From NCBI GenBank assembly GCA_029862745.1, contig JAOTWS010000001.1:1-64000 (forward strand): DNA of 64,000 nucleotides, in the 5' to 3' direction. Shown here in pieces: positions 1 to 64,000 of this stretch. Source of the DNA: Nitrosopumilus sp. (GTDB lineage Archaea > Thermoproteota > Nitrososphaeria > Nitrososphaerales > Nitrosopumilaceae). The first letter of the stretch is position 1. Every line of letters starts with the position of its first letter. The position numbers and the translations under genes are program-made. Under the pieces are notes generated by a model. It worked only from the letters and a program-made list of their open reading frames with translations, searched no databases and had not been told where the DNA came from.

Positions 1-126
1 TGTTGCTGCTTTTCTCTTTGGAGCTGCTTTGCGTGTTGCTGCTTTTCTCTTTGGAGCTGCTTTGCGTGTTGCTGCTTTTCTCTTTGGAGCTGCTTTGCGT
101 GTTGCTGCTTTTCTCTTTGGAGCTGC
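1..126. repeat. 33-bp in-frame tandem repeat
   Basis: Three identical 33-bp units lie at 1-33, 34-66 and 67-99, followed by a fourth that matches for about 28 bases before diverging into GCT-type repeats. The period is a multiple of three, so changes in copy number keep the frame of the basic protein encoded on the minus strand. The array may continue left of the window. Confidence 0.9.
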
Positions 127-216
127 TGCTGCTTTTAGTGCTGCTGCTGCATTCCTCTTTCGAGTTCTTGCTGCTTTTTTAGCTGCTTCAACTCTTTTGG
201 CTTTTGATGTTACCAT
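1..216 (-). CDS. Lys/Ala-rich repeat protein, histone H1-like tail (partial)
   Basis: Leftward gene that starts at the ATG at 216 and is still open at base 1, so the C-terminus lies outside the window. The visible 72 residues begin MVTSKAKRVEAAKKAARTRK and then repeat an 11-residue unit (KRKAATRKAAP). Composition is almost only K, R, A, T and P, with no hydrophobic core, as in histone H1 C-terminal tails and other DNA- or RNA-binding basic tails. A nucleic-acid-binding or chromatin role is inference from composition. The opposite strand is also open here, but its product would be a low-complexity Ala/Phe/Leu chain and is best read as the shadow. Two other upstream ATGs are in other frames and run into stops, which fixes this start. 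Confidence 0.7.
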   Translation of the reverse strand, partial: MVTSKAKRVEAAKKAARTRKRNAAAALKAAAAPKRKAATRKAAPKRKAATRKAAPKRKAATRKAAPKRKAAT

Positions 217-308
217 AACTTTTTTCAAAAATCATCCATGTTATGTAGTAAAAGTCATACATTACTATGCAAACTCTAATAAAATTTGACACGTTTTTGA
301 ATTTTCGA

Positions 309-794
309 TCAACAATTTCTAATACACATAACAACTGTATCTGTTGTTAATAGATCTTTTTGTGGTCGGATAATTATTTTGTATTGTTTTTCTTCGTCAA
401 ATGGAATATCAAACTGTGTTGTTCTCTCAATTGGTTTGTTTGGCTCTAGAGTAGGGCAATTTTACATTGTTGATGACAAAGAACAAAAACATGAAGCAGT
501 ATTTGGAGAATTTTCATCAAAAGATTTGTTTTTAGCTCCTGAAATGATTGTTTTTTCATTACTGATGTTTTTTGCAGTAATTCCTATTTTTACAAATGTG
601 TTTTCTGGTGGAACTTCTTTACTTCCTTTATGAGTTCCTTCAAAAGTAATAGTGTACTCGACTGGTCCTACGATGACTGGCTTTCCTCCGACAGCTTCAA
701 TATAGTTTGTTGTATATTGTGTATACATGTAATTTGCAAAAACTATTGATGCTATTATGGCCCCAATCACAATAATTATACCCATTCCTGCCAT
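309..794 (-). pseudogene. Membrane-anchored DUF4352-like protein, disrupted by an internal inversion
   Basis: The frame starts at 794 with an N-terminal hydrophobic anchor (residues 2-25), then VGPVEYTITFEGTHKGSKEV and VKIGITAKNIS. These resemble the extracytoplasmic Ig-like DUF4352 proteins common in Nitrosopumilales. At about residue 85 the sequence becomes nonsense and meets a TAA at 462-464. Beyond that stop, in the same frame, a typical C-terminus resumes (EPNKPIERTTQFDIPF, ending at a TGA at 309-311). The missing middle (GQFYIVDDKEQKHEAV and on) is present but encoded on the opposite strand, so the piece between has been flipped. As written the gene gives a 110-residue truncated protein; restored it would be 161 residues. 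The family name is from memory; the inversion is read directly. Confidence 0.8.
449..537. other. Inverted segment inside the DUF4352-like gene
   Basis: Read on the plus strand this stretch encodes GQFYIVDDKEQKHEAV followed by FGEFSSKDLFL, exactly the type of residues missing from the surrounding minus-strand gene. Reversing it joins TTTCAGGAG to TAGGGCAATTT and TTGTTTTTA to GAGCCAAAC, restoring an open frame with ISG-VGQFY and DLFL-EPNKP junctions. The left edge sits in the palindrome CTCTAGAG (444-451) and the right edge in AGCTCC (534-539), so only a few bases of inverted homology are visible. Ends are accurate to about 5 bases. No recombinase gene is adjacent. Confidence 0.8.
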
Positions 795-928
795 GAATCA
801 GCTGATTTTTTTTGGTATATAGTTGAAACGGCAGCATTATGCACAAATTTTTGCTCAAAACCCTTCATATTTTGATGAAATATGAAGATAAATTTGAAAT
901 CATTACCTATGTCATTATAATAATTTCT

Positions 929-1406
929 ATGAGAAAAATCATCCTATTCATTGCGTCAAACTTGGATAGATACATTACAAAAAATAATGGTAATGTAGGT
1001 TGGCTTCAAGTAACCACATCTTCTGGATATTGGTGATTTTTACAAATCCATAGACACTGTAATCATTGGTAAAATGACATACGAGCAAATGCTAACATTT
1101 GGTACATACCAATATCATGATAAGAAACAATATGTATTCCCTCAAAAAATGATCAAAAAAAGATGAAAATGTACTGTTTGTAAATGATTTTGAGATATTA
1201 GTAAAAGATCTTATTTCTAATACTGGAAAGGGATTTTGTTGGTTGGTGGTTCAAAAATAACTTCTAATTTTCTGAATATTGGATTAGTGAATGAAATAAT
1301 CATCACTATAATCTCAGTTGTCCTTGGTACAGGGACTCCACTATCCATGAATATACCAAAAGAAACAAAATTTGAACTGATCAAAACAACGGATTATAGT
1401 ATTTAA
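929..1406 (+). pseudogene. RibD C-terminal/dihydrofolate-reductase-like pseudogene
   Basis: Pieces in successive frames form one protein of the RibD_C/DHFR-like family. It starts MRKIILFIASNLDRYITK (929). After a frame change at about 1015-1035 it continues DFYKSIDTVIIGKMTYEQML. A TGA in the A-rich run near 1165 and another slip near 1238 precede ILLVGGSKITSNFLN, then NEIIITIISVVLGTGTPL, ending at a TAA at 1404-1406. The family hallmarks are the N-terminal strand with D and Y (usually SLDGYIA, here NLDRYIT), GKMTYE, the VGGS turn and the LG.GTPLF-like loop. At least three lesions make it non-functional unless they are sequencing errors. Intact relatives are about 170-180 residues. Confidence 0.8.
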
Positions 1407-2004
1407 TTGAATTATATTATAAAATTTTGAAATAAATTCTTCAAATAATTTGATAATTTTTTATTGAAATACAACTCTTTTGATCAATTTTTAGGGGGTT
1501 TAGCTTTTACGCATGATAAAAATAGTTTAGATGTGTTTAGCTGGGAGATCTTGGTGGTTTGATGTTTGCATTTTATATCTAGGCACAAGTGTTACACCCC
1601 CCCCTAAAACAACTGTTTTTGAAAATATCACATTATGCCTAAAGACCATAATTTTGATGGGGGGTTTAACTTCTAGGCTCATTTTTGTAACATTGTTCAG
1701 TTTGGAAGATTCTACAATTAATGTAATCTAATCAAAAATTTCAAAAAAATAAACTTAATGTAAACAATCTAAATTTTTCAAATAGCCTATTTGAAACTCA
1801 AATGATTTATTTTTTAAGATTTATCTATCTGCAAAACAACATGTCTTACATTCTATTTTGGAAATATTGTGATTAACAATATTTGTAATGTATGACTTAA
1901 ATTTCACACAGATGAATATTACCTATAAAAGACATGTTTATGATATCTGATGGGCATTATTTAACAAATAACTCTCTCAGCATGTGATTATCTGTTGTTT
2001 ATGC
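1407..2004. other. Gene-free stretch with G-tract repeats
   Basis: No convincing gene. A G-rich motif close to TTTTAGGGGGGTTTAAC occurs at 1488-1504 and 1652-1670 on the plus strand and inverted at 1591-1609, where it includes an eight-C run. An element shared with 53896-53929 lies at 1927-1962. The open frame at 1531-1731 has no family resemblance and is rejected. Confidence 0.5.
1927..1962. repeat. Short dispersed non-coding motif, copy 1
   Basis: AAAAGACATGTTT, then a variable centre with ATCTG, then GGGCATTATTT. The same blocks in the same order occur at 53896-53929, also between genes, with a 2-base length difference. Both copies follow an AT-rich, TATA-like stretch. Function unknown. 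Confidence 0.5.
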
Positions 2005-2091
2005 TCACTGTTGCTTCAATTCTTTTTGAACTGTTTTCACAATGAAATGCACTGCCAATGCTAGTCCCATCACCTTGAAGAAATTATTCAT
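2005..2091 (-). CDS. Possible single-helix microprotein (28 aa)
   Basis: An ATG at 2091 is preceded by GAGG six to nine bases upstream, and opens a short frame (MNNFFKVMGLALAVHFIVKT and on) with one hydrophobic segment and a basic, glutamine-rich end, stopping at 2005-2007. The same frame extends upstream to an ATG at 2133, but the GAGG favours the inner start. No family is recognised. It could be chance in AT-rich DNA or the end of a decayed gene. Confidence 0.25.
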   Translation of the reverse strand: MNNFFKVMGLALAVHFIVKTVQKELKQQ

Positions 2092-2458
2092 GTGTCTGGA
2101 CCTCTTTTTTGTCGTATGTGTCGAGAATCTCATCTATTATTTTGATGATGTTCAATTTCTAATTACCTCGAATTTTGTAGTTGTATCTTCTAGTCTGAGT
2201 TTGTTAACATTGATGCTAACCCTAATCTCAAAATTCTTTGTCGCATGCCTGAATAAAATATTGCAGAAATTCATTTCACAAACACCATCAAAGTTGCAAT
2301 CATTGTCAAAACAAAGACTTTGTTTTTTGAAGCTTTGAATTTGAGAGTTTGGTTTTCAATGAAACTTGTTTTTGTTGTAATTTTTATTGTTTTCATATTC
2401 TGTGATAGTGAATTTTCGATATAAGGTCCGCGTAGAACTGATAAATCATCTATTTTTC

Positions 2459-2908
2459 TTAAAATGTTTTCAACAAAAATCTAGCTGTTTTGTCGTGTTT
2501 CTCAGATACACTATTAAGAGCATCTAACATTGTTTGTTGGTTGATGTTCTCCTTATCATCTAATACTACATAAACACCAACTTTTTGTTTTCCATCTTCC
2601 GTGATTATCTTACTAATTGCTTGAATTGAATAGCAAAAATCTGACACTTTTTTTCCAAATTTCTCTTTTTCACCATCATTAAATCCCATATACCTTGCAA
2701 TTTGATTATTTTTCATAATTACTTTGGAACCTAGTACTAGAATTCCCATTTGTGCTTTTGGTTCAAATATCTCTACTGGAACTCCAAACTTCCCTGCATG
2801 TTTTACTAATATCTGAAATACATTTTCGTCACTCTTGACTCCTTCAAACGATAACCCCTCATGAATTAACCATCTTTCAACATTATCTCTCATTTTTGAT
2901 GGAGCCAT
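2459..2908 (-). CDS. DUF2299-like protein
   Basis: 149 residues, soluble, no signal peptide. The opening RDNVERWLIHEGLSFEGVKS and the central SDFCYSIQAISKII resemble the archaeal DUF2299 family (small alpha/beta proteins likened to secretion-chaperone folds), whose role is not established. Assignment is from memory of the pattern and moderate. A degenerate second copy of the SDFCYSIQAI region lies at 3979-4039 on the same strand, so the locus once held two relatives. A 44-bp palindrome sits upstream of its start. Confidence 0.6.
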   Translation of the reverse strand: MAPSKMRDNVERWLIHEGLSFEGVKSDENVFQILVKHAGKFGVPVEIFEPKAQMGILVLGSKVIMKNNQIARYMGFNDGEKEKFGKKVSDFCYSIQAISKIITEDGKQKVGVYVVLDDKENINQQTMLDALNSVSEKHDKTARFLLKTF

Positions 2909-2964
2909 ATTTGAATTCTCAAATTAGTTCTATATGATTCTAAATTCAAAAGATCGTACCTCTA

Positions 2965-3008
2965 AATTTCTATTATTTCTAAATTCGAATTTAGAAATAA
3001 TAGAAATT
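2965..3008. repeat. Perfect 44-bp palindrome
   Basis: Arms 2965-2986 and 2987-3008 are exact reverse complements with no loop, centred on TTCGAA. The inner core ATTTCTAAATTC/GAATTTAGAAAT is shared exactly with a 30-bp palindrome at 3614-3643. The two copies bracket the gene pair 3036-3526. It lies upstream of the 2908 start and downstream of the 3036 stop, so it could be a shared operator, a hairpin terminator or the end of a small mobile unit. Confidence 0.9.
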
Positions 3009-3035
3009 GTTATCTGAAAAACAAGAATGTCTGAG

Positions 3036-3263
3036 CTAAATATTGACATTGAAACCTGAATCTATACCTGGAAAAGATGTGGAAACCAATACGTTTACAA
3101 TTATTCCTATAATCATAAACATAATGCCTAGATAAAGACAATTTCTTGCTTTGCGTTGGTCGTCATGACGTAATACAAAGTAGGCAATTATTCCACCTAT
3201 TATTCCAAAAAATATGGGCAACAAAAACCATGCATTACTTCTTGATTTTTCTGAATATGTCAT
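3036..3263 (-). CDS. Small two-helix membrane protein
   Basis: 75 residues with a polar start (MTYSEKSRSNAWF) and two hydrophobic segments at about residues 12-31 and 44-62, joined by a basic loop (RHDDQRKARNC) that should face the cytoplasm. A Gly-Gly-rich first helix (FFGIIGGIIAYF) suggests helix packing. It follows the zinc-ribbon gene at 3275-3526 by 11 bases, so the two are probably cotranscribed. It resembles small thaumarchaeal membrane proteins I have seen, but no function is known. Confidence 0.65.
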   Translation of the reverse strand: MTYSEKSRSNAWFLLPIFFGIIGGIIAYFVLRHDDQRKARNCLYLGIMFMIIGIIVNVLVSTSFPGIDSGFNVNI

Positions 3264-3274
3264 TGCTCACCATA

Positions 3275-3526
3275 TTATTGTTTTACAGTCATTGCTTTTT
3301 TCTGTAACTGTGTTATTTCAATTTCTACTGTTTCTAATGGATCCTCTACTTGATTGCGTCTAATTGAGAACATTTTTGGTTTTTCAAAGTCTTCTGTACA
3401 ATCAGGGCATGCATAAACAAGTACTCTATGCTCGTTAGGAGCCTTTGGATTAGATAATCTAGGATAATACACTAATCTTGCACCACAATCAACACAATAC
3501 CTATTGGCCCTTCTAGTTCTGACCAA
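3275..3526 (-). CDS. Zinc-ribbon protein
   Basis: 83 residues. Two pairs, CVDC (residues 11-14) and CPDC (39-42), form a zinc ribbon, with a basic N-terminus (MVRTRRANR) and an acidic/polar tail ending TVEIEITQLQKKAMTVKQ. Such stand-alone ribbons usually bind nucleic acid or protein partners; nothing more specific can be seen. First gene of a two-gene leftward unit; palindromes lie on either side of the unit. Confidence 0.65.
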   Translation of the reverse strand: MVRTRRANRYCVDCGARLVYYPRLSNPKAPNEHRVLVYACPDCTEDFEKPKMFSIRRNQVEDPLETVEIEITQLQKKAMTVKQ

Positions 3527-3613
3527 TGTAAACCACCTGCATTATTCTAAATATACGATCATCTATTAGATCTATGTTGTCTAATAGAGTAAACCAGTTA
3601 CTATCAACCGATC

Positions 3614-3643
3614 AATATTTCTAAATTCGAATTTAGAAATATT
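3614..3643. repeat. Perfect 30-bp palindrome related to 2965-3008
   Basis: Arms 3614-3628 and 3629-3643 are exact reverse complements around TTCGAA. The central 24 bases equal the core of the palindrome at 2965-3008; the outer bases differ. It lies 88 bases upstream of the 3526 start. Confidence 0.9.
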
Positions 3644-3715
3644 ATAAACTCAATATGTGTATTACTAAATTTCTTTGATATTATGATATTTCAAAATATG
3701 CTTACACATAGTATG

Positions 3716-3789
3716 CGCCTCCCATCAGACTTGAACTGATGACCATCCGATTAACAGTCGGATGCTCTACCACGCTGAGCTAGGGAGGC
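3716..3789 (-). tRNA. tRNA-Asn (GTT)
   Basis: 74 nt on the minus strand. The acceptor stem GCCTCCC/GGGAGGC is fully paired with discriminator G. The D loop carries AGCTCAGCGTGGTAGAGC, the anticodon loop reads CTGTTAA (anticodon GTT), and the T arm contains GTTCAAGTC. CCA is not encoded and no intron is present. Confidence 0.95.
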
Positions 3790-4270
3790 ACAAGATTTTA
3801 CCTTGATAAAAGTGATTTAATCCTTGCTGTATATTCACAAAATAGAATAATCGTTATGCTGGCACTGATAAATCTAACATCCAGATATTCCACTCGTAGG
3901 TATTTTTCAATCAAAATTTCCAACTAATCTATCCAGACATGGATCTGTATATGAAGAGAGGGTTGATTCATGAGCAGCACCTTTTGATTCCCATCTTTTG
4001 TGATCGTCTTGTCCATTGCTTGAATCGAATCACAAAAAGACCATTAAATAAATTTGACAAATTTGGATTGTTTATAGTGTAATTCTATTTAAAAAAAAAT
4101 AATTCCTTTGAGCATAAAATAAGCAACATATCTAGTCAAACACTGGACAAAAATAATAGCCATCAAATTTCTAAGATTGTGGTAGTGGAGGTGTTGTATT
4201 TTCTTAAAAAAAGATAAATCTGTTTTACCATACAATAACCCTAAAAACAATAATTCTTACACAATGTGTA
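3790..4270. other. Intergenic region with a gene remnant
   Basis: Contains the likely tRNA-Asn promoter (TTTTATC about 20-25 bases before the mature 5' end) and the DUF2299-like remnant at 3979-4039. Otherwise no open frame or RNA is recognised. Confidence 0.5.
3979..4039 (-). pseudogene. Degenerate DUF2299-like fragment
   Basis: About 20 codons read FCDSIQAMDKTITKDGNQKV, close to the FCYSIQAISKIITEDGKQKV stretch of the intact gene at 2459-2908; the DNA is also clearly alignable. Flanking bases give neither start nor continuation, so this is the remnant of a duplicated or replaced copy, about 180 bp upstream of tRNA-Asn. Confidence 0.75.
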
Positions 4271-5023
4271 TTGGAATCTAATACCATCAATCCAAAGATT
4301 TTGTTATTAATTTTGTCACTGGCAATTACATTTCAAATCATGCTTTGGCTAAATTTTGACATTAATGATGAATTTGACATGATTGATTTGTTATATCTTT
4401 TGGGCCTGATCTCTTGTTTTACGGCAAGTTTTGCAGTTTCAAAAAAATTTGGAAGCTCAAAGATTTTTGGGAAGGCATATATGATTTTGGGGTTAGCGTT
4501 TGTATCCTTTTTCGTTGGAGAAACACTCTATTTGTATTTGAATATGCTAGGAGAAACTCCATATCCTGCTATTCATGTTGATTTATTTTTTTTTATGTTT
4601 TACCCATTGGTTACATTATACTTGATCATAAACATAAGATTCTTCAGACCCACGCTAAGTTTGAAACACAAGATTTTGCTAGTGATAATTTTTCCTAGCT
4701 CTGTTCTTTTCTATTCTTATATCACTTATTCTGCTGATGCAATAGATTCCTTTGAATATTTTTATGGTTTGATTTTTATGATCTTTGCATCAGTCCCACT
4801 CTCTTTTTCAATATTGGGTGCAACCATTTTCAATCAGACAGTACTGAGTTCAATTTGGCGACTTTTGACACTAGGGATTGCAATAAGCACAATTGCTGAT
4901 ATTTTATATTATTCTCTAGAAATTATTGGAGAATATGATAGCATGCATCCTGTCAATACACTTTGGATGATTTCATACATGATAATATTTTATGCTCTGT
5001 ACAAACATATCAAAACGTTCTAA
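4271..5023 (+). CDS. Polytopic membrane protein, about seven helices
   Basis: 250 residues with about seven hydrophobic segments (roughly 8-27, 38-56, 68-90, 102-122, 132-152, 162-185, 193-213, with a last one at 226-245). Short charged loops include SKKFGSSK and RPTLSLKHK. The layout recalls the sensor half of 7TM signalling proteins, but there is no kinase or other output domain. The only in-frame initiator is TTG at 4271; an ATG at 4264 is out of frame and stops after five codons. Function unknown. Confidence 0.65.
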   Translation: MESNTINPKILLLILSLAITFQIMLWLNFDINDEFDMIDLLYLLGLISCFTASFAVSKKFGSSKIFGKAYMILGLAFVSFFVGETLYLYLNMLGETPYPAIHVDLFFFMFYPLVTLYLIINIRFFRPTLSLKHKILLVIIFPSSVLFYSYITYSADAIDSFEYFYGLIFMIFASVPLSFSILGATIFNQTVLSSIWRLLTLGIAISTIADILYYSLEIIGEYDSMHPVNTLWMISYMIIFYALYKHIKTF

Positions 5024-5114
5024 AAAATCTTGATGCCACTTTCAATTATGTTATTATATTATTTTTGAAAATTCATTATCTGCTACTTTTATTTTTCATA
5101 CGATCTTGATTTTG

Positions 5115-5756
5115 TCACTTTTCTACAAAATTCATGTACATTGGGTGGTTCTGAATGATTTGACTTTGCTTTAAAAAGTCATTGTTTATTTGTACTTTGA
5201 GATCTAATTTCCCTCCAACTACGTTAACCTGCATGTTCTCAAATAATGAAACATATTTGTTCATCTTTCGCCCATCACTTGTAAGAGAATATCCTATCTC
5301 AGTTAGCAATCCGTTATTTGTTAATTCTTTGATCATTCTATATCCTGTAGATTTTGTTAAATTACACATTTTCACAATATCGCTAATCAGAGTTGGTTCT
5401 TTTAGTAGTAAATTATTCAGAATTTTACGCTTATCAGAGTCTGAAAACGATGCCATTATAAGATTAGCAAGTGACTGATCATGAATTGTTATCCATGTTT
5501 TATTTTTTGATGGTGCTGGTTCTATTGATATAAAATTATTCAGAAATTTTTTTTCGATCTCATCTGCCCCTTCTTGAAAGAGCTCTCTTAGCGTAGCATC
5601 CATCTTGCTAAAATCACGTATAGATTCTAAGACTGTAATTTTGTATCTGTCTTGTAATCTACTCTCAATCTTTTTGTATACTGGCTCGCCAAGATTATCT
5701 TTGATTACTGAATGTAAGGAATCTGCAAGTAAATTATCAAGTCCAGACGACAACAA
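5115..5756 (-). CDS. Winged-helix transcriptional regulator with thaumarchaeal N-terminal domain
   Basis: 213 residues. Residues 1-75 form an alpha-helical domain (DNLLADSLHSVIKDNLGEPV, then VLESIRDFSK and LRELFQEGADEIEKKFL) like the output domain found in many Nitrosopumilus regulators (NitrOD5; name from memory). Residues 110-185 are an ArsR/MarR-like winged helix: LLKEPTLISDIVKMCNLTKS followed by the recognition helix TGYRMIKELTNNGLL and a wing (YSLTSDGRKMNKYV). The C-terminal 30 residues form an additional strand-rich piece. It stands alone, with a 200-base AT-rich promoter region upstream; the ligand is not predictable. Confidence 0.75.
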   Translation of the reverse strand: MLSSGLDNLLADSLHSVIKDNLGEPVYKKIESRLQDRYKITVLESIRDFSKMDATLRELFQEGADEIEKKFLNNFISIEPAPSKNKTWITIHDQSLANLIMASFSDSDKRKILNNLLLKEPTLISDIVKMCNLTKSTGYRMIKELTNNGLLTEIGYSLTSDGRKMNKYVSLFENMQVNVVGGKLDLKVQINNDFLKQSQIIQNHPMYMNFVEK

Positions 5757-5957
5757 ATTAATTAGACGTTTCTTACTAATATACCATTATGAGAATACCG
5801 TTTACGTATTGAATAAATTATTATAATGTTGTTCTTACCCTGTGACAATATATACGTCTTAATATATTTAAGATACTATAATTTATAGCAAAAATGATCA
5901 AATTTTAATCAAAATGATAGATCATCTTTTATATTAGTTAGTCACTATTCTTACAGA

Positions 5958-6182
5958 ATGAGAACAGTAAATGATTATTGTGAACAGATACGTGAAGAAA
6001 TTATCAATGTTAGTATAAAACGTGGTATGAAACGTCAATGCACTGAAATGGGATGCAGAGTAAACTTTAGGGATGATCCTGGGTTTGATGTTAAATTACT
6101 TTTCAAAGATCTTTCAAAACATAATGCTCTGAATTGGAAAGACGTGGCAGGGTTACCCTGGATATTTGATGAGGACTGGTGA
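5958..6182 (+). CDS. Small hypothetical protein (74 aa)
   Basis: 74 residues, soluble, with an amphipathic helical start (MRTVNDYCEQIREEIINVSI), a basic stretch KRGMKRQCTEMGC and a tryptophan-rich end (NWKDVAGLPWIFDEDW). No family recognised. Its TGA overlaps the GTG start of the next small gene, which indicates translational coupling. Confidence 0.6.
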   Translation: MRTVNDYCEQIREEIINVSIKRGMKRQCTEMGCRVNFRDDPGFDVKLLFKDLSKHNALNWKDVAGLPWIFDEDW

Positions 6183-6289
6183 GATTGGCAAAAAAATATC
6201 AACTAGTTGCACGATATGATGATCATATTGTTGTGATGGACAAAAAAGGAATTCCTGTTGCAATGGATAAAGATGGACACATCATATAA
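6179..6289 (+). CDS. Small hypothetical protein (36 aa), coupled to the upstream gene
   Basis: Starts with GTG inside a GTGA overlap with the stop of 5958-6182 (alternative TTG at 6185). The product includes AKKYQLVARYDDHIVVMDKK and then IPVAMDKDGHII. It alternates beta-strand-like and turn segments, as in a small hairpin fold. The overlap and clean composition support it; no family is recognised. Confidence 0.55.
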   Translation: MRLAKKYQLVARYDDHIVVMDKKGIPVAMDKDGHII

Positions 6290-6744
6290 CAACTGCTTTA
6301 AATGATTTTTTAATACTTTGAATTTGAAGCCTGGTTTATATGGATTCAAGTATCAGAAGGAGTAAAATCCAATGCAGGTTGATAAAAAACGATCACATAT
6401 GGAAATCAAAAAAATTTACTACATTGTGATTTACCAATTAAATTAACCACTGTTTTAATTTCTCAATTTTTTGTACCGGTGAATCTCATTGTTGCATTAA
6501 TAATTAACATTTATGATGACGTTCTAAAGTTCGGAGAAACTCATTTTTTTGTATTTTTATATATTTTTTACATTTTTACTGAATTATATCTTCAACTCTA
6601 GATCCATCAGAACAAATTCTACGTATTAGATCTTTCATTATAATTTTAGATTAGATATTTTATAAGCAATCACCAATTATACATATCCATACTTTTGGAA
6701 ATTTAATGAATTGGCTATAATCATTATGAAATGATTTTGATTTT
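6290..6744. other. Intergenic region, nothing recognised
   Basis: 455 AT-rich bases between a rightward and a leftward unit. It must hold the 3' ends of both units. I see no gene, RNA or strong repeat. Confidence 0.4.
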
Positions 6745-7035
6745 TCATTTATTGAATTTAGCAAAAAATTCTCTAATTTCTTTTGAATGACTCTCAACAA
6801 GTTCTATAATTTCAAGATGCTCCTCTGCTGTAGGTTCTCTTTGATGGACAATTTGAAACGCGCTAAGTGCGGAACCAACCATCTCTCCTACAAAAAAACC
6901 GCATAGAAAATCTCCAATGTTTTCACAATTCCAAGTTTCTCCAATTCTTGGAGAAGCCCCTGCTGATTTATACAACTTTAATGTTTGTTCTATTAAATCA
7001 GTAGTTTGTTTTGAAAATTCAGGATCAAGAGTCAT
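6745..7035 (-). CDS. Conserved small protein after the ribosomal cluster
   Basis: 96 residues, mostly helical. Central motif NCENIGDFLCGFFVGEMVGS followed by FQIVHQREPTAEEHLEII and a charged C-terminal helix ending REFFAKFNK. It follows L6 by 15 bases on the same strand, so it is probably the last gene of the ribosomal operon, where other archaea have L32e and L19e. It has no resemblance to those proteins. Function unknown. Confidence 0.6.
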   Translation of the reverse strand: MTLDPEFSKQTTDLIEQTLKLYKSAGASPRIGETWNCENIGDFLCGFFVGEMVGSALSAFQIVHQREPTAEEHLEIIELVESHSKEIREFFAKFNK

Positions 7036-7050
7036 TAGAGAATAGAAATC

Positions 7051-7608
7051 TTATTTTTCTAATCCCTTTTTCTTATCAAAGGTATATACCCCATCTAAAA
7101 ATACTCTATGATCTTTGTTTTTGACTTTAGTTTTTAGTTCAATATTCGCAGCTGTTTGTGTGATGTCTGTCCATACTTCTCCGGTAAGTATGACGTCTTC
7201 TCCTTTTGGAACCACTTTAGTATTTCCAACAATATGTGTTACTCTTGATGCACGCTCTCCTTGGAAATTCTCAATCAAAATTTTCTTTCCTTCAACTTTT
7301 ACTGTAATTGGAAAGTGAGCATACACAACTTTCATTTTAATTGTATATCCATCAATTAGACCTTCACAAAGATTTCTAATGATTGATCTTGCAGTGTGTA
7401 AAATCGCATAATCTTTTTTTCTATTCCCAATTGATTTTAACAACACTTTACCTTCTACTATCTCTATGTTGACTGGAATATTGCGGAAACTTTTGTGAGT
7501 TTTGCCTAAGGGACCAACAAACATCAACATATGTTTGTTCAATGTGATTGTTACACCTTCTGGTATTGCTACCTCGTCTTGAAATTTCTCGAGTTGATTA
7601 GTAGACAT
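7051..7608 (-). CDS. rpl6: 50S ribosomal protein L6 (uL6)
   Basis: 185 residues, the normal archaeal length. Two alpha/beta repeats are visible, the first with EGVTITLNKHMLMFVGPLGK and the second with YAHFPITVKVEGKKILIENF then ERASRVTHIVGNTKV. It binds 23S rRNA near the sarcin-ricin loop. The start overlaps the S8 stop by 11 bases, so the two are coupled. Confidence 0.95.
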   Translation of the reverse strand: MSTNQLEKFQDEVAIPEGVTITLNKHMLMFVGPLGKTHKSFRNIPVNIEIVEGKVLLKSIGNRKKDYAILHTARSIIRNLCEGLIDGYTIKMKVVYAHFPITVKVEGKKILIENFQGERASRVTHIVGNTKVVPKGEDVILTGEVWTDITQTAANIELKTKVKNKDHRVFLDGVYTFDKKKGLEK

Positions 7609-7990
7609 ATCCTATCAAAAATCCTCCAATTCCTTTTTCTGCCGCTTCATGGTGAGACATTACTCCTTGATTTGTCGTAACAAGAAGCATTCCTCTATCA
7701 TATGCTGGCAAGTATTGTTGCTCCCAATTATTATATTCATCATTTTTCACTTTAAATCTTGGTGAAATTGCTCCACATTTTGTAACTTTAGCCAATAATT
7801 TGATTTTAAATTTTCCACCTCTTTTGTCGTCAATATGCTCAAATTCTCCAATATACCCTGACTTTTGGAGTGTTTTTAATACCTCAATTCCAAGTTTTGA
7901 TGTTGGAAGGATTATACATTCTTGTTTTCTTCGTGCTTCATTGTTGTAAATTGTGACAAATAGATTTGCTAAAATGTTAGTTGCTGGCAT
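7598..7990 (-). CDS. rps8: 30S ribosomal protein S8 (uS8)
   Basis: 130 residues, full length for archaeal S8. N-terminal NILANLFVTIYNNEARRKQE and the C-terminal signature LLVTTNQGVMSHHEAAEKGI-GG (S8 family end with the MSHHEA motif) identify it. It binds the central domain of 16S rRNA. Preceded by S14 with a 6-base gap and overlaps L6. Confidence 0.95.
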   Translation of the reverse strand: MPATNILANLFVTIYNNEARRKQECIILPTSKLGIEVLKTLQKSGYIGEFEHIDDKRGGKFKIKLLAKVTKCGAISPRFKVKNDEYNNWEQQYLPAYDRGMLLVTTNQGVMSHHEAAEKGIGGFLIGYVY

Positions 7991-7996
7991 GATATC

Positions 7997-8176
7997 TCAA
8001 TTATTTTTCCTGAACCCTAAAGATGTTGCTACTTCTCTGAAGCATCGTCTACATAACATTAAATCATATTTTTGAATAACTGCAGTATAATCTCCGCATC
8101 TTTTACACCATTTTGATCCTCTGCCGAAATCATGTTTTTTTCTTCCCGTAACCTCATATGATCTGTCTTTTGCCAT
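7997..8176 (-). CDS. rps14: 30S ribosomal protein S14 (uS14, zinc type)
   Basis: 59 residues: starts MAKDRSYEVTGRKKHDFGRG and carries CKRC (about residues 24-27) and CRRC (about 42-45), the zinc-binding archaeal/eukaryotic S14 form, ending FREVATSLGFRKNN. Start fixed by the TAATG overlap with the L5 stop (one shared base). It lies in the canonical place between L5 and S8. Confidence 0.95.
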   Translation of the reverse strand: MAKDRSYEVTGRKKHDFGRGSKWCKRCGDYTAVIQKYDLMLCRRCFREVATSLGFRKNN

Positions 8177-8697
8177 TATGTTACTGTCACTCCAAACTCT
8201 TTTGTTAGATAATCTTTTGCTTCTTTACTTGAAATGACATGTGTTTTACCAACTCTTGCTTTATGTTTACTTCTACTTCTAATGTTATACCCAGGTCTGG
8301 TTAGTGTTATTGAAATTCCTAATCCTAGTATTCCTATTTGGGGATCATATTTTACACCTGGAATATCTATGTGTTCTTTTATGCCAAATGAAAAGTTTCC
8401 AAAATTATCGAATGATTTACCGTTGACTGTGTTTCCTTTAGCTTCTAGTAATCTTTTCAATAATGCAACTGCATCATCTCCACGAATTGTGACTGCTACT
8501 CCTATTGGCTCTCCTTTTCTTACTCCCCAGTCTCTCTGTGTCTCTTTTGCATTACGTGCAGAAGATTTTTTTCCTGAAATCTCATCTAGTGCTTTTCTTG
8601 CAATATTTATGACATCTCCAGATTTTCCAACACCCATGTTGAGAACAACTTTGTCTAATGATATTTTTTTCATAGAGGATTCTGTTACTTGAGACAT
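8176..8697 (-). CDS. rpl5: 50S ribosomal protein L5 (uL5)
   Basis: 173 residues, typical archaeal length. Family motifs include KVVLNMGVGKSGD near the N-terminus, the RKGEPIGVAVTIRG loop and IPGVKYDPQIGILGLGISIT before a basic tail (RSRSKHKARVGK). L5 contacts 5S rRNA. Starts four bases after the S4e stop and overlaps S14 by one base. Confidence 0.95.
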   Translation of the reverse strand: MSQVTESSMKKISLDKVVLNMGVGKSGDVINIARKALDEISGKKSSARNAKETQRDWGVRKGEPIGVAVTIRGDDAVALLKRLLEAKGNTVNGKSFDNFGNFSFGIKEHIDIPGVKYDPQIGILGLGISITLTRPGYNIRSRSKHKARVGKTHVISSKEAKDYLTKEFGVTVT

Positions 8698-8701
8698 ATT
8701 A

Positions 8702-9418
8702 TCACTTTAATTGAATTATTGGTTCCTCTTTACCTATTGGCATTATGATGTCAGCTGGGATTTCGATTTTTTTATCACTTAGAGCAAGAATTATTCTTTT
8801 TGGAAGGTTAAATGTTCCTTCTTCTATGGTTTCTATTTTGCCAATCTGACCTGCATTATTACCTCGTGTAACTAACCCTTGACTACCTTCTTCTAATTTT
8901 ATTATTTCAAGAATTTTTACATCTGGAATTCGTATCAAACATGTATCACCAACATTGACTTTATTTTCTGAAATTATTGAACGACCATCATGGAACCCTA
9001 TTTGTAATCTTCCTTTGTTGATTGTAGTCTTACTAACAACCCTAACTAGTTTTTTTAATTTTTCTGATTCTTTAATCTTTATTGGTTTTAGAAGCTTTTC
9101 TTCTGTTGGAACTAGACGATAAATATCTGAAACATTTTCTAATTCAATAACATCCATTAATCCAATTGCATGGTGAAGTGATTTCCTTACTACTCCGTCA
9201 ATCTTTACTTTACCTGTGTAAATTGTACTTTTTGCTTCTCTAAGACTTGTTACAATTTTTAACATATCTCTTAGAAATACTGCTGCTGGTACGGCATGAC
9301 TCTTTTTGTGTGGGCCTGGTTTTACTGTAATTACAAATCGTTTATCTTTTCTGGTGATTCCCCAGAACTGTGGTGCCATTTGGCGTTTGAGTTTTTTACT
9401 TCCTGCGATACTTACCAT
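8702..9418 (-). CDS. rps4e: 30S ribosomal protein S4e (eS4)
   Basis: 238 residues, within the archaeal range. Opening GSKKLKRQMAPQFWGITRKD and the GPHKKSHAVPAAVFLRDML motif are the S4e signature; an S4-like RNA-binding segment (TGKVKIDGVVRK) and a C-terminal KOW-type segment (GLVTRGNNAGQIGKI) follow. Archaeal/eukaryotic-only protein in its usual place between L24 and L5. Its stop shares one base with none, but its start shares base 9418 with the L24 end. Confidence 0.95.
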   Translation of the reverse strand: MVSIAGSKKLKRQMAPQFWGITRKDKRFVITVKPGPHKKSHAVPAAVFLRDMLKIVTSLREAKSTIYTGKVKIDGVVRKSLHHAIGLMDVIELENVSDIYRLVPTEEKLLKPIKIKESEKLKKLVRVVSKTTINKGRLQIGFHDGRSIISENKVNVGDTCLIRIPDVKILEIIKLEEGSQGLVTRGNNAGQIGKIETIEEGTFNLPKRIILALSDKKIEIPADIIMPIGKEEPIIQLK

Positions 9419-9819
9419 TATTTATTTACCTCATTCTTGTCTTTATCTATAGCTTTTGTCTGTTTTGTTGGATCTTTTCGTTCTAATCTTGAAATTCGCC
9501 ATTTGTCATCTGTGTTTAGTGACGTAACTACTAAATTAGATGTATGAATATGTACATCAAATTTATCCCCTTTAGTTTTTTCTTTCTTTACTCCTTCTAT
9601 TGCAACACTGTTTTTCTGTGTTGATACTTTAGATACTTTACCTTCCACTCCTTTGAATTCACCTCTAAGTATCTTTACACTATCGCCCTCAATTACACGT
9701 ATACTTCTTTTTCCATATTTTTTATAAAGTTCTTTTGATAACGCACTACCTAATTGTTTACTTCGTGTTTGGAAAGTTGCTTGATAAATCAAATTGTTAC
9801 GCATTTTTGTTGGCTTCAT
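9418..9819 (-). CDS. rpl24: 50S ribosomal protein L24 (uL24)
   Basis: 133 residues. A KOW motif ([20 protein letters not shown], about residues 43-62) with the following [14 protein letters not shown] strand identifies L24. The N-terminal [19 protein letters not shown] is the archaeal extension. The C-terminal acidic/basic tail is a little longer than average. Confidence 0.93.
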
Positions 9820-9822
9820 TTT

Positions 9823-10245
9823 TTATACCACCATTGATGCCAAGTTAGCTACTCTTGGCCATTTTTCTGAAGCTTCTGCAGCAACTGGTCCTTTAATGTC
9901 TGTTCCTTTAGTTTCTCCTTCTGGTGTAATCAAAACTGCTGCATTATCCTCAAAACAAACTCTCACGCCATTTAGTCTTCTAACTGCATATTTTTGTCTA
10001 ATTATTACTGCACCATAAACCTGTTTTCTAAGCTCTGCTGGTCCTTTCTTGACTACAACATTACAAAAGTCGCCTACTGATGCAGCAGCCAATCTTGATG
10101 TTCTAGTGTGATGTCTTGGAACATTGATTATTTCTAAAATTTTAGCCCCTGAATTATCGGCACACACTATGTTTGCGCCTATTGGAATTGATCTTGTCAC
10201 ATATGGTCTAAATTCTTCTACTCCTTTACCTGCCTGCTTTGCCAT
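9823..10245 (-). CDS. rpl14: 50S ribosomal protein L14 (uL14)
   Basis: 140 residues. Signature stretch GANIVCADNSGAKILEIINV followed by SVGDFCNVVVKKGPAELRK and VRVCFEDNAAVLITPEG. L14 lies at the subunit interface next to S17 partners. It shares its first base with the S17 stop, an operon-type overlap. Confidence 0.96.
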   Translation of the reverse strand: MAKQAGKGVEEFRPYVTRSIPIGANIVCADNSGAKILEIINVPRHHTRTSRLAAASVGDFCNVVVKKGPAELRKQVYGAVIIRQKYAVRRLNGVRVCFEDNAAVLITPEGETKGTDIKGPVAAEASEKWPRVANLASMVV

Positions 10246-10568
10246 TATACTTTAACCTCCACAACTACATATGACACTGATTTTGATATTGGTCTGCATT
10301 CTGCAGTCAATACATGATCTCCCGACTCAACATCTATGCAACCTGGAACATGTGCGTGAATTGTACTTGTACCTCTTGCATATCTTTTGAACTTACTAAA
10401 ATAGATTGGTGAATCTTTCTCTAATGTAATAGTCTGCCTTGCTTTATTTCCAGTTACTTTACCGTCAAAAAGTTTACCTCTTATTGATAGACCGCCATGG
10501 AATGGACAATGTTTGTCCTCGCATTCTCTTGATGGTTCTTTAACCTTTAACCCTATATCTCTAGTCAT
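10245..10568 (-). CDS. rps17: 30S ribosomal protein S17 (uS17)
   Basis: 107 residues, archaeal type. DKHCPFHGGLSIRGKLFDGK is the extended archaeal N-terminus, followed by the OB-fold region with PIYFSKFKRYARGTSTIHAH and the VESGDHVLTAECRPISKS end (S17 motif GD.V...ECRP.SK). Overlaps the RNase P component gene by 8 bases. Confidence 0.95.
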   Translation of the reverse strand: MTRDIGLKVKEPSRECEDKHCPFHGGLSIRGKLFDGKVTGNKARQTITLEKDSPIYFSKFKRYARGTSTIHAHVPGCIDVESGDHVLTAECRPISKSVSYVVVEVKV

Positions 10569-10830
10569 GTCTTACTCCAATCCTGTCAAATGGCCTTTTT
10601 GTAATTTTGGAACCATTTACAACTACGTCATTTCCATCTATTGAAAACTTCCAATTGTTGGTCTCTTTTGCAATTAATTTTATTCCCTTTTGTGTATTTA
10701 TTGTAAACATTGATTTTGTTTCGTTGATGATTCTTCCATTTAATCCTATGACTTGAGGATTAGTTGACTTTACGATCTCTGTGTTCAATCCTATGAATTC
10801 ATGTGCTGTAATGTTATCTGCTGTGATCAT
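10561..10830 (-). CDS. rnp1: RNase P protein component 1 (Rpp29/Pop4)
   Basis: 89 residues: Sm-like fold with HEFIGLNTEIVKSTNPQVIG, GLNGRIINETKSMFTI and the C-terminal GSKITKRPFDRIGV, typical of archaeal Rnp1/Rpp29. It helps RNase P RNA to mature tRNA 5' ends. Between L29 and S17 is the conserved archaeal position; overlaps both neighbours (4 and 8 bases). Confidence 0.93.
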   Translation of the reverse strand: MITADNITAHEFIGLNTEIVKSTNPQVIGLNGRIINETKSMFTINTQKGIKLIAKETNNWKFSIDGNDVVVNGSKITKRPFDRIGVRHD

Positions 10831-11033
10831 TTTTGCTTGCTCATCTCGTTAATTCTAGTTAGCATTCTTGCGATGTCACGACGTAATGGTTTTAGTTTAC
10901 CGCTTTCTTTTCTTAATGTTCCTTTGGCTGCATCTACTCTAAGCTTTGTGAGTTCACCACGTGTATCTTGAACTTTCTTCTTTAGATCTTTTTCATTTAA
11001 TTGTTTGATTGTTTTCATACTAATCCTGGTCAT
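10827..11033 (-). CDS. rpl29: 50S ribosomal protein L29 (uL29)
   Basis: 68 residues, two-helix protein: [20 protein letters not shown] then [20 protein letters not shown] and the terminal [13 protein letters not shown]. It lies at the peptide exit tunnel and contacts L23. The ATG overlaps the S3 stop as ATGA. An internal ATG at 11018 is possible, but the overlap favours 11033. Confidence 0.93.
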
Positions 11034-11785
11034 TTGAATCTAGCCTCTTCTTCTTCCATTGTTTCAAGCTCTTTCATTTTTTCAGCTTCAATTGCAATTT
11101 GTTCTGATTCTGTTCTTGCCTTTACCTCTGCTGCTGTTTCATCTCTCATTTTACCTGTATCTTTATCTTTGATTTGCTTCAATTTCTTTACTTTTGCTAC
11201 TTTCATTTCAAATTCTGGAACCAATTTTTCATTCCTTGCAATTCTAATTCTAATCCCAATTAACCCCATAGCAGTTTTAACATGTGCAATATCTTCGTCC
11301 ACAATTACTTCCGCATGATGCCCTGCTCTTGGTAAAATTCCTGCGGTATGTTTTTCAAACGCCGAACGATCCCCTCTAAGTTTTCCAGAGATTGTTATTT
11401 GAACTCCCATTGCACCACCTTCCATTATTTGTTTTAATGTCCACATTGTTGCTCTTCTAAATGCAGTACCTCTTTCTAGATGTGATGCCATTCTATTACA
11501 CATTACGCTAGGAGCTAATTCGGGTTTATCAATTTCAACTACTGATATCTGGGGATTTTTTAATCCAAAGTCTGTTGTAAGTTTATCTGTAAGAGATCTG
11601 ATTCCAGAACCTTTTCTTCCGATTACAATCCCTGGTCGTGTTACATGTAATGCAACTCTTGTTCCAACTGGTGTTTTTGAAATCTCTGCATGTGAGAAAC
11701 CTGCATCTTTGATTGCTTCTCTGAGATAATCTCTAAGTAACATCATATTGTAGTTATCTTTAATTACATTTTTGACTGCTGACAT
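11030..11785 (-). CDS. rps3: 30S ribosomal protein S3 (uS3)
   Basis: 251 residues. N-terminal KH domain with [20 protein letters not shown] (GxxG loop IGRKGSG), then the C-terminal domain with [17 protein letters not shown] and [18 protein letters not shown] charged, Glu/Lys-rich C-terminal tail (about residues 205-251) is longer than in bacteria. S3 forms part of the mRNA entry site. L22 precedes it by 2 bases. Confidence 0.96.
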
Positions 11786-11787
11786 TA

Positions 11788-12246
11788 CTAAATCTCCTGT
11801 GCCACCAATTCTAAGTGTGTTAAAACATTATTCTTGGGTGTTGCTCTGCCCATTGCCCTTGGTGTAAATCTTTTTACAATCACACCTTTGTGAACTGTTG
11901 CATTAATGATTCTTAATCTATCTAAATCCATTCCTTTGTATTCTGCATTTGATTCTAAATTGTCTAAAACCTTGATGAATTCTTTTGCTGTCTTTTGTGG
12001 ATAACGTCCAGACATCATACCTGGATCTGATTTATGTCCTACTTGGTTTTTATATCTTCTAAATGCAACAGCTCTTCTTTTGTTGATTACTGCATGAAGA
12101 TAATCTCTTGCTTTTTCAATATGAAGTCCTTTAATTGATACAGCTACTTCACGTGCATGTTTATGTGAAATATTCTTCTCTCTCACTGAAGAGCGTACAT
12201 GACGAGTTGTATCATAGTTTTGGAATGCATAATTGAATCTACCCAT
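11788..12246 (-). CDS. rpl22: 50S ribosomal protein L22 (uL22)
   Basis: 152 residues from the ATG at 12246 ([12 protein letters not shown]); a GTG at 12255 is in frame and overlaps the S19 stop but lacks support in the family. Signature: [20 protein letters not shown] at the start and the C-terminal beta-hairpin ending [15 protein letters not shown], which lines the exit tunnel. Confidence 0.93.
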
Positions 12247-12251
12247 AATGA

Positions 12252-12647
12252 TCACTTTAGTGGCACATAGAGACTGGATCTTGATGCACCTACACCTGGT
12301 GCACCATGTGAAACTCTCTTGTTTGTTATGACATATTCTCCCAGATAATGCCCAATCATTTCTGATGTAATTGCAACTGGACGAAATTCTTTTCCTGAGA
12401 AAACATTTACCGTAACACCTACCATGTATGGCAGAACTATCAAATCTCTTACATGTGTTTTGATAGGATTTTTTACTTTACCTGCTTTTGCAGATTTTAT
12501 TTCTTCAATCAATTTTCTTTTTCCATCATTAATCCCTCTAGTAAGTGATCTTCTTTGTCTTGAATTGAATAATAAGAATAACTTCTCTAATGATAAACTA
12601 TCTAATTCCTCTTTTGGAATACCTCTGTATAAAAATTCTTTAACCAT
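12252..12647 (-). CDS. rps19: 30S ribosomal protein S19 (uS19)
   Basis: 131 residues. Archaeal N-terminal extension (EFLYRGIPKEELDSLSLEKL) and the S19 signature KEFRPVAITSEMIGHYLGEY with the end HGAPGVGASRSSLYVPLK. It is separated from L23 by 44 bases; L2, which normally lies here, is missing. Confidence 0.95.
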   Translation of the reverse strand: MVKEFLYRGIPKEELDSLSLEKLFLLFNSRQRRSLTRGINDGKRKLIEEIKSAKAGKVKNPIKTHVRDLIVLPYMVGVTVNVFSGKEFRPVAITSEMIGHYLGEYVITNKRVSHGAPGVGASRSSLYVPLK

Positions 12648-12691
12648 TTCTCTTCTTCTCCTTTAATGTACTTCGAGTTTTATGGTCCATA

Positions 12692-12958
12692 TTATAGCAT
12701 TCCTATCTTAGTTGCTAAGTCTCTTGCTTTTTCTGTATTCTCAAACTGAACAAATGCTTTTTTGCCGTAAATTGTTCTTGCTGTGTTTACTTTGATTACT
12801 TTTTCTTTGTATAATGTACTCACTGCTTCTGCAATTTCTGGCTTTTTCGCTGAAATTTCTACAATAAAACAAATTTTACTCTCGTTTTCTACCATCGCAA
12901 ATGTCTTCTCTGTGATATATGGTTTGACTATGATCTTCATTGCTTGATCTATATTCAT
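12692..12958 (-). CDS. rpl23: 50S ribosomal protein L23 (uL23)
   Basis: 88 residues, normal archaeal size. VKPYITEKTFAMVENESKIC then KPEIAEAVSTLYKEKVIKVN and the terminal GKKAFVQFENTEKARDLATK. L23 sits at the exit tunnel and docks SRP. The start overlaps the L4 stop by four bases. Confidence 0.95.
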   Translation of the reverse strand: MNIDQAMKIIVKPYITEKTFAMVENESKICFIVEISAKKPEIAEAVSTLYKEKVIKVNTARTIYGKKAFVQFENTEKARDLATKIGML

Positions 12959-13767
12959 TTTGTTTTCACCATAACTTCTAGATGTGTTGACTTAATTTTT
13001 CCAATTTCTTCTAGTGCAGATTTGGAATATACGGTTAATCTAATTGGATGCGAACCTGGGGCAAGATCCAATACACTCAGATCTTTTGCATTCTTGACTT
13101 CCACTCCTGGAATTGCACCTATTGCTTTGTTTAATTTTGAAGAATCTGATGTTACAAATAAAACGCTTTTTCCAACTTTCTTACTTCGTCCTCTCAATCT
13201 TGATTGCCCTGAACGTGATTTTCTAGATTCTAATCTGTTAATGTCTTGTGTTAATTTTAAAGATTCTAATATTTTAAACATTTCACTTGTTTTTGAAATT
13301 GATTCTATATCATTGGATATTATAATCGGGAATGATTCTATGCCCTCTATTTTGTGGCCTCTTAATTCTATTAGCTCTTTTGATGCTGTTGCTGCAATTG
13401 CAGAACATAATGCTAACTTGTTTTCTTTTCTGTTTAATTTTTTATGAATTACTTTATCTACAATTGGTGGATGTGCTTGTCTTCCTCCTCTAGTTGATGC
13501 AACCTCTGCACCTTGACCTTGTCTTCCACCACCACCACCACGCATTCTAGCAACACGTGAAACACCTTGACCTGTTGGTGGATCATTAGAGTCTGCCACT
13601 ACATCCATACCGGCATTTGGTTTTCTTCCTTGTGGTTGAAATTTATGTGATGTTAAATTAGTGAATGCTTTATGAATTAAATCTCTTCTAAACGGTGTTG
13701 CAAATATTTGTGGGAGTTCTATTTCGCCATCTTTTGTTCCAGTTGTTGTGTATACTGACGCTTTCAT
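12955..13767 (-). CDS. rpl4: 50S ribosomal protein L4 (uL4)
   Basis: 270 residues, archaeal length. The extended loop is visible as GVSRVARMRGGGGGRQGQGA followed by TRGGRQAHPP, which reaches into the exit tunnel; SRKSRSGQSRLRGRSKKVGK is the second conserved basic segment. It shares one base with the L3 stop. Confidence 0.96.
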   Translation of the reverse strand: MKASVYTTTGTKDGEIELPQIFATPFRRDLIHKAFTNLTSHKFQPQGRKPNAGMDVVADSNDPPTGQGVSRVARMRGGGGGRQGQGAEVASTRGGRQAHPPIVDKVIHKKLNRKENKLALCSAIAATASKELIELRGHKIEGIESFPIIISNDIESISKTSEMFKILESLKLTQDINRLESRKSRSGQSRLRGRSKKVGKSVLFVTSDSSKLNKAIGAIPGVEVKNAKDLSVLDLAPGSHPIRLTVYSKSALEEIGKIKSTHLEVMVKTK

Positions 13768-14759
13768 TAGATAACTACCTCTAAAATATTTGGTTTAGTA
13801 ATTTTTGCTGGTGCATTCCTGATTTGACTCCTAAGTTTAATTAATCTTCTATATGTTCCAGGAACTGAACCCTTTAAAATAATGAAATCTCCTTTAACTA
13901 ATCCGAAGTGCTTGTATCCGCCATCGGGGTTAATTTTGATTTCACTGTTATCTGTATTTCCCATCACCATGATTCTTTTATCATATTCTGTTCTTTGATG
14001 GAATCCCATTTGTCCTGCTCTTGGTACTGTATACATGACACTTTGTGGAGATATTGGACCAAGTGAACCAACCTCTCTTACTGTCTTTCTTGATTTATGT
14101 TGTTTCTTTTTTACACCCCACCTTTGAATTACACCTTGCCATCCTTTACCTTTAGTAATTGCTGCTACATCAACTGTTGTGCCAGTTTCAAAAATCTGAT
14201 CAATTTTGATTTCTTTTCCAAGTAATTCTTTTACATGAGTGAATTGTTTTTGAATATTTCCACCACTTACTAAAGCTTCAAAAATATATGGTTTTTTCTG
14301 TGCTAATCCTGCTGCGCGTGGTGATACTGCAACTATTGCAAATATCTCTTTAATTTTGCTCAATCTTTTTTCTGCATTTTCAATTGAACCTTCTATGTTT
14401 TTAATTGTAATTTCTTTTGCAATGTTTTTTGGAATATCTTCTGCATAGACATTAAATTCTGCATGTGCACCGTAATGGTCTTTTGAATATCCTCTTACTC
14501 CTAAAATTAGTACAGGTGGTGTTACTAAGACAGTACCTAGACTCACAAGTTGTTTTCCTGCATTAGGTACTTTGTCACGATCATCAATGGTTACCAATTG
14601 AACACATCCTGCTTTGAATCCACAATGTGCTAAAATTTTTGGCTCTTCTACATCTAGTTTTGGCCATGATCTAATTCTTGCTTCCATACTCTTTGCACGT
14701 ATTCTAGGAGAATATGCAAGACTTCCTCTACGTGGTTGATGATATTTTCTAGCACCCAT
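13767..14759 (-). CDS. rpl3: 50S ribosomal protein L3 (uL3)
   Basis: 330 residues, typical archaeal/eukaryotic L3. N-terminal YHQPRRGSLAYSPRIRAKS, the core KGKGWQGVIQRWGVKKKQHK and TVPRAGQMGFHQRTEYDKRI identify it; L3 is an early assembly protein near the peptidyl transferase centre. First gene of the leftward ribosomal operon. A TATA-like GTTTAATA lies about 40 bases upstream of the ATG. Confidence 0.96.
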   Translation of the reverse strand: MGARKYHQPRRGSLAYSPRIRAKSMEARIRSWPKLDVEEPKILAHCGFKAGCVQLVTIDDRDKVPNAGKQLVSLGTVLVTPPVLILGVRGYSKDHYGAHAEFNVYAEDIPKNIAKEITIKNIEGSIENAEKRLSKIKEIFAIVAVSPRAAGLAQKKPYIFEALVSGGNIQKQFTHVKELLGKEIKIDQIFETGTTVDVAAITKGKGWQGVIQRWGVKKKQHKSRKTVREVGSLGPISPQSVMYTVPRAGQMGFHQRTEYDKRIMVMGNTDNSEIKINPDGGYKHFGLVKGDFIILKGSVPGTYRRLIKLRSQIRNAPAKITKPNILEVVI

Positions 14760-14852
14760 GAATAAAATCGAACACCGATTTCCCTCTATTAAACTATGTG
14801 AGACATCGTTAACCTCTAAAAAAATACTAGTTAACCATCTATCTCTAATTTA

Positions 14853-14963
14853 TCAAGGATTTGTAAATTCTGAAATTGAATCCCAAATTGTTATTGCACC
14901 AAGGATGATTCCAAAAACACCAAGACCAATAGCAAATAGTAGGAAATTTTTTTTTTCTTGCAT
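14853..14963 (-). CDS. Single-helix membrane microprotein (36 aa)
   Basis: Starts MQEKKNFLLFAIGLGVFGII and continues with a Gly-rich hydrophobic helix, then TIWDSISEFTNP. One transmembrane segment with a short basic inside end. The start lies 2 bases after the stop of the DUF171 methyltransferase gene, so the two are cotranscribed. No family recognised. Confidence 0.6.
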   Translation of the reverse strand: MQEKKNFLLFAIGLGVFGIILGAITIWDSISEFTNP

Positions 14964-14964
14964 A

Positions 14965-15777
14965 TTATGATGTATTTTGAGCATTAATAATTGCTAATGT
15001 TCCAAGTAAAGCTTCTTCTAAACGAACAGTTTCAGTAGCCTGATTGGGGAAAAAATTTAATGTTTTTGCGTTTTGTATGTTTCTCATTTTCCCTCCAATA
15101 ATTTCATGGACTCCTTTCTCAGGAGATCCAAATACTATCAGTACTGGTTGATCTGACTTTGTATATTTGGCAATCTGTTCCTTCGTTGCAGTTTTTCCTT
15201 TTCTAGATGTGATTATTATACTTCCTTTCCAATCTGCTAAAATGGAATATAGGTTTGATCTCTCTTTAACTACATACCCCCAATATTTTGGAGCTTCATT
15301 CCTGTCAATTTCTTTTACTGATAATTTGGGATATCCTTCTTTGAATTGCAATGTAACTCTTTTTCCAATTGGAGTTTTGCCAAAAAATGGTATGAGTTGA
15401 TTAATTCCAACATCAACAAATTTTTTCCCTTTTATGCTTATCACAATTCCTTCTCTAACATCTCCTGCGATAATTTTTTTTGGATTTGCTGGAGTGATAT
15501 GGCTAGGAATTTTTAGTGGATGTAATACTCCTGCAAATTTTAAATCATTCATCTTTGTAAATAATCGTCTTCTCAAAAATTGTGGCGTTTCTAAATATTT
15601 TAAAATCATAACCATTAAACTTCCATCATTTTTGTTACTCCCTTCTTGATACACATAGATTGTATCGATTTTAAAAATTGCACAAGATCTAGCAAGAACT
15701 GAAATTTTTCTTGTCTTATCTATCTTTAGTGATTCATCTGATAATGCAGAATCAGGAATAGCTACAGATAATTTCAA
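14965..15777 (-). CDS. DUF171/SPOUT-type putative RNA methyltransferase
   Basis: 270 residues. KLSVAIPDSALSDESLKIDK at the N-terminus, FLRRRLFTKMNDLKFAGVLH and PLKIPSHI in the middle, and the SPOUT-like end LIVFGSPEKGVHEII match the archaeal DUF171 family, related to human SPOUT1/C9orf114. An OB-like insert (about residues 100-160) is part of this family. The fold implies SAM-dependent RNA methylation; the target site is unknown. It lies between psmA and the ribosomal operon, same strand. Confidence 0.85.
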   Translation of the reverse strand: MKLSVAIPDSALSDESLKIDKTRKISVLARSCAIFKIDTIYVYQEGSNKNDGSLMVMILKYLETPQFLRRRLFTKMNDLKFAGVLHPLKIPSHITPANPKKIIAGDVREGIVISIKGKKFVDVGINQLIPFFGKTPIGKRVTLQFKEGYPKLSVKEIDRNEAPKYWGYVVKERSNLYSILADWKGSIIITSRKGKTATKEQIAKYTKSDQPVLIVFGSPEKGVHEIIGGKMRNIQNAKTLNFFPNQATETVRLEEALLGTLAIINAQNTS

Positions 15778-15807
15778 TGTAATTTAATCTCCTTAAACAC
15801 TCCACGA

Positions 15808-16545
15808 TTATTTTTTATCGTGTGGGTATTTTTCTTGCGCAGATTTTGCATATTTTATAATCTGTTCATTTGGAACTAATTCATACAAACCTGTTTCTAT
15901 TTTGATATGTGCCATTCGGATATGGCTTGTTCCTTCTTTATCCTCACTTGAAAGATAAATTCCACCAGCAGCTAATATTCCAGCATCATCCAATGAAAGA
16001 TCATTTTTATAATTTTTTTCTAAAAAGTCAGTCACTTGATCAGAGCCCGAACCGATTGCTATGGCATTATATGAAATGTATGTTCCACTAGGATCAGTTA
16101 GATACAATTGGGGTGTTTTGTTTATGACTCCCCCAAGAATTAATGCTACACCATAAGGTCTCACTCCAGCATATTGTGTGTATTGTTGGCATTGATCAGC
16201 TAAGTGCTTTGCAATTGTTTCAACTTCAACTGGTTCATCATAAATCATTTTGTTACTTTGAGAAAAGAATCGTGCATTGTCTACTTGACTCCTTGCATCT
16301 GGTATGTATCCTGCTGCTGCAACTCCAACATGATCATCAATTTGGAAAATCTTTTGAGCATTATCTGAGATTTGTAATTTTCTTGGTTTCTCTTCAACTG
16401 CTATTACAATTCCTTCTTTACATTTGATCCCTACTGCAATCGTTCCTCTTCTAACTGTCTCTATTGCATACTCAACTTGGTATAGTCTCCCATCTGGTGA
16501 GAATACAGTAATTGCTCTATCGTAACCTTGTTGTGCAGGAAGCAT
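15808..16545 (-). CDS. psmA: Proteasome alpha subunit
   Basis: 245 residues. The alpha-subunit N-terminal signature YDRAITVFSPDGRLYQVEYA is followed by RRGTIAVGIKCKEGIVIAVE. There is no N-terminal catalytic Thr, as expected for the outer alpha ring that gates the 20S core. DARSQVDNARFFSQSNKMIY and the PYGVALILGG strand also fit. It is 52 bases from the divergent DUF371 gene, so promoters of both lie in that gap. Confidence 0.96.
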   Translation of the reverse strand: MLPAQQGYDRAITVFSPDGRLYQVEYAIETVRRGTIAVGIKCKEGIVIAVEEKPRKLQISDNAQKIFQIDDHVGVAAAGYIPDARSQVDNARFFSQSNKMIYDEPVEVETIAKHLADQCQQYTQYAGVRPYGVALILGGVINKTPQLYLTDPSGTYISYNAIAIGSGSDQVTDFLEKNYKNDLSLDDAGILAAGGIYLSSEDKEGTSHIRMAHIKIETGLYELVPNEQIIKYAKSAQEKYPHDKK

Positions 16546-16597
16546 GTGATTCCAATGCTTTGAAAGTTTAATTTAAGTCTAGCCTATCAAACTTGCT

Positions 16598-17014
16598 ATG
16601 AGATTCGAAATTCAATTTTCAGGACATGAAAATATCAGATCAAATCATCAAAAAACTATAGAGATTACAAAAAAGTCTCATTTGACCCCTCAAGGTGATT
16701 GTATCGTAGGTGTGAATGCTAGCGCAAGCTGTTTTGATTTGCCTCAAGTATTGAAAGACAAACTTAAAAACTCTGATTCAAAAATAACCTTTTCAATTTC
16801 TGTGCAAAACCATGAATTTATCATAGAAGGTAATGGACATCAAGATCTTATTCTTACACATGAAGAAGATATCGTAATTAGAAAAAGTGATTTTATATGT
16901 CCTAGAACTTTGGCAGTTAAATGTGATAAAGCATCTGATCTATTACCACGAAGTATGGTTACATTATTACGTGATCCTGATACTAGGGGTATTTTTAGTA
17001 TCATTGTTGATTAA
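16598..17014 (+). CDS. DUF371 protein
   Basis: 138 residues, all-beta in appearance. FSGHENIRSNHQKTIEITKK, LTPQGDCIVGVNAS and the end SDLLPRSMVTLLRDPDTRGI match the archaeal DUF371 family. The conserved GH.N and T..GDCI elements are present. Function of the family is unknown to me. Divergent from psmA. Confidence 0.8.
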   Translation: MRFEIQFSGHENIRSNHQKTIEITKKSHLTPQGDCIVGVNASASCFDLPQVLKDKLKNSDSKITFSISVQNHEFIIEGNGHQDLILTHEEDIVIRKSDFICPRTLAVKCDKASDLLPRSMVTLLRDPDTRGIFSIIVD

Positions 17015-17055
17015 CAATGTGACAATTTTATAGATCTTTGATGTTGGTATATCTT

Positions 17056-17175
17056 ATGGGGTTTAAAACTAATATTTTTATTTTAATTCCTTTGGTGCTA
17101 TTTGCGGTTGTAATATTTGGGTTTGGAATGTATAATACACTATGTAAAAATGTAAACATCCCTTTACCCTGTTGA
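17056..17175 (+). CDS. Single-helix membrane microprotein (39 aa)
   Basis: Starts MGFKTNIFILIPLVLFAVVI and ends with CKNVNIPLPC; one strong hydrophobic helix (residues 7-28) followed by two Cys. An in-frame ATG at 17041 would add five residues. It follows the DUF371 gene by 41 bases. No family recognised. Confidence 0.5.
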   Translation: MGFKTNIFILIPLVLFAVVIFGFGMYNTLCKNVNIPLPC

Positions 17176-17263
17176 AATTGTTCAAATCATTTCTAGTAAT
17201 TACCTATTTTAGTTAATTCTGATTTAGCATGAATCTCTTAAAGTATGTCTGATTAAGTTATTC

Positions 17264-17611
17264 ATGATAAAATCTACCATAGAACTACCTGTTTCTAAAT
17301 CGCCTACTGATACCGAACTGAAAAAACTAAAAGAATATTTTAAAGAGATGCCAATCGAAGATATTCTTTCTGGATTAAAATTTGCTAAAAACAGATGGTC
17401 AGCAAAAGATGCTGGAACTCTCAAAGTAGGTAGAAAAAGCATCATTCAAAAAGAAGTTCATTCTGTTACTGCTGAGCAAGCTCAGTGGAGATTAAAAAAC
17501 TGGAAGATGATGATTGCAAATTATCGTCGTCGTGGGTATAGCTACCCTACAATTTCAAGAATAAAGAAAATTTTAATTCAAAAAAGCAAAAATAAATTCA
17601 AATCTATTTGA
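17264..17611 (+). CDS. Basic hypothetical protein (115 aa)
   Basis: 115 residues. LKKLKEYFKEMPIEDILSGL, then DAGTLKVGRKSIIQKEVHSV, then a strongly basic helical end (WRLKNWKMMIANYRRRGYSY and KKILIQKSKNKFKSI). The many Lys/Arg and Trp/Tyr in the second half suggest nucleic acid binding; that is inference. No domain recognised; convergent with the CdvB-like gene. Confidence 0.6.
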   Translation: MIKSTIELPVSKSPTDTELKKLKEYFKEMPIEDILSGLKFAKNRWSAKDAGTLKVGRKSIIQKEVHSVTAEQAQWRLKNWKMMIANYRRRGYSYPTISRIKKILIQKSKNKFKSI

Positions 17612-17637
17612 TGATGATAATGCCTTTCATATCATTT

Positions 17638-18288
17638 CTAGATTAAAACATCTGTTCTTCTTTCAACTATTTGATGTTTGAGTGAATCTGGAACATCCGG
17701 AATTGTTGATTTTGTACGACCTGCAATTACACCATGTGCTTCTTCAAGAATTGCTAATGTGTCTGCATTGGTAGTACTTCCTATGTCCAGACTCTCTCCC
17801 ATATCCATTGATGAGCCAGTCATCACATCTCCCAGTATTTGTGATAAATCTTGCATTGATGCGTTTGCTTCTGGCATGATGCCATTTAATGATGGGCTTA
17901 ATCCCTTGATAATTGACATGCATGGGCTAAGTGTTACTACAACATCTCCCAATTCAGAAACCGTATCTAATCTTAGTTTAACTTGTTCCATTGATAATTT
18001 TGCACCACTTACCATGTTCTTCATTTTTCTAACTTGAGATAATTCACCTGCATAAGCTTGTGCATAACTTGGTTTATTGTTTCTTTGAGCATTTACAATC
18101 TTTTCAAAGATTGTATCATGTTTTTTCTTTAATTTTTCATCAATTACTTCTAATTTTGAAATTTGAAATTGTAATTTTTTTTGCGCAAAATCAATTTTGT
18201 TTTTAAGTGGTTCATCGGGTCTTACCTTGCCCATTACTCTCTGTGCTATACTTTCTCCTTCTGCTTTATTCCAAGAATTACTGATCAT
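17638..18288 (-). CDS. CdvB-family (ESCRT-III/Snf7-like) protein
   Basis: 216 residues. The basic alpha1-alpha2 hairpin (PLKNKIDFAQKKLQFQISKL, ...YAQAYAGELSQVRKMKNMV) and helices through about residue 140 are typical of Snf7-like ESCRT-III subunits. These polymerise on membranes in archaeal cell division together with CdvA and the ATPase CdvC. The C-terminal part (GSSMDMGESLDIGST and LAILEEAHGVIAGR) is acidic; I do not see a clear MIM2 or winged helix. Thaumarchaea carry several CdvB paralogues, so this need not be the main division subunit. It has 5 clear partners nowhere nearby: cdvA and cdvC are not in the window. Confidence 0.85.
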   Translation of the reverse strand: MISNSWNKAEGESIAQRVMGKVRPDEPLKNKIDFAQKKLQFQISKLEVIDEKLKKKHDTIFEKIVNAQRNNKPSYAQAYAGELSQVRKMKNMVSGAKLSMEQVKLRLDTVSELGDVVVTLSPCMSIIKGLSPSLNGIMPEANASMQDLSQILGDVMTGSSMDMGESLDIGSTTNADTLAILEEAHGVIAGRTKSTIPDVPDSLKHQIVERRTDVLI

Positions 18289-18382
18289 ACCTTAACTTCC
18301 TCAAACTTGATTGATTTTTTTGTTTTAAACTGATTTGTCACTTCAAGTTGTGTAACTCCAGTTACACAAGTGCGTGGTTACA

Positions 18383-19492
18383 CTAACCAAAGGTAAATGT
18401 AAATATTTGGAATCCTTTACCTGACACTTTGATTTCTATTATATGTGATGAACTATTTTCATTACTTATGATGTTATACAATCCTGCTTTGGATACTTTG
18501 AGTGTGCCGTCTGATGAGATGTCTCTTCCAGCATATTTTGCAGGTAGTATTTGCCCATCTAAAAATATCTCTAGTTCTGCATTATTCTCAGTTACGATGT
18601 TTACTTCTTTTGCATTGTAAAGTAATTTTATAGAACCTGTATCTGAATCTAATTTCATACTGTCTTCATAATTTTTCCAATATCCTATTGGATAGAATTT
18701 ATGTAACTCTATGTTTGTTGGTTCTGAATATGAAATAGTTTTTTCAGGGTGGAACCCTTCTTCACTTCCTAGTTGATTTCTATTCTGTGCAAATTTATAT
18801 CCAAAATACAATTCGGGTGTTCTGAACATCGAATGTTCAAACTCTTTGATATCCACAAGTGATTGGCTAGTTGTTGTTTGAATTCCTAATGATGCTGCTC
18901 TTTCTTCTAAAAGATTCTGAATAACTTTCTCCGTTTCTTTATATCCTCCCTCTCCAATATGATCATATCTTAGATATCCTTCATGATCGGCAATGTATTT
19001 TCTTGGCCAATATCTATTTTCAAATGCTTTCCATGTTTTCATGTCATTATCTAATACTATGGGATAACTAATCCCGTATTTTGCAATTGCCATCTTCACA
19101 TTTTCAGGATCTTTTTCAAATTCAAATTCAGGTGAATGAACTCCTATGATTAATAATCCCTGATCTAAATATTTTGCATTCCATTCAGTAATGTATGGAA
19201 GTGTTCTGATACAATTTATGCAGCTGTAAGTCCAAAAATCATAAAGAATAACCTTGCCTTTGATCTCTTTTGATAATTCTTCAGGAGTAGTATTTAGATA
19301 GTATGCTATTCCAACCAAATCAGGTGCCATTTTAAATCCAGATTTATTGATTTTCTCAAATGAGTTCATTTCAAATGATTTGTCTGATGATTGTGTATGC
19401 ATGTCGAGTGTGGACAACACAATGCTAATTGTGCTTATACCTATGACGATTATTATTGTTAAGATTAACGCTGTCTTAATTTCTGTTTTCAT
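18383..19492 (-). CDS. Membrane-anchored thioredoxin-like protein with C-terminal DipZ-type domain
   Basis: 369 residues. An N-terminal anchor (residues 8-28), then a TlpA/AhpC-TSA-like thioredoxin domain (about 55-200) with the redox pair in FWTYSCINCIRTLPY (Cys91 and Cys94), then a beta-rich domain (about 225-369) as in DipZ/CcdA-linked proteins (ELYFGYKFAQNR, ...SGKGFQIFTFTFG). It probably receives electrons from the CcdA protein encoded just upstream (gap of 4 bases) and acts outside the membrane on disulfides or cytochrome/copper-protein maturation. In DipZ both parts are fused; here they are separate. Confidence 0.85.
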   Translation of the reverse strand: MKTEIKTALILTIIIVIGISTISIVLSTLDMHTQSSDKSFEMNSFEKINKSGFKMAPDLVGIAYYLNTTPEELSKEIKGKVILYDFWTYSCINCIRTLPYITEWNAKYLDQGLLIIGVHSPEFEFEKDPENVKMAIAKYGISYPIVLDNDMKTWKAFENRYWPRKYIADHEGYLRYDHIGEGGYKETEKVIQNLLEERAASLGIQTTTSQSLVDIKEFEHSMFRTPELYFGYKFAQNRNQLGSEEGFHPEKTISYSEPTNIELHKFYPIGYWKNYEDSMKLDSDTGSIKLLYNAKEVNIVTENNAELEIFLDGQILPAKYAGRDISSDGTLKVSKAGLYNIISNENSSSHIIEIKVSGKGFQIFTFTFG

Positions 19493-19496
19493 TTAA

Positions 19497-20231
19497 TCAC
19501 CCTAAGAGTAACAATTCGTTAAGAAGTGGAAAATTTGCTATATATGCTAATTGATTTGTAAAAACCAAAATTCCTAAAATTATGATGAATGATCCTAAAA
19601 ATACATTGTAATATCTGAGATGTTTACTCATAGAACGAATAATTTTAGTCGCCCTTGAATAAAACACTCCCATCAAGATAAATGGAATTCCTAACCCTAA
19701 TGAATATGCTAATAATAAATTAAAAGCAATAGATGGAGTTGTTGCTGCAAGTGTAAGTATAGTTCCTAAAATTGGACCTACACATGGTGTCCAACCCACA
19801 GCAAAAGCCAAACCAAAAACAAATGACATTGGGTAACTTGCACTTGATCTTTTTGGAATAATTTTTTTTTCCATGTTTAGCTTATTGAACTTCATTGAAA
19901 GTAGAAGAAAAATTCCAAATCCTATGATTATCACTCCGCCAATTTGATTTAACCCACCTACTAATTCACTTGCTGATGTTGCAAGAACACTGTTGATAAT
20001 TACACCTAATGTCGAAAATATTACTGAAAATCCCAAAACAAAAAATACTGAATTTAAAATAATGTTGGTCCTGTTGATAGATAGTGTATTGGAGCCTCTG
20101 TTTTGGCTTAACTCTGATAATGTAGTACCAGAAATATATGCTAAAAATGCTGGAATCATTGGTAAAATACATGGTGCAACAAATGATCCCATTCCTGCTA
20201 TTACTGCAACTGCAAGCGTGATCTCTACCAT
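19497..20231 (-). CDS. ccdA: CcdA-type thiol:disulfide membrane transporter
   Basis: 244 residues with six to seven hydrophobic segments. The two hallmark Cys sit in APCILPMIPAFLAY (Cys21) and WTPCVGPILG (about residue 147), each at the start of a helix, as in CcdA/DsbD. Moves reducing power from cytoplasmic thioredoxin across the membrane to its partner, almost certainly the TlpA-like protein encoded 4 bases downstream. Confidence 0.93.
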   Translation of the reverse strand: MVEITLAVAVIAGMGSFVAPCILPMIPAFLAYISGTTLSELSQNRGSNTLSINRTNIILNSVFFVLGFSVIFSTLGVIINSVLATSASELVGGLNQIGGVIIIGFGIFLLLSMKFNKLNMEKKIIPKRSSASYPMSFVFGLAFAVGWTPCVGPILGTILTLAATTPSIAFNLLLAYSLGLGIPFILMGVFYSRATKIIRSMSKHLRYYNVFLGSFIIILGILVFTNQLAYIANFPLLNELLLLG

Positions 20232-20327
20232 GAATTAAAAATGCAATTTTTACTTTAAAGGATTATTCCATATTGTTCTCATGATATAATACACTCCCTT
20301 TTTAACTGGGATTTTGGAATTTTTAAC

Positions 20328-20432
20328 ATGAACAAACGTTTCATAATCGTCGGAATAGTTTTAGGTATTGTAATTACTTTAGCCGTAATTATTGGCTCGC
20401 CAGCATTAGGTGGCTTTGATTCAATGCGTTAA
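20328..20432 (+). CDS. Single-helix membrane microprotein (34 aa)
   Basis: MNKRFIIVGIVLGIVITLAV and a short outside end (PALGGFDSMR). Basic N-terminus then one helix, giving an N-in topology. It lies alone on the plus strand between ccdA and bioF and its stop abuts the bioF stop. No family recognised, although similar very short proteins recur in this window. Confidence 0.55.
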   Translation: MNKRFIIVGIVLGIVITLAVIIGSPALGGFDSMR

Positions 20433-21563
20433 TTACATGAATTTCTTATATGCCTTATCTAAAATATTAAGCGTTTTTTCAATATCTGGATATGATAGCC
20501 ATGCAGTAACTGAAATTCGTAATCTGGCTTGATTTTTTGGAACTGTAGGGTATCTGATTGGTTGTACAAATAATCCATTATTAAATAATAAATCTCCGAA
20601 CTTCATTGCTGCTTTCTCATTCCCAATTATGATTGGTATGATATGCGTCTTGGAGTTTATCTCATACCCAATCTGTTTTAGTCCTTTAGAAAGATGGGTG
20701 ATATTATTTTCCAATTTTTTTTTATATTTTTCTCTATTTGATTCAAATCTTTTTAGAGAATACGCCACCAAGAATGAAGGGAGTGCAGATGTGTAAATAA
20801 ATGATCTTGATTTGTTTATGCATAAATCAATTACGTTATTCTGTGATGCAACATATCCTCCAAATGATCCTAAACCCTTACTAAGACTGCTAATATACAA
20901 ATCAATTTTTTTTGCAATACCGAAATGATTTGGAGTCCCACTTCCATCTTTTCCTACCACAAAATCCCCATGTGCATCATCTACAATAGTAATCGCATTT
21001 GCTTTTTCCGATATCTCTACAATTTGCTTCAGTGAAGCAAAATCCCCATCCATACTGAATACTCCCTCTGTAATTACAAATTTGTTCTTTCCATTTTGTT
21101 TTATTTTATTTTTTAAATCATCCATATCATTATGTTTGTAAATCAAAACTTTAGCATCTGATAATTTGCATGATTCTATGATGCTTGCATGATTTAATTC
21201 GTCACTTAGAATTAAATCTCCTTTTTTTGCAATGGCGGAAATTGCTCCCAGATTTGCCATGTAGCCTGTAGGGTAAACCAAACTGCTTTTTTGCGATTTA
21301 TGTTTTGCAAGAATATCTTCTAATTTTTTGTATGATTCATCATTTCCAGATACAAGTCTTGAACTTGATTGAAGTTGTTTGATTTGTATTTTTGTTGTTG
21401 GTATTCCTAGATAGTCATTAGAGCATAAATTGAGAAGTTTTTTATTATTAATTGTAATATTAGCTCCATCTGCATACCCATATCGTAATTTTCTGTATAG
21501 GTTATTTTGTTTTATTCTTTCTAATTCTGCATCAATAAACTGCAGTTTATGTTTCAAGACCAA
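20433..21563 (-). CDS. bioF: 8-amino-7-oxononanoate synthase
   Basis: 376 residues, PLP-dependent alpha-oxoamine synthase. NLCSNDYLGIPTTKIQIK at the N-terminus, VDDAHGDFVVGKDGSG (Asp and His contacting PLP), and the Schiff-base Lys in ISSLSKGLGSFGG. It condenses pimeloyl thioester with L-alanine. It overlaps bioB by 17 bases, so both are translated from one message. Confidence 0.93.
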   Translation of the reverse strand: MVLKHKLQFIDAELERIKQNNLYRKLRYGYADGANITINNKKLLNLCSNDYLGIPTTKIQIKQLQSSSRLVSGNDESYKKLEDILAKHKSQKSSLVYPTGYMANLGAISAIAKKGDLILSDELNHASIIESCKLSDAKVLIYKHNDMDDLKNKIKQNGKNKFVITEGVFSMDGDFASLKQIVEISEKANAITIVDDAHGDFVVGKDGSGTPNHFGIAKKIDLYISSLSKGLGSFGGYVASQNNVIDLCINKSRSFIYTSALPSFLVAYSLKRFESNREKYKKKLENNITHLSKGLKQIGYEINSKTHIIPIIIGNEKAAMKFGDLLFNNGLFVQPIRYPTVPKNQARLRISVTAWLSYPDIEKTLNILDKAYKKFM

Positions 21564-22521
21564 TTTTTTTAATCATTTCTAAGTCTCTCTCAGCCTCGTT
21601 TCCCCCCATTGTTAGATACCCTGCAGTGATAATTCCGTTTGCACCGCTTTGTAGCAATTCTTCTCCTGAATCATCCAGATTTGTTTCTCTTCCACCAGAA
21701 ATCTTGATCACTGATTCTGGTAAGAGAAATCGGATTACAGAAAATATTCTAATGATTTCTGAATTAGGAAGTTCTGTTTGCAATTCAAGAGGGGTCCCTG
21801 GAACTGGAACTAGTATGTTTATTGTTACCTCCTCTGGATATATTCTAGCTAATTCTAATGTTAATTCTAATCTCTGTTTTCTTGTTTCTCCAAGACCTAT
21901 TATCCCACCAGTACATAATTCAAGTCCTGCATTTCTTGCGATTTCTAATGTTTTTAACCTATCTTCATATGTATGTGTTGTACATATTTCTGAGAATTTA
22001 GATTTTGAAGTTTCTAGATTGTGGTTGTATCTTTTTACATTAAGATCTTTTAGTTTTGTAGCTTGTTCTTTAGTTAAAAAACCTAAACTACACTCAACAC
22101 TAATTCCAACTTTTTTGTTGATCTCATTAATAATATTACAAACTTTATCAAAATCTCTTGCAGAAGGTTCTCTCCATGCAGCTACAAGACAATATGATTC
22201 TGCCCCTTGTTCTTTTGCACTTTGAGCTTTAGCCACTACTTCTTCTGGAGATGGCAACTGGTATGTTTCAATTCCTGTATCAAAAAACGCTGATTGTCCA
22301 CAAAAAGTACAATCCTCACTACAAGCATTTTTTTTAATATTGTTTAATTGCTCTACATCTACTTTGTTTCCGTTAAAATCTCGGGTAATCTTGTTTGCGC
22401 ATTGTGCTAAATATTTTAAATCATCATTTGGAATATTAAATAATTTGTCTGCTTCGTCGGCTGATATTTGTATTCCTGAAAATACTTTTTCCTGACACTC
22501 TTTGATGAATTTCTTGCTCAT
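21547..22521 (-). CDS. bioB: Biotin synthase (radical SAM)
   Basis: 324 residues. The radical SAM cluster motif is CSEDCTFC (Cys67, Cys71, Cys74), followed by CLVAAWREPSARDF and the [2Fe-2S] site region with CSLGFL and YNHNLETSKSKF. GGIIGLGETRKQRLEL also fits. It inserts sulfur into dethiobiotin. It precedes bioF in one leftward unit; bioA lies 72 bases upstream on the same strand. Confidence 0.96.
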   Translation of the reverse strand: MSKKFIKECQEKVFSGIQISADEADKLFNIPNDDLKYLAQCANKITRDFNGNKVDVEQLNNIKKNACSEDCTFCGQSAFFDTGIETYQLPSPEEVVAKAQSAKEQGAESYCLVAAWREPSARDFDKVCNIINEINKKVGISVECSLGFLTKEQATKLKDLNVKRYNHNLETSKSKFSEICTTHTYEDRLKTLEIARNAGLELCTGGIIGLGETRKQRLELTLELARIYPEEVTINILVPVPGTPLELQTELPNSEIIRIFSVIRFLLPESVIKISGGRETNLDDSGEELLQSGANGIITAGYLTMGGNEAERDLEMIKKIGLET

Positions 22522-22593
22522 AACTAGATGATCTTATATTCCATTTATAACAATACTGGAAAATCTAATCCTGTATGTATAGTGGATCAACAC

Positions 22594-23916
22594 TCAGATA
22601 AAATGGTGTTTTGCAGCCTGAATAGTCTTTATTGTATTGTTTAGCAGTAAGTCTAGATCTTTTTCTGAAATTGCAAGTGGTGGTACAAGCATGACTATAT
22701 TTCCAAGAGTTCTAAGATAGATTTTATTCTTTTTTCCTTCCTCAAAAAATATCTTATTGATTGATTTTATTGATTGGATTGGTGTTTTTTTAGTTTTATT
22801 TGATACTAGTTCTATTCCCATTAACATTCCTTTATGTCTGATGTCCCCTACAATATCAATATCTAAGATCTGTGTGTAGTATTTCTCAAAAATTCTTGCA
22901 GTTTTCTGAATTTTTTTAATAAGATGATTCTTTTGATACATTTCGATGTTTTTGTTTGCAACTGCAGCTGCTATCGGGTTTCCTGTATAGGTATGACCAT
23001 GAAACAAATGTTTCCAATCATTAAATTTCCCCAAAAATGAGTTATAGATTTTCTTATTTGTCAGAGTTGCAGCCATTGTTAGATATCCTCCTGTCAACAT
23101 CTTTCCATATGCTACAATGTCTGGAATACTTTTTTGCTCCTCATACTGTAGCATGGAGCCCATCCTGCCAAATCCTGTTGCAATTTCATCTAAAACCAAT
23201 AATACTTCATGTTTTTTACATAATTGGCTTATTTTTCTTTGAAATCCTTTTGGATAAATAATCACTCCGCCCGCAACTTGTGCACCACTCTCCATCACAA
23301 AAGCTGCAATGTTGTTATTTTTTGATAATCTATTTTCAATTTTTTCTAAACAATAATTCTGGTAATCTAAAAATGTAAATCCTTTTGGAATTCGGTATTT
23401 GTTTGGCACTGGAAATTGTATTGTTGAAAATAATTGCTTTTTGAATTTACTGAAAAATTTGGGAACATACCCTACCGACATTGCACCAAATGTATCTCCA
23501 TGATATCCGTTTGTTATTGTAGCAATTTCTGTTTTCTTTTTCTCTCCTATGTTTTTCCAATACTGTAATGCAAGTTTTATGGAAATCTCCATTGCAGATG
23601 AACCGTTATCTGAATAAAATACTTTATTCATTCCTGGTGAGATTTTAATCAAATTAACTGCTAATTTTTCTGAAGGCTCATTTGTAAGATTGAACATTGA
23701 TGAATGCTGTAGTTTTCTGCTTTGACTTCTAATCATATTTACTAATTCTGGATTTGAATGTCCCCAGACATTACACCACATTGATCCTACTGCATCAATC
23801 ATCTTATTGCCTTTAGAATCAGTTAACCATACCCCTTTTCCACTTTTTATTTGTGTAAATGAATCCCATTCACTCATCTGTGTATTTGGATGCCAAACAA
23901 AACTAGTATTCTTCAA
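22594..23916 (-). CDS. bioA: Adenosylmethionine-8-amino-7-oxononanoate aminotransferase
   Basis: 440 residues, class III aminotransferase. IDAVGSMWCNVWGHSNPELV, FYSDNGSSAMEISIKLALQY (PLP phosphate site), LLVLDEIATGFGRMG and the Schiff-base Lys in VAYGKMLTGGYL. It makes 7,8-diaminononanoate using SAM as amino donor. The YHGDTFGAMSV stretch is diagnostic for BioA among class III enzymes. Likely first gene of bioA-bioB-bioF. Confidence 0.94.
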   Translation of the reverse strand: MKNTSFVWHPNTQMSEWDSFTQIKSGKGVWLTDSKGNKMIDAVGSMWCNVWGHSNPELVNMIRSQSRKLQHSSMFNLTNEPSEKLAVNLIKISPGMNKVFYSDNGSSAMEISIKLALQYWKNIGEKKKTEIATITNGYHGDTFGAMSVGYVPKFFSKFKKQLFSTIQFPVPNKYRIPKGFTFLDYQNYCLEKIENRLSKNNNIAAFVMESGAQVAGGVIIYPKGFQRKISQLCKKHEVLLVLDEIATGFGRMGSMLQYEEQKSIPDIVAYGKMLTGGYLTMAATLTNKKIYNSFLGKFNDWKHLFHGHTYTGNPIAAAVANKNIEMYQKNHLIKKIQKTARIFEKYYTQILDIDIVGDIRHKGMLMGIELVSNKTKKTPIQSIKSINKIFFEEGKKNKIYLRTLGNIVMLVPPLAISEKDLDLLLNNTIKTIQAAKHHFI

Positions 23917-23960
23917 CTGGTAATAGTGATGTACTTGTTCTTAATAATTAAACGATTGAT

Positions 23961-24086
23961 TTAGAGATATTCTCTTTTTCTTCTATAAGCCCCACATTTA
24001 TGACATGGTTTTTTTTTCTGACCTTTAAGAGTTAATTCCAAAGGTGTTCCACAATCAAGACATGACTCTGTTGGATTTATTGACAT
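23961..24086 (-). CDS. Zinc-ribbon microprotein (41 aa)
   Basis: MSINPTESCLDCGTPLELTL then KPCHKCGAYRRKREYL: two Cys pairs (CLDC and CHKC) and a basic end. Too short for a complete enzyme; a nucleic-acid- or protein-binding ribbon is likely. It lies 45 bases upstream of the bioA start, same strand. Confidence 0.65.
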   Translation of the reverse strand: MSINPTESCLDCGTPLELTLKGQKKKPCHKCGAYRRKREYL

Positions 24087-24265
24087 GGTTTTTCTGAAAT
24101 TATGTAAACTTAAGCGTATTGGTATGTTTGCTGTTGTTTTTGATATTTTTAGTCTATTTTTATTACATCTGTTACCGAGTTTGAATTTTTTTACTAATTT
24201 TTTAGATTATATTTACAATATTTCTATTTTTTGAACATATAATGGACATACAGATAATTTAAAAT

Positions 24266-24424
24266 CTATACTTTTGGCAAATTCCCTGTCTTATCTAAAT
24301 TTGATTTACAAACTTTACAATATAATCTAATTTCGGCTGATGGAAATTCTGCCCCACAGTTCTTACAAGTATAAAATTCTGTTTTTTCCACAACCTTATT
24401 TGATAGTTTTATGAACTTAAGCAT
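24266..24424 (-). CDS. Zinc-ribbon microprotein (52 aa)
   Basis: MLKFIKLSNKVVEKTEFYTC then NCGAEFPSAEIRLYCKVCKS: Cys pairs CKNC and CKVC make one zinc ribbon. The second of two such genes in a row upstream of bioA. The frame is clean and its composition matches coding DNA; no family assigned. Confidence 0.65.
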   Translation of the reverse strand: MLKFIKLSNKVVEKTEFYTCKNCGAEFPSAEIRLYCKVCKSNLDKTGNLPKV

Positions 24425-24633
24425 ATTGCTAATCTCCAAACTCAAATATGGTTTTGAGTTTACAACTAGACATGTTATAAATTATATAAAATATGATACA
24501 TGTGTGACTGATTACAAAGTAAAAAATCTAAAAGTTTGTAGTCGATACTTTTGAAATTCTTATAATAATTGTATTACGAAATATGTTTATTCAATTCTAT
24601 TTTAAATATAAATCTGAACTTTTTCAAATATGT

Positions 24634-24915
24634 CTAATCATTCAAGTTAGAAAGTATTCTTTCAAGATCTTGTTTTTCATATCTAAGACTTTTTACAGTA
24701 ATCCCTTCTTGTAATGTTAGAGCAAATTTTTCCAACATTGATTTATTTTTTTCAGAAATCTCAGATGCATGAATAGCTTCATTTAGGTTATTTGTTTGAT
24801 TAAAGAGATTTTTTGAATTTACCTGTTCTGAATTTCCCTCCAAAGAGATTAGCATAGTTAACTCCTTTTTGATCTCATTTAGAATCTTGGTTATGGTATT
24901 AAGATTTGTAGACAT
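24634..24915 (-). CDS. Helical hypothetical protein (93 aa)
   Basis: 93 residues, probably all helical. NTITKILNEIKKELTMLISL at the start, an Asn/Ser-rich middle, and SLRYEKQDLERILSNLND at the end. Likely a coiled-coil dimer. It shares the upstream gap of 140 bases with the divergent bioD, so they may share regulatory DNA. Function unknown. Confidence 0.55.
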   Translation of the reverse strand: MSTNLNTITKILNEIKKELTMLISLEGNSEQVNSKNLFNQTNNLNEAIHASEISEKNKSMLEKFALTLQEGITVKSLRYEKQDLERILSNLND

Positions 24916-24992
24916 ACAATATTAGTCATTTACTTGTTAATTAACCTAAAACAAATCAGAATTATCACATATAAAATGAAATTCTTACTCAT

Positions 24993-25008
24993 AACCCGTT
25001 TATGGGTT
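24993..25008. promoter_or_regulatory. Short inverted repeat upstream of bioD
   Basis: AACCC-GTTTAT-GGGTT, two 5-bp arms with a 6-base spacer, 47 bases ahead of the likely bioD start and inside the gap between divergent genes. It may be an operator or a small hairpin. No matching repeat was seen upstream of bioA, so a biotin operator is not supported. Confidence 0.3.
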
Positions 25009-25054
25009 TACTTGAATAACAAGATTAATCAATCGCAAATTAAGAAGCAATTTA

Positions 25055-25738
25055 CTGAAATCTCTATTCATATCTGGCACTGATACTGATGTTGGAAAAA
25101 CATATGTTACTGCAGGCTTAGCAGTCACACTTCGAAGAATGGGAGTTGATATAGGTGTAATGAAACCATTTGCTGCAGGCAAGGCACAAAAAAAAGGTTT
25201 CAAGTCTGAGGATGTAGAAATTCTTGCAAATGCTGCACAGGTAAATGATTCTGAAAAATTGTTAAACCCACAATTTTTCCCAATTGCAGCATCACCATAC
25301 ACTGCTTGGATGAATCTTAAGATAAAACCTAGAATCAATTTCACTCTTTCGAGTTTCAAAACTCTTTCAAAAATACATTCTATGATGTTAGTTGAAGGAA
25401 TAGGTGGTATTATGACTCCTATTCTTAAAAATTATTTTGTTATTGATTTGATCAAAGATATGAAAATCCCAGCAGTTCTTGTAACTCGTACCAAAGTTGG
25501 CACAGTTAATCATACTATAATGACTGTACAAATGTGTCAAAAATACAAAATTCCTCTTAAAGGGATAATCATCAATGATTTTGATTCTGATGGATATAAA
25601 ATCCGAGAACTTACTCGCGATTTGAAATCACTGACACGGTTACCAATTTTAGGCTCAATCCCGTTTATCAAAGACATGAGTGATGAATCCATGTACCGTG
25701 TGTTCAAAAAAAATCTAAATCTAAAACTGTTTTTATAA
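25055..25738 (+). CDS. bioD: Dethiobiotin synthetase with non-canonical start
   Basis: About 227 residues. SLFISGTDTDVGKTYVTAGL carries the P-loop (GTDTDVGKT), followed by MGVDIGVMKPFAAG, LVEGIGGIMTPI and TRTKVGTVNHT, all BioD features. It closes the ureido ring of dethiobiotin using ATP and CO2. The frame is open from 25016 (in-frame TGA at 25013-25015), yet between that stop and the P-loop there is no ATG, GTG or TTG; the first ATG (25139) is 19 codons past the P-loop. CTG at 25055, directly before KSLFISGTDT, is where family members begin and is my choice of start. Alternatives are a sequencing error or start-codon loss. Confidence 0.8.
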   Translation: MKSLFISGTDTDVGKTYVTAGLAVTLRRMGVDIGVMKPFAAGKAQKKGFKSEDVEILANAAQVNDSEKLLNPQFFPIAASPYTAWMNLKIKPRINFTLSSFKTLSKIHSMMLVEGIGGIMTPILKNYFVIDLIKDMKIPAVLVTRTKVGTVNHTIMTVQMCQKYKIPLKGIIINDFDSDGYKIRELTRDLKSLTRLPILGSIPFIKDMSDESMYRVFKKNLNLKLFL

Positions 25739-25746
25739 TAATTTGT

Positions 25747-26295
25747 CTATACTCTTAAAATTTTAAATTTATTTGCTCCACCTACATTTGTAAATTGGGC
25801 AATTTCAAATATAATTTTTGAAAATGTATTGTTTTTTTTAGATAAGATAAAGGATTTCTTTCCAACTGGAATATTTTTAGATAATACTAACCAAATGTTT
25901 TCTTTTTCAGGTTGAATCTTTTCCATTTGAGTAATTTTTTGATTAATTACTTGAATGTCTGACGTTTTGGGTATGCAAATTAAAAGTGTTCTTTTTGGAT
26001 CTTTTTCTAATGTTTTCAAATCTGGAACAATAATATCAATTTCAACTCCATTATGATTTATCTTTCTTTGACTTGCAATTAGAGACTCAGTAAGAAGATA
26101 ATGTAATAATCCTGTCGCTAACATTCCTATGCTTTTATCTTTTTCATCCATTGAAATTATTTGATCATAACAATTAGATGTGATTTCTTCAATTATCTCG
26201 TCAAACTTTTTGTCTGCTCTTAGTTTAGGAATTGTCTGTGAATTTTTTATATATTCAAACAAATGATCTTTGATTGGATTTATCTCTTCTTCCAT
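25747..26295 (-). CDS. Conserved hypothetical protein (182 aa)
   Basis: 182 residues, soluble, acidic start (MEEEINPIKDHLFEYIKNSQ). A helical N-terminal half (IGMLATGLLHYLLTESLIAS) is followed by an alpha/beta half with strands RTLLICIPKTSDIQ and ENIWLVLSKNIPV. Helix-turn patterns suggest a small regulatory or nuclease-like domain, but no catalytic motif is seen. The stop is 8 bases from the convergent bioD stop. Confidence 0.6.
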   Translation of the reverse strand: MEEEINPIKDHLFEYIKNSQTIPKLRADKKFDEIIEEITSNCYDQIISMDEKDKSIGMLATGLLHYLLTESLIASQRKINHNGVEIDIIVPDLKTLEKDPKRTLLICIPKTSDIQVINQKITQMEKIQPEKENIWLVLSKNIPVGKKSFILSKKNNTFSKIIFEIAQFTNVGGANKFKILRV

Positions 26296-26379
26296 CCGTT
26301 ACTTTTCTTAATTTTTTGATATGATAATGTTTCGCCATACAAAACGCTTAAGTTGATATAACAATTTCAATTATGTATT

Positions 26380-26484
26380 ATGAAAATAACTGTACAAGAA
26401 GGTTGGAGTGGAAAAAGCAAAATGGCAATTGTAGCTATGACGGTAAGTTTGCTTACCATTATGGCAATTATTTTATTTGACTAA
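26380..26484 (+). CDS. Single-helix membrane microprotein (34 aa)
   Basis: MKITVQEGWSGKSKMAIVAM with a hydrophobic helix (about residues 15-33) at the C-terminal end, finishing IILFD. Stand-alone plus-strand gene with an AT-rich upstream region. No family recognised. Tail-anchored topology (N-terminus in the cytoplasm) is likely. Confidence 0.55.
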   Translation: MKITVQEGWSGKSKMAIVAMTVSLLTIMAIILFD

Positions 26485-26618
26485 TCTTTTTTGATTTTCA
26501 GTCTTTTCTTAAATTAAGATTTTATTGACATTAATCGTGTCTAATCTTTCGTTACTGATGATTCTTTTCTAGATGTGAACAATATCACATCGTCTTGATT
26601 TAAAATAAAAAATAATTA

Positions 26619-26720
26619 TCATTCAACATTATTGATAGTAAATCTACAATGACTGCATGAATCATGGTCTTTTACAGAATAGGTTAAACCACAGTTTGCA
26701 CAAACAACAAAATCCGCCAT
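26619..26720 (-). CDS. Zinc-ribbon microprotein (33 aa)
   Basis: MADFVVCANCGLTYSVKDHD then SCSHCRFTINNVE: CANC and CSHC pairs, each as CxxC with about 16 residues between. The whole protein is one ribbon. No family recognised. Confidence 0.6.
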   Translation of the reverse strand: MADFVVCANCGLTYSVKDHDSCSHCRFTINNVE

Positions 26721-26984
26721 GCCATCTAGGTTAATTCATACTATATGTATGATTGGTATGTATTGACACAATGTGATTTTTTTTAAGAATTGCAATCTAT
26801 TGTAATATTGAGAAATTTCTTTGATTAATCATTTGAATATGTGCTATGTATTCAAGGCTATAAGATATTTTTTGAGTTAATATCAGATTTTGTTCTAGTA
26901 TAGTGTATCATAATAATCTTAGATTAAAAAACACCTGAAAATGTTTATAATGATTTCTTGGAATCAAAAAATTTGAGAACTACA

Positions 26985-28379
26985 CTATTCGTTAAAGATG
27001 TATCGTCTTTCGCCTCTAGTTTCAGTTTTGGTCTGTACATCTACTAGAACAAATTCTTTTTTTGAATGTAACATTGATTCTTCAGGTGAAAGTTTGTTCT
27101 CGTGTAATTCTTCATACTCATCCCACGTAAGTTTTCTTCTTTTTCCTATCTCTATTTCTAAATTCATATTCTTTACCATTTGTTCGTACTCTGCTTGGAT
27201 CACTCCGCTAAATACCATTGCACTGCTTCCACTACCATATGATCCAAACCCAACTCTTTTTCCTGCCAAATCAATTCCTTTTTGATATTCAAATTCCAAA
27301 CTACTTCTAAATCCTAAATATAATGATGCAGTATACAGATTACCAATCATACTTGATGCAATAAGCGAACTTGAGAGTTTTGATTCATAAACTTCTTGGT
27401 ATTCTTTAGTTTTAGTAAAAAGTTTTGTAAACTCATGATCTTTTGCCATAAATTCTTCGTCTGCTAAAACAGACTCAATTGTTCCACGTGGATCTTTAGG
27501 CTTAGGTTCATCCATTCCTATGCTCTCCAAAATTTTTTTCCATCGTGGAAGCTGTCTCCATTCATGTCTCACAAGATATGCTAATGCTTTTTTACCCATG
27601 TTACTGTATGGTAGGTGCATGTTGATGTAATCCATATGATCTAAAATTGTTTCATCGGATTTTAATTTGATTAGTCCTGATGAAATTACTTTTTTCTTGT
27701 ATGATTCAAGTGCTTTTCTTACTTGAATCATATATAATAAATTTGAATATTGTCCATGAACTATCGGTGTCTCTTTTCCAAATGGTCTGTAAAAATCATA
27801 TTCATCTTTAATTGATGTAGCTGTAACTTTAGGATCAAATGCTAATAATCTTGGGTCATCATTAAGCAACATTGCAACTGAACCTGCGCCTTGTGTCATT
27901 TCACCGCTAGAACCCAGGTCATATTTTGCAATATCTGATACAACTACTAGAGCATGTTGTCCTTCAGCTTCTCCAGCTCTAATCCAGTTTGCATTATCAT
28001 ATAATGCATATGAACCACTAACACAAGCAAATTTGGTTTCAACTCCCCCGCAGTGCTCAAATGCACCCTGACCATATACTTGCTCTAACATTCCAATAAC
28101 GTATGAGTTCATTGCTTTTGACTCATCAAACGCAGATTCAGTCGACACGTATAACCGCCCAATGTCGTCTGGAGACAATTTATTTTTCTGCATAATTGTT
28201 AAACATGCATTGGCTGCTAGACATGCAGGATCTTGATTCGCATCTACAATTGCCATTTGAGATATTCCTAGACCCTTTTGTAATTTGATTGGATCTAAAC
28301 CTCGTGCATTGGCAAAATCTGCTGCATCAATATACAATCGTGGTATGTATATCGCAATGTCATCTATTCCAGCTGCCAT
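26985..28379 (-). CDS. mvaS: Hydroxymethylglutaryl-CoA synthase
   Basis: 464 residues, thiolase-superfamily enzyme. GIDDIAIYIPRLYIDAADFA, the catalytic Glu in VSTESAFDESKA (Glu81) and the nucleophile in GGVETKFACVSGSYAL (Cys119) identify HMG-CoA synthase, first committed step of the mevalonate route to archaeal lipids. A His in the region MHLPYSNMGKKAL is the third catalytic residue. It is longer than the roughly 350-residue euryarchaeal form, closer to the bacterial/eukaryotic type. Its thiolase and DUF35 partners usually lie next to it; here a thiolase-DUF35 pair lies 12 kb away (40151-41565). Confidence 0.93.
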   Translation of the reverse strand: MAAGIDDIAIYIPRLYIDAADFANARGLDPIKLQKGLGISQMAIVDANQDPACLAANACLTIMQKNKLSPDDIGRLYVSTESAFDESKAMNSYVIGMLEQVYGQGAFEHCGGVETKFACVSGSYALYDNANWIRAGEAEGQHALVVVSDIAKYDLGSSGEMTQGAGSVAMLLNDDPRLLAFDPKVTATSIKDEYDFYRPFGKETPIVHGQYSNLLYMIQVRKALESYKKKVISSGLIKLKSDETILDHMDYINMHLPYSNMGKKALAYLVRHEWRQLPRWKKILESIGMDEPKPKDPRGTIESVLADEEFMAKDHEFTKLFTKTKEYQEVYESKLSSSLIASSMIGNLYTASLYLGFRSSLEFEYQKGIDLAGKRVGFGSYGSGSSAMVFSGVIQAEYEQMVKNMNLEIEIGKRRKLTWDEYEELHENKLSPEESMLHSKKEFVLVDVQTKTETRGERRYIFNE

Positions 28380-28490
28380 AAGCTTGCCTGAAATATTTCA
28401 CTAATAAGGATATTGTGTAAATTCTAACTATCTAGGAATAAAATTTTAGTACTTTTTTTATGCTTTAAGTAGGTTTTTGATCGGTATTTA

Positions 28491-29195
28491 TTATTTTTTT
28501 AATTCCGCTTCAAAAATATTCTCAAATACTTCAAATGGTTGGGCTCCAAAAATTTTTGTTGTTTTTCCATCTGGACCAATAATGAAAAATGCCGGCGTTC
28601 CAGTCAATCCAAGAGATTTTGCATCGTTATTACTTGCCAAAATTACTTGTGAGTGATTTGCACCAACCATGCACTCCGTCCATTCATTCATGTCTAATCC
28701 GATCTCTTGTGCAAACTTTGCAAGATTTTCAGATGATGCCCATCCATTATTCTCACCAGTCCAATTTGTATACAAAATATCATGATATTCCCAAAATAAC
28801 TTCTGATCATTAGCACAATGTGTTCCATGTGATGCATTAATTGAATCTGGACCTATGATGTTAAAGTCTTTGAATATCATTCTAACTTTTCCAGTTTCAA
28901 TATAATTTTTTAAAATACTGTCTTCAGTTGAATGGAAGAATACATTACAAAAATGACATTGATAATCCCCAAATTCAACTAGGGTTACAGGTGCATTTGG
29001 ATTGCCAAGTATTGGTGAACCGTTATCTAAGAATGTATTCATTGTGATTTTTGGAGGTCCAGCTTCTTGAATAGTTGGAGTCTGTTCAATTGTCAACTCC
29101 TGCTGATTTGTAATTTCTTGAAATCCAAAAAATGCAATGATGATTACTAATGATGCAATTCCTGCGCCTATTCCAAGAGAAGGTGCATGTATCAA
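28491..29195 (-). CDS. DsbA-family thiol oxidoreductase, membrane-anchored
   Basis: 234 residues. N-terminal hydrophobic signal/anchor (residues 8-25), a linker rich in Gln/Thr/Pro, then a thioredoxin-like domain with VEFGDYQCHFCNVFFHSTED (Cys80 and Cys83, CHFC) and the cis-Pro loop TGTPAFFIIGPDGK. It probably oxidises or isomerises disulfides outside the membrane. Ammonia-oxidising archaea carry many such proteins; this one stands alone. Confidence 0.88.
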   Translation of the reverse strand: MIHAPSLGIGAGIASLVIIIAFFGFQEITNQQELTIEQTPTIQEAGPPKITMNTFLDNGSPILGNPNAPVTLVEFGDYQCHFCNVFFHSTEDSILKNYIETGKVRMIFKDFNIIGPDSINASHGTHCANDQKLFWEYHDILYTNWTGENNGWASSENLAKFAQEIGLDMNEWTECMVGANHSQVILASNNDAKSLGLTGTPAFFIIGPDGKTTKIFGAQPFEVFENIFEAELKK

Positions 29196-29801
29196 TACTT
29201 TGTAAAATTATTTAATACATTTAGTCTTTTGTGATGTTCTGGTGATTTCTCATTATTTGGTATTTTATCAATACTAAATACCCGTATATTTTTTAGATTT
29301 TAAAACTTTATTCTATACTATGACCATACCAGTGAGATTCATCTTTTTGGATTATCTCGAGTAAGATATTTTATTGGGCAGTTTTTATTCATTTCTACTT
29401 GTATTAATGAAAAACTTGTTCATTTCTGATATTACTTGGATGACTACCTTGATAGCATATCCAATTTTTAATTACAATTATTGAATTTTTTTTGTCATCG
29501 GACATATGTTTGAACGTGTACTAATGTTGATTTTGGATATACTTGTAAAATACAGGTCATTGATATGATACACTTGAGTCTATACCGTACAAGTAGTATC
29601 GTAATAGAAATAATTGTAACCTAGCAATTTTTTAATTTAACAAACTAAGATCTGAATCTAATCCTATGATACGCACTAATAAAAAAGTCATCACATCACG
29701 TTTTTGTTTATAATTACTATAGAGTATGTGTATAATTTCTTGCTTATTATAGATGATTTCCAATAACGCTTATTCAGAATCTAAATAAATAGGTGAAATA
29801 T
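29196..29801. other. Long intergenic region before GAPDH
   Basis: About 600 AT-rich bases between divergent genes. Several short open frames, none longer than about 20 codons from an ATG. The region is longer than a promoter needs and may hold an unannotated RNA, but no structure was recognised. Confidence 0.4.
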
Positions 29802-30860
29802 ATGAAATCTATGAAAAAAGTTTTTGTTAATGGGTATGGCTCTATAGGCAGTAGGATCACCGCATTTCTCAAAGATGATCCTGAAATCACGGTAGTTGGA
29901 ATTGGTAAGTATTCACCAGATGAAAAAGTAGAAACTGCTATTTCTAGAGGTCTTAAGGTATACGTTCCCGAAAAAAAATTGGGCGATTTTTCAAATTATG
30001 ATATTTCTGGAACTATTGAATCTGTACTTGATGACTGCGATTTGGTAATTGATGCCGCACCTGGAGGGCACGGATACAAAAATAAAAAAAGTCTTTATGA
30101 GCCAAAAAACATTCCTGCAATATATCAGGGTGGAGAATCCACTATGGGTTCAGAGGCGGTTTCAGATTTACTGTTTAACTCCAGAGCAAATTACGACCAA
30201 GCAATAGGCAAAAATCACGTCATGCAAGGAAGTTGTAATGTAACTGGAATGGGCAGAATTTTAGAGCCACTACGCGACAAGTTTGGTGACAAATTAATTC
30301 GATTCGATGTTACTCTTGTTAGAAGATGGGCAGATATTGAACAAACTGAAAAAAAGATCACAGACACTATAGAAATGACAGAATCACCGCATCATGGTGA
30401 TGATGTAAAATTGTATTTTGGAAAAGATGCGCCACTTTATGTACGCGCAATTAAAGTGCCTACAAGACAAATGCATTTGCATATTATGGATATTCGATTC
30501 AAGGATGTTGCCCCTAAACCTTCTGAAATTCATGATATTTTTACAAATGAATTTGGAGTAGCTACTTTGTGGACTGCAAAGAGCACTAAAGATGTAAGAG
30601 ATTGTGCTCAAAACATGGGCTTTAATTTTACAGATACTAACATGATTCACATTCACGCAAACATGACTACATCTATTGGAGACACGGTCCAAATGATGTA
30701 TTCTGATGATCAAACAGGAATTGTAATCCCTGAAAACCACATGCTTATGCAAGCAATGTTGTTTGAAAAATCGTACAAAGAATCATTTACTCATACTGAA
30801 TCTATTTTTCATATGAATGAAAAAAAGCAAAAGTTACAAGAGTTCTTTGCTAAAAAATAA
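29802..30860 (+). CDS. gap: Type II glyceraldehyde-3-phosphate dehydrogenase (archaeal)
   Basis: 352 residues. The Rossmann motif is FVNGYGSIGSR and the catalytic Cys lies in MQGSCNVTGMGR (about residue 145), followed by VRRWADIEQTEKKITDTIEM, the pattern of archaeal type II GAPDH. It works in gluconeogenesis/lower glycolysis. The start is taken at ATG 29802, with AGGTGA (29791-29796) 5 bases upstream as ribosome binding site; a GTG at 29793 lies within that site and an ATG at 29811 is the other option. Confidence 0.95.
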   Translation: MKSMKKVFVNGYGSIGSRITAFLKDDPEITVVGIGKYSPDEKVETAISRGLKVYVPEKKLGDFSNYDISGTIESVLDDCDLVIDAAPGGHGYKNKKSLYEPKNIPAIYQGGESTMGSEAVSDLLFNSRANYDQAIGKNHVMQGSCNVTGMGRILEPLRDKFGDKLIRFDVTLVRRWADIEQTEKKITDTIEMTESPHHGDDVKLYFGKDAPLYVRAIKVPTRQMHLHIMDIRFKDVAPKPSEIHDIFTNEFGVATLWTAKSTKDVRDCAQNMGFNFTDTNMIHIHANMTTSIGDTVQMMYSDDQTGIVIPENHMLMQAMLFEKSYKESFTHTESIFHMNEKKQKLQEFFAKK

Positions 30861-31039
30861 TTTTAATCATAATATTAATCGATAAGATTTTTTTATTGTT
30901 GATAGTTTTCTTTTCTATATGTTTCCAGTGTATAATTTACTAGTCTTATAATCCACGAACTTCTTGAACTGCCTTTCTGATACTTTATCATGATATGTAT
31001 AAGGTATGAATGGATTAATTGGTTTTTTATTTTAGTACT

Positions 31040-31255
31040 TCAATTTATATCAGGAATTTTCCACTCTTCAAAGTTCAACTCAACGTTTCTAGCATATTGT
31101 TCCACAATGGGTTTCTCATTTAGTAACGTATGAGACATTGAAAAAGAATCAAAACAAGGCCCTAAAAGTAATGCATCGCAAGATGCATAAGTATTAGGAA
31201 TACCCAAGGATAAAATAATTACAGTGATGATGATGAGTGAAAGTATAGTTTTCAT
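31040..31255 (-). CDS. Small secreted protein
   Basis: 71 residues. Signal peptide MKTILSLIIITVIILSLGIP with cleavage probably after NTYA, then a short mature part with two Cys (SCDALLLGPCF) and VEQYARNVELNFEEWKIPD. The Cys may form a disulfide outside the cell. Upstream lies a decayed gene in the same direction. No family recognised. Confidence 0.55.
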   Translation of the reverse strand: MKTILSLIIITVIILSLGIPNTYASCDALLLGPCFDSFSMSHTLLNEKPIVEQYARNVELNFEEWKIPDIN

Positions 31256-31261
31256 TTTCTA

Positions 31262-31711
31262 ATTTTCCCATATTCAAGTTTTGAAATATCTGTGATAAAA
31301 AATCTTCAATCAAATGACAAATACGACCATCATCAATTTTGACATAATGTTCTACATCTGATGTCTCATAGTAAAAACAGGCGAAATCTTTATCATGACG
31401 TTGAACTGTTTTCCAGACGGGATTTTTAATGCATGCACATTCCAGTATTAAGCAAATTTGTAATGCAATTATATCGTTGATTTTAACTAGACTGTAACCA
31501 AATACTGGACTCCACCCAATCTATCTCCCACAATCAGGAAATTGTCTTAAATTCTATCTTTGTAGGTTGCACCCCTAACAAGATAATTTTTACCATATGT
31601 GGAATTGACTTTTACATCAAATCCAATACAAGTTTTTGATGAATGTCTAATGCCATTCCAGTCAATTACTCCTTGTGAAATATCGGATACTCTTGAATCT
31701 TCTGAGATGAT
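31262..31711 (-). pseudogene. Decayed gene of unknown family
   Basis: A coding-like reading runs SDISQGVIDWNGIRHSSKTC then GFDVKVNSTYGKNYLVRGAT and YKDRI, TAA (31547-31549), then FLIVGDRLGGVQYLVTV, TAG (31487-31489). In another frame the text continues SLVKINDIIALQICLILECA, NPVWKTVQRHDKDFACFYYE and KIDDGRICHLIEDFL, up to the start of the secreted protein. No proper start is left. The original protein was at least 150 residues. I do not recognise the family. Confidence 0.6.
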
Positions 31712-31820
31712 TTATTATGACACCCTGATTGTTCATCTGTTTATTTTTGTTCTGATTCTTCAAATATGTTTGATAATGGAAAAATACAATATATGGTGTT
31801 GCTAATATTTAGAACATAAT

Positions 31821-32212
31821 ATGACAGTTTTAAGTACAAAACATATACAAGAACTAGAAACAGCCTGTCAAGAATTATCCAAAGAGGACCAAGTAAGACA
31901 TGTTGGAGTGATTAATTCATTAGGAAATCTTGTGGCTGGAGGTTTCAAAAAAGGTATTACCCGTTACTGGATGATGGAAATATGGACATGTTGTACATGC
32001 AGATGCAATTAGACTTTAAGATGAGAAAGGAACTTGATGATCTGCTAGGATCCGTGGATTATATTGCATCTAGAAGAACAAAAAATTTGGTTATCAGCGT
32101 ACCTATAGGAGAAAACTTGGTTTTGATAACTGCAGAGCCTGGTGCTGATGATAAATCAATTATTAAAAAGGCAGAAGAATTATTTGATGAAATTACAATA
32201 TCTACGATTTAG
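31821..32212 (+). pseudogene. DUF6659-like protein broken by a one-base frameshift
   Basis: Frame 1 begins MTVLSTKHIQELETACQELS and reads on through VRHVGVINSLGNLVAGGFKK; at about 31962 it slips. Frame 2 then gives LLDDGNMDMLYMQMQLDFKM and VDYIASRRTKNLVISVPIGE to the TAA at 32212. Adding one C in the run ATTACCCG restores one 130-residue protein with ITPLLDD at the joint. The intact gene at 50194-50580 has the same layout (RYVGVINAYGRTLTG, then KPLLKSEQVKNEF), so both belong to one thaumarchaeal family (DUF6659, name from memory). Fold resembles roadblock/profilin-like sensor domains; function unknown. Could also be a base-calling error. Confidence 0.75.
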
Positions 32213-32547
32213 AACTCTCTGGGTTCCATCTTTTTCTGCTTAGATCTATTCTGAGTTTATTTTTATGGATTTATTGTGGAAGAACACATGATTTTATTCA
32301 GTCTTCAGTTAGCAGTCATCTTTGTTAGATATGACTCTAGTGTGGGATCTTTGTTTCCATTCTGCAATAGAGATTAAATTCTCAAAATAATAGATGTTTT
32401 TATATTTATTTGATATTTTTACTCTATGTTTTCCTAAAGATATTTTTTTATGTTTTCAAAAATTTGCCATGAATCTTAAAATCCTCATAAATCATAATTT
32501 TCACATTTGAATGAGTTTAAAAGTTTCATTATTTGTATCGTATAAAA
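32213..32547. other. Intergenic region, nothing recognised
   Basis: 335 bases between convergent genes, rich in T runs that may terminate both transcripts. No gene or RNA seen. Confidence 0.4.
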
Positions 32548-33801
32548 TTATTTGTTAATTCTTTCTATTCTAACTTTTTCTGGAATGTTTTTCCTTACTT
32601 CCTCAACTACAATTCTTAAATTGTCAATTTCTAGTTTGTCTCCTTCTTGTGGAATGTCTTGTAATCGTTCATGAAGTAGACCGTTAAGAGTACTATAATC
32701 ATCACCTTCTGGTAACTCTACTTTAAAAATTTCATTAATTCGTTCTATTTCTATCTCACCATTTGTTTCAATTGTATTTTTATCTATGACATAATGATCA
32801 TCTTTTGGAGATGCATCTGTTTCGTCTTCGATGTCCCCGATAATCTCCTCGATTAGATCTTCTAAAGTAACTAACCCTTCAACTCCACTATGCTCATCTA
32901 TAACTATAGCCAAATGTGTTTTTCTTCCCTTCATCTCTTTTAGTAATGAACTCACCATCTTCTCTTGAGATACAAATACTGGTTCTCTTGAAACTTGTTC
33001 TAATGTCTTCATTTTATTGTCTGATTCTAATTCTTTTAGAACATCTTTAACATGAATAAATCCAATAATGTCATCATTTGTATCTCCAAAAATAGGGATT
33101 CGTGAATGGACATTTTGATTAATTAACGGTAATGCCTCAAACAATAGCATTTTCGCAGGAAGGGTGAACATTTTTGTTCTTGGAGTCATTACAGCTCGAA
33201 TTACTGTATCATCAAACTCTAATGCACTGTGAACAAGATCACTCTCATCTTTTTCTAGTGCCTTATCTGCTAATCCTTGTTCTACAATACCTTTGATCTC
33301 TTCTTCTGTGATTGGAGGTGCATGATAACTACTTCCAGTTAATTTTACCATACTTCTGCTGATAATTTCAAATAATTTTACAAGTGGCCAAAAGATATAG
33401 CTAAAAATAAGTAAAACACCTGCAAATCTTAAGCTAATCTTTGTAGCATTTGCATTACAATATGTTTTTGGAGTTATTTCACCAAAAACCAAAATTAAAA
33501 ATGTCATAATTCCAACTGCAATTCCTAAACCTTCATCTCCAAAAATTCTTAATGCAATACTGGTGGCAAATGCTGATGAACCTACATTGACAAGATTATT
33601 TCCAAGATTTACACTGGACATCATCCATCCTGGGTTATGTTTTAATTTGTAGAGTGCTTCAGAACCTTTTATTCTCTGTTTTCTTAACTGATTAACTTTG
33701 GAGTTTCTTGTACCAACCAAAGCTACTTCTAAACCGCTAAAGAAACCAGACAACCCAATTAGCACAGATAATATTAAAATTTCAATCCAAAGATCTACCA
33801 T
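32548..33801 (-). CDS. CNNM/HlyC-CorC family membrane protein with CBS pair
   Basis: 417 residues. DUF21 membrane domain with four hydrophobic segments (about 5-28, 62-82, 88-108, 125-148) and the conserved SGFFSGLEVALVGTR and GEITPKTY motifs, then a CBS pair (about 200-325; RAVMTPRTKMFTL, VIDEHSGVEGLVTLEDLIEE) and a C-terminal CorC/HlyC domain (GDDYSTLNGLLHERLQDIP). Family members act in Mg2+ or other divalent-ion export. The ATG at 33801 is chosen because GGAGAAG lies 4 bases ahead; an upstream TTG (33813) is less likely. Hemolysin naming is historical. Confidence 0.9.
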   Translation of the reverse strand: MVDLWIEILILSVLIGLSGFFSGLEVALVGTRNSKVNQLRKQRIKGSEALYKLKHNPGWMMSSVNLGNNLVNVGSSAFATSIALRIFGDEGLGIAVGIMTFLILVFGEITPKTYCNANATKISLRFAGVLLIFSYIFWPLVKLFEIISRSMVKLTGSSYHAPPITEEEIKGIVEQGLADKALEKDESDLVHSALEFDDTVIRAVMTPRTKMFTLPAKMLLFEALPLINQNVHSRIPIFGDTNDDIIGFIHVKDVLKELESDNKMKTLEQVSREPVFVSQEKMVSSLLKEMKGRKTHLAIVIDEHSGVEGLVTLEDLIEEIIGDIEDETDASPKDDHYVIDKNTIETNGEIEIERINEIFKVELPEGDDYSTLNGLLHERLQDIPQEGDKLEIDNLRIVVEEVRKNIPEKVRIERINK

Positions 33802-33949
33802 GATCTTCTCCAAGAAATTTTCTTAACATAAAAATAATTTTTCATTTAGTATTTTTGCACCATCTTTTGGTTGTAATGTTTTTACAAATCTTGAATTTAA
33901 CTCTTAATGTCTTAAAAATATTTAAAATCAATCATGTCTAAAATCATGA

Positions 33950-35293
33950 CTAAGTTTTTGGAGGAATTGCAAATTTGTTTTGTGGGTTCTGGTGATATTC
34001 TACTGGTAATAGGGCATCTTTTTGTCTACCCGTAAGAATTCCTACCACAACCTCATCCTTCTTTATAATACCCTCGTTCATTAATTTCCTAATTCCTGCA
34101 ACAGATGCTCCTGATGCCATCTCACAATCAAACCCATTCAAACCTACAACAGACATACCATCCAACATTTCTGAATCTGAAACCGTAGTTACAATGCCAT
34201 TAGTAAAGTCTAATGCGCGTAGACCCTTCAAAATATTGGCAGGTCTGCCGATTTGAATTGCAGTTGCTTTAGTTTTTGGCTTCAAACCTTTTTTATCCAA
34301 ATGATCATAGTATCTTGAAATTAATTCTGTATTGGGATTTCCTTTATTCCATCTAAGTTTTTCACCTTCAAATGCACCATTATACAAATCAGACAATGTA
34401 CTTGCACCTTCAGAATTTATGACTGCAATTCTCGGGATTTTTTTAATCCATCCCCATTCATATAATTCTGTTAATGCTTTACCACAACTTGAAATGTTTC
34501 CCAAAGCCCCTCCTGGATAAATAATCCAATCTGGTACTTCCCAGTTAAGATACTCTAATGCTCTAAATGGAATTGTTTTCTGTCCTTCAATTCTAAATGG
34601 ATTAACAGAGTTTACTGTGTATCCTTCATGATTTTGTGCATCATCTAATGATTGTTTTAGTGCATCATCAAAATTCCCATCAACTTGTATTATTTGAGCT
34701 CCAAACTGATATGCTTGACTAAGTTTTCCTGGAGCGATTTGTCCTGCAGGGATATACACATCACAGTTTATTCCTTCATTTGCTGCAAACATACCTGCTG
34801 ATGCCGAAGTATTTCCTGTTGATGCACAAACAATTTTTTTTACTCCAATCATTTTTGCATGTGTAACTGCTGTTGCCATACCGTTATCCTTGAAAGATCC
34901 ACTTGGATTGTATCCTTCAGGTTGTAACCATAAATTATTATTTGGAATCCCTATAAATCCTGCAACTTTTGACATTTGGTATGGCTTTGATTGCCTTCCT
35001 TCTGCACCATCTAATGATACAAGATATCTTGAACACTCTTCAAGATTCTCCGTGTCAATTTGACAAAAATTTAATAATTCTCTAAATCTCCAAACTCCAC
35101 TTTCATTGAAAATACTACCTTGAGGATTTCTCCTACTGTAAAATACTTCTTTTAGAGTTACTGGAGGTTTATTCTTATATTTTACATCTAATAGATGACC
35201 CTTTTCGCATTGTACGTTTGTACTTTCAATCGAATATTCTAACCCACATTGAGGTTCAATACACTTTAGATAAGCATCACCTTGCATTGTCAT
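33950..35293 (-). CDS. thrC: Threonine synthase
   Basis: 447 residues from the ATG at 35293. A zinc-ribbon-like N-terminus (CIEPQCGLEYSIES, then CEKGHLLDV), the PLP Lys in NPSGSFKDNGM, CASTGNTSASAGMFAANEG and the pyridoxal phosphate loop YPGGALGNIS. It converts O-phosphohomoserine to threonine. The frame stays open to 35341, but the added residues (MWKNCTFALN...) are unlike the family. It feeds the threonine deaminase at 46239-47447. Confidence 0.93.
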   Translation of the reverse strand: MTMQGDAYLKCIEPQCGLEYSIESTNVQCEKGHLLDVKYKNKPPVTLKEVFYSRRNPQGSIFNESGVWRFRELLNFCQIDTENLEECSRYLVSLDGAEGRQSKPYQMSKVAGFIGIPNNNLWLQPEGYNPSGSFKDNGMATAVTHAKMIGVKKIVCASTGNTSASAGMFAANEGINCDVYIPAGQIAPGKLSQAYQFGAQIIQVDGNFDDALKQSLDDAQNHEGYTVNSVNPFRIEGQKTIPFRALEYLNWEVPDWIIYPGGALGNISSCGKALTELYEWGWIKKIPRIAVINSEGASTLSDLYNGAFEGEKLRWNKGNPNTELISRYYDHLDKKGLKPKTKATAIQIGRPANILKGLRALDFTNGIVTTVSDSEMLDGMSVVGLNGFDCEMASGASVAGIRKLMNEGIIKKDEVVVGILTGRQKDALLPVEYHQNPQNKFAIPPKT

Positions 35294-35392
35294 TATGTCT
35301 AATATGTGATAATTTAAAGCAAATGTGCAATTTTTCCACAAGCCATCCTGCTCTTCCTAAACTTTAGATTAGATAAATCATAAAAAAACTTC

Positions 35393-35767
35393 ATGATTAC
35401 TCATAATGAACATCTTAAAAATATCCTTTCACACGTATTAGTTTCTTATAACAATCTTAAAGAAATTAAAGATAAACCGGGAGATCTTGAAATTATTAAG
35501 AAAGAATTGCTAAAAATCAATGGATTCATCAAAGTAATGACTAATAATATGAATTCCAAAAATATTCAATCCTTTGATTTTGAGTCATTAAAATCTAAAT
35601 TCAAACATTATTTAGAAAATTATTTATTTGAAAAAGAGATCGAAACAATGGCTCCTTTATATTCAAATGATCTACATAGGGTAAAAAATATGCGGTTAAA
35701 GATACTTGAATCATTAGAGGATAAAAAAATGATGGAAAGTGTTGGAGAATTGTTTGAAAAAATATGA
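35393..35767 (+). CDS. Helical hypothetical protein (124 aa)
   Basis: 124 residues, charged and helical throughout (HLKNILSHVLVSYNNLKEIK, then FDFESLKSKFKHYLENYLFE and ESLEDKKMMESVGELFEKI). No signal, no metal site. Overlaps the next Cys-rich gene as ATGA, so they are coupled. No family recognised. Confidence 0.55.
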   Translation: MITHNEHLKNILSHVLVSYNNLKEIKDKPGDLEIIKKELLKINGFIKVMTNNMNSKNIQSFDFESLKSKFKHYLENYLFEKEIETMAPLYSNDLHRVKNMRLKILESLEDKKMMESVGELFEKI

Positions 35768-35871
35768 CTGGTGAGAAAAAATGTATCTTGTGCGGGTGTA
35801 AAGATCATAAGTTATTTGGTTGCTCTAGACACATTTCAAAAAAGTGTACTTGTTATGATCAAAACAAATGA
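35764..35871 (+). CDS. Cys/His-rich microprotein (35 aa)
   Basis: MTGEKKCILCGCKDHKLFGC then SRHISKKCTCYDQNK: six Cys and two His in 35 residues, with a CxxCxC start. ATGA overlap with the upstream gene supports translation. It resembles the convergent neighbour at 35882-35998 in spacing of Cys and His, so the two may be related zinc-binding microproteins. Confidence 0.6.
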   Translation: MTGEKKCILCGCKDHKLFGCSRHISKKCTCYDQNK

Positions 35872-35881
35872 TTTCTTAAAA

Positions 35882-35998
35882 TTATTTTCGTTTAGGGCCT
35901 GATCTCACATGGAAATTTAGACAGCATTTGCATTCTTTTTCCAAACACTCTGATTCATTATGATGGCCACAAATTCCACACTGACAGTTTTTTGACAT
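35882..35998 (-). CDS. Cys/His-rich microprotein (38 aa)
   Basis: MSKNCQCGICGHHNESECLE then KECKCCLNFHVRSGPKRK: seven Cys and three His followed by a basic tail. The CxCxxCxHH... ...CxxxxCxCC layout suits one or two metal ions. Convergent with 35764-35871, which has a similar layout. No family recognised. Confidence 0.6.
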   Translation of the reverse strand: MSKNCQCGICGHHNESECLEKECKCCLNFHVRSGPKRK

Positions 35999-36067
35999 GA
36001 TACTATTAATCTCATTTAGAATATAATTTATCCCTAAATTTTTTATGAGTTTAAGGTCAAATGATGC

Positions 36068-36391
36068 TTATTTTTTAGATTTTGGCTTTAATTTTTTTAA
36101 CGGCTTTTCTTTTGTTTCTAATTCTTTTTTAATTTCATCTGCTTTATTCTCTACTGCTTTAATGATCACTTGAATTATACCGTCAAGATCACTATCTTCA
36201 GCTTTAGGTTCTAAAGTACTAGCAATTTCATTGATAGTAGTTGAAATTTCTGAACTTACATCCTCAAAACTCTCCGGATCTTCATATGCTGCATTATATA
36301 GATCTTTTAAATTATTAACATGGCTAATTACTTGATCAGTTAACACTATTTTGTAATTAGTACCATTTACGTCAAATTCTTTTGAACTCAT
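36068..36391 (-). CDS. Hypothetical protein with basic tail (107 aa)
   Basis: 107 residues. Strand-like N-terminus (KEFDVNGTNYKIVLTDQVIS), then acidic helical centre (EDPESFEDVSSEISTTINEI) and a Lys/Pro tail (KEKPLKKLKPKSKK). The tail resembles those of nucleic-acid-associated thaumarchaeal proteins. Function unknown. Confidence 0.55.
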   Translation of the reverse strand: MSSKEFDVNGTNYKIVLTDQVISHVNNLKDLYNAAYEDPESFEDVSSEISTTINEIASTLEPKAEDSDLDGIIQVIIKAVENKADEIKKELETKEKPLKKLKPKSKK

Positions 36392-36567
36392 ACCTGTTTT
36401 TGAATTTCTTTTGTTTATAATGTTTTTCAGAATTTATTTATCTTATATGTGGAAAACCAATTTTCCTCAATGTCGAAAAAAATTCTTCATAATTTTCTTT
36501 TCGTTGATGTGTAAAAAGAAAAAAAGCATGATTTTAAATAACACTGATAAATCAAGTGTGTCTCTAC

Positions 36568-37017
36568 TTAAAATTGGATATAGTCTAACGCTGAAGCATC
36601 ACTGATTAATCTTGTATGCTTCGATCCAACAACATATCCATTTTTTATGTCTCCTGCAGGAATCCATCTATTAGTTGATGAATAATGTCGTTTTTCGGCT
36701 AATTCTCTTTCAATGGATTCTATGTCAAATTCAGCCTCTTCTACTTCTTGAGTTGTAAGGTGCTTTATTGTTACAAGAATTTTTGTAACTTTTACTCTAT
36801 CCCCGAATTTCCATTTTAATACAGGATTCTCATCTGAGACCTCTAATACCTTGATCTTCATCTGTTTTTTACCAAATGCATCATGACTTATCAATACCCG
36901 TTCATCGGTAAATTCTTCAAAACTTCTTCTAGAATTAACCTCTGCATCTGAAACTGTCTCCAATAATGATTCTACATTTTTGTCAATTGATTCTGTGTTA
37001 ACATTGTCTTCAGACAT
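36568..37017 (-). CDS. Conserved hypothetical protein (149 aa)
   Basis: 149 residues. Acidic N-terminus (NVNTESIDKNVESLLETVSD), then beta-rich middle (KKQMKIKVLEVSDENPVLKW and DRVKVTKILVTIKHL) and the end NGYVVGSKHTRLISDASALD. Possibly a small OB- or SH3-like fold. It lies downstream of the Hjc gene on the same strand, 50 bases apart. No family recognised. Confidence 0.55.
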   Translation of the reverse strand: MSEDNVNTESIDKNVESLLETVSDAEVNSRRSFEEFTDERVLISHDAFGKKQMKIKVLEVSDENPVLKWKFGDRVKVTKILVTIKHLTTQEVEEAEFDIESIERELAEKRHYSSTNRWIPAGDIKNGYVVGSKHTRLISDASALDYIQF

Positions 37018-37067
37018 AATTATCAGCTGTTCTTATCCTTAAAAAACAATTTGAATTTTTGATTTAG

Positions 37068-37634
37068 TTAGGCATTATGTCGTTGTTTTGTCTTAAATGG
37101 CATTACGCATTCTTTAAGTAAAATTTCTTTTCTTGTTCCGTTAATTTTTGCAAAAAATTTACCCTCGTAGGTACAAACACAGTTTGTAATTTCTAATGAC
37201 TCATCCCATATTTTGAAAAACTCTCTTAATTCTCTACCCTCATATTCTCCTATACCTATCCTTTTTTTTGAAAGAAACTTAAATGCTAAAATTACATTTC
37301 TCTTTTCATAAATATCGAACGTCTTAATCCATGACAGGCATCGTTCTATTTGATCTGCCGGTACAGGAAGGGATGTACTAGTACCAGATTTTGCTTCAAT
37401 TGTAAATATTGTGCTATTCTCTGTATTCACTGCCAATATATCGGGTAGTGCAATACTTGGAGATCCTAATCTAAATGCCTTCCAATTATTTGTACTATTG
37501 AATCGTTTAACTATGGTATCTTCCCATTGATACCCTCTCTGCCTTCTTGTCCTGGCAGCCTTTTGATTGTTGGTTTTAATTTTCTCTGTAATCTTTGCCT
37601 TTGATATTACTAAAGACCTAGTTCTTGCTTTCAA
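37068..37634 (-). CDS. hjc: Holliday-junction resolvase, Hjc type
   Basis: 188 residues. PD-(D/E)xK nuclease core with QRGYQWEDTIVKRFN (Glu38), IALPDILAVN (Asp65) and FTIEAKSGTSTSLPV (Glu80, Lys82), which matches the archaeal Hjc pattern. It is about 50 residues longer than Hjc of Sulfolobus or Pyrococcus (about 120-135), with a basic N-terminal arm and a long C-terminal part. It resolves four-way DNA junctions in recombination or fork repair. Another PD-(D/E)xK nuclease is possible but less likely. Confidence 0.8.
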   Translation of the reverse strand: MKARTRSLVISKAKITEKIKTNNQKAARTRRQRGYQWEDTIVKRFNSTNNWKAFRLGSPSIALPDILAVNTENSTIFTIEAKSGTSTSLPVPADQIERCLSWIKTFDIYEKRNVILAFKFLSKKRIGIGEYEGRELREFFKIWDESLEITNCVCTYEGKFFAKINGTRKEILLKECVMPFKTKQRHNA

Positions 37635-37846
37635 TGATTACCCGCCAACGTATCCGTTATAGGAAGTGGGTAATTATACAATAACTCTCTATAAAGATTG
37701 ACATATCCATTTTTTATTACTGATAAATAAGAAATTATTTTAATAGTTTTTAGAATTGTATCACTTCAAGACCCATCTTGAAATTTATCTAAGGGATGAT
37801 TTAAAATGAAAATAGAATATCATCTGCTTTAATTGGAACTAAATTA

Positions 37847-38087
37847 CTAAAACAATTCTGATTCTATTTTTTCAAATGATTCTGTTCTATTTGCTTTACT
37901 TAACAAAGATGTTGTTTCTACTCCTTTGACATAAAAATAATACACATACATATTCAAAATCAATTTTTTTTTATCAAGTTCAGAAATTGGTTTGTTGGTA
38001 GCTATTTACGAGTAATACTTTCAAAAGATTTTGGATTTGTTTTCACACATTCTGTGATTTTTTTTATATAAATTCTAAATTAACCAT
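37847..38087 (-). pseudogene. Decayed small gene (about 80 aa originally)
   Basis: Pieces in three frames line up as one protein. MVNLEFI (start 38087) breaks at an eight-A run. Then KKITECVKTNPKSFESITRK runs to a TAG. After a one-base slip come NKPISELDKKKLILNMYVYY and EKIESELF, ending at a TAG at 37847-37849. All three pieces have protein-like composition and sit in order. I do not recognise the family. Confidence 0.6.
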
Positions 38088-38178
38088 CAAATTTGAAACA
38101 AAAAAAGCATCACTACAACCCTCTGCCTAATTGTGGGTAAAAATAGATAAAAAAAAGATTGTCAAGGTAAAGGTCCAA

Positions 38179-38823
38179 CTAAAAACCAAAAATAAGATGT
38201 TCTTTCTTTAATTTGACCACGGGTAGATAGGGAAATCCATGCTGAAAAACATCTGTAAATTGAACTGGAATTCCTTTGTGACCTGAGTATTTTATGAATG
38301 GTTTATCCGGTTCTTTGTCCAACTCTACATAATAAAAACAATAAATAGTTTCGAGTAATTCAATTTCTGTCATATATCCTACAATCCATTTTTTTCCTTT
38401 TGGAAAACACAATAGGGTCACATTAGGATCGGCTGGCCACTTAGGATCATATGTCAATCTTGCAAGATTTCCCAGATCTTGAACTTTGGAAGTTTTGAAT
38501 TTATCCGAAATTTTCTTGTATTGCTTAATTGAAAATGGTAATGAATCTAAATGAACTATTGGTGCATGATCCGATGGTGATCGTATTGAAGAGACAACTT
38601 GTGCTGTTTCTTTACCTCCTTTTGGATCATATTCAATATATCTTCCATCTTGATAATCTGTATAAAATGCGAGGATCGAATTTGACAAAATGATTTTACT
38701 TGACAATACCATCCTACCATGCAGTTTATGTGCATAAACTCTCAATGGATACTCTCGAAAGGCACATACAAATCGTGCAAAATCCAGAAAACTATCAACC
38801 TCAACGAAATGAATTTGTACCAA
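38179..38823 (-). CDS. Conserved hypothetical protein (214 aa)
   Basis: 214 residues, soluble alpha/beta: VEVDSFLDFARFVCAFREYP at the start, IILSNSILAFYTDYQDGRYI, VTLLCFPKGKKWIVGYM and a terminal FPYLPVVKLKKEHLIFGF. Aromatic-rich, with no catalytic motif. Stand-alone gene with gaps of 90 bases (to the decayed gene) and 250 bases around it. No family recognised. Confidence 0.6.
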   Translation of the reverse strand: MVQIHFVEVDSFLDFARFVCAFREYPLRVYAHKLHGRMVLSSKIILSNSILAFYTDYQDGRYIEYDPKGGKETAQVVSSIRSPSDHAPIVHLDSLPFSIKQYKKISDKFKTSKVQDLGNLARLTYDPKWPADPNVTLLCFPKGKKWIVGYMTEIELLETIYCFYYVELDKEPDKPFIKYSGHKGIPVQFTDVFQHGFPYLPVVKLKKEHLIFGF

Positions 38824-39076
38824 ACGTAGTTTCTTCTTTTTTTTAAACTAATTTAGTTTTGTCGAATCAACACAAATTTATGATTATGTTATTGATTATC
38901 AAGCATCATAACGCAACATCATATTTGAAAATAGTCATATGTAGATCTACCACGTTTTTGACATAATTAGAATAGTAGATTTTAATTTAGAAATGAATTT
39001 TGATGGTTGTTGTTAATTCAATAATTCTGACATCATTAAACGATACCCTCCAAACCCATAAAATAGATGTATTCTA

Positions 39077-39289
39077 TTGGATACATTATTGGATGAAATA
39101 ATTATTGAAAAATTGATGGCTAGACGTGATTTTCATCTTTATACATTGAAACATCTTGATTTTCAAATTTTGACTGAATCTGTTTTAGAAGATAATAATG
39201 ACTGTGAGAGATTGAAAATATCTACAATTTTGGAATTAAAAAAAATAGAACAAGAAATTGCTTTTCTTTTATCTAAAAAAGAATCTTAG
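39077..39289 (+). CDS. Helical hypothetical protein (70 aa)
   Basis: 70 residues with a TTG start (39077); the only nearby ATG (39067) is out of frame and stops quickly. Three helical pieces (LLDEIIIEKLMARRDFHLYT, LKHLDFQILTESVLE and LELKKIEQEIAFLLSKKES), likely a helical bundle. It precedes the methyltransferase gene by 41 bases on the same strand. No family recognised. Confidence 0.5.
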   Translation: MDTLLDEIIIEKLMARRDFHLYTLKHLDFQILTESVLEDNNDCERLKISTILELKKIEQEIAFLLSKKES

Positions 39290-39330
39290 TTGGCAATGAG
39301 TTTATCAAACCCATTTAATTGATAATTTTC

Positions 39331-40158
39331 ATGTTTGAGGAACTTGTTACTAATTTGGTAAATATAAAACAAAAATTTGCAAAAAATTATTCTGGTAATG
39401 CTCACATTCAAGAGGTAATCCCATCAGTTATTTCAGAAAAATTCCCAATCAATGAGAATCATTTACAATTATTACATAATTTTGCTCAGAAAAATCCTAT
39501 CTACTTTAATTCATTTGAAGAAGTTATTTCTGGAGTTTCATGTATTGTTTATGAGGGTGACATAAACGAATATTGGCTAAATAGTATAAAACATGGCTCT
39601 AGTTGTCAACCGTTTTATCCTACGTGGATAATGTCTGCATATGTGATGACATTAATTGCAAAAACGTTGGGCTATGATGAATTAATAGATATTGGTTCTG
39701 GTGATGGCCGAATTGCATTCTGTGGGAATGTTCAGGGATTTTATTCACATAGTATTGAAATCGATGAAGGTCTTGTAGAACTACAAAATAACATCTGTAA
39801 AAAAACTGAACAAAACTTTGATCCTATTTGTACAGACGCATTGGAATATGATTACAACAGTCTAGAATTAAAACATCCAATTTTCTTTATAGGTGGATTA
39901 GCTCAAATGGGCGGAGATATCTTGGCAACCAATATTATTGATAAAATAAATTCAATTTCAAATCTAAAACACAAAACGGGTATAGTGTTTGCAGGAACAA
40001 ATTCAAAAAGAAATCTTTCAAGTAATTTAACTAACGGGGGTTGGAGTAATTTGATTGAAGAACATGATCTAAAAGTGATAAACACAGTTTCCTTGCCAAC
40101 TATTTGGACATTTGATCAACAAGATGATACTCCCTATATTTATACAAAATTTAACTAA
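39331..40158 (+). CDS. SAM-dependent methyltransferase-like protein
   Basis: 275 residues from the ATG at 39331 (a TTG at 39319 is in frame). The class I SAM-binding motif I reads LIDIGSGDGRIAFCG, followed by the strand SHSIEIDEGLVELQ whose Glu/Asp would hold the ribose. The helical N-terminus is about 110 residues. The substrate is unknown; a motif IV of the type N/DPPY is not seen, so DNA amino-methylation is unlikely. Its stop overlaps the end of the convergent DUF35 gene by 8 bases. Confidence 0.75.
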   Translation: MFEELVTNLVNIKQKFAKNYSGNAHIQEVIPSVISEKFPINENHLQLLHNFAQKNPIYFNSFEEVISGVSCIVYEGDINEYWLNSIKHGSSCQPFYPTWIMSAYVMTLIAKTLGYDELIDIGSGDGRIAFCGNVQGFYSHSIEIDEGLVELQNNICKKTEQNFDPICTDALEYDYNSLELKHPIFFIGGLAQMGGDILATNIIDKINSISNLKHKTGIVFAGTNSKRNLSSNLTNGGWSNLIEEHDLKVINTVSLPTIWTFDQQDDTPYIYTKFN

Positions 40159-40459
40159 CTTGGAAAAAATAATCTCCTTTAGAAATTCCACATTTTGACA
40201 TTTTAACTTTTTTGCCAATTTCTGGAACGTCTAAAGTTTTTGCCAATATTCTAACATGTTTTTCAAATTCAACAAGACAAAAATATTCACTGTTTTGTTT
40301 TGAAAATTCTATAATTTTACCATCAAATTCTCCTTTTTTTAGAATTACTGAGCCAAAACATTGATCACAATATTCTGATGGAGGCCAAACGATTTTACCA
40401 CATGATTTACATTCAGGGATAGAAAATATTCCTTTTTTTAACTCTGATTCAAAATTCAT
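40151..40459 (-). CDS. DUF35 acyl-CoA-binding zinc-ribbon/OB-fold protein
   Basis: 102 residues. Zinc ribbon CKSCGKIVWPPSEYCDQC (residues 18-35) followed by an OB-fold (FCLVEFEKHVRILAKTLDVP). DUF35 proteins bridge thiolase and HMG-CoA synthase in archaea and pass the intermediate between them. The start overlaps the thiolase stop as ATGA, so the pair is coupled. Confidence 0.9.
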   Translation of the reverse strand: MNFESELKKGIFSIPECKSCGKIVWPPSEYCDQCFGSVILKKGEFDGKIIEFSKQNSEYFCLVEFEKHVRILAKTLDVPEIGKKVKMSKCGISKGDYFFQVS

Positions 40460-41565
40460 TTTTCTAAAACCAATACAGTTGAAGATGTTGCTGCTGCGGA
40501 CATGTTATGAACTAGGCCCGTTTGTACATTATCTAATTGTCGTTTACCTGCATTTGACTGAAGTTGTTGAGTAATTTCTATAGTCTGGGCAATACCCGTT
40601 GCACCAAGTGGGTGACCACATCCAATTAATCCTCCACGGGGATTAATTTTAAAGTCATTTGTGGCATAAAGATCTTTTATCATGTCAGTACCTTCACCTG
40701 GTTTAGAAAAATTTAGTGCTTCTAACGCCATTGGCTCACATACTGAAAAGGCATCATGAATTTCTGCAACATCTACATCTGCAATATTTTTATTTGCCAT
40801 TTTTAAAGCAGTCTTTCCTGCAATAGCAGTTGATTCCATTGAATTTAGTGATAAATTTTTTGTAAAGCTTGCTGATGTTGTTTTTTGTCCAATACCTGTT
40901 ATCCATACAGGCATGTCTGTTGTCTTTTTTGTAATTTCTTCAGACGCAAGGATAATTGATGAACCTCCAGTACAAGGTCTTGAACAATCCAGTAATCTTA
41001 AATCATCTGTTAGTTTTTTAGAATTAATCACATCCTCTACAGTGTATGTTTTATTTGATAGTGCATTTGGATTTTCTTTAGCTTGCATGTGGTTTTTTAC
41101 AGAAACCAATGCTAATTGTTCGTCTGATATTTGAAATTCTCTTTTATATGATTTTGAAAAAATTGAAGCCCAAAATACGGGATGTTTAAATTCACCTCTG
41201 GAATTATCCCATTCCAGTATCTGTCCGGGACTATCATATCTCTCAGCTCCTGCGACAAGAACCATATTTGCTAATCCTGATACAATGTATGAATAAGCTG
41301 AAACTATTGAGTTTGTACCAGAATTGCACAAGCTTTCAACAGAATGAGCAATTTTTGGCTGAATCCCCATCATTTCAGATAATATAGGAGATAGGTATTT
41401 TGAGTTATTGTTTGTAGATATTAGAACTGCATCAATGTCATTTTTTTGGATTTTGGTATTATCTAAGAAAAGTTTTTTTGAAGAATTTATTAAAACTGAT
41501 TCTATTTTTTGATCATTTTTTGTAAACGGAATAATACCACATGCAATTATTCCAACTTTACTCAT
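40456..41565 (-). CDS. Thiolase-family acetyl-CoA acetyltransferase (SCP-x type)
   Basis: 369 residues. The nucleophile lies in SVESLCNSGTNSIVSAY (Cys80), with catalytic His in VAEIHDAFSVCEPMALE and the GGLIGCGHPLGATGIAQT motif containing Cys and His. It probably makes acetoacetyl-CoA for the mevalonate route, or cleaves it in the last step of the 3-hydroxypropionate/4-hydroxybutyrate cycle. Linked to DUF35 downstream, as in the known archaeal thiolase-HMGS complex. Confidence 0.92.
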   Translation of the reverse strand: MSKVGIIACGIIPFTKNDQKIESVLINSSKKLFLDNTKIQKNDIDAVLISTNNNSKYLSPILSEMMGIQPKIAHSVESLCNSGTNSIVSAYSYIVSGLANMVLVAGAERYDSPGQILEWDNSRGEFKHPVFWASIFSKSYKREFQISDEQLALVSVKNHMQAKENPNALSNKTYTVEDVINSKKLTDDLRLLDCSRPCTGGSSIILASEEITKKTTDMPVWITGIGQKTTSASFTKNLSLNSMESTAIAGKTALKMANKNIADVDVAEIHDAFSVCEPMALEALNFSKPGEGTDMIKDLYATNDFKINPRGGLIGCGHPLGATGIAQTIEITQQLQSNAGKRQLDNVQTGLVHNMSAAATSSTVLVLEK

Positions 41566-41566
41566 G

Positions 41567-42532
41567 TTATTCCTCTAAAAATGTTTTTTTGAATAATTTG
41601 AATGATTCCAAGGTATTTCCAACAGGATTGAACTGAATAATCGGCAAATCTATTCCCACTTCAATGAATTTTTTAAATTGTTTTTTACATTCATCTGCTG
41701 TTCCAGATATTACAAGTGAGCGTAACATATTATCTGTGATAAGTTCATGATTTGATTTGAATCCTGATTTTTTAAATTCATTTAAAATATTTTCAGTTTC
41801 TTTCTTGAATCCATTTTTCGCCAAAAAATCACGATAAACTTTTCCAACAGAAATGTAAAAAGCAACGGTTTTCTTTGCACGCTGAATCGCAATCTCTGAA
41901 TCTTCAGATACACAGGTAATCAATTGACAGGTAACATCTATTTTTCTTGCTGATTGCATTTTATTGATTGTTTTTTTCATTTCATTTATTGGTCTCAAAT
42001 AAAAAATTACACCATCGCCAATTTCCCATGCTAGATTAACCATTTTTTGATTAACTGCTGCTAAATAAATTGGAATGTGATTTCTTTTTGGTTTTATTAA
42101 TAATGTGAAATTTTTTAAATTAAAAATCTCTCCATTGTAATTAACTTGCTTTCCAGTTAATGTTAATTTTATTATTTCTACATATTCTTTCATTCTTTGT
42201 AGTGGATTTTCAAATTTGTATCCATGAAAAGTTTCGACTATTGGTAAACTACTGGTCCCAAGACCTAAAACCAATCTCCCATTTGATAATATATCTATAG
42301 TTGCAGCTCCCATTGCTATCGTAGATGGACTTCTTGAATAGATATTGATAATAGATGAACCTATTTTTTGAGTGGTTGTTTTGCTTGAAATTGCACTTAA
42401 CATTGAAAAATTTTCCATGCCCCACGTCTCAGGAATCCAAATCATATCTACATTAGTTCTTGAAAGAATTTCTGAACAAGATATCACTTCATTTACAGAA
42501 AGAAGTGAGCCTAAACTACATGCTATACGCAT
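41567..42532 (-). CDS. LLM-class (F420- or flavin-dependent) oxidoreductase
   Basis: 321 residues, bacterial-luciferase-like TIM barrel. MIWIPETWGMENFSMLSAIS, NIYSRSPSTIAMGAATIDIL and GRLVLGLGTSSLPIVETFHG are typical of the F420-dependent Mer-like branch; thaumarchaea make F420. Its start-stop gap to the thiolase is 1 base, so it belongs to the thiolase-DUF35 operon, which hints at an acyl-CoA or aldehyde substrate. Substrate and cofactor are not proven. Confidence 0.85.
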   Translation of the reverse strand: MRIACSLGSLLSVNEVISCSEILSRTNVDMIWIPETWGMENFSMLSAISSKTTTQKIGSSIINIYSRSPSTIAMGAATIDILSNGRLVLGLGTSSLPIVETFHGYKFENPLQRMKEYVEIIKLTLTGKQVNYNGEIFNLKNFTLLIKPKRNHIPIYLAAVNQKMVNLAWEIGDGVIFYLRPINEMKKTINKMQSARKIDVTCQLITCVSEDSEIAIQRAKKTVAFYISVGKVYRDFLAKNGFKKETENILNEFKKSGFKSNHELITDNMLRSLVISGTADECKKQFKKFIEVGIDLPIIQFNPVGNTLESFKLFKKTFLEE

Positions 42533-42632
42533 AAAAAATCTATGTATACTCTATATTCTAGTGTTCTGTTTTAGTAATAAGTTAATTTTGATTGAGGCTG
42601 AGTATTATCAGATCAAATGACAAATATATTGC

Positions 42633-42773
42633 ATGAGTGAGCAAGAATTCTCAAAATTGGTTACAGAGATGTTTTGGAATAATGCAACAAAATACACTTT
42701 ATTTACTAAAGATGAATCATTTGTTGAAGAAGTGGCATATATGATGGTCACCTTACACAGAACAGGAGCATAA
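42633..42773 (+). CDS. Small hypothetical protein (46 aa)
   Basis: MSEQEFSKLVTEMFWNNATK then FTKDESFVEEVAYMMVTLHR and TGA (Thr-Gly-Ala) as the end. Amphipathic helices, acidic. Stop is 3 bases before the end of the convergent nucleotidyltransferase. Clean frame; no family recognised. Confidence 0.5.
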   Translation: MSEQEFSKLVTEMFWNNATKYTLFTKDESFVEEVAYMMVTLHRTGA

Positions 42774-42776
42774 AAC

Positions 42777-43445
42777 TTACTTTATTATCTTATCAATTTC
42801 TGATGCGCAGTCCTCTATATCTTTGAAGGAATCAATTGAATACCATTTCACATTTTTAAATTTCACCGTTTGTAGTTTTCTTTTCTTGGCATAATCTGGA
42901 AAAACTGTTTTTTCAATGTCTCCTTTATTTGGCATGTCTTTTAACATTTCTTGGTTTAAATAATATATTCCAGCATTCATCCATAAATCAGAAATCTCTT
43001 TTTTTTCTTTAAATTTTATAATTTTACTACCTTTTGTTTCTAAAATTCCAAATTTTGTTCGTAATTCAATTGCGGCCACCGAATTTTCCAATTTGATTAG
43101 TTTTTTCAAATCTAAGTTAGTAATTGTATCTCCATTTAGAACAAAAAATGATTTATCATCAATCATCTTCCCTGCTTTTTTAATTGCACCTCCAGTTCCT
43201 AAAGGTAATTTCTCAATTGAATATTTTATCTCTAGTCCTAATTTTCTTGTAACTAAATAATTTTCAATCATCTCCTGCTTATATCCTGTACAGATAATTA
43301 TTTCGTTAATCCCAAATCTTTTCAAATATTTTATTTGCCATTCAATAATAGGGATATTTTTTATTAGTACGAGTGGTTTTGGAACGTCATCTGTAATGGG
43401 TTTTAGTCTTTTACCTCTACCGCCTGCCAAAATTATAGCTTTCAT
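42777..43445 (-). CDS. Sugar-phosphate nucleotidyltransferase
   Basis: 222 residues. MKAIILAGGRGKRLKPITDD with the following PKPL is the NTP-binding signature of glucose-1-phosphate thymidylyl- or mannose-1-phosphate guanylyltransferases. FVLNGDTITNLDL holds the metal Asp. It is short: it lacks the C-terminal left-handed beta-helix acyltransferase domain. It makes an NDP-sugar for surface glycans or N-glycosylation; which sugar cannot be told. Confidence 0.85.
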   Translation of the reverse strand: MKAIILAGGRGKRLKPITDDVPKPLVLIKNIPIIEWQIKYLKRFGINEIIICTGYKQEMIENYLVTRKLGLEIKYSIEKLPLGTGGAIKKAGKMIDDKSFFVLNGDTITNLDLKKLIKLENSVAAIELRTKFGILETKGSKIIKFKEKKEISDLWMNAGIYYLNQEMLKDMPNKGDIEKTVFPDYAKKRKLQTVKFKNVKWYSIDSFKDIEDCASEIDKIIK

Positions 43446-43479
43446 CTATTTGGTACTGGATTTTTCATGTTTTATGTTT

Positions 43480-43692
43480 TCACTCTACTATGTCTTCCAT
43501 CTTTTTTGCAAATTCATTATAGATATGCTCTAGATCCTTTAATGGCATTTCAATACCTAGTAATTTCATTGTTTTATTCCAAGATTCGATATACTTTTCA
43601 TCATCAAGACCTTTTCCGAGAGTTTCTGCAATAGAGTGAACACCCTCAGTTTTCCCTAGGGCGTAAATCGCAATATCTCTATCAGTTAACAA
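43480..43692 (-). CDS. Helical hypothetical protein (70 aa)
   Basis: 70 residues, helical: TDRDIAIYALGKTEGVHSIA, DEKYIESWNKTMKLLGIEMP and LEHIYNEFAKKMEDIVE. Upstream of the nucleotidyltransferase gene by 34 bases in the same direction, so likely cotranscribed. No family recognised. Confidence 0.5.
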   Translation of the reverse strand: MLTDRDIAIYALGKTEGVHSIAETLGKGLDDEKYIESWNKTMKLLGIEMPLKDLEHIYNEFAKKMEDIVE

Positions 43693-43778
43693 AATTGTTC
43701 ACTTTCTGTAAGGTGGTAGTCCAAATCCTCTCACGATCTGCATTTCATAAAATAGTCTATATAAAGAAATAGAAATGC

Positions 43779-43865
43779 TTATTCAGATTTAATATCTTTG
43801 TCATAATAATATAATTCAGTATAGCAATCAAGACAATATGGAGAATCAATTTTAGTTTTTTTCAT
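43779..43865 (-). CDS. Cys-pair microprotein (28 aa)
   Basis: MKKTKIDSPYCLDCYTELYY then YDKDIKSE: one CxxC pair. It starts 1 base after the stop of the 43867-43998 gene and resembles the second half of that protein (YCVECYQELHY against YCLDCYTELYY), so the two are probably tandem paralogues. Confidence 0.55.
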   Translation of the reverse strand: MKKTKIDSPYCLDCYTELYYYDKDIKSE

Positions 43866-43866
43866 G

Positions 43867-43998
43867 TTAGCAACTGCTTTCTTCAGTTAAATTGTAATGT
43901 AGTTCTTGATAGCACTCAACACAATAATTTTTAAATTCAGTATGATCACAATCATACACCTTGTTTACATCATTTTCACATTTTGCACAAGTAGTCAT
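43867..43998 (-). CDS. Zinc-ribbon microprotein (43 aa)
   Basis: MTTCAKCENDVNKVYDCDHT then NYCVECYQELHYN: CAKC and CVEC pairs, plus Cys/His between them (YDCDH). Likely one zinc ribbon with an extra ligand set. First of two adjacent related microproteins; the next starts one base after this stop. Confidence 0.6.
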   Translation of the reverse strand: MTTCAKCENDVNKVYDCDHTEFKNYCVECYQELHYNLTEESSC

Positions 43999-44007
43999 GC
44001 TAATCGT

Positions 44008-44379
44008 TTAAGATTTTTTTATCTTAATTGCACCTAATGCAATTTGTAAAATTGCTGGAGCAAATAACATTATTGGGTTTCTCTCCACACCTTCTGGGGC
44101 GGGAGTTCCAACCATTGCAAGACCTCCAACTAGAATTAAAACTCCTGATACTATTATTAGCCCACCTAACTTCTTGGATTGCTGTTTAAATGATATGAAA
44201 AATGCAATTATTGGTAAAATAATTGCTGGACCTCCTAACCCTGCACCTCGTTGCATATCATCTAATGGTAAAAAACCATCGCGGTTGTCGTTCCCCATTG
44301 CAACGGCAACATCTGCACCATACAAAACAAGTAATCCAATAGAAATTGCTGATAATATAATAGATATTGCAACAAGCAT
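44008..44379 (-). CDS. Small membrane protein (123 aa, about four helices)
   Basis: 123 residues, hydrophobic segments at about 2-22, 50-68, 73-92 and 102-118 joined by a conserved-looking loop GNDNRDGFLPLDDMQRGAGL. No family recognised. It ends 10 bases before the start of the Cys microprotein at 43998. Start taken at ATG 44379; the purK gene lies 30 bases upstream. Confidence 0.55.
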   Translation of the reverse strand: MLVAISIILSAISIGLLVLYGADVAVAMGNDNRDGFLPLDDMQRGAGLGGPAIILPIIAFFISFKQQSKKLGGLIIVSGVLILVGGLAMVGTPAPEGVERNPIMLFAPAILQIALGAIKIKKS

Positions 44380-44409
44380 GTTTCCATTTGCTATTTACAA
44401 CTAATAAAT

Positions 44410-45555
44410 CTAATCAGATGCTTTGACAACTGTTTTTGGTTTTATAATTTCTAATTTTTTTAACAACTCGTCAATTGACTCACCTTCCATACCCACGATG
44501 TTAACGTGCCCTAATTTTCGCAGGGGTTTTGAGATTTTTTTACCATACATTTTCAAAAAGACTCCTGGTTCTGATATCTTTACAGGGACGTATTCTCCTG
44601 TAAAACCACTAGCGCCCAAAATATTGTACATAATAGAATTATATTTTAGTTTGGTACTTCCTAATTCCATACCTAGAATTGCTCTTAGGTGTTGTTCAAA
44701 TTGAGATGTTTCACTAGATTGTAATGTATGATGTCCAGAATTATGAACTCTGGGAGCTATTTCATTAATCATTACTTCATCATCATTAGTTACAAACATC
44801 TCTATGCCAAATATCCCTGCCCCCTTTAGTACGGACATTGTTTTTTCAGCTATTTTTTCTGCCTTGACTGAAATATTTTTAGAAACTCTGGCAGGTGCTA
44901 TTGTTTCTCGTAAAATACTATGTTCGTGGATATTTTCAACCAGTGGATATGTTATGATTTGACCTTTGGTGTTTCTTGAAGCAATGACAGATACTTCCAT
45001 ACTAAATGGTACAAATTTTTCTAAAAGAAGGGGTTTTCCTTTAAAATAGTCTGATGCTTTTTGAACTTCATTTTCAGAGTTAATTTTAAAATTACCTCGT
45101 CCATCATATGCATCCCTCCGAGCTTTTAGCATTGAAGGAAGTCCAAATTTTTCTAACCCTCTTTTGATGTCATCAATATCATTTATTTCAATAAATTCTG
45201 GGACTGGAATGTCGTTTTCCTTTAGAAATGATTTTTGTAATAATTTATCTTGAATGATTTTCAAAGTTTCAGGAGATGGATTGATTTGAGATTTGTTCTC
45301 AACTGATTTTAAGACATCGCTATCCCCTGATTCGATTTCATATGTGATGATGTCTGATTTATTTGCCAATTCAATAATGGCATCCCTGTTTTTAAAATCT
45401 GCAATAATTTGAGTTGCTCCTACTTGGGATGCAGGACAGTTTTCAGTAGGATCTAATACGATAATTTCAGATATTTCGTTAGGCATTTTTTTAGCTGCCT
45501 CCGCAATCATCATTCCTAATTGACCCCCGCCAATAATTCCAAGAATTTTTGCCAT
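44410..45555 (-). CDS. purK: 5-(carboxyamino)imidazole ribonucleotide synthase
   Basis: 381 residues, ATP-grasp enzyme. ILGIIGGGQLGMMIAEAAKK is the PurK N-terminal Rossmann signature. GLPSMLKARRDAYDGRGNFK (ATP-grasp Lys), LLEKFVPFSMEVSVIASRN and EIAPRVHNSGHHTLQSSETS follow. It uses ATP and bicarbonate to convert AIR to N5-CAIR, the substrate for PurE, whose gene is divergent 107 bases away. Confidence 0.95.
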   Translation of the reverse strand: MAKILGIIGGGQLGMMIAEAAKKMPNEISEIIVLDPTENCPASQVGATQIIADFKNRDAIIELANKSDIITYEIESGDSDVLKSVENKSQINPSPETLKIIQDKLLQKSFLKENDIPVPEFIEINDIDDIKRGLEKFGLPSMLKARRDAYDGRGNFKINSENEVQKASDYFKGKPLLLEKFVPFSMEVSVIASRNTKGQIITYPLVENIHEHSILRETIAPARVSKNISVKAEKIAEKTMSVLKGAGIFGIEMFVTNDDEVMINEIAPRVHNSGHHTLQSSETSQFEQHLRAILGMELGSTKLKYNSIMYNILGASGFTGEYVPVKISEPGVFLKMYGKKISKPLRKLGHVNIVGMEGESIDELLKKLEIIKPKTVVKASD

Positions 45556-45661
45556 TATGGGATTATTTTTTTTGGATTAAAAATATCTAATGCATTTGGA
45601 ATGATATTTTTTAATATTTCTTAATAGAATTGTTAATTACTATCTAGTTTTTTCTATTATC

Positions 45662-46237
45662 ATGACATATTCAAAAAAACCATTGGTAGGAATAATCATG
45701 GGATCAAGTTCTGACAGTAGAATTATGCAGAGTGCTGCAGAGATTTTAGATCAGTATAAAATTAAACATGAGGATCAAATAATATCCGCACACAGAACTC
45801 CTGATAGATTATCAGAGTATGCCAAACACGCTGAAAAAATGGGTTTTAAAATAATTATTGCTGGCGCTGGTGGAGCAGCACACTTGCCTGGGATGATTGC
45901 ATCTCATACAGTTATCCCAGTAATTGGAATTCCAATTATGGTCTATAATGATAAATATCTTAAAAAAATAGATAGTCCAAAATTTTCAGCGTTTGGCGGA
46001 TTAGATTCTTTGTTATCTATTACTGAAATGCCTTCAGGTTCACCAGTAGTTGCAGTGGGAATTAACAAAGCTGTTAACGCCGGAATCTATGCCATGAAAA
46101 TACTTGCAATCGAGTTTCCAGAATTAAAAAAGAAACTTAAACAACATAAACTAAACCAACATAATTCTGTTATCAAGGAATCTGAACAATTAAAAAAAGA
46201 GGGGTTAACAAAATTTGCCAAAAAAAAATTCAAATAA
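45662..46237 (+). CDS. purE: N5-CAIR mutase
   Basis: 191 residues, class I PurE. GIIMGSSSDSRIMQSAAEIL, the loop ISAHRTPDRLSEYAKHAEKM (active-site His) and IIIAGAGGAAHLPGMIASHT identify it. It has an extra basic C-terminal tail of about 30 residues (KKLKQHKLNQHNS, ...KFAKKKFK) beyond the usual about 160-residue core. Converts N5-CAIR to CAIR. Divergent from purK. Confidence 0.95.
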   Translation: MTYSKKPLVGIIMGSSSDSRIMQSAAEILDQYKIKHEDQIISAHRTPDRLSEYAKHAEKMGFKIIIAGAGGAAHLPGMIASHTVIPVIGIPIMVYNDKYLKKIDSPKFSAFGGLDSLLSITEMPSGSPVVAVGINKAVNAGIYAMKILAIEFPELKKKLKQHKLNQHNSVIKESEQLKKEGLTKFAKKKFK

Positions 46238-46238
46238 T

Positions 46239-47447
46239 TTAGGTTAATAATGAAAATTGGATATTCTTTTGTCTTAATGCTTCAATCAACAATGATGCCT
46301 GTTCTTTGCCTTGAGTTTCAAGACTCAACGTTACTCCTGCAGAACCTGCATTGATGTTAGAACTCAATCTATCATGAACCACTTCTACGATATTTGCATT
46401 TGCAAAAGTTATCTCATCAACAATTTCTTTAAACGCCCCAGGCCTATCTGGCAATATAATAGATAATTTCAATAATCTTCCCATTGCAGCTAGGCCTTTA
46501 TCTACTATTTGACCTAAAAGATACATGTCAACATTACCACCTGCAAGAATAGCTATTACTTTTTTTCCTGGGGATGGTTTTTTTGAAATTAGATATGCTA
46601 AACTAACAGCCCCAGCAGGTTCAACTACAAATTTCATACGTTCCATTAGTAGAAACATTGCTTTTGTAATCTCAATATCGTCAACTAATACAATCTCATC
46701 TATCAGTTCTTTAATTATTGCAAATGGGAGTTTCCCAGGAACTTTTACAGAAATGCCATCTGCTATTGTTCTCCCCCCACCACTTGCAATTACAGAACCT
46801 TTCTTAACTGATTCATACATTGATGGGAATGATCTTGATTGTACTCCTACGACTCTTATTTTTGGATTTTTTTCTTTTATTGCAATTAAAGTACCAGCAG
46901 CTAAACCGCCACCTCCAATTGGAACATACACCTCATCCACATCTGGTAAATCTTCCAAGATCTCAAGACCTATGACTCCTTGTGCTGCGATGATTTGAGA
47001 ATCATCGAAAGCATGTATCATAGTAGCACCTGTTTCTTGAGATATTTCTTTTGCCTTAGCGGATGATTCATCATAATTTACCCCTTCTAATATTACATTT
47101 GCTCCATATCCTCTTGTTGCAGCAACTTTTGCAGGTGATGCATTTTTTGGCATCACAATAGTACATGGAATTTTTTCTAATGATGATGCATATGCTACTC
47201 CCTGTGCATGATTCCCTGCAGATGCAGCAACTACACCATATTTTTTTTCATTATCAGATAATAATTTAATTTTATAATAAGCCCCTCTAATTTTAAATGA
47301 ACCTGTTTTTTGTCTAAATTCTGCTTTTAAATACACATCTGATCCTGAAATGTCGCTAAATGTAGGTGAATGAATAAGAGGAGTTTTTTTTATCTCTTCA
47401 CCTCGCAATAAATTTGCCTTTACTATTTCATCATATGTTGGGTTCAT
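46239..47447 (-). CDS. ilvA: Threonine ammonia-lyase with ACT domain
   Basis: 402 residues. PLP Lys52 in FRQKTGSFKIRGAYYK, AASAGNHAQGVAYASSLEK and VYVPIGGGGLAAG for the phosphate loop, and a C-terminal ACT domain (about 328-402; ILPDRPGAFKEIVDEITFAN). It deaminates threonine to 2-oxobutyrate for isoleucine, or acts in threonine/serine degradation. The single ACT domain suggests allosteric control by an amino acid. Confidence 0.93.
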   Translation of the reverse strand: MNPTYDEIVKANLLRGEEIKKTPLIHSPTFSDISGSDVYLKAEFRQKTGSFKIRGAYYKIKLLSDNEKKYGVVAASAGNHAQGVAYASSLEKIPCTIVMPKNASPAKVAATRGYGANVILEGVNYDESSAKAKEISQETGATMIHAFDDSQIIAAQGVIGLEILEDLPDVDEVYVPIGGGGLAAGTLIAIKEKNPKIRVVGVQSRSFPSMYESVKKGSVIASGGGRTIADGISVKVPGKLPFAIIKELIDEIVLVDDIEITKAMFLLMERMKFVVEPAGAVSLAYLISKKPSPGKKVIAILAGGNVDMYLLGQIVDKGLAAMGRLLKLSIILPDRPGAFKEIVDEITFANANIVEVVHDRLSSNINAGSAGVTLSLETQGKEQASLLIEALRQKNIQFSLLT

Positions 47448-47616
47448 TGGAAGTGTTGCTAGTTTTGCTGTATTTCAGTTCTTCTATACAAAAATTATAT
47501 TTTTAGTCAAAAAGTATACTTACTATCAGAATGAGACATAAATCATGTTAAAAATTTGCTTATCCGCGGGAGACCTAATGAATGAAAACATATCCAACTA
47601 TAAAATTTTAGTTTTA

Positions 47617-48465
47617 TTATTTGAATATTGATTCTAATTCATCTAGTCTTTTCACAATTCTATCTTTTGTAGAATTAGATATTTTTCTAGGATCAAACAA
47701 TCCTTCACGGTTGTTATTTTTTATAAACTCCAAATCTAACGTAAGCAGACATCCTTCTTCACCTGTCACAAGTCTAGTATCATCAATTAAAACAGGTGAT
47801 GTTTGATATGTTTCAACTAGTAATGAGTCAAGTTCTTGAAGCAACTTTGTTTTTTTCTCAGATAATTCTTTAAAATTAACACTAGAACCTTTTTGTATTT
47901 CTTGAAAAATTTTTTCGCTAAATTCATCATTTTTGTAAAATACTTCAAATAGTTTCTGATGATCAAAATCTTTAAAACCACTCTCTTTCAGTTTGTTTAA
48001 AACAAATTGATCACTATTGTCTGATATCTGTTCTTCCTCATTTTTTGTTAAATCTACAATTTCAGATAATTCTTTTTGGCAATCCATTACTCTTTGATCT
48101 GGTTTGTAATATAGCAATACATGAAATTGTAACGAAATATGCCCGGATATCAAATAACTCCCCTCTGTTATCTCAAACTTTGTAAATATTCGTCTTAAAT
48201 CTTCATGATTTGTAACTGATACTGATTGTAATGACCATTCTTTAAGTGATTGACTGATTTTTTGAAAATAATCTATTACTTGTTTTGGTTCAAATGTTTT
48301 TTGTTCCGTGATCGTTGAGTCTCCTAACATTACTTTGACATCGATCATTTTTGTCAAATCTATCATTTTTGATAGATACAGTTTTTGAATGGTTTCATTT
48401 TTCTGATTTAATACCTGAAAAAAGTCATTCGGGGATCTTGTACCTAATCTCACAAGAAATAGCAA
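47617..48465 (-). CDS. Conserved hypothetical protein (282 aa)
   Basis: 282 residues, soluble, helical and charged, with no recognisable motif: VLNQKNETIQKLYLSKMIDL, YFQKISQSLKEWSLQSVSVT, LISGHISLQFHVLLYYKPDQ and FKELSEKKTKLLQELDSLLV. A beta-rich piece (about 95-135) lies between helical parts. The size and clean frame make it a real gene. Stand-alone, convergent with ilvA's other side. No function can be given. Confidence 0.6.
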   Translation of the reverse strand: MLFLVRLGTRSPNDFFQVLNQKNETIQKLYLSKMIDLTKMIDVKVMLGDSTITEQKTFEPKQVIDYFQKISQSLKEWSLQSVSVTNHEDLRRIFTKFEITEGSYLISGHISLQFHVLLYYKPDQRVMDCQKELSEIVDLTKNEEEQISDNSDQFVLNKLKESGFKDFDHQKLFEVFYKNDEFSEKIFQEIQKGSSVNFKELSEKKTKLLQELDSLLVETYQTSPVLIDDTRLVTGEEGCLLTLDLEFIKNNNREGLFDPRKISNSTKDRIVKRLDELESIFK

Positions 48466-48524
48466 ACAATCACTCGCCTTAAACCTTCATCAACCTCTAA
48501 ATAGATAAAATCATAATTCTGACT

Positions 48525-48647
48525 ATGAGTAAATCTCAAATTTATTGCGAATATTGTGCAGAATTTATAGTAGAATATTATCACGAAGGTTATAAGGGAA
48601 AACGGGGCAAATGTACTAAATGTGGGATAGATTTTCCATTAGAATAA
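48525..48647 (+). CDS. Zinc-ribbon microprotein (40 aa)
   Basis: MSKSQIYCEYCAEFIVEYYH then GKCTKCGIDFPLE: CEYC and CTKC pairs with a Lys-rich turn between. A complete zinc ribbon. It lies 12 bases upstream of the cyclase-domain gene on the same strand, so the two are probably cotranscribed. Confidence 0.6.
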   Translation: MSKSQIYCEYCAEFIVEYYHEGYKGKRGKCTKCGIDFPLE

Positions 48648-48659
48648 GATTGAGATTAA

Positions 48660-49457
48660 ATGACTGAAAATAAAGAGGATATCAAATACTCACAAAAATC
48701 AGACTCAAGCAGCATGGTTGACATGCTTCTTAGTAAAAACAGTCAAGAAACACTTGATTCAGATACAATGATTTTGGAAACTCAAAAACGAGTTTGGGGA
48801 GCTCTGAAAAAAGGTTATGAATACTCTGGTTCCATTAATGAATCAGAACAATTTCTGAGAAAAAATGTCTTTTCAAAATTAGATATGGTTGTGCTTTATG
48901 TTGATTTAGTTGGCTCCACTACAATGACATTGGAAATGCCTGAAGAAAAAATTGCGATTATTATAAGTTCATTTTCTCAAGAGATGGCAGTAGTGATAAG
49001 ACAGTATCATGGATATGTGTTAAAGTTTGTAGGTGATGCGGTGATTGGGTATTTTGTGACAGAGGAGAACGGGTTACTTGCAGCAGATAATGCTGTTAAT
49101 TGCGCAAAATCTATGATTTCAGTTATTCAAAAAGGAATCAATCCAATTTTGAATCAATATGACTATCCAGATCTAATGGTAAAAATTGGAGTTGATTTTG
49201 GAAAAAACATAGTAGTGCGTTATGGTGCAGATGTAAAGAATTCCCATGTGGATTTAATGGGGCCTGCAATGAACATTGCAGCTAAAATTCAAAATGTTGC
49301 AAAGCCCAATCAGATTTTAATTGGAAATGATGTCTATCAAAGAATTCATCCTGCTACTAGACAAGAATTCTCACAAATTGTTTGGAAGAACAATGAATGG
49401 AAGTACAGATCAAGACTGACAGGTGAAATTTATAACATTTATGAATTCAAAGGATAG
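48660..49457 (+). CDS. Class III adenylate/guanylate cyclase-domain protein
   Basis: 265 residues. Residues 75-255 form a class III cyclase homology domain: metal Asp in LYVDLVGSTTMTLE (Asp82) and in KFVGDAVIGYF (Asp126), Lys122 in the adenine-specifying place, and the last motif MGPAMNIAAKIQNVAKPNQI. In that last motif the usual transition-state Arg is Lys, so activity may be reduced or altered. The N-terminal 70 residues are helical and without a sensor domain. No cyclic-nucleotide effector is seen nearby. Confidence 0.88.
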   Translation: MTENKEDIKYSQKSDSSSMVDMLLSKNSQETLDSDTMILETQKRVWGALKKGYEYSGSINESEQFLRKNVFSKLDMVVLYVDLVGSTTMTLEMPEEKIAIIISSFSQEMAVVIRQYHGYVLKFVGDAVIGYFVTEENGLLAADNAVNCAKSMISVIQKGINPILNQYDYPDLMVKIGVDFGKNIVVRYGADVKNSHVDLMGPAMNIAAKIQNVAKPNQILIGNDVYQRIHPATRQEFSQIVWKNNEWKYRSRLTGEIYNIYEFKG

Positions 49458-49469
49458 GTATTGAGTTAA

Positions 49470-49616
49470 TCAGACTGTAAATTTGTCTGGACACTCAACA
49501 TGTTCATAATGGTGTTCAGTGAATTTTTCTCGAATTACATATATCACAATTTTGTGCAATTCTTTCTCCTGAATTTCTTTTTTACACTTAAAACATGATT
49601 TTTTTAGTTCTTCCAT
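49470..49616 (-). CDS. Cys-pair microprotein (48 aa)
   Basis: MEELKKSCFKCKKEIQEKEL then HYEHVECPDKFTV: CFKC and a late Cys with His pairs (EHHYEHVEC) that may complete a metal site. Resembles treble-clef-like fragments. Its stop is 12 bases past the end of the convergent cyclase gene. No family recognised. Confidence 0.5.
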   Translation of the reverse strand: MEELKKSCFKCKKEIQEKELHKIVIYVIREKFTEHHYEHVECPDKFTV

Positions 49617-49741
49617 GCGTACTAGCGATCAAATTTAGGAATCTATAAGGATCTGCAATCAACTCAATTTGAGCAAAAACGCCTCAGAATTAACTAACCA
49701 GTATATCAAACGACTACGGTAAGCCACAAATATGGCAAATA

Positions 49742-50131
49742 ATGATGATATATGTGGATAATTTAGTTAGAAAACATCTTGAAGACCTTTATGGATTAAA
49801 CCCAAATATCCCACATATTGCATTCCAATTTCCTAGATTGCCTCCAGGATTACCAAATCCAATGTTTGGAACGCATCAAAACCCAATGAAAGAGCAGTTC
49901 TTAAGAAATGCGGATACAATTAATCAAAAATTACAAGGATTTCAACAAACGTATCAATTGTATGCATCAGGATTACTCTCAATGAGTTCAATAGTTGTTC
50001 CTCCTGGACACCCATTATATTCAAGACAAAACTCTGTTCAAATGCTTCAATCTGAAAAAGACCAACTACTAAAAGAAAATCTAGAATTAAAGAAAAAATT
50101 AGAAAAAGAGTCAAAGATTAAAAACCATTGA
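49742..50131 (+). CDS. Hypothetical protein with C-terminal coiled coil (129 aa)
   Basis: 129 residues. The N-terminal half is proline-rich (FQFPRLPPGLPNPMFGTHQN), then helical (LQGFQQTYQLYASGLLSM), and the end is a clear heptad coil (VQMLQSEKDQLLKENLELKK and following KLEKE). ATG at 49742 or 49745; another ATG at 49732 is out of frame. No family recognised. Confidence 0.55.
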   Translation: MMIYVDNLVRKHLEDLYGLNPNIPHIAFQFPRLPPGLPNPMFGTHQNPMKEQFLRNADTINQKLQGFQQTYQLYASGLLSMSSIVVPPGHPLYSRQNSVQMLQSEKDQLLKENLELKKKLEKESKIKNH

Positions 50132-50193
50132 GATATAATTGTCTAAAATGATACATTATGAATCCTTATTAGTTTCAAAAAATTATTTTATTC

Positions 50194-50580
50194 ATGGTAA
50201 AAACTCCCTCTGATAAGTGGAAAGACGCGGTAATTAAATATAGAAAACAATGTCAAAGTATCCTCCAACTATCTGAAAGTATCAGATATGTGGGAGTCAT
50301 TAATGCCTACGGTAGAACTTTAACTGGAATTGTAAAACCTGATCTAAAACCTCTTTTAAAATCGGAACAAGTAAAAAATGAGTTTTTCATTATTTCCACT
50401 TTAATGTCTTTAAGAAAAGATACAATTGTGACAGTTGGTAAATTAGAACATGTAATTTTACAACATGAAAAAGTAATAATCATAATATTGCAGAAAAATA
50501 ATGTAACATTCTATATTTCTATAGATAGAAAAGAAAAAGACTTGGAGAAGATTATCTCTTTAATTAAGAAGACAATCTAG
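50194..50580 (+). CDS. DUF6659-like protein
   Basis: 128 residues. WKDAVIKYRKQCQSILQLSE then IRYVGVINAYGRTLTGIVKP, RKDTIVTVGKLEHVILQHEK and the end LEKIISLIKKTI. The RYVGVIN..GRTL.G signature recurs in the frameshifted gene at 31821-32212. Family name DUF6659 is from memory. The alternating strands and helices recall roadblock/PAS-like small sensor folds; no ligand known. Its last 4 bases overlap the end of the convergent VOC gene. Confidence 0.65.
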   Translation: MVKTPSDKWKDAVIKYRKQCQSILQLSESIRYVGVINAYGRTLTGIVKPDLKPLLKSEQVKNEFFIISTLMSLRKDTIVTVGKLEHVILQHEKVIIIILQKNNVTFYISIDRKEKDLEKIISLIKKTI

Positions 50581-50990
50581 GCCGGTGTAAATCCCTGATA
50601 TCCGCCAGTTTGTTGAGCTTTGTCATCAAATATTGGTTCGAATAAAGAAATTAGATAGTCATCAGGATCTAAAATCACTGCATTCTTACCTACATCTTTT
50701 TCAATAATGTCTCGATAAATGGTGACTCCTTTTGTTCGTAGTTCATCTACTGCAGATTTGACATCTCCAACAAGAAATCCTATCGTTATCCCATTCTCAA
50801 TAGAACTACCAATATGTTGTGCTGTTATTGATGCTGGATGTAAACTCAGTATTGCACCAGTAGTACCCAAATCCACCCAAGATCTTCTTTGATTTTTAAT
50901 AGGAAGACCTATGATTTCATGGTAAAACTGTAGGGATTTGTCTATGTCTTTAACCGCTAAAATGACATTTCCTACTTTTTTGATGTTCAC
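50577..50990 (-). CDS. VOC-family (glyoxalase-fold) protein
   Basis: 137 residues, one vicinal-oxygen-chelate domain: VGNVILAVKDIDKSLQFYHE, LGTTGAILSLHPASIT, GFLVGDVKSAVDELRTKGVT and ILDPDDYLISLFEP. Metal ligand positions fit (His and Glu of the family: HPAS and the last Glu). Enzyme type (glyoxalase, dioxygenase or epimerase) cannot be told. Confidence 0.85.
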   Translation of the reverse strand: MNIKKVGNVILAVKDIDKSLQFYHEIIGLPIKNQRRSWVDLGTTGAILSLHPASITAQHIGSSIENGITIGFLVGDVKSAVDELRTKGVTIYRDIIEKDVGKNAVILDPDDYLISLFEPIFDDKAQQTGGYQGFTPA

Positions 50991-51075
50991 AATTATACTA
51001 ACTAGAAGTTCTTTAAATCCATTGTTATTGAACTTAGGAGAGAGTTAATTGATTTGGTAGGCGATATTGTTATTT

Positions 51076-51294
51076 TTACTGAACTTCAACCATTGTTTCA
51101 GTTCTGTCTACCCCTCTAATCTTTTGAATCTGGTTTGCTACTTCTTTTATCTGGACTAATTCATTTACCTCTATTATGGCCACTGCATCAAATTGACCAC
51201 TTGTTGGAAAAGAGTCAATTACATATGGTGTTTTTCTCAATTTAGCAGCTATGAGTTTTTTTGGCGATTTTACCAAAATTATTGCTTTTACCAT
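51076..51294 (-). CDS. Stand-alone RAM (Lrp/AsnC effector) domain, second of pair
   Basis: 72 residues: MVKAIILVKSPKKLIAAKLR, SFPTSGQFDAVAIIEVNELV and IQKIRGVDRTETMVEV. This is a bare RAM/ACT-like alpha-beta sandwich, which in Lrp/AsnC regulators binds amino acids; the DNA-binding half is absent. Its start overlaps the stop of the related gene at 51288-51527 by 7 bases. Confidence 0.85.
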   Translation of the reverse strand: MVKAIILVKSPKKLIAAKLRKTPYVIDSFPTSGQFDAVAIIEVNELVQIKEVANQIQKIRGVDRTETMVEVQ

Positions 51295-51527
51295 CCCAAA
51301 TTTACCTCTACTTCAATTAGCGTTTCGGTAGTAACAATATCTTTAATTTTTTTAAAATCAATAACCATATTGTTAATCTCATCCATGTTTCCTTGTAGTA
51401 TGGTACTGATATCCGCCCTTCCTGTAACAATCATTACCTGTTTTACAATTTTACGTTTTTTTTTCAAAATTTCAACGACAGTATCAACCTTTCCAGGTTT
51501 AACGGTGATAAGACATAATGCTCTCAT
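51288..51527 (-). CDS. Stand-alone RAM (Lrp/AsnC effector) domain, first of pair
   Basis: 79 residues: MRALCLITVKPGKVDTVVEI, VTGRADISTILQGNMDEINN and IKDIVTTETLIEVEVNLGW. A bare RAM domain, like its overlapping neighbour at 51076-51294 (same DIS/DAV and T-E-T-lxxV spacing). The overlap implies coupled translation and a possible hetero-oligomer. Stand-alone RAM proteins can modulate full-length Lrp regulators. Confidence 0.85.
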   Translation of the reverse strand: MRALCLITVKPGKVDTVVEILKKKRKIVKQVMIVTGRADISTILQGNMDEINNMVIDFKKIKDIVTTETLIEVEVNLGW

Positions 51528-51561
51528 GAATTGTATAGGTCATAGGATCGGATAAAGATTC

Positions 51562-51828
51562 CTAATCATATGCTTCCTGCGATCTTGCTTCTTCAAGATA
51601 TGCGCGTCTTTCTTCATTAATTTTTTCTTGATCTATGTGTATATCGTCATCCACTATGACAATTCCTATATCAGCATTAGAATCATCAGCAGTTTTTTTG
51701 GTTTTAGGTTTTGTTACACTGCTAGATTTAACCTGTTTAGTTTTATCAGATTTAACTTTGGGTGCCCTTTTTGGAGGCATTTTTTTTATTGTCTTTTTTT
51801 GATCTTTTTTTATTTTTTTTTCAACCAT
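51562..51828 (-). CDS. Lys-rich basic/acidic tail protein (88 aa)
   Basis: 88 residues in two halves. The first 50 are Lys/Thr/Pro-rich (MVEKKIKKDQKKTIKKMPPK and TKQVKSSSVTKPKTKKTADD); the last 38 are acidic (ADIGIVIVDDDIHIDQEKIN then AYLEEARSQEAYD). Likely disordered with a short ordered end. It may bind nucleic acid; inference only. Lies 34 bases upstream of the RAM pair on the same strand. Confidence 0.55.
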   Translation of the reverse strand: MVEKKIKKDQKKTIKKMPPKRAPKVKSDKTKQVKSSSVTKPKTKKTADDSNADIGIVIVDDDIHIDQEKINEERRAYLEEARSQEAYD

Positions 51829-51991
51829 TAATGTCGAAAATCAAGAGTTGGGGTGACTTTTAAAGATTATGCAAAATAATTTTGGATTGAATCTTGATGT
51901 GATTTATTGGCAATAATAAAAATACACAACTTGTTATTTTGGGGTTTTCATATATTTATGAATAAATCTAGGGAATAATCAAAAAGATCGA

Positions 51992-52065
51992 TGCCAGGGG
52001 CGAGATTTGAACGCGCGACAGCCCGGTCTTCAGCCGAGTGCTCTCCCAGGCTGAGCTACCCTGGC
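51992..52065 (-). tRNA. tRNA-Phe (GAA)
   Basis: 74 nt on the minus strand. Acceptor stem GCCAGGG/CCCTGGC fully paired, discriminator A. Anticodon loop CTGAAGA (anticodon GAA), D arm with AGCTCAGCCTGGGAGAGC, T loop with GTTCAAATC. CCA is not encoded; no intron. Confidence 0.95.
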
Positions 52066-52108
52066 ACTTAGAAAAATGCATTCTGTTGAGGAATTAAAGT
52101 TTGTCTAT

Positions 52109-52645
52109 TTAGATCTTCCAGATGATGTCGTCTCTTTTTTTTCTTTTGTTGATCAAACGTCCCATCACAAAAAATAAGTCTGATAACCTGTTTAAATATT
52201 TAATACAATTCAAGTTGATTTCATCTTTTTCACTCAATTGAACTACTAGAGTTTCTGCACGTCTCACTATAGTTCTAACATAATGTAATTGGGCAGCTTC
52301 TGGAACTCCTCCTGGCAATATAAAATTAGTAAGGGCAGGCAGGTCTAATTCAAATTTGTCAATGTATTTTTCTAATTTTTCAATCATATCCAAAGACACT
52401 CTGTTTCTAATATTATCAAGGTTAGAGTTTGAAAGATCTGCCCCAACCAAAAAAAGATCGTTTTGAATACCCGTTAAAACTTTGACAATATCTTCATCTA
52501 ATGAATTTGCCAAAACCATACCTAAAGCAGCATTTATTTCATCAACAGCACCATATGCAGAAATTCTAGGATGAGATTTTGATATTCTAAAATTTCCTTG
52601 TAATCCAGTATTCCCATCATCACCTGTTTTTGTATAAATTTTCAT
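52109..52645 (-). CDS. Cob(I)yrinate a,c-diamide adenosyltransferase (PduO type)
   Basis: 178 residues. MKIYTKTGDDGNTGLQGNFR (ATP-binding N-terminus), AYGAVDEINAALGM, FILPGGVPEAAQLHYVRTIV (with HYVRTIVRRAE signature) and YLNRLSDLFFVMGRL. It attaches the 5'-deoxyadenosyl group to cobalamin; AdoCbl is used by methylmalonyl-CoA mutase in the 3HP/4HB carbon cycle. ATG 52645 chosen; a TTG just upstream adds one residue. Confidence 0.93.
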   Translation of the reverse strand: MKIYTKTGDDGNTGLQGNFRISKSHPRISAYGAVDEINAALGMVLANSLDEDIVKVLTGIQNDLFLVGADLSNSNLDNIRNRVSLDMIEKLEKYIDKFELDLPALTNFILPGGVPEAAQLHYVRTIVRRAETLVVQLSEKDEINLNCIKYLNRLSDLFFVMGRLINKRKKRDDIIWKI

Positions 52646-52729
52646 CAATTTATCATTTCATGATTAACTATTATGTTAATCGGAATTAAAAATGTGAAAA
52701 TTCATTAGTAGAAATATGTTGAAAAACGT

Positions 52730-53263
52730 ATGATTTTAGATTTTTTTAAGACAGCTGCAAATCTTAAAAATATCCCAAGACAGGGTTGGATAGATAAACT
52801 ATCGATACATAATCCTGAATCTGTAGCGGATCATTCATACTCCATGGCCATAATCGGAATGGTGATATCGGATCTTGAAAACCATGACTCTGAAAAAATT
52901 CTTAAAATGATACTGCTACATGATTTGGCTGAATCAAGAGTTGGTGATTTAACTCCAGGACAATTAAGCAAAGAAAGAAAAATAGATTTAGAAAATAATG
53001 CATTCAATCAAATTACAGAAAGACTACCAGAGACAATCAAATCCCAATACCTAAAAATTTGGAATGAATATCAAGAAAGGGCATCACCAGAATCAAAATT
53101 AGTGCATGAAATAGATAAATTAGAGATGGTACTCCAAGCAAAATCGTATCAAAATGATGGATATGCCTATGTAAAATTAGAATCTTTTTTTAAATCAGCT
53201 AAAACAGACATTACAAATCCCAAATTAAAAGAAATATTTACAGAGATCGTAGATGATTCTTAA
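52730..53263 (+). CDS. HD-domain phosphohydrolase (YfbR/HDDC2-like)
   Basis: 177 residues. HD motifs: SVADHSYSMA (His35), ILLHDLAESRVGDLTPGQLS (His64, Asp65, Glu68) and HEIDKLEMVLQAKSY (last metal Asp). NIPRQGW at the start is typical of YfbR/HDDC2-type 5'-nucleotidases. Likely a metal-dependent nucleotidase. Confidence 0.9.
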   Translation: MILDFFKTAANLKNIPRQGWIDKLSIHNPESVADHSYSMAIIGMVISDLENHDSEKILKMILLHDLAESRVGDLTPGQLSKERKIDLENNAFNQITERLPETIKSQYLKIWNEYQERASPESKLVHEIDKLEMVLQAKSYQNDGYAYVKLESFFKSAKTDITNPKLKEIFTEIVDDS

Positions 53264-53266
53264 AAT

Positions 53267-53488
53267 ATGTCTGATAACAAAGATGAATTAATTGATGCGC
53301 AAAAACAAATAATTGGAATTTTGTTTGAAGTGATTAAGAGGCTACAAGCAAATAATGACTTAGATGATGAATATTTTCAAATTATTGCAAATAATGAAAA
53401 AAATGAAATTCGCCTAAAAGAAATTTTAGATGAAAGAACCGAAAATGCAAAAATTGTTGGTCGGTTACTGGAACAGTTACAAATTTAG
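53267..53488 (+). CDS. Helical hypothetical protein (73 aa)
   Basis: 73 residues, helical and acidic: DELIDAQKQIIGILFEVIKR and NEKNEIRLKEILDERTENAK. Starts 3 bases after the HD-domain gene, so it is cotranscribed with it. No family recognised. Its last bases overlap the end of the convergent 53485-53784 gene. Confidence 0.55.
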   Translation: MSDNKDELIDAQKQIIGILFEVIKRLQANNDLDDEYFQIIANNEKNEIRLKEILDERTENAKIVGRLLEQLQI

Positions 53489-53784
53489 CTACAACCACAA
53501 TCATCATCATCCGAAAGAATTTTCAGATGAGCTGTTTGCTGATATTTGTCTTGAAGATAGTTTGCAAGATTGGTAATTCTAACACGTGGTTCTTTTTTAT
53601 GCCAACTACCTTCATTCTCAAACCAGAATTCAATCTCATCTACATCATACCGCTCATTATTTTCAATGAGGTTTTTAAAAATAGATTTTATAATATCTAT
53701 GTCTGATTCAGAAAGTTTTGACTTGTCTTCAACCATGCTTGTTATTTCATTTAATTTGATTATTACATTATTTGTTAAAGGCAT
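53485..53784 (-). CDS. Conserved hypothetical protein with C-terminal Cys (99 aa)
   Basis: 99 residues: helical start (LTNNVIIKLNEITSMVEDKS), LIENNERYDVDEIEFWFENE, RVRITNLANYLQDKYQ and an acidic end DDDDCGCS with two Cys. No family recognised. Convergent with the HD-domain operon (4-base overlap). Confidence 0.55.
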   Translation of the reverse strand: MPLTNNVIIKLNEITSMVEDKSKLSESDIDIIKSIFKNLIENNERYDVDEIEFWFENEGSWHKKEPRVRITNLANYLQDKYQQTAHLKILSDDDDCGCS

Positions 53785-54090
53785 AGTTAAATGGAAGTTT
53801 AGATTCTATAACAATCTTTTGTGTTACTGTCTAAAAACAAATTTGCAGATATGTTAAGGTATGGAAAAAATATGCTTTGATTCATTATGTGAATAAAAAG
53901 ACATGTTTTTTAGCATCTGGGCATTATTTGGTCATTTGTTTGGTGTTTGTTTTCTAAATATTGATGTAAAACGTATTATTTCTGAATGAATATTGGTATC
54001 TATCACACTTTGCAAAGGGGAAAAATCTGAAGATTTCTATCTTACCTTGTATAGAAATTGTTTTTATAAGAACTGAAATATTTCTCAGGT
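53785..54090. other. Intergenic region with a shared motif
   Basis: About 300 bases between divergent genes. Contains the second copy of the motif at 1927-1962 (here 53896-53929). No gene seen. A TATA-like AT stretch before 54091 would serve the plus-strand gene. Confidence 0.45.
53896..53929. repeat. Short dispersed non-coding motif, copy 2
   Basis: AAAAGACATGTTTTTTAGCA then TCTGGGCATTATTT. It shares its two end blocks and the ATCTG centre with 1927-1962. It lies about 160 bases before the 54091 gene. Function unknown. Confidence 0.5.
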
Positions 54091-54438
54091 ATGCAGTATT
54101 TTCAGGCTCTAAAATTAGGACAAAAAAGAGTTGCAGCAGCAAGGGAGTATCTTAACAAATTAACTAACGGTAAGGCAATGCCTGCATTGGCATTAATTGA
54201 CACTAAATCAAATGTTTGGGAGCCTGTTGGAGAAGAAAACCTATACGCGTTTGTTGACGAATCAGCTGGTTTTGTTTTGACTGATAATAGTGGTTATATT
54301 CTTGCATTGGTAGATAAAACAGGATCATCCAAGACAATTGTTCAAGGTGTAACAAAACAACAAAAAGAAAATCTTGAAAAAATATTTGAAAATAACAATA
54401 TCCCAAAATTTGAAGGTAAAGTGATTCTACCTGTATAG
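54091..54438 (+). CDS. Conserved hypothetical protein (115 aa)
   Basis: 115 residues. A basic helical start (MQYFQALKLGQKRVAAAREY) leads to a strand-rich centre with AMPALALIDTKSNVWEPVGE, FVLTDNSGYILALVDKTG and a helical end (TKQQKENLEKIFENNNIPK). No family recognised. It precedes the cyclodeaminase gene by 51 bases on the same strand. Confidence 0.6.
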   Translation: MQYFQALKLGQKRVAAAREYLNKLTNGKAMPALALIDTKSNVWEPVGEENLYAFVDESAGFVLTDNSGYILALVDKTGSSKTIVQGVTKQQKENLEKIFENNNIPKFEGKVILPV

Positions 54439-54489
54439 CCACAAAATAAAACGTAAAGCTTTAGTTATCATAATTGATACGATAATAAA

Positions 54490-55713
54490 ATGAGTAAATT
54501 TTCACAAGAGATTGAGGTCAGCGGTCACTTGATTGATTCGTCTATTCTTACTAAAATCTTTGACGAAATAATGGATCTTCAAGGGGAATTTAACGTACAA
54601 GAAATTAAAATTGGAAAAAAGAAAAAAGATCAGTCATATGCAAGATTACTTGTTAAAGGAAAAAACCAAGAACATCTAAATAAAATTTTAAAAACAATTT
54701 ATCGCGAAGGTGCAACATCGAAAATTCAAAAAGAAATAACCTTGAAAAGTTCTCCAAAAAACAATGTAATGCCTGATGAGTTTTACAGTACAACAAACAA
54801 CCACACACAAGTATTTCATAAAGGAGAATGGATTCAGGTGGAAAATATGATGATGGATAAATGTATTGTAGTAAAAAATGGCAAGGCATTTTGTGTACCA
54901 ATAAGAGATATCAAGAAAGGAGATCAGATAATTGTGGGTGACGAAGGAATCAAGATCACCCCTCCTGAACGTCCAAGAGAAGGAGTTAATGTTTTTGAAT
55001 TTATGGGTAGTTCAAGCTCAAGTGAGAGACCAACTCAACACATTGCAAAAAAAGTAGCCGAAGATATTTTTAATACTAAAAAGAAAGGAGGTAGAATTAT
55101 CCTCGTAGGTGGTCCTGCAATAGTACATACAGGAGCAGATGACGCAGTATCAGAATTAATTCGATTAGGATACATTGATGGAGTATTGGCAGGTAACGCA
55201 CTTGCAGTTCATGATATTGAATATGCCACTTTAGGTACTTCTCTTGGAATGAATGTTCATGATGCAACTTTAGCTTATCATGGGCATCGAAACCATATGG
55301 ATACAATTAATGCAGTATTCAAAGCAGGCTCTATTGCAAAAATGGTAAAGATAAAAAAATTAACAAAGGGAATAATGTATGAATGTGTAAGAAACGAGAT
55401 ACCATTTGTCTTGGCAGGCTCAATTCGGGATGATGGACCACTGCCTGATGTGATTACAGATGTGGCTCAAGCTCAAAAAGAATACAAAAAAATTCTAAAA
55501 GATGCAAGCATGGTAATCATGATTTCAACTATGCTTCATTCCATTGCTACAGGAAATATGCTTCCCGCAAATGTCAAAGTGATTGTGGTTGATATCAACC
55601 AACCAACCGTTACTAAACTTATGGATAGAGGTACATGGCAAGCATTAGGAATTGTCTCTGATGTTGGGGCGTTTTTACCAATGGTTGTGCAACAAATTAG
55701 AAAAAAGAAATAA
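54490..55713 (+). CDS. Ornithine cyclodeaminase-like protein of the LOR/SDH (TIGR00300) family
   Basis: 407 residues. N-terminal LOR/SDH domain (EIEVSGHLIDSSILTKIFDE, ...INEGKKKKDQSYARLLVKG-like) then a Rossmann-type core with FEFMGSSSSSERPTQHIAKK, VGGPAIVHTGADDAVSELI, VLAGNALAVHDIEYATLGTS and VVDINQPTVTKLMDRGTWQA. This matches the archaeal ornithine cyclodeaminase type, which makes proline from ornithine and is related to the C-terminal half of cyanobacterial AgrE. Substrate is inference from family. Confidence 0.85.
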   Translation: MSKFSQEIEVSGHLIDSSILTKIFDEIMDLQGEFNVQEIKIGKKKKDQSYARLLVKGKNQEHLNKILKTIYREGATSKIQKEITLKSSPKNNVMPDEFYSTTNNHTQVFHKGEWIQVENMMMDKCIVVKNGKAFCVPIRDIKKGDQIIVGDEGIKITPPERPREGVNVFEFMGSSSSSERPTQHIAKKVAEDIFNTKKKGGRIILVGGPAIVHTGADDAVSELIRLGYIDGVLAGNALAVHDIEYATLGTSLGMNVHDATLAYHGHRNHMDTINAVFKAGSIAKMVKIKKLTKGIMYECVRNEIPFVLAGSIRDDGPLPDVITDVAQAQKEYKKILKDASMVIMISTMLHSIATGNMLPANVKVIVVDINQPTVTKLMDRGTWQALGIVSDVGAFLPMVVQQIRKKK

Positions 55714-55904
55714 TCATGATTTTAATCTAAGATAAGTGAATTGATCCTATAAGAATTTGCTATACATGTTTAACTGAACAACCTTCTATCAAATACACCG
55801 TGAAAAATAATCCATTCAATAACATACTCAAATGATATAGAAATCATTCAAGCCAAATTAGTTCAGAAGAATATCAGTGTTAAGAAATTAAAAAATATAA
55901 TTAA

Positions 55905-57263
55905 TTAACTTGGAGTCATCATAGAACTAGATTTTGTATGAGAATTTTTAATCGCATTATTTCTAACATCTTCAAAAAATCTCTTAATCATTTCAATCCC
56001 TGCAACAATCCTTGGAGCAGATTTTTTTGCAAATTCTTGTTTGTCTGCACTTGATTTAGGTTTATTGTTTATGTAATCTTGATATACTTTGGCACCATCG
56101 TAATCAACATATGCAATTCTTGCACTAAAATCAGTTCTCTCCAAAACAAGACTGTCTCCACCAACTATTGCTGTATGATATGGATGTACCATTAATGATT
56201 CTGATAATTTTTGAGAAGTGTAAATTTTTGCTGTTTGTAAATCCGAAGCAAACACATTGAAATCTGCAAGAAGATAAAATGTTGCATCAGGTTTTGTTAC
56301 CTTTATTCCATCTATTGCAGATAATGAATGATATGTGTACTCCCCCATAATTTGATGTATGCTTCTTGTCACTTCAAAATATTCATCAAGTTCGGGGCTA
56401 ATTTCAAATCCTGCAACGGCCGCATGTTGAATTGGTGTAGATACTGCAGTATATTCAGTTGCAAGTATTTTTTTGAATTGTATTTTTAGTTCATTTGCAT
56501 GTTGTGGAAAAACGACATACCCAAGTCTATATCCACCAGCAGCATGTGATTTAGACAAACCATTTGTGACAAATGTACCTTCGGGATAAATTTTTCCCAT
56601 ACTCATAAATTTTGAAAAATCATATGTAGTCTGAGCATAAATCTCATCAGAAAGAACAATAATATTTTGCTCTCTGCAAACATCTGCAATTTCTTCTAAT
56701 TCTAATCTATCATAAAGTAATCCTGTAGGATTGTTAGGATTATTTAAAATTAGAATCTTTTGCCTGTCTTGTAATCGTAACGCTAATCTTCTCAAATCAT
56801 TTGGAGCAATTTTTTTATTTGCACGTGTTGGCAACATATGATAATTTTTTTTCAAAAATCTAATCTGTGGAAGATAACCCAACCACGCAGGAGTTGGTAA
56901 AATTACTGTCCCATGTAAAATCTCTAAAAGATTAAAAAGTAATTCCTTTGTTCCAGGACCAACATAAATTCTATCAGGGGTGACATCCATATCAAAATAA
57001 TGCTTATTATATTTGGATATTGCATTACGTAATTCAGGAATTCCTGAGATGGGAGCATATGCTCCCTTTGATGAATTTTTTATTAATGCATCCTGAACAG
57101 GTTTTGGAACAGGGAATGGGGATTGCCCAAACGCAAATCCGTAATAGCCAAAACTGCATTCATGTGAAGAACAATCAGAATGAAATTCTTGCAAAAATGT
57201 GTTTAATTTAAGATTTTCAGGCATCTCAATATCTTGAACTTGTTGATCAACTATGAACTTCAT
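55905..57263 (-). CDS. PLP-dependent aminotransferase class I/II
   Basis: 452 residues. GYYGFAFGQSPFPVPKPVQD near the N-terminus, ILILNNPNNPTGLLYD (Asn contact) and IVLSDEIYAQTTYDFSKF (Asp/Tyr), with the Schiff-base Lys in VTNGLSKSHAAGGYRLGYVV. It belongs to fold type I aspartate/aromatic-like aminotransferases. Substrate not assigned. Extended C-terminal tail (about 50 residues, KPKSSADKQEFAKKSAPRI). It could serve the proline/arginine branch next door, or aspartate. Confidence 0.85.
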   Translation of the reverse strand: MKFIVDQQVQDIEMPENLKLNTFLQEFHSDCSSHECSFGYYGFAFGQSPFPVPKPVQDALIKNSSKGAYAPISGIPELRNAISKYNKHYFDMDVTPDRIYVGPGTKELLFNLLEILHGTVILPTPAWLGYLPQIRFLKKNYHMLPTRANKKIAPNDLRRLALRLQDRQKILILNNPNNPTGLLYDRLELEEIADVCREQNIIVLSDEIYAQTTYDFSKFMSMGKIYPEGTFVTNGLSKSHAAGGYRLGYVVFPQHANELKIQFKKILATEYTAVSTPIQHAAVAGFEISPELDEYFEVTRSIHQIMGEYTYHSLSAIDGIKVTKPDATFYLLADFNVFASDLQTAKIYTSQKLSESLMVHPYHTAIVGGDSLVLERTDFSARIAYVDYDGAKVYQDYINNKPKSSADKQEFAKKSAPRIVAGIEMIKRFFEDVRNNAIKNSHTKSSSMMTPS

Positions 57264-57333
57264 GACTTTGCTTAATCTGGATTAAATTTAGACTTATCTC
57301 GTAAAACATAAGCTGTTCTTTACGTTGATTAAA

Positions 57334-59274
57334 TTAACAGATCCGTTGAATTTCATCTAGAACATGAGGGTTTTCAAGTGATGACAAATCTCCCAGATTT
57401 TCACCTAATAGTTTTGATTTTAATAACCTACGCATAATTTTACCTGTTCTAGTTTTTGGCAAATCAGACAATTGAAAAACATGTTTAGGGCGTGCAATCT
57501 TACCAATTTTTTCTGAGATATAATCAGAAACAACATATTTTAAATTTTTGTCAAGTGAACCATCTGCAACAAAAAAGATCACAATTGCCTCACCTGTAAG
57601 ATCATCAGAAATTGCAATAGATGCAGCATCGGATATTTTAGGATGAGATATTATGGCATGCTCTATTTCAGCAGTACTCATCCGATGTCCTGAGACATTA
57701 ATTACATCATCGGTTCTACCCTGCATATACCAAAGACCATCATCATCAACATAGACATAATCTCCATGGAACCAGACATTCTCAAATCTAGACCAGTAGG
57801 TTTCAAGATATCTTTCATCATCATTTAGCAACCCTCTAGTCATTGCAGGCCATGGTGATTTTATTACAAGATATCCATTCTGATTTTGTACTGAATTTCC
57901 TGCATCATCAAAAATATCAAGATTCATTCCAGGTACTGGAATACCTACAGTGCTTGGCTTTAACTTCATTCCAGGAAATACAGATAACATTGCACCGCCA
58001 ATTTCTGTACCTCCAGATAAATTCATTATAGGGATTTTCCTATTTCCAACTTTTTCATACAACCACCACCATGAATCTTCATCAAGAGGCTCACCTGTTG
58101 TTGGAATATTTTTAATTTTATCTAAAGAGATCAATTTTCTCGGTTCAACATTGTTTTTTTTAAATAATCTTACTGCAGTTGGAGATATTCCAAAAATCGT
58201 TGCCTGATATCCTGATAGCATTTTCCAGATTCTATCCGATGTCGGAAAATCTAGTGTTCCATCATAAATGACAGCAGATGCACCCATCATCAATAACCCA
58301 TAAACATTCCAAACTAAACCTGTAATCCAACCAATATCTGCAGGCCAGAACAACGTATCATTTTCATGTGTATCGATAAGATATGCAGCCTGGTGTCCTG
58401 CAAAAACAGAGAAACCTCCATGGGTATGAACTACACCTTTAGGTTTGCCTGTTGTTCCTGATGTATATAAAATAAACAATGGATCTTCGGAAGTCATGGA
58501 TTCTGTATAAGATTGATTGTTTTGTGATTTTATCAAATCATTATAAAAAATATTTTTTTTAGATTCAACATAATTATCAATTCCCTTGTATGGAACAACA
58601 ATAATTTTTTCAACATTAGTATTAACTACTGCAGTCTCAGAAGCCTGTTTTTGTGATATTTGTTTTCCTTTTCTATAGAAACCATCTGAGATGATGAGAA
58701 TCTTTGCATTACAATCTTTTAATCGTACATGGAGTGATTCTGAACTATATCCAGAAAAAATCACCGTTTGAATTGCTCCAATTTTAGCGGCTGCAAGAAT
58801 AGATAAAATTGCTTCTTCAATCATTGGCAAATAAATTGCAATTACATCTCCTTTTTTTACCCCTAATGATCTTAAACCATTTGCAAGTTTAGATATCTTG
58901 GAATCCAATTCAGAATAAGATATTTTTGATTTAATCCCATCTTCAGATTCAAAATAATATGCAATCTTTTGAGGCTTTTTATTTGTAAATTTTTCAACCG
59001 TTGATTTGTAGATATTTGTTTTTCCTCCAACAAACCATTTAGGCCATGCAATACCTTTGGAGATATCAAGTGTTTTTGTATAAGGGGCATCCCAAACTAT
59101 GCCAATATCTTTGTCTACTGATTCCCAAAACCATTCCAAATCATCTATTGCTTTTTTAGATAATTCCTCAAAAGAGGATATGCCATGTTTTTTCATGAAT
59201 CTAAAAATATTTGAATTCTGGATTTGGTTTTCTGTTGGGATAAATACAAAATCAGACAAGTTACAATTCTTCAA
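57334..59274 (-). CDS. AMP-forming acyl-CoA synthetase (acetyl-CoA synthetase-like)
   Basis: 646 residues, ANL family. The N-terminal cap (RFMKKHGISSFEELSKKAID), P-loop-like LYTSGTTGKPKGVVHTHGGF, WNVYGLLMMGASAVIYDGTL, the hinge motif GRTDDVINVSGHRMSTAEIE and the C-terminal Lys in TRTGKIMRRLL. It activates acetate or another short acid to its CoA ester via an adenylate. Length and ITGLVW-type pocket are ACS-like, but propionate or 3-hydroxypropionate are possible. Confidence 0.9.
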   Translation of the reverse strand: MKNCNLSDFVFIPTENQIQNSNIFRFMKKHGISSFEELSKKAIDDLEWFWESVDKDIGIVWDAPYTKTLDISKGIAWPKWFVGGKTNIYKSTVEKFTNKKPQKIAYYFESEDGIKSKISYSELDSKISKLANGLRSLGVKKGDVIAIYLPMIEEAILSILAAAKIGAIQTVIFSGYSSESLHVRLKDCNAKILIISDGFYRKGKQISQKQASETAVVNTNVEKIIVVPYKGIDNYVESKKNIFYNDLIKSQNNQSYTESMTSEDPLFILYTSGTTGKPKGVVHTHGGFSVFAGHQAAYLIDTHENDTLFWPADIGWITGLVWNVYGLLMMGASAVIYDGTLDFPTSDRIWKMLSGYQATIFGISPTAVRLFKKNNVEPRKLISLDKIKNIPTTGEPLDEDSWWWLYEKVGNRKIPIMNLSGGTEIGGAMLSVFPGMKLKPSTVGIPVPGMNLDIFDDAGNSVQNQNGYLVIKSPWPAMTRGLLNDDERYLETYWSRFENVWFHGDYVYVDDDGLWYMQGRTDDVINVSGHRMSTAEIEHAIISHPKISDAASIAISDDLTGEAIVIFFVADGSLDKNLKYVVSDYISEKIGKIARPKHVFQLSDLPKTRTGKIMRRLLKSKLLGENLGDLSSLENPHVLDEIQRIC

Positions 59275-59304
59275 AACTTATAGAGTGTTAAAAGATTTTT
59301 TAAT

Positions 59305-59568
59305 TTATGAGATATCTATTCCAAGGCGTCTAGCACATGCAATTGCAGACTTTCCATCATCTTCAGTAATTCCGGCTTTTAGGAACTTTTTAGTCAATTC
59401 TTTACCCATATTCATGGTATTTTCACGATAATATGCCCTTAGAATGACCCCTATTTGTTCATCCAATTTTTTCTTAGTAGCATCATTCATTCCCATTTGA
59501 AGTATAGATGCATCAGAGTTTGAAAGTATTTTGATAAATTCAATATCCTCCAATGAGAGCTCAGTCAT
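59305..59568 (-). CDS. Small hypothetical protein of the gat operon (87 aa)
   Basis: 87 residues, helical: LSLEDIEFIKILSNSDASIL, KKKLDEQIGVILRAYYREN and LTKKFLKAGITEDDGKSAIA, ending CARRLGIDIS. Starts within the end of gatB (8-base overlap), so it is the last gene of the gatCAB unit. Function unknown; position suggests a link to translation. Confidence 0.6.
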   Translation of the reverse strand: MTELSLEDIEFIKILSNSDASILQMGMNDATKKKLDEQIGVILRAYYRENTMNMGKELTKKFLKAGITEDDGKSAIACARRLGIDIS

Positions 59569-60973
59569 TAGATATCAATCTACTCTTTAGTAAATTCAGA
59601 GTCAAGGCAGGATCTGCTTTACCTTTAGTTTTTTGCATTACCTTACCTACCAAATAGTTTATTGCTTTAGGATTTGATTTTGCCTGTTCCACTGCTTGTG
59701 GTTCTTCAGATATTATTTCCTCAATAATATGAGATAATTCAGACTCATTTGAGACATTACCTAGATCCAATTCAGATATTATTTGTGATAAGCTCTTTCC
59801 AGTTTGTACAATTTCATATAATGCATTTTTTGCAGAATTTCTAGAAATTCTTCCTGATTGAATTGAATCTGCTAAATCCTTAAGATGTGTAGCAGTAAAT
59901 TTTGAATCTTTACGTTTTTCCCTTGTGTCCACTAATCCCATTAAATCTGTTGTAATGATGTTTGCAATCTCCTTTGCATTCTCTACAGTATGAGATTCTT
60001 CAAAAAGATCAGAATAAAATTTATCTGAAGACAACACATCTGCAACCTGTACTGGGATTTGATATTTTGAAACATATCTTTCTTTTTTTGAGCTAATACT
60101 CTCAGGCATTTTTGATTTTAACTCATTTCGGATTTCGGGGCTAATTGACACCCAAGGTATATCCCCTTCAAGAAAGTAACGATAGTCATGGTCTTCTTCT
60201 TTTGAACGAGATGAAACAGTAATTTTTCGTTGGTCATCCCAATGACGTGTTTCTTGAGTTATTGGTATTTCTCTAGAATGCAAGCTTTCTTGACGAGTGA
60301 TTTCAAAGTGAACAGCTTTTTCTAAATCATGAAATGAACCAATATTTTTTATTTCCACTTTATTTCCACCTTCGATGGATACATTTGCATCTGCCCTCAT
60401 TGCACCCTCTAAACTAGGATCAGAGACTCCTAGATTTTCTAAGAAATCAGATAAAATATTTAAAAAATCTCTCACCTGTTTTGGATTCTCAAAGTCTGGC
60501 TCCGTAACAATTTCAACCAAGGGAGTACCTGCACGGTTATAATCAACCAAAGTTATTTGATTTTTAGATGAACTACCCTCATAAATAATTCTACCAGGAT
60601 CTTCTTCAAGCTGGATTCGGGTGATTCTGATTTTTTTATTACCTACCATAATTTCACCGGCACCCCCAACACTAGTATCACCATAAATGTTAAGTTGAGT
60701 TATTTGGAAATTTTTAGGTAAATCTGGATAAAAGTAATTTTTTCTAAAAAAAGCAATTTTTTCAGGAGTTTTACAGTTTAGTGCCATTGCAATAATTGTT
60801 GCTTTTTTTACCGCCTCTTGGTTTAATCTAGGTAAACTACCTGGCAAGCCCATACACACTGGACAGATGTTTTCATTTATTTGAAATTCTCTGTAATTTG
60901 CCTTACATGAACAAAATAATTTACTCTTCAAGTTTGTTAGTTGACAATGAATTTCCAAACCAATTTTTGTCAT
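59561..60973 (-). CDS. gatB: Asp/Glu-tRNA amidotransferase subunit B
   Basis: 470 residues. GLEIHCQLTNLKSKLFCSC at the start with zinc Cys (CSC and CPVC in ENICPVCMGLPGSLPRLNQE), the kinase-like core LVEIVTEPDFENPKQVRDFL, and a C-terminal YqeY-like tail (TLNLLKSRLI). It binds and activates mischarged tRNA; overlaps gatA by four bases. tRNA-Asn is encoded in this window at 3716-3789. Confidence 0.95.
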   Translation of the reverse strand: MTKIGLEIHCQLTNLKSKLFCSCKANYREFQINENICPVCMGLPGSLPRLNQEAVKKATIIAMALNCKTPEKIAFFRKNYFYPDLPKNFQITQLNIYGDTSVGGAGEIMVGNKKIRITRIQLEEDPGRIIYEGSSSKNQITLVDYNRAGTPLVEIVTEPDFENPKQVRDFLNILSDFLENLGVSDPSLEGAMRADANVSIEGGNKVEIKNIGSFHDLEKAVHFEITRQESLHSREIPITQETRHWDDQRKITVSSRSKEEDHDYRYFLEGDIPWVSISPEIRNELKSKMPESISSKKERYVSKYQIPVQVADVLSSDKFYSDLFEESHTVENAKEIANIITTDLMGLVDTREKRKDSKFTATHLKDLADSIQSGRISRNSAKNALYEIVQTGKSLSQIISELDLGNVSNESELSHIIEEIISEEPQAVEQAKSNPKAINYLVGKVMQKTKGKADPALTLNLLKSRLISND

Positions 60974-62415
60974 ATTGGAACCTCTGGCAGTGTAACAGTA
61001 TTTTCTAATGCATAGGCAGCTTGGAGTAATAATTTATCATTCATAGAATCTGCCATCAATTGAATTCCTACTGGAAGCCCGTTTGTAATTGCAAATGGAA
61101 TTGATATTGCAGGCTTTCCAGTAAGATTTGCAGTAACAGTATTGATATCAACTAAAAACAAAGAAACAGGATCATCAATTTTTTCACCAATTTTAAATGG
61201 AAGTATTGGAACCGTTGGAGATATCAAAAGATCAAACTTCTTAAATGCTTCATTAATTTCTTTGGTAAGTTTACTTTTTACTTTCATTGCCTTTAGGAAA
61301 TATTTGCCTGCATGTCCAGCGGATGGAACAAATCCTCCAATCATCATCCTTCTTTTCACTTCAGGTCCAAAATTTCTACGAGCCTTTGAAATGTATGAGT
61401 TAAACTCATAACCTTCAACAGGAAAATCATATCCATATCTTATATTGTCATATCTTGCAAGATTGCTTCCAGCCTCTGTTGCAGTAATTGTATAGTATGC
61501 AGCGACCGAATATTTTACCATGTTAAGGGATACTTCCTCGCATGTTGCACCTAAACTTTCTAGTTTCGATATTGCATCTTTTGTAGCAGATAAAACACTG
61601 GGATCAATACCGTCCCCGATCATCTCCTTGATTATGCCTATCTTTTTGCCTTCTATCCCAACATCAATATCTGAAAGATAGTTTGTATTTTTGTTATCTA
61701 TTGTAGTATTATCATTTTCATCCAAACCCGAGATAATGTTAAGTATGAATGCTGTATCTTTAACAGTTCTAGTAAGAGGACCAATTTGCTCTATACTGTT
61801 TGCATATGAAATTAAACCATATCTACTAATTAACCCATATGTTGGCTTGTATCCAACCGTAGAACAAAAGCTTCCAGGATTTCTAACAGAACCCCCAGTG
61901 TCCGAACCAAGAGATGCAATACATTCAAATGCACTTACAGAAACTGCACTTCCTCCAGATGAACCACCTGGAACATATTCGATATTCCAGGGATTTTTAC
62001 TTGGGCCAAATGCACTAAACTCAGTAGTTAACCCCATCGCAAATTCATCAAGATTTACTTTTCCAACAAATATTGCATCTTGTTCTTTTAGTTTAGTTAT
62101 TGCTGTTGCATCATATGGTGCTATAAAATTTTCAAGCATTTTTGAGGCACAAGTCGTTTTTGAATTTTTTATACATATGTTATCCTTGATGGATATTGGC
62201 ATTCCAAAGCACGAACCTACTTTAACTCCTGATTTTATTTTTTTATCAATCTCATGAGCTTGATCAACTGCATCTTCATTAACACTCAAGAAAGCATGAA
62301 GTTTATCATCAACATCAGATATTCTTTCCAGAGTTTTTGCCATAAAATCTTCAGATGATATGTTTCCATTTTTAACTTCTTGAACATATTCAAGTGCAGA
62401 TATTTTTAGATTCAT
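60970..62415 (-). CDS. gatA: Asp/Glu-tRNA amidotransferase subunit A
   Basis: 481 residues, amidase signature family. The Ser-cisSer-Lys triad is visible in PISIKDNICIKN (Lys), GGSSGGSAVSV and GSDTGGSVRNPGSF (nucleophile Ser). It releases ammonia from glutamine for GatB. In archaea GatCAB mainly turns Asp-tRNA(Asn) into Asn-tRNA. Overlaps gatB and gatC by four bases each. Confidence 0.96.
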   Translation of the reverse strand: MNLKISALEYVQEVKNGNISSEDFMAKTLERISDVDDKLHAFLSVNEDAVDQAHEIDKKIKSGVKVGSCFGMPISIKDNICIKNSKTTCASKMLENFIAPYDATAITKLKEQDAIFVGKVNLDEFAMGLTTEFSAFGPSKNPWNIEYVPGGSSGGSAVSVSAFECIASLGSDTGGSVRNPGSFCSTVGYKPTYGLISRYGLISYANSIEQIGPLTRTVKDTAFILNIISGLDENDNTTIDNKNTNYLSDIDVGIEGKKIGIIKEMIGDGIDPSVLSATKDAISKLESLGATCEEVSLNMVKYSVAAYYTITATEAGSNLARYDNIRYGYDFPVEGYEFNSYISKARRNFGPEVKRRMMIGGFVPSAGHAGKYFLKAMKVKSKLTKEINEAFKKFDLLISPTVPILPFKIGEKIDDPVSLFLVDINTVTANLTGKPAISIPFAITNGLPVGIQLMADSMNDKLLLQAAYALENTVTLPEVPI

Positions 62416-62681
62416 GATGACATCTTTGGTGCGTGGATATAGGTCCCTTTGTAGTGATTTATTTTTTCAATCAGTTTATCTGAAAATGGAATATGTTTAT
62501 CTTCTCTAAGAGATGATATTTGAATTTCAGGCATTGAGATTTCTTCAGATTCAACTCCAGCAGAATCTAGAACATCAAAATATCCTATCATTTTTTTTAC
62601 TTTATCAACATATTCTCTATGATCATCTATCTCTATTTTCATTAATTTAGAAACACGTGTGATCTCTTCTTGAGTAACCAT
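62412..62681 (-). CDS. gatC: Asp/Glu-tRNA amidotransferase subunit C
   Basis: 89 residues. VTQEEITRVSKLMKIEIDDH at the start, a helical centre (KKMIGYFDVLDSAGVESEEI) and the loop LREDKHIPFSDKLIEKINHY match GatC, the belt that wraps GatA and GatB. First annotated subunit of the leftward operon; a 37-codon frame lies directly upstream. Confidence 0.92.
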   Translation of the reverse strand: MVTQEEITRVSKLMKIEIDDHREYVDKVKKMIGYFDVLDSAGVESEEISMPEIQISSLREDKHIPFSDKLIEKINHYKGTYIHAPKMSS

Positions 62682-62685
62682 TTAA

Positions 62686-62799
62686 TCAATCAACCCATTG
62701 TGTTAATCTATCAATACCTAGCATTATTGGGTATCTTCTTGATATACAACGTATACTTTCAGGCATTATAGCCCAATAATTATCTAGCATTACGATCAT
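62686..62799 (-). CDS. Possible microprotein upstream of gatC (37 aa)
   Basis: MIVMLDNYWAIMPESIRCIS then RRYPIMLGIDRLTQWVD. It ends 4 bases before the gatC ATG on the same strand. The product has protein-like spacing of hydrophobic and charged residues (helix PESIRCISRRYP, then GIDRLTQWVD). It may be a short structural gene, an upstream frame coupling gatC translation, or chance. Confidence 0.45.
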   Translation of the reverse strand: MIVMLDNYWAIMPESIRCISRRYPIMLGIDRLTQWVD

Positions 62800-62992
62800 A
62801 AATTGTGGGTATTTTTTTATATTATTAAACTATCATTTAATCCAAACATGATTTAACAACATCTCTGCGATATAATGGATAAATTAACCACAAATCACCA
62901 TCTAGAACCCATGACAAAGAAATATAGATCCATAACAAAAAATAATGAGGCGATACCCAAATTCTTAAAAATAAATAGGTAGACGGTAATTA

Positions 62993-63181
62993 TTGAATTT
63001 CAACTGTGTATTCCCATCTTGTAATTACAGACGTAATGACATTGAAGAAGACGAATTTCTAAAGCATTTGAGAGAAGAGCATCAAAATGAAATAATAGAC
63101 ATTTCGAAAAAAGAGAATATTCAAATTAAAATAGCAGAGATGATGACAGTATCGAACTCAAAAGTATTCATTAATTTGTAA
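62993..63181 (+). CDS. C2H2 zinc-finger-like protein (62 aa)
   Basis: 62 residues with a TTG start: MNFNCVFPSCNYRRNDIEED then EFLKHLREEH gives C-x4-C-x15-H-x4-H, near the classical C2H2 spacing (C-x2-4-C-x12-H-x3-5-H). A helical charged tail follows (IIDISKKENIQIKIAEMM). Stand-alone gene, probably DNA- or RNA-binding. Start uncertain, as no ATG is available. Confidence 0.6.
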   Translation: MNFNCVFPSCNYRRNDIEEDEFLKHLREEHQNEIIDISKKENIQIKIAEMMTVSNSKVFINL

Positions 63182-63228
63182 ATTCTAAATTTCAATACGC
63201 TTAAGTTAATAATTATTACAAAAGATTC

Positions 63229-63336
63229 ATGAGTTTTAGAGCAAGTGTATTTTCATCAAAAGAATTAGCAGTAATCATAGGCATCTCAATCATCATTTCA
63301 TCAATACTGTATATCACTTATGTTACAAGTAGGTAA
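63229..63336 (+). CDS. Single-helix membrane microprotein (35 aa)
   Basis: MSFRASVFSSKELAVIIGIS then IIISSILYITYVTSR: one hydrophobic helix (about residues 13-31) between basic ends. Follows the zinc-finger gene by 47 bases on the same strand. No family recognised. Confidence 0.55.
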   Translation: MSFRASVFSSKELAVIIGISIIISSILYITYVTSR

Positions 63337-63679
63337 TTAGATTAGAACCTATAGATATGTGAAATACATAAAAACAAAATTGATTGCTAACTCAAAGAAC
63401 TAGATAAGAATTGAATTAGGTTTAGTTGGTAAAATCGTTATTATTGCTACACTTTTTAATTAATTTATTCCTTGTTTTTGAATGTTTTAAATCTGAAAAA
63501 TTGTTTTATTCATTATTTAATTAATGTTGTTTGCTAGCAGTTTAGATCAATAATTCTAACCATTAAAAAAACTTGATGTATAAAACTAAGGATCTAGGGA
63601 TTCATTGAGATTTCTGCAAGTATGTAATATAATTTTTAAAATTCAAATACAAATTTTGTATTGATATTACTACACATGT
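63337..63679. other. Intergenic region, nothing recognised
   Basis: 343 AT-rich bases with long T and A runs between convergent genes; no gene, RNA or repeat recognised. Confidence 0.4.
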
Positions 63680-64000
63680 TTAAATTCTATCCAATATTTT
63701 TTTCTTTTTTTCATTGAATTCTTTGTCAGTGATAATTCCTAATTCTTTGAGATTAGCTAGTTTTTCTAAAATTTCAAGACTTGATGTACCATACTGTGTA
63801 CCAAGTTTGATTCGTCCTATAAGTAACTCAAAAAAATAAAAAAAGGCATTTATGAATTTTTTATAAAATTTTGGACCTTTCTTTTTTAACATACTTTTCT
63901 GCTCTAAGCCTTTTTCCATAATTTTTAGTGAATTAGATTTTATTTTTTTCAGATATTCTTTGGATTTAAGAAAGTCAGCAGTACTATTAGTAACTTCATT
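63680..64000 (-). CDS. SHOCT-domain protein (5' end outside window)
   Basis: The frame ends at 63680 and is open to the right edge, so the N-terminus is probably missing. An ATG at 63919 would give 79 residues, but the preceding 27 codons (including DFLKSKEYLKKIKSNSLKIM) look like real protein. A hydrophobic patch (FINAFFYFFELLIG) and the C-terminal SHOCT motif EILEKLANLKELGIITDKEF with KKKKILDRI are visible. SHOCT is a short oligomerisation domain. Confidence 0.75.
   Translation of the reverse strand, partial: NEVTNSTADFLKSKEYLKKIKSNSLKIMEKGLEQKSMLKKKGPKFYKKFINAFFYFFELLIGRIKLGTQYGTSSLEILEKLANLKELGIITDKEFNEKKKKILDRI

Follow-up and report, generated by a model that had tools for sequence, protein, structure and literature searches.

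An in-place inversion within a DUF4352 membrane-protein gene of Nitrosopumilus

Site-specific inversion of DNA needs terminal repeats, typically of 10-20 nt, together with a recombinase, and in one survey of such elements the few archaeal samples yielded no inversion (PMC5903667). Intragenic invertons have been associated with phase variation (Chanin et al., 2024, as cited in PMC11868660). Short inversions are also known as a class of mutation. The microinversions that separate human from chimpanzee are 17-33 bp in length, and each of them has inverted repeats of 3-75 nt on its flanks (PMC8755829). Four-point short-range template switching has been described in great apes (PMC7954356, after Loytynoja and Goldman); copying runs to point 1, continues on the reverse strand from point 2 to point 3, and resumes at point 4.

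We examined a short inverted piece within a gene that lies near the end of a Nitrosopumilus sp. contig (JAOTWS010000001.1, assembly GCA_029862745.1). The whole stretch analysed, positions 1-64,000 of this contig, is termed the window. The inversion resembles the human-chimpanzee microinversions in that it is short, in place and length-neutral, has colinear flanks and is confined to one lineage; it differs from them in its length of approximately 83 bp, in having no edge repeat above chance and in carrying a 2-base scar. It follows the course of a four-point template switch, with all changes attributable to one nearby excursion in which 2 nt are reused and 2 nt are lost. The published switches are from great apes; the present candidate is in an archaeon and shows no microhomology; the literature that we searched contained no archaeal case. 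As in the intragenic invertons summarized in the citing article, a short reversed piece within a gene truncates the product. Unlike site-specific invertons, this piece has no terminal repeats of 10-20 nt, its genome has no recombinase match above cut-off, only one orientation was seen among the relatives, and the part of the gene downstream of the piece has drifted.

We favour, with a probability of roughly 0.8, a single fixed in-place microinversion that converted the gene into a pseudogene, most likely through a template switch. The locus is then a clean and well-defined archaeal example of a known mutation class and a modest curiosity, in which the effect is the loss of one dispensable gene and no new system is involved. 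Gene-calling and alignment programs take inversions of this kind for clusters of substitutions or for plain truncated genes. If sequencing reads confirm the arrangement, such inversions arise in archaea without flanking inverted repeats, in contrast to the primate cases (PMC8755829).

The interrupted gene and its orthologues

The affected gene occupies positions 309-794 of the minus strand and comprises 161 codons plus a stop once its middle piece is turned back. As it stands, the frame runs from an ATG at 794 to a TAA at 462-464 and encodes 110 amino acids; past this TAA the same frame reads as a good C-terminus that ends with a stop at 309-311. The plus strand of the intervening piece reads GQFYIVDDKEQKHEAVFGEFSSKDLFL, which corresponds to residues 87-113 of the orthologues. 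The original prediction, made from the letters alone, had proposed just this arrangement of two good ends, an intervening stop and missing residues supplied by the other strand, and we could reproduce each element. Its claim that a flip restores 161 codons also holds, except for the left edge, which was placed about four bases away. A literal flip of 449-537 misses the register by four bases, with three stops remaining in frame, and 453-537 must be turned back to obtain one clean frame (flips of 454-536 or 455-535 are equivalent to it). The parts of the gene, all on the minus strand, are thus an intact 5′ portion at 540-794 (approximately codons 1-85, with the membrane helix and first β-sandwich strands), the inverted piece at 453-537, within which the inversion has created the premature TAA, a 2-base scar at 453-454, and an untranslated 3′ remnant at 309-452 that holds codons 115-161 and the stop.

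The turned-back protein matches the DUF4352 family (PF11611) with 46.4 bits (E = 6e-12; cut-off 25.9), and the truncated frame as it stands falls below the cut-off with 18.6 bits (E = 0.0024). The orthologue from genome G013 scores 37.5 bits, also above the cut-off, and the match spans 37-144 in the restored frame and in all orthologues. For the closest orthologue, structural modelling (pLDDT 81) predicts an N-terminal helix at residues 3-26 followed by a β sandwich, and its best matches among solved structures are Bacillus subtilis YjhA (3cfu; E = 6.9e-07, TM 0.63) and YcdA (4r4g). The modelled orthologue combines a membrane helix with a β sandwich as in 3cfu; in the present genome the gene is broken. 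The helix and the extracellular type of the sandwich make the label ‘surface protein’ plausible for the predicted fold. In the model, the inverted piece covers the strands at 89-92 and 98-102 and extends to residue 113; another three strands follow the premature stop. With the strands in and after the piece lost, the truncated product would lack half its domain, cut inside the β sandwich.

With the turned-back protein as query, 72 of the 95 genus genomes yielded an orthologue; among the 56 good genomes the figure was 51. Almost every orthologue is intact, present as a single copy and equal in length, and reads ...SGGQFYIVDEKEQKHEAVFGEFSSKDLFLE.LEPNKPIERTTQFD... across the region concerned. When the window was compared with each of five full-length close relatives, the best flip was always 453-537 or its two equivalents, and the flipped gene aligned over 483 bp with no gap, the mismatches decreasing from 96 to 59 for G013 and from 104 to 65 for G030. 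This gap-free alignment to intact orthologues bears out the proposal of an in-place inversion within a membrane-protein gene. The piece is the reverse complement of its orthologous counterpart, is of equal length and lies between colinear flanks. All intact orthologues have the uninverted order; an intact relative in the inverted orientation would have spoken against the proposal, and among the 72 genomes with a match the inverted arrangement was seen only in the window's own. The named contig records included 53 Nitrosopumilus and Nitrosarchaeum relatives and no second genome of the same species. Viral contigs, also searched for this DNA, gave no match.

Three other genomes carry independently damaged copies of the DUF4352 gene. 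G083, a one-contig genome, has lost it through a frameshift near codon 86 (locus L100), and the copies in G112 (L101) and G036 (L102) contain both frameshifts and stops. We considered whether these genomes share the inversion and rejected this, as the breaks there are frameshifts or stops. These other damaged copies indicate that the gene is dispensable in several lineages.

Junctions and a possible mechanism

In gene sense, the relatives read CAGGAG/GGCAATTT...TTTTTAG/AAACTCTAGAG, and the window reads CAGGAG/CTAAAAAC...AATTGCC/CT/ACTCTAGAG, where slashes mark the junctions. The scar falls in codon 114, which is GAA (Glu) in all five closest relatives and GCT (Ala) in the turned-back window. 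If GAA is taken as ancestral, as inferred from all close relatives and as the parse requires, there is exactly one four-point solution that needs no substitutions: 83 nt derive from the opposite strand, AG is used twice and AA is lost. Neither switch point shows microhomology.

The edges of the piece have only AG/CT (2 bp) in common. No close relative has the CT at the edge, and it seems to have been produced by the event itself. The original prediction had placed the edges in ‘tiny inverted homologies’ (CTCTAGAG and AGCTCC), which did not hold up. The inverted-repeat score of the edges was at or below that of random site pairs 84 bp apart (P = 0.21-0.995), and the in-register match of 10 out of 32 positions (P = 0.40) likewise gave no inverted repeat above chance. 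The edges showed no inverted repeats of 3 nt or more of the type that flanks the human-chimpanzee set (PMC8755829); by eye, the inferred ancestral order has a GAG/CTC pair at a distance of three bases from one edge. A Hin-like arrangement with a 2-bp core was also considered and was rejected on the grounds that the half-sites mismatch and that CT is not ancestral.

These observations are consistent with the following course of events. After the lineage had split from its nearest sequenced relatives, the reverse complement of approximately 83 nt within the DUF4352 gene would have taken the place of the original sequence. Most likely, in the course of replication or of break repair, a nascent strand moved briefly onto the opposite strand and returned, so that 83 nt were copied backwards, AG was copied twice and AA was lost, with no net change in length. 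The inversion would have placed a TAA in frame after codon 110, leaving the remainder untranslated and the gene a pseudogene, and the inverted state would then have become fixed in the population. Two staggered breaks with fill-in could yield an equal end product, and the sequence does not separate this route from a template switch.

Loss of constraint and competing explanations

The fragment downstream of the break carries the private changes Q148L, S149L, A154V and V/I156M, at sites that are conserved among 69 intact orthologues. None of the 69 has Leu148, Val154 or Met156, and one has Leu149; more divergent orthologues carry equally many rare residues. Private changes downstream of the break number seven nonsynonymous to one synonymous, where five relatives taken together have 2:10 (Fisher p = 0.0045). 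The comparison concerns few changes clustered in nine codons of a region picked after the data had been seen, and it is weakened by the counting of private changes in place of an ancestral reconstruction. Upstream of the break the counts are 3:3, against 17:15 in the relatives. The downstream pattern is of the kind that a loss of translation would produce. It suggests that the DUF4352 gene has long been inactive, and it supports this reading rather than proving it. The drift of the downstream fragment counts against an assembly error and also against a live switch.

An artefact, in the form of a library chimera or a misassembly near the contig end that conceals an intact gene in the living organism, is unlikely, and it is the alternative that we take most seriously. 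Some 450 bp separate the piece from the contig end, which breaks within an array of 33-bp repeats, where coverage may be poor; the neighbouring RibD_C-like sequence at 929-1403 is also full of stops and frameshifts, and the inversion is present in one genome only. Assemblers join reads by overlap, and the junctions offer 0-2 bp, far too little for such joining, so there must have been molecules with both junctions. A balanced in-place inversion requires two template switches, and the 483-bp gene shows no indel relative to its relatives. Nor is the lost constraint downstream expected from an artefact. Elsewhere on the contig, the other conserved genes compared over 264 kb against G061 are intact, with no other conserved long gene broken internally. 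Sixteen genes were flagged as broken in that comparison; in the long ones inspected, the stop falls within the first codons and precedes the true start, while most of the short ones, part of which were inspected, look like shadow frames. A scan of the same 264 kb against G061, of which about 180 kb (178 kb) was testable, gave no other microinversion with a procedure that detected 27 of 30 planted inversions, and three control scans between relatives (286 kb) gave none.

Recombination offers two further accounts, each of which we regard as very improbable. The original prediction had listed, beside a fixed inversion and an assembly error, a reversible switch for phase variation of a surface protein, seen while OFF. 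The product is membrane-anchored, the inversion leaves the exact place and the length of the piece unchanged, and flipping it back restores the protein except for the Glu-to-Ala change at codon 114. The 2-base scar that causes this change is, however, not what conservative recombination leaves, edges with 2 bp in common score no better than random sites as inverted repeats, and no orthologue in the genus is inverted. A profile search of the genome for serine recombinases (PF00239) gave no match, where the same search found one in 10 of 14 control genomes, and that for tyrosine recombinases (PF00589) gave two partial matches below the cut-off, both on other contigs. Closing a loop of 83 bp is difficult for a recombinase. 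Together with the lost constraint downstream, these results leave the switch unsupported, and a repeat-less intragenic switch of less than 100 bp, working in a thaumarchaeon by an unknown mechanism and seen here in its OFF state, is to our minds scarcely credible. The other account is a conservative inversion by recombination at the 2-bp AG/CT, the CT having arisen earlier through two substitutions. AG...CT does stand at the edges of the turned-back window, which permits three equivalent flips; yet two adjacent substitutions (GAA to GCT) would have had to fall exactly at the later breakpoint, and the two differing bases are AA in all five closest relatives. We consider this account a very long shot. 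Among the readings first offered, the fixed microinversion is thus the best supported, separated from the inverted homologies once attached to it.

Neighbouring features of the window

Positions 1-228 of the minus strand contain the start of a lysine/alanine-rich histone-H1-like protein with the repeat AAPKRKAATRK. The coding sequence of this repeat is a perfect 33-bp tandem repeat, present in 3.8 copies and running into the contig end, and its copy number probably broke the assembly at this point. On the other side of the DUF4352 gene, between it and a DUF2299 gene, positions 929-1406 of the plus strand hold a RibD_C (dihydrofolate-reductase-like) gene that has decayed through several frameshifts and stops. 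It is missing at this place in close relatives, and an intact relative with 53% identity is located in the same genome at C1:122228-122692. Farther along, approximately 2.9 kb between well-conserved blocks (3825-6748) has no match at that place in G061, G013, G030, G096 or G118 and appears from this comparison to be a lineage-specific insertion.
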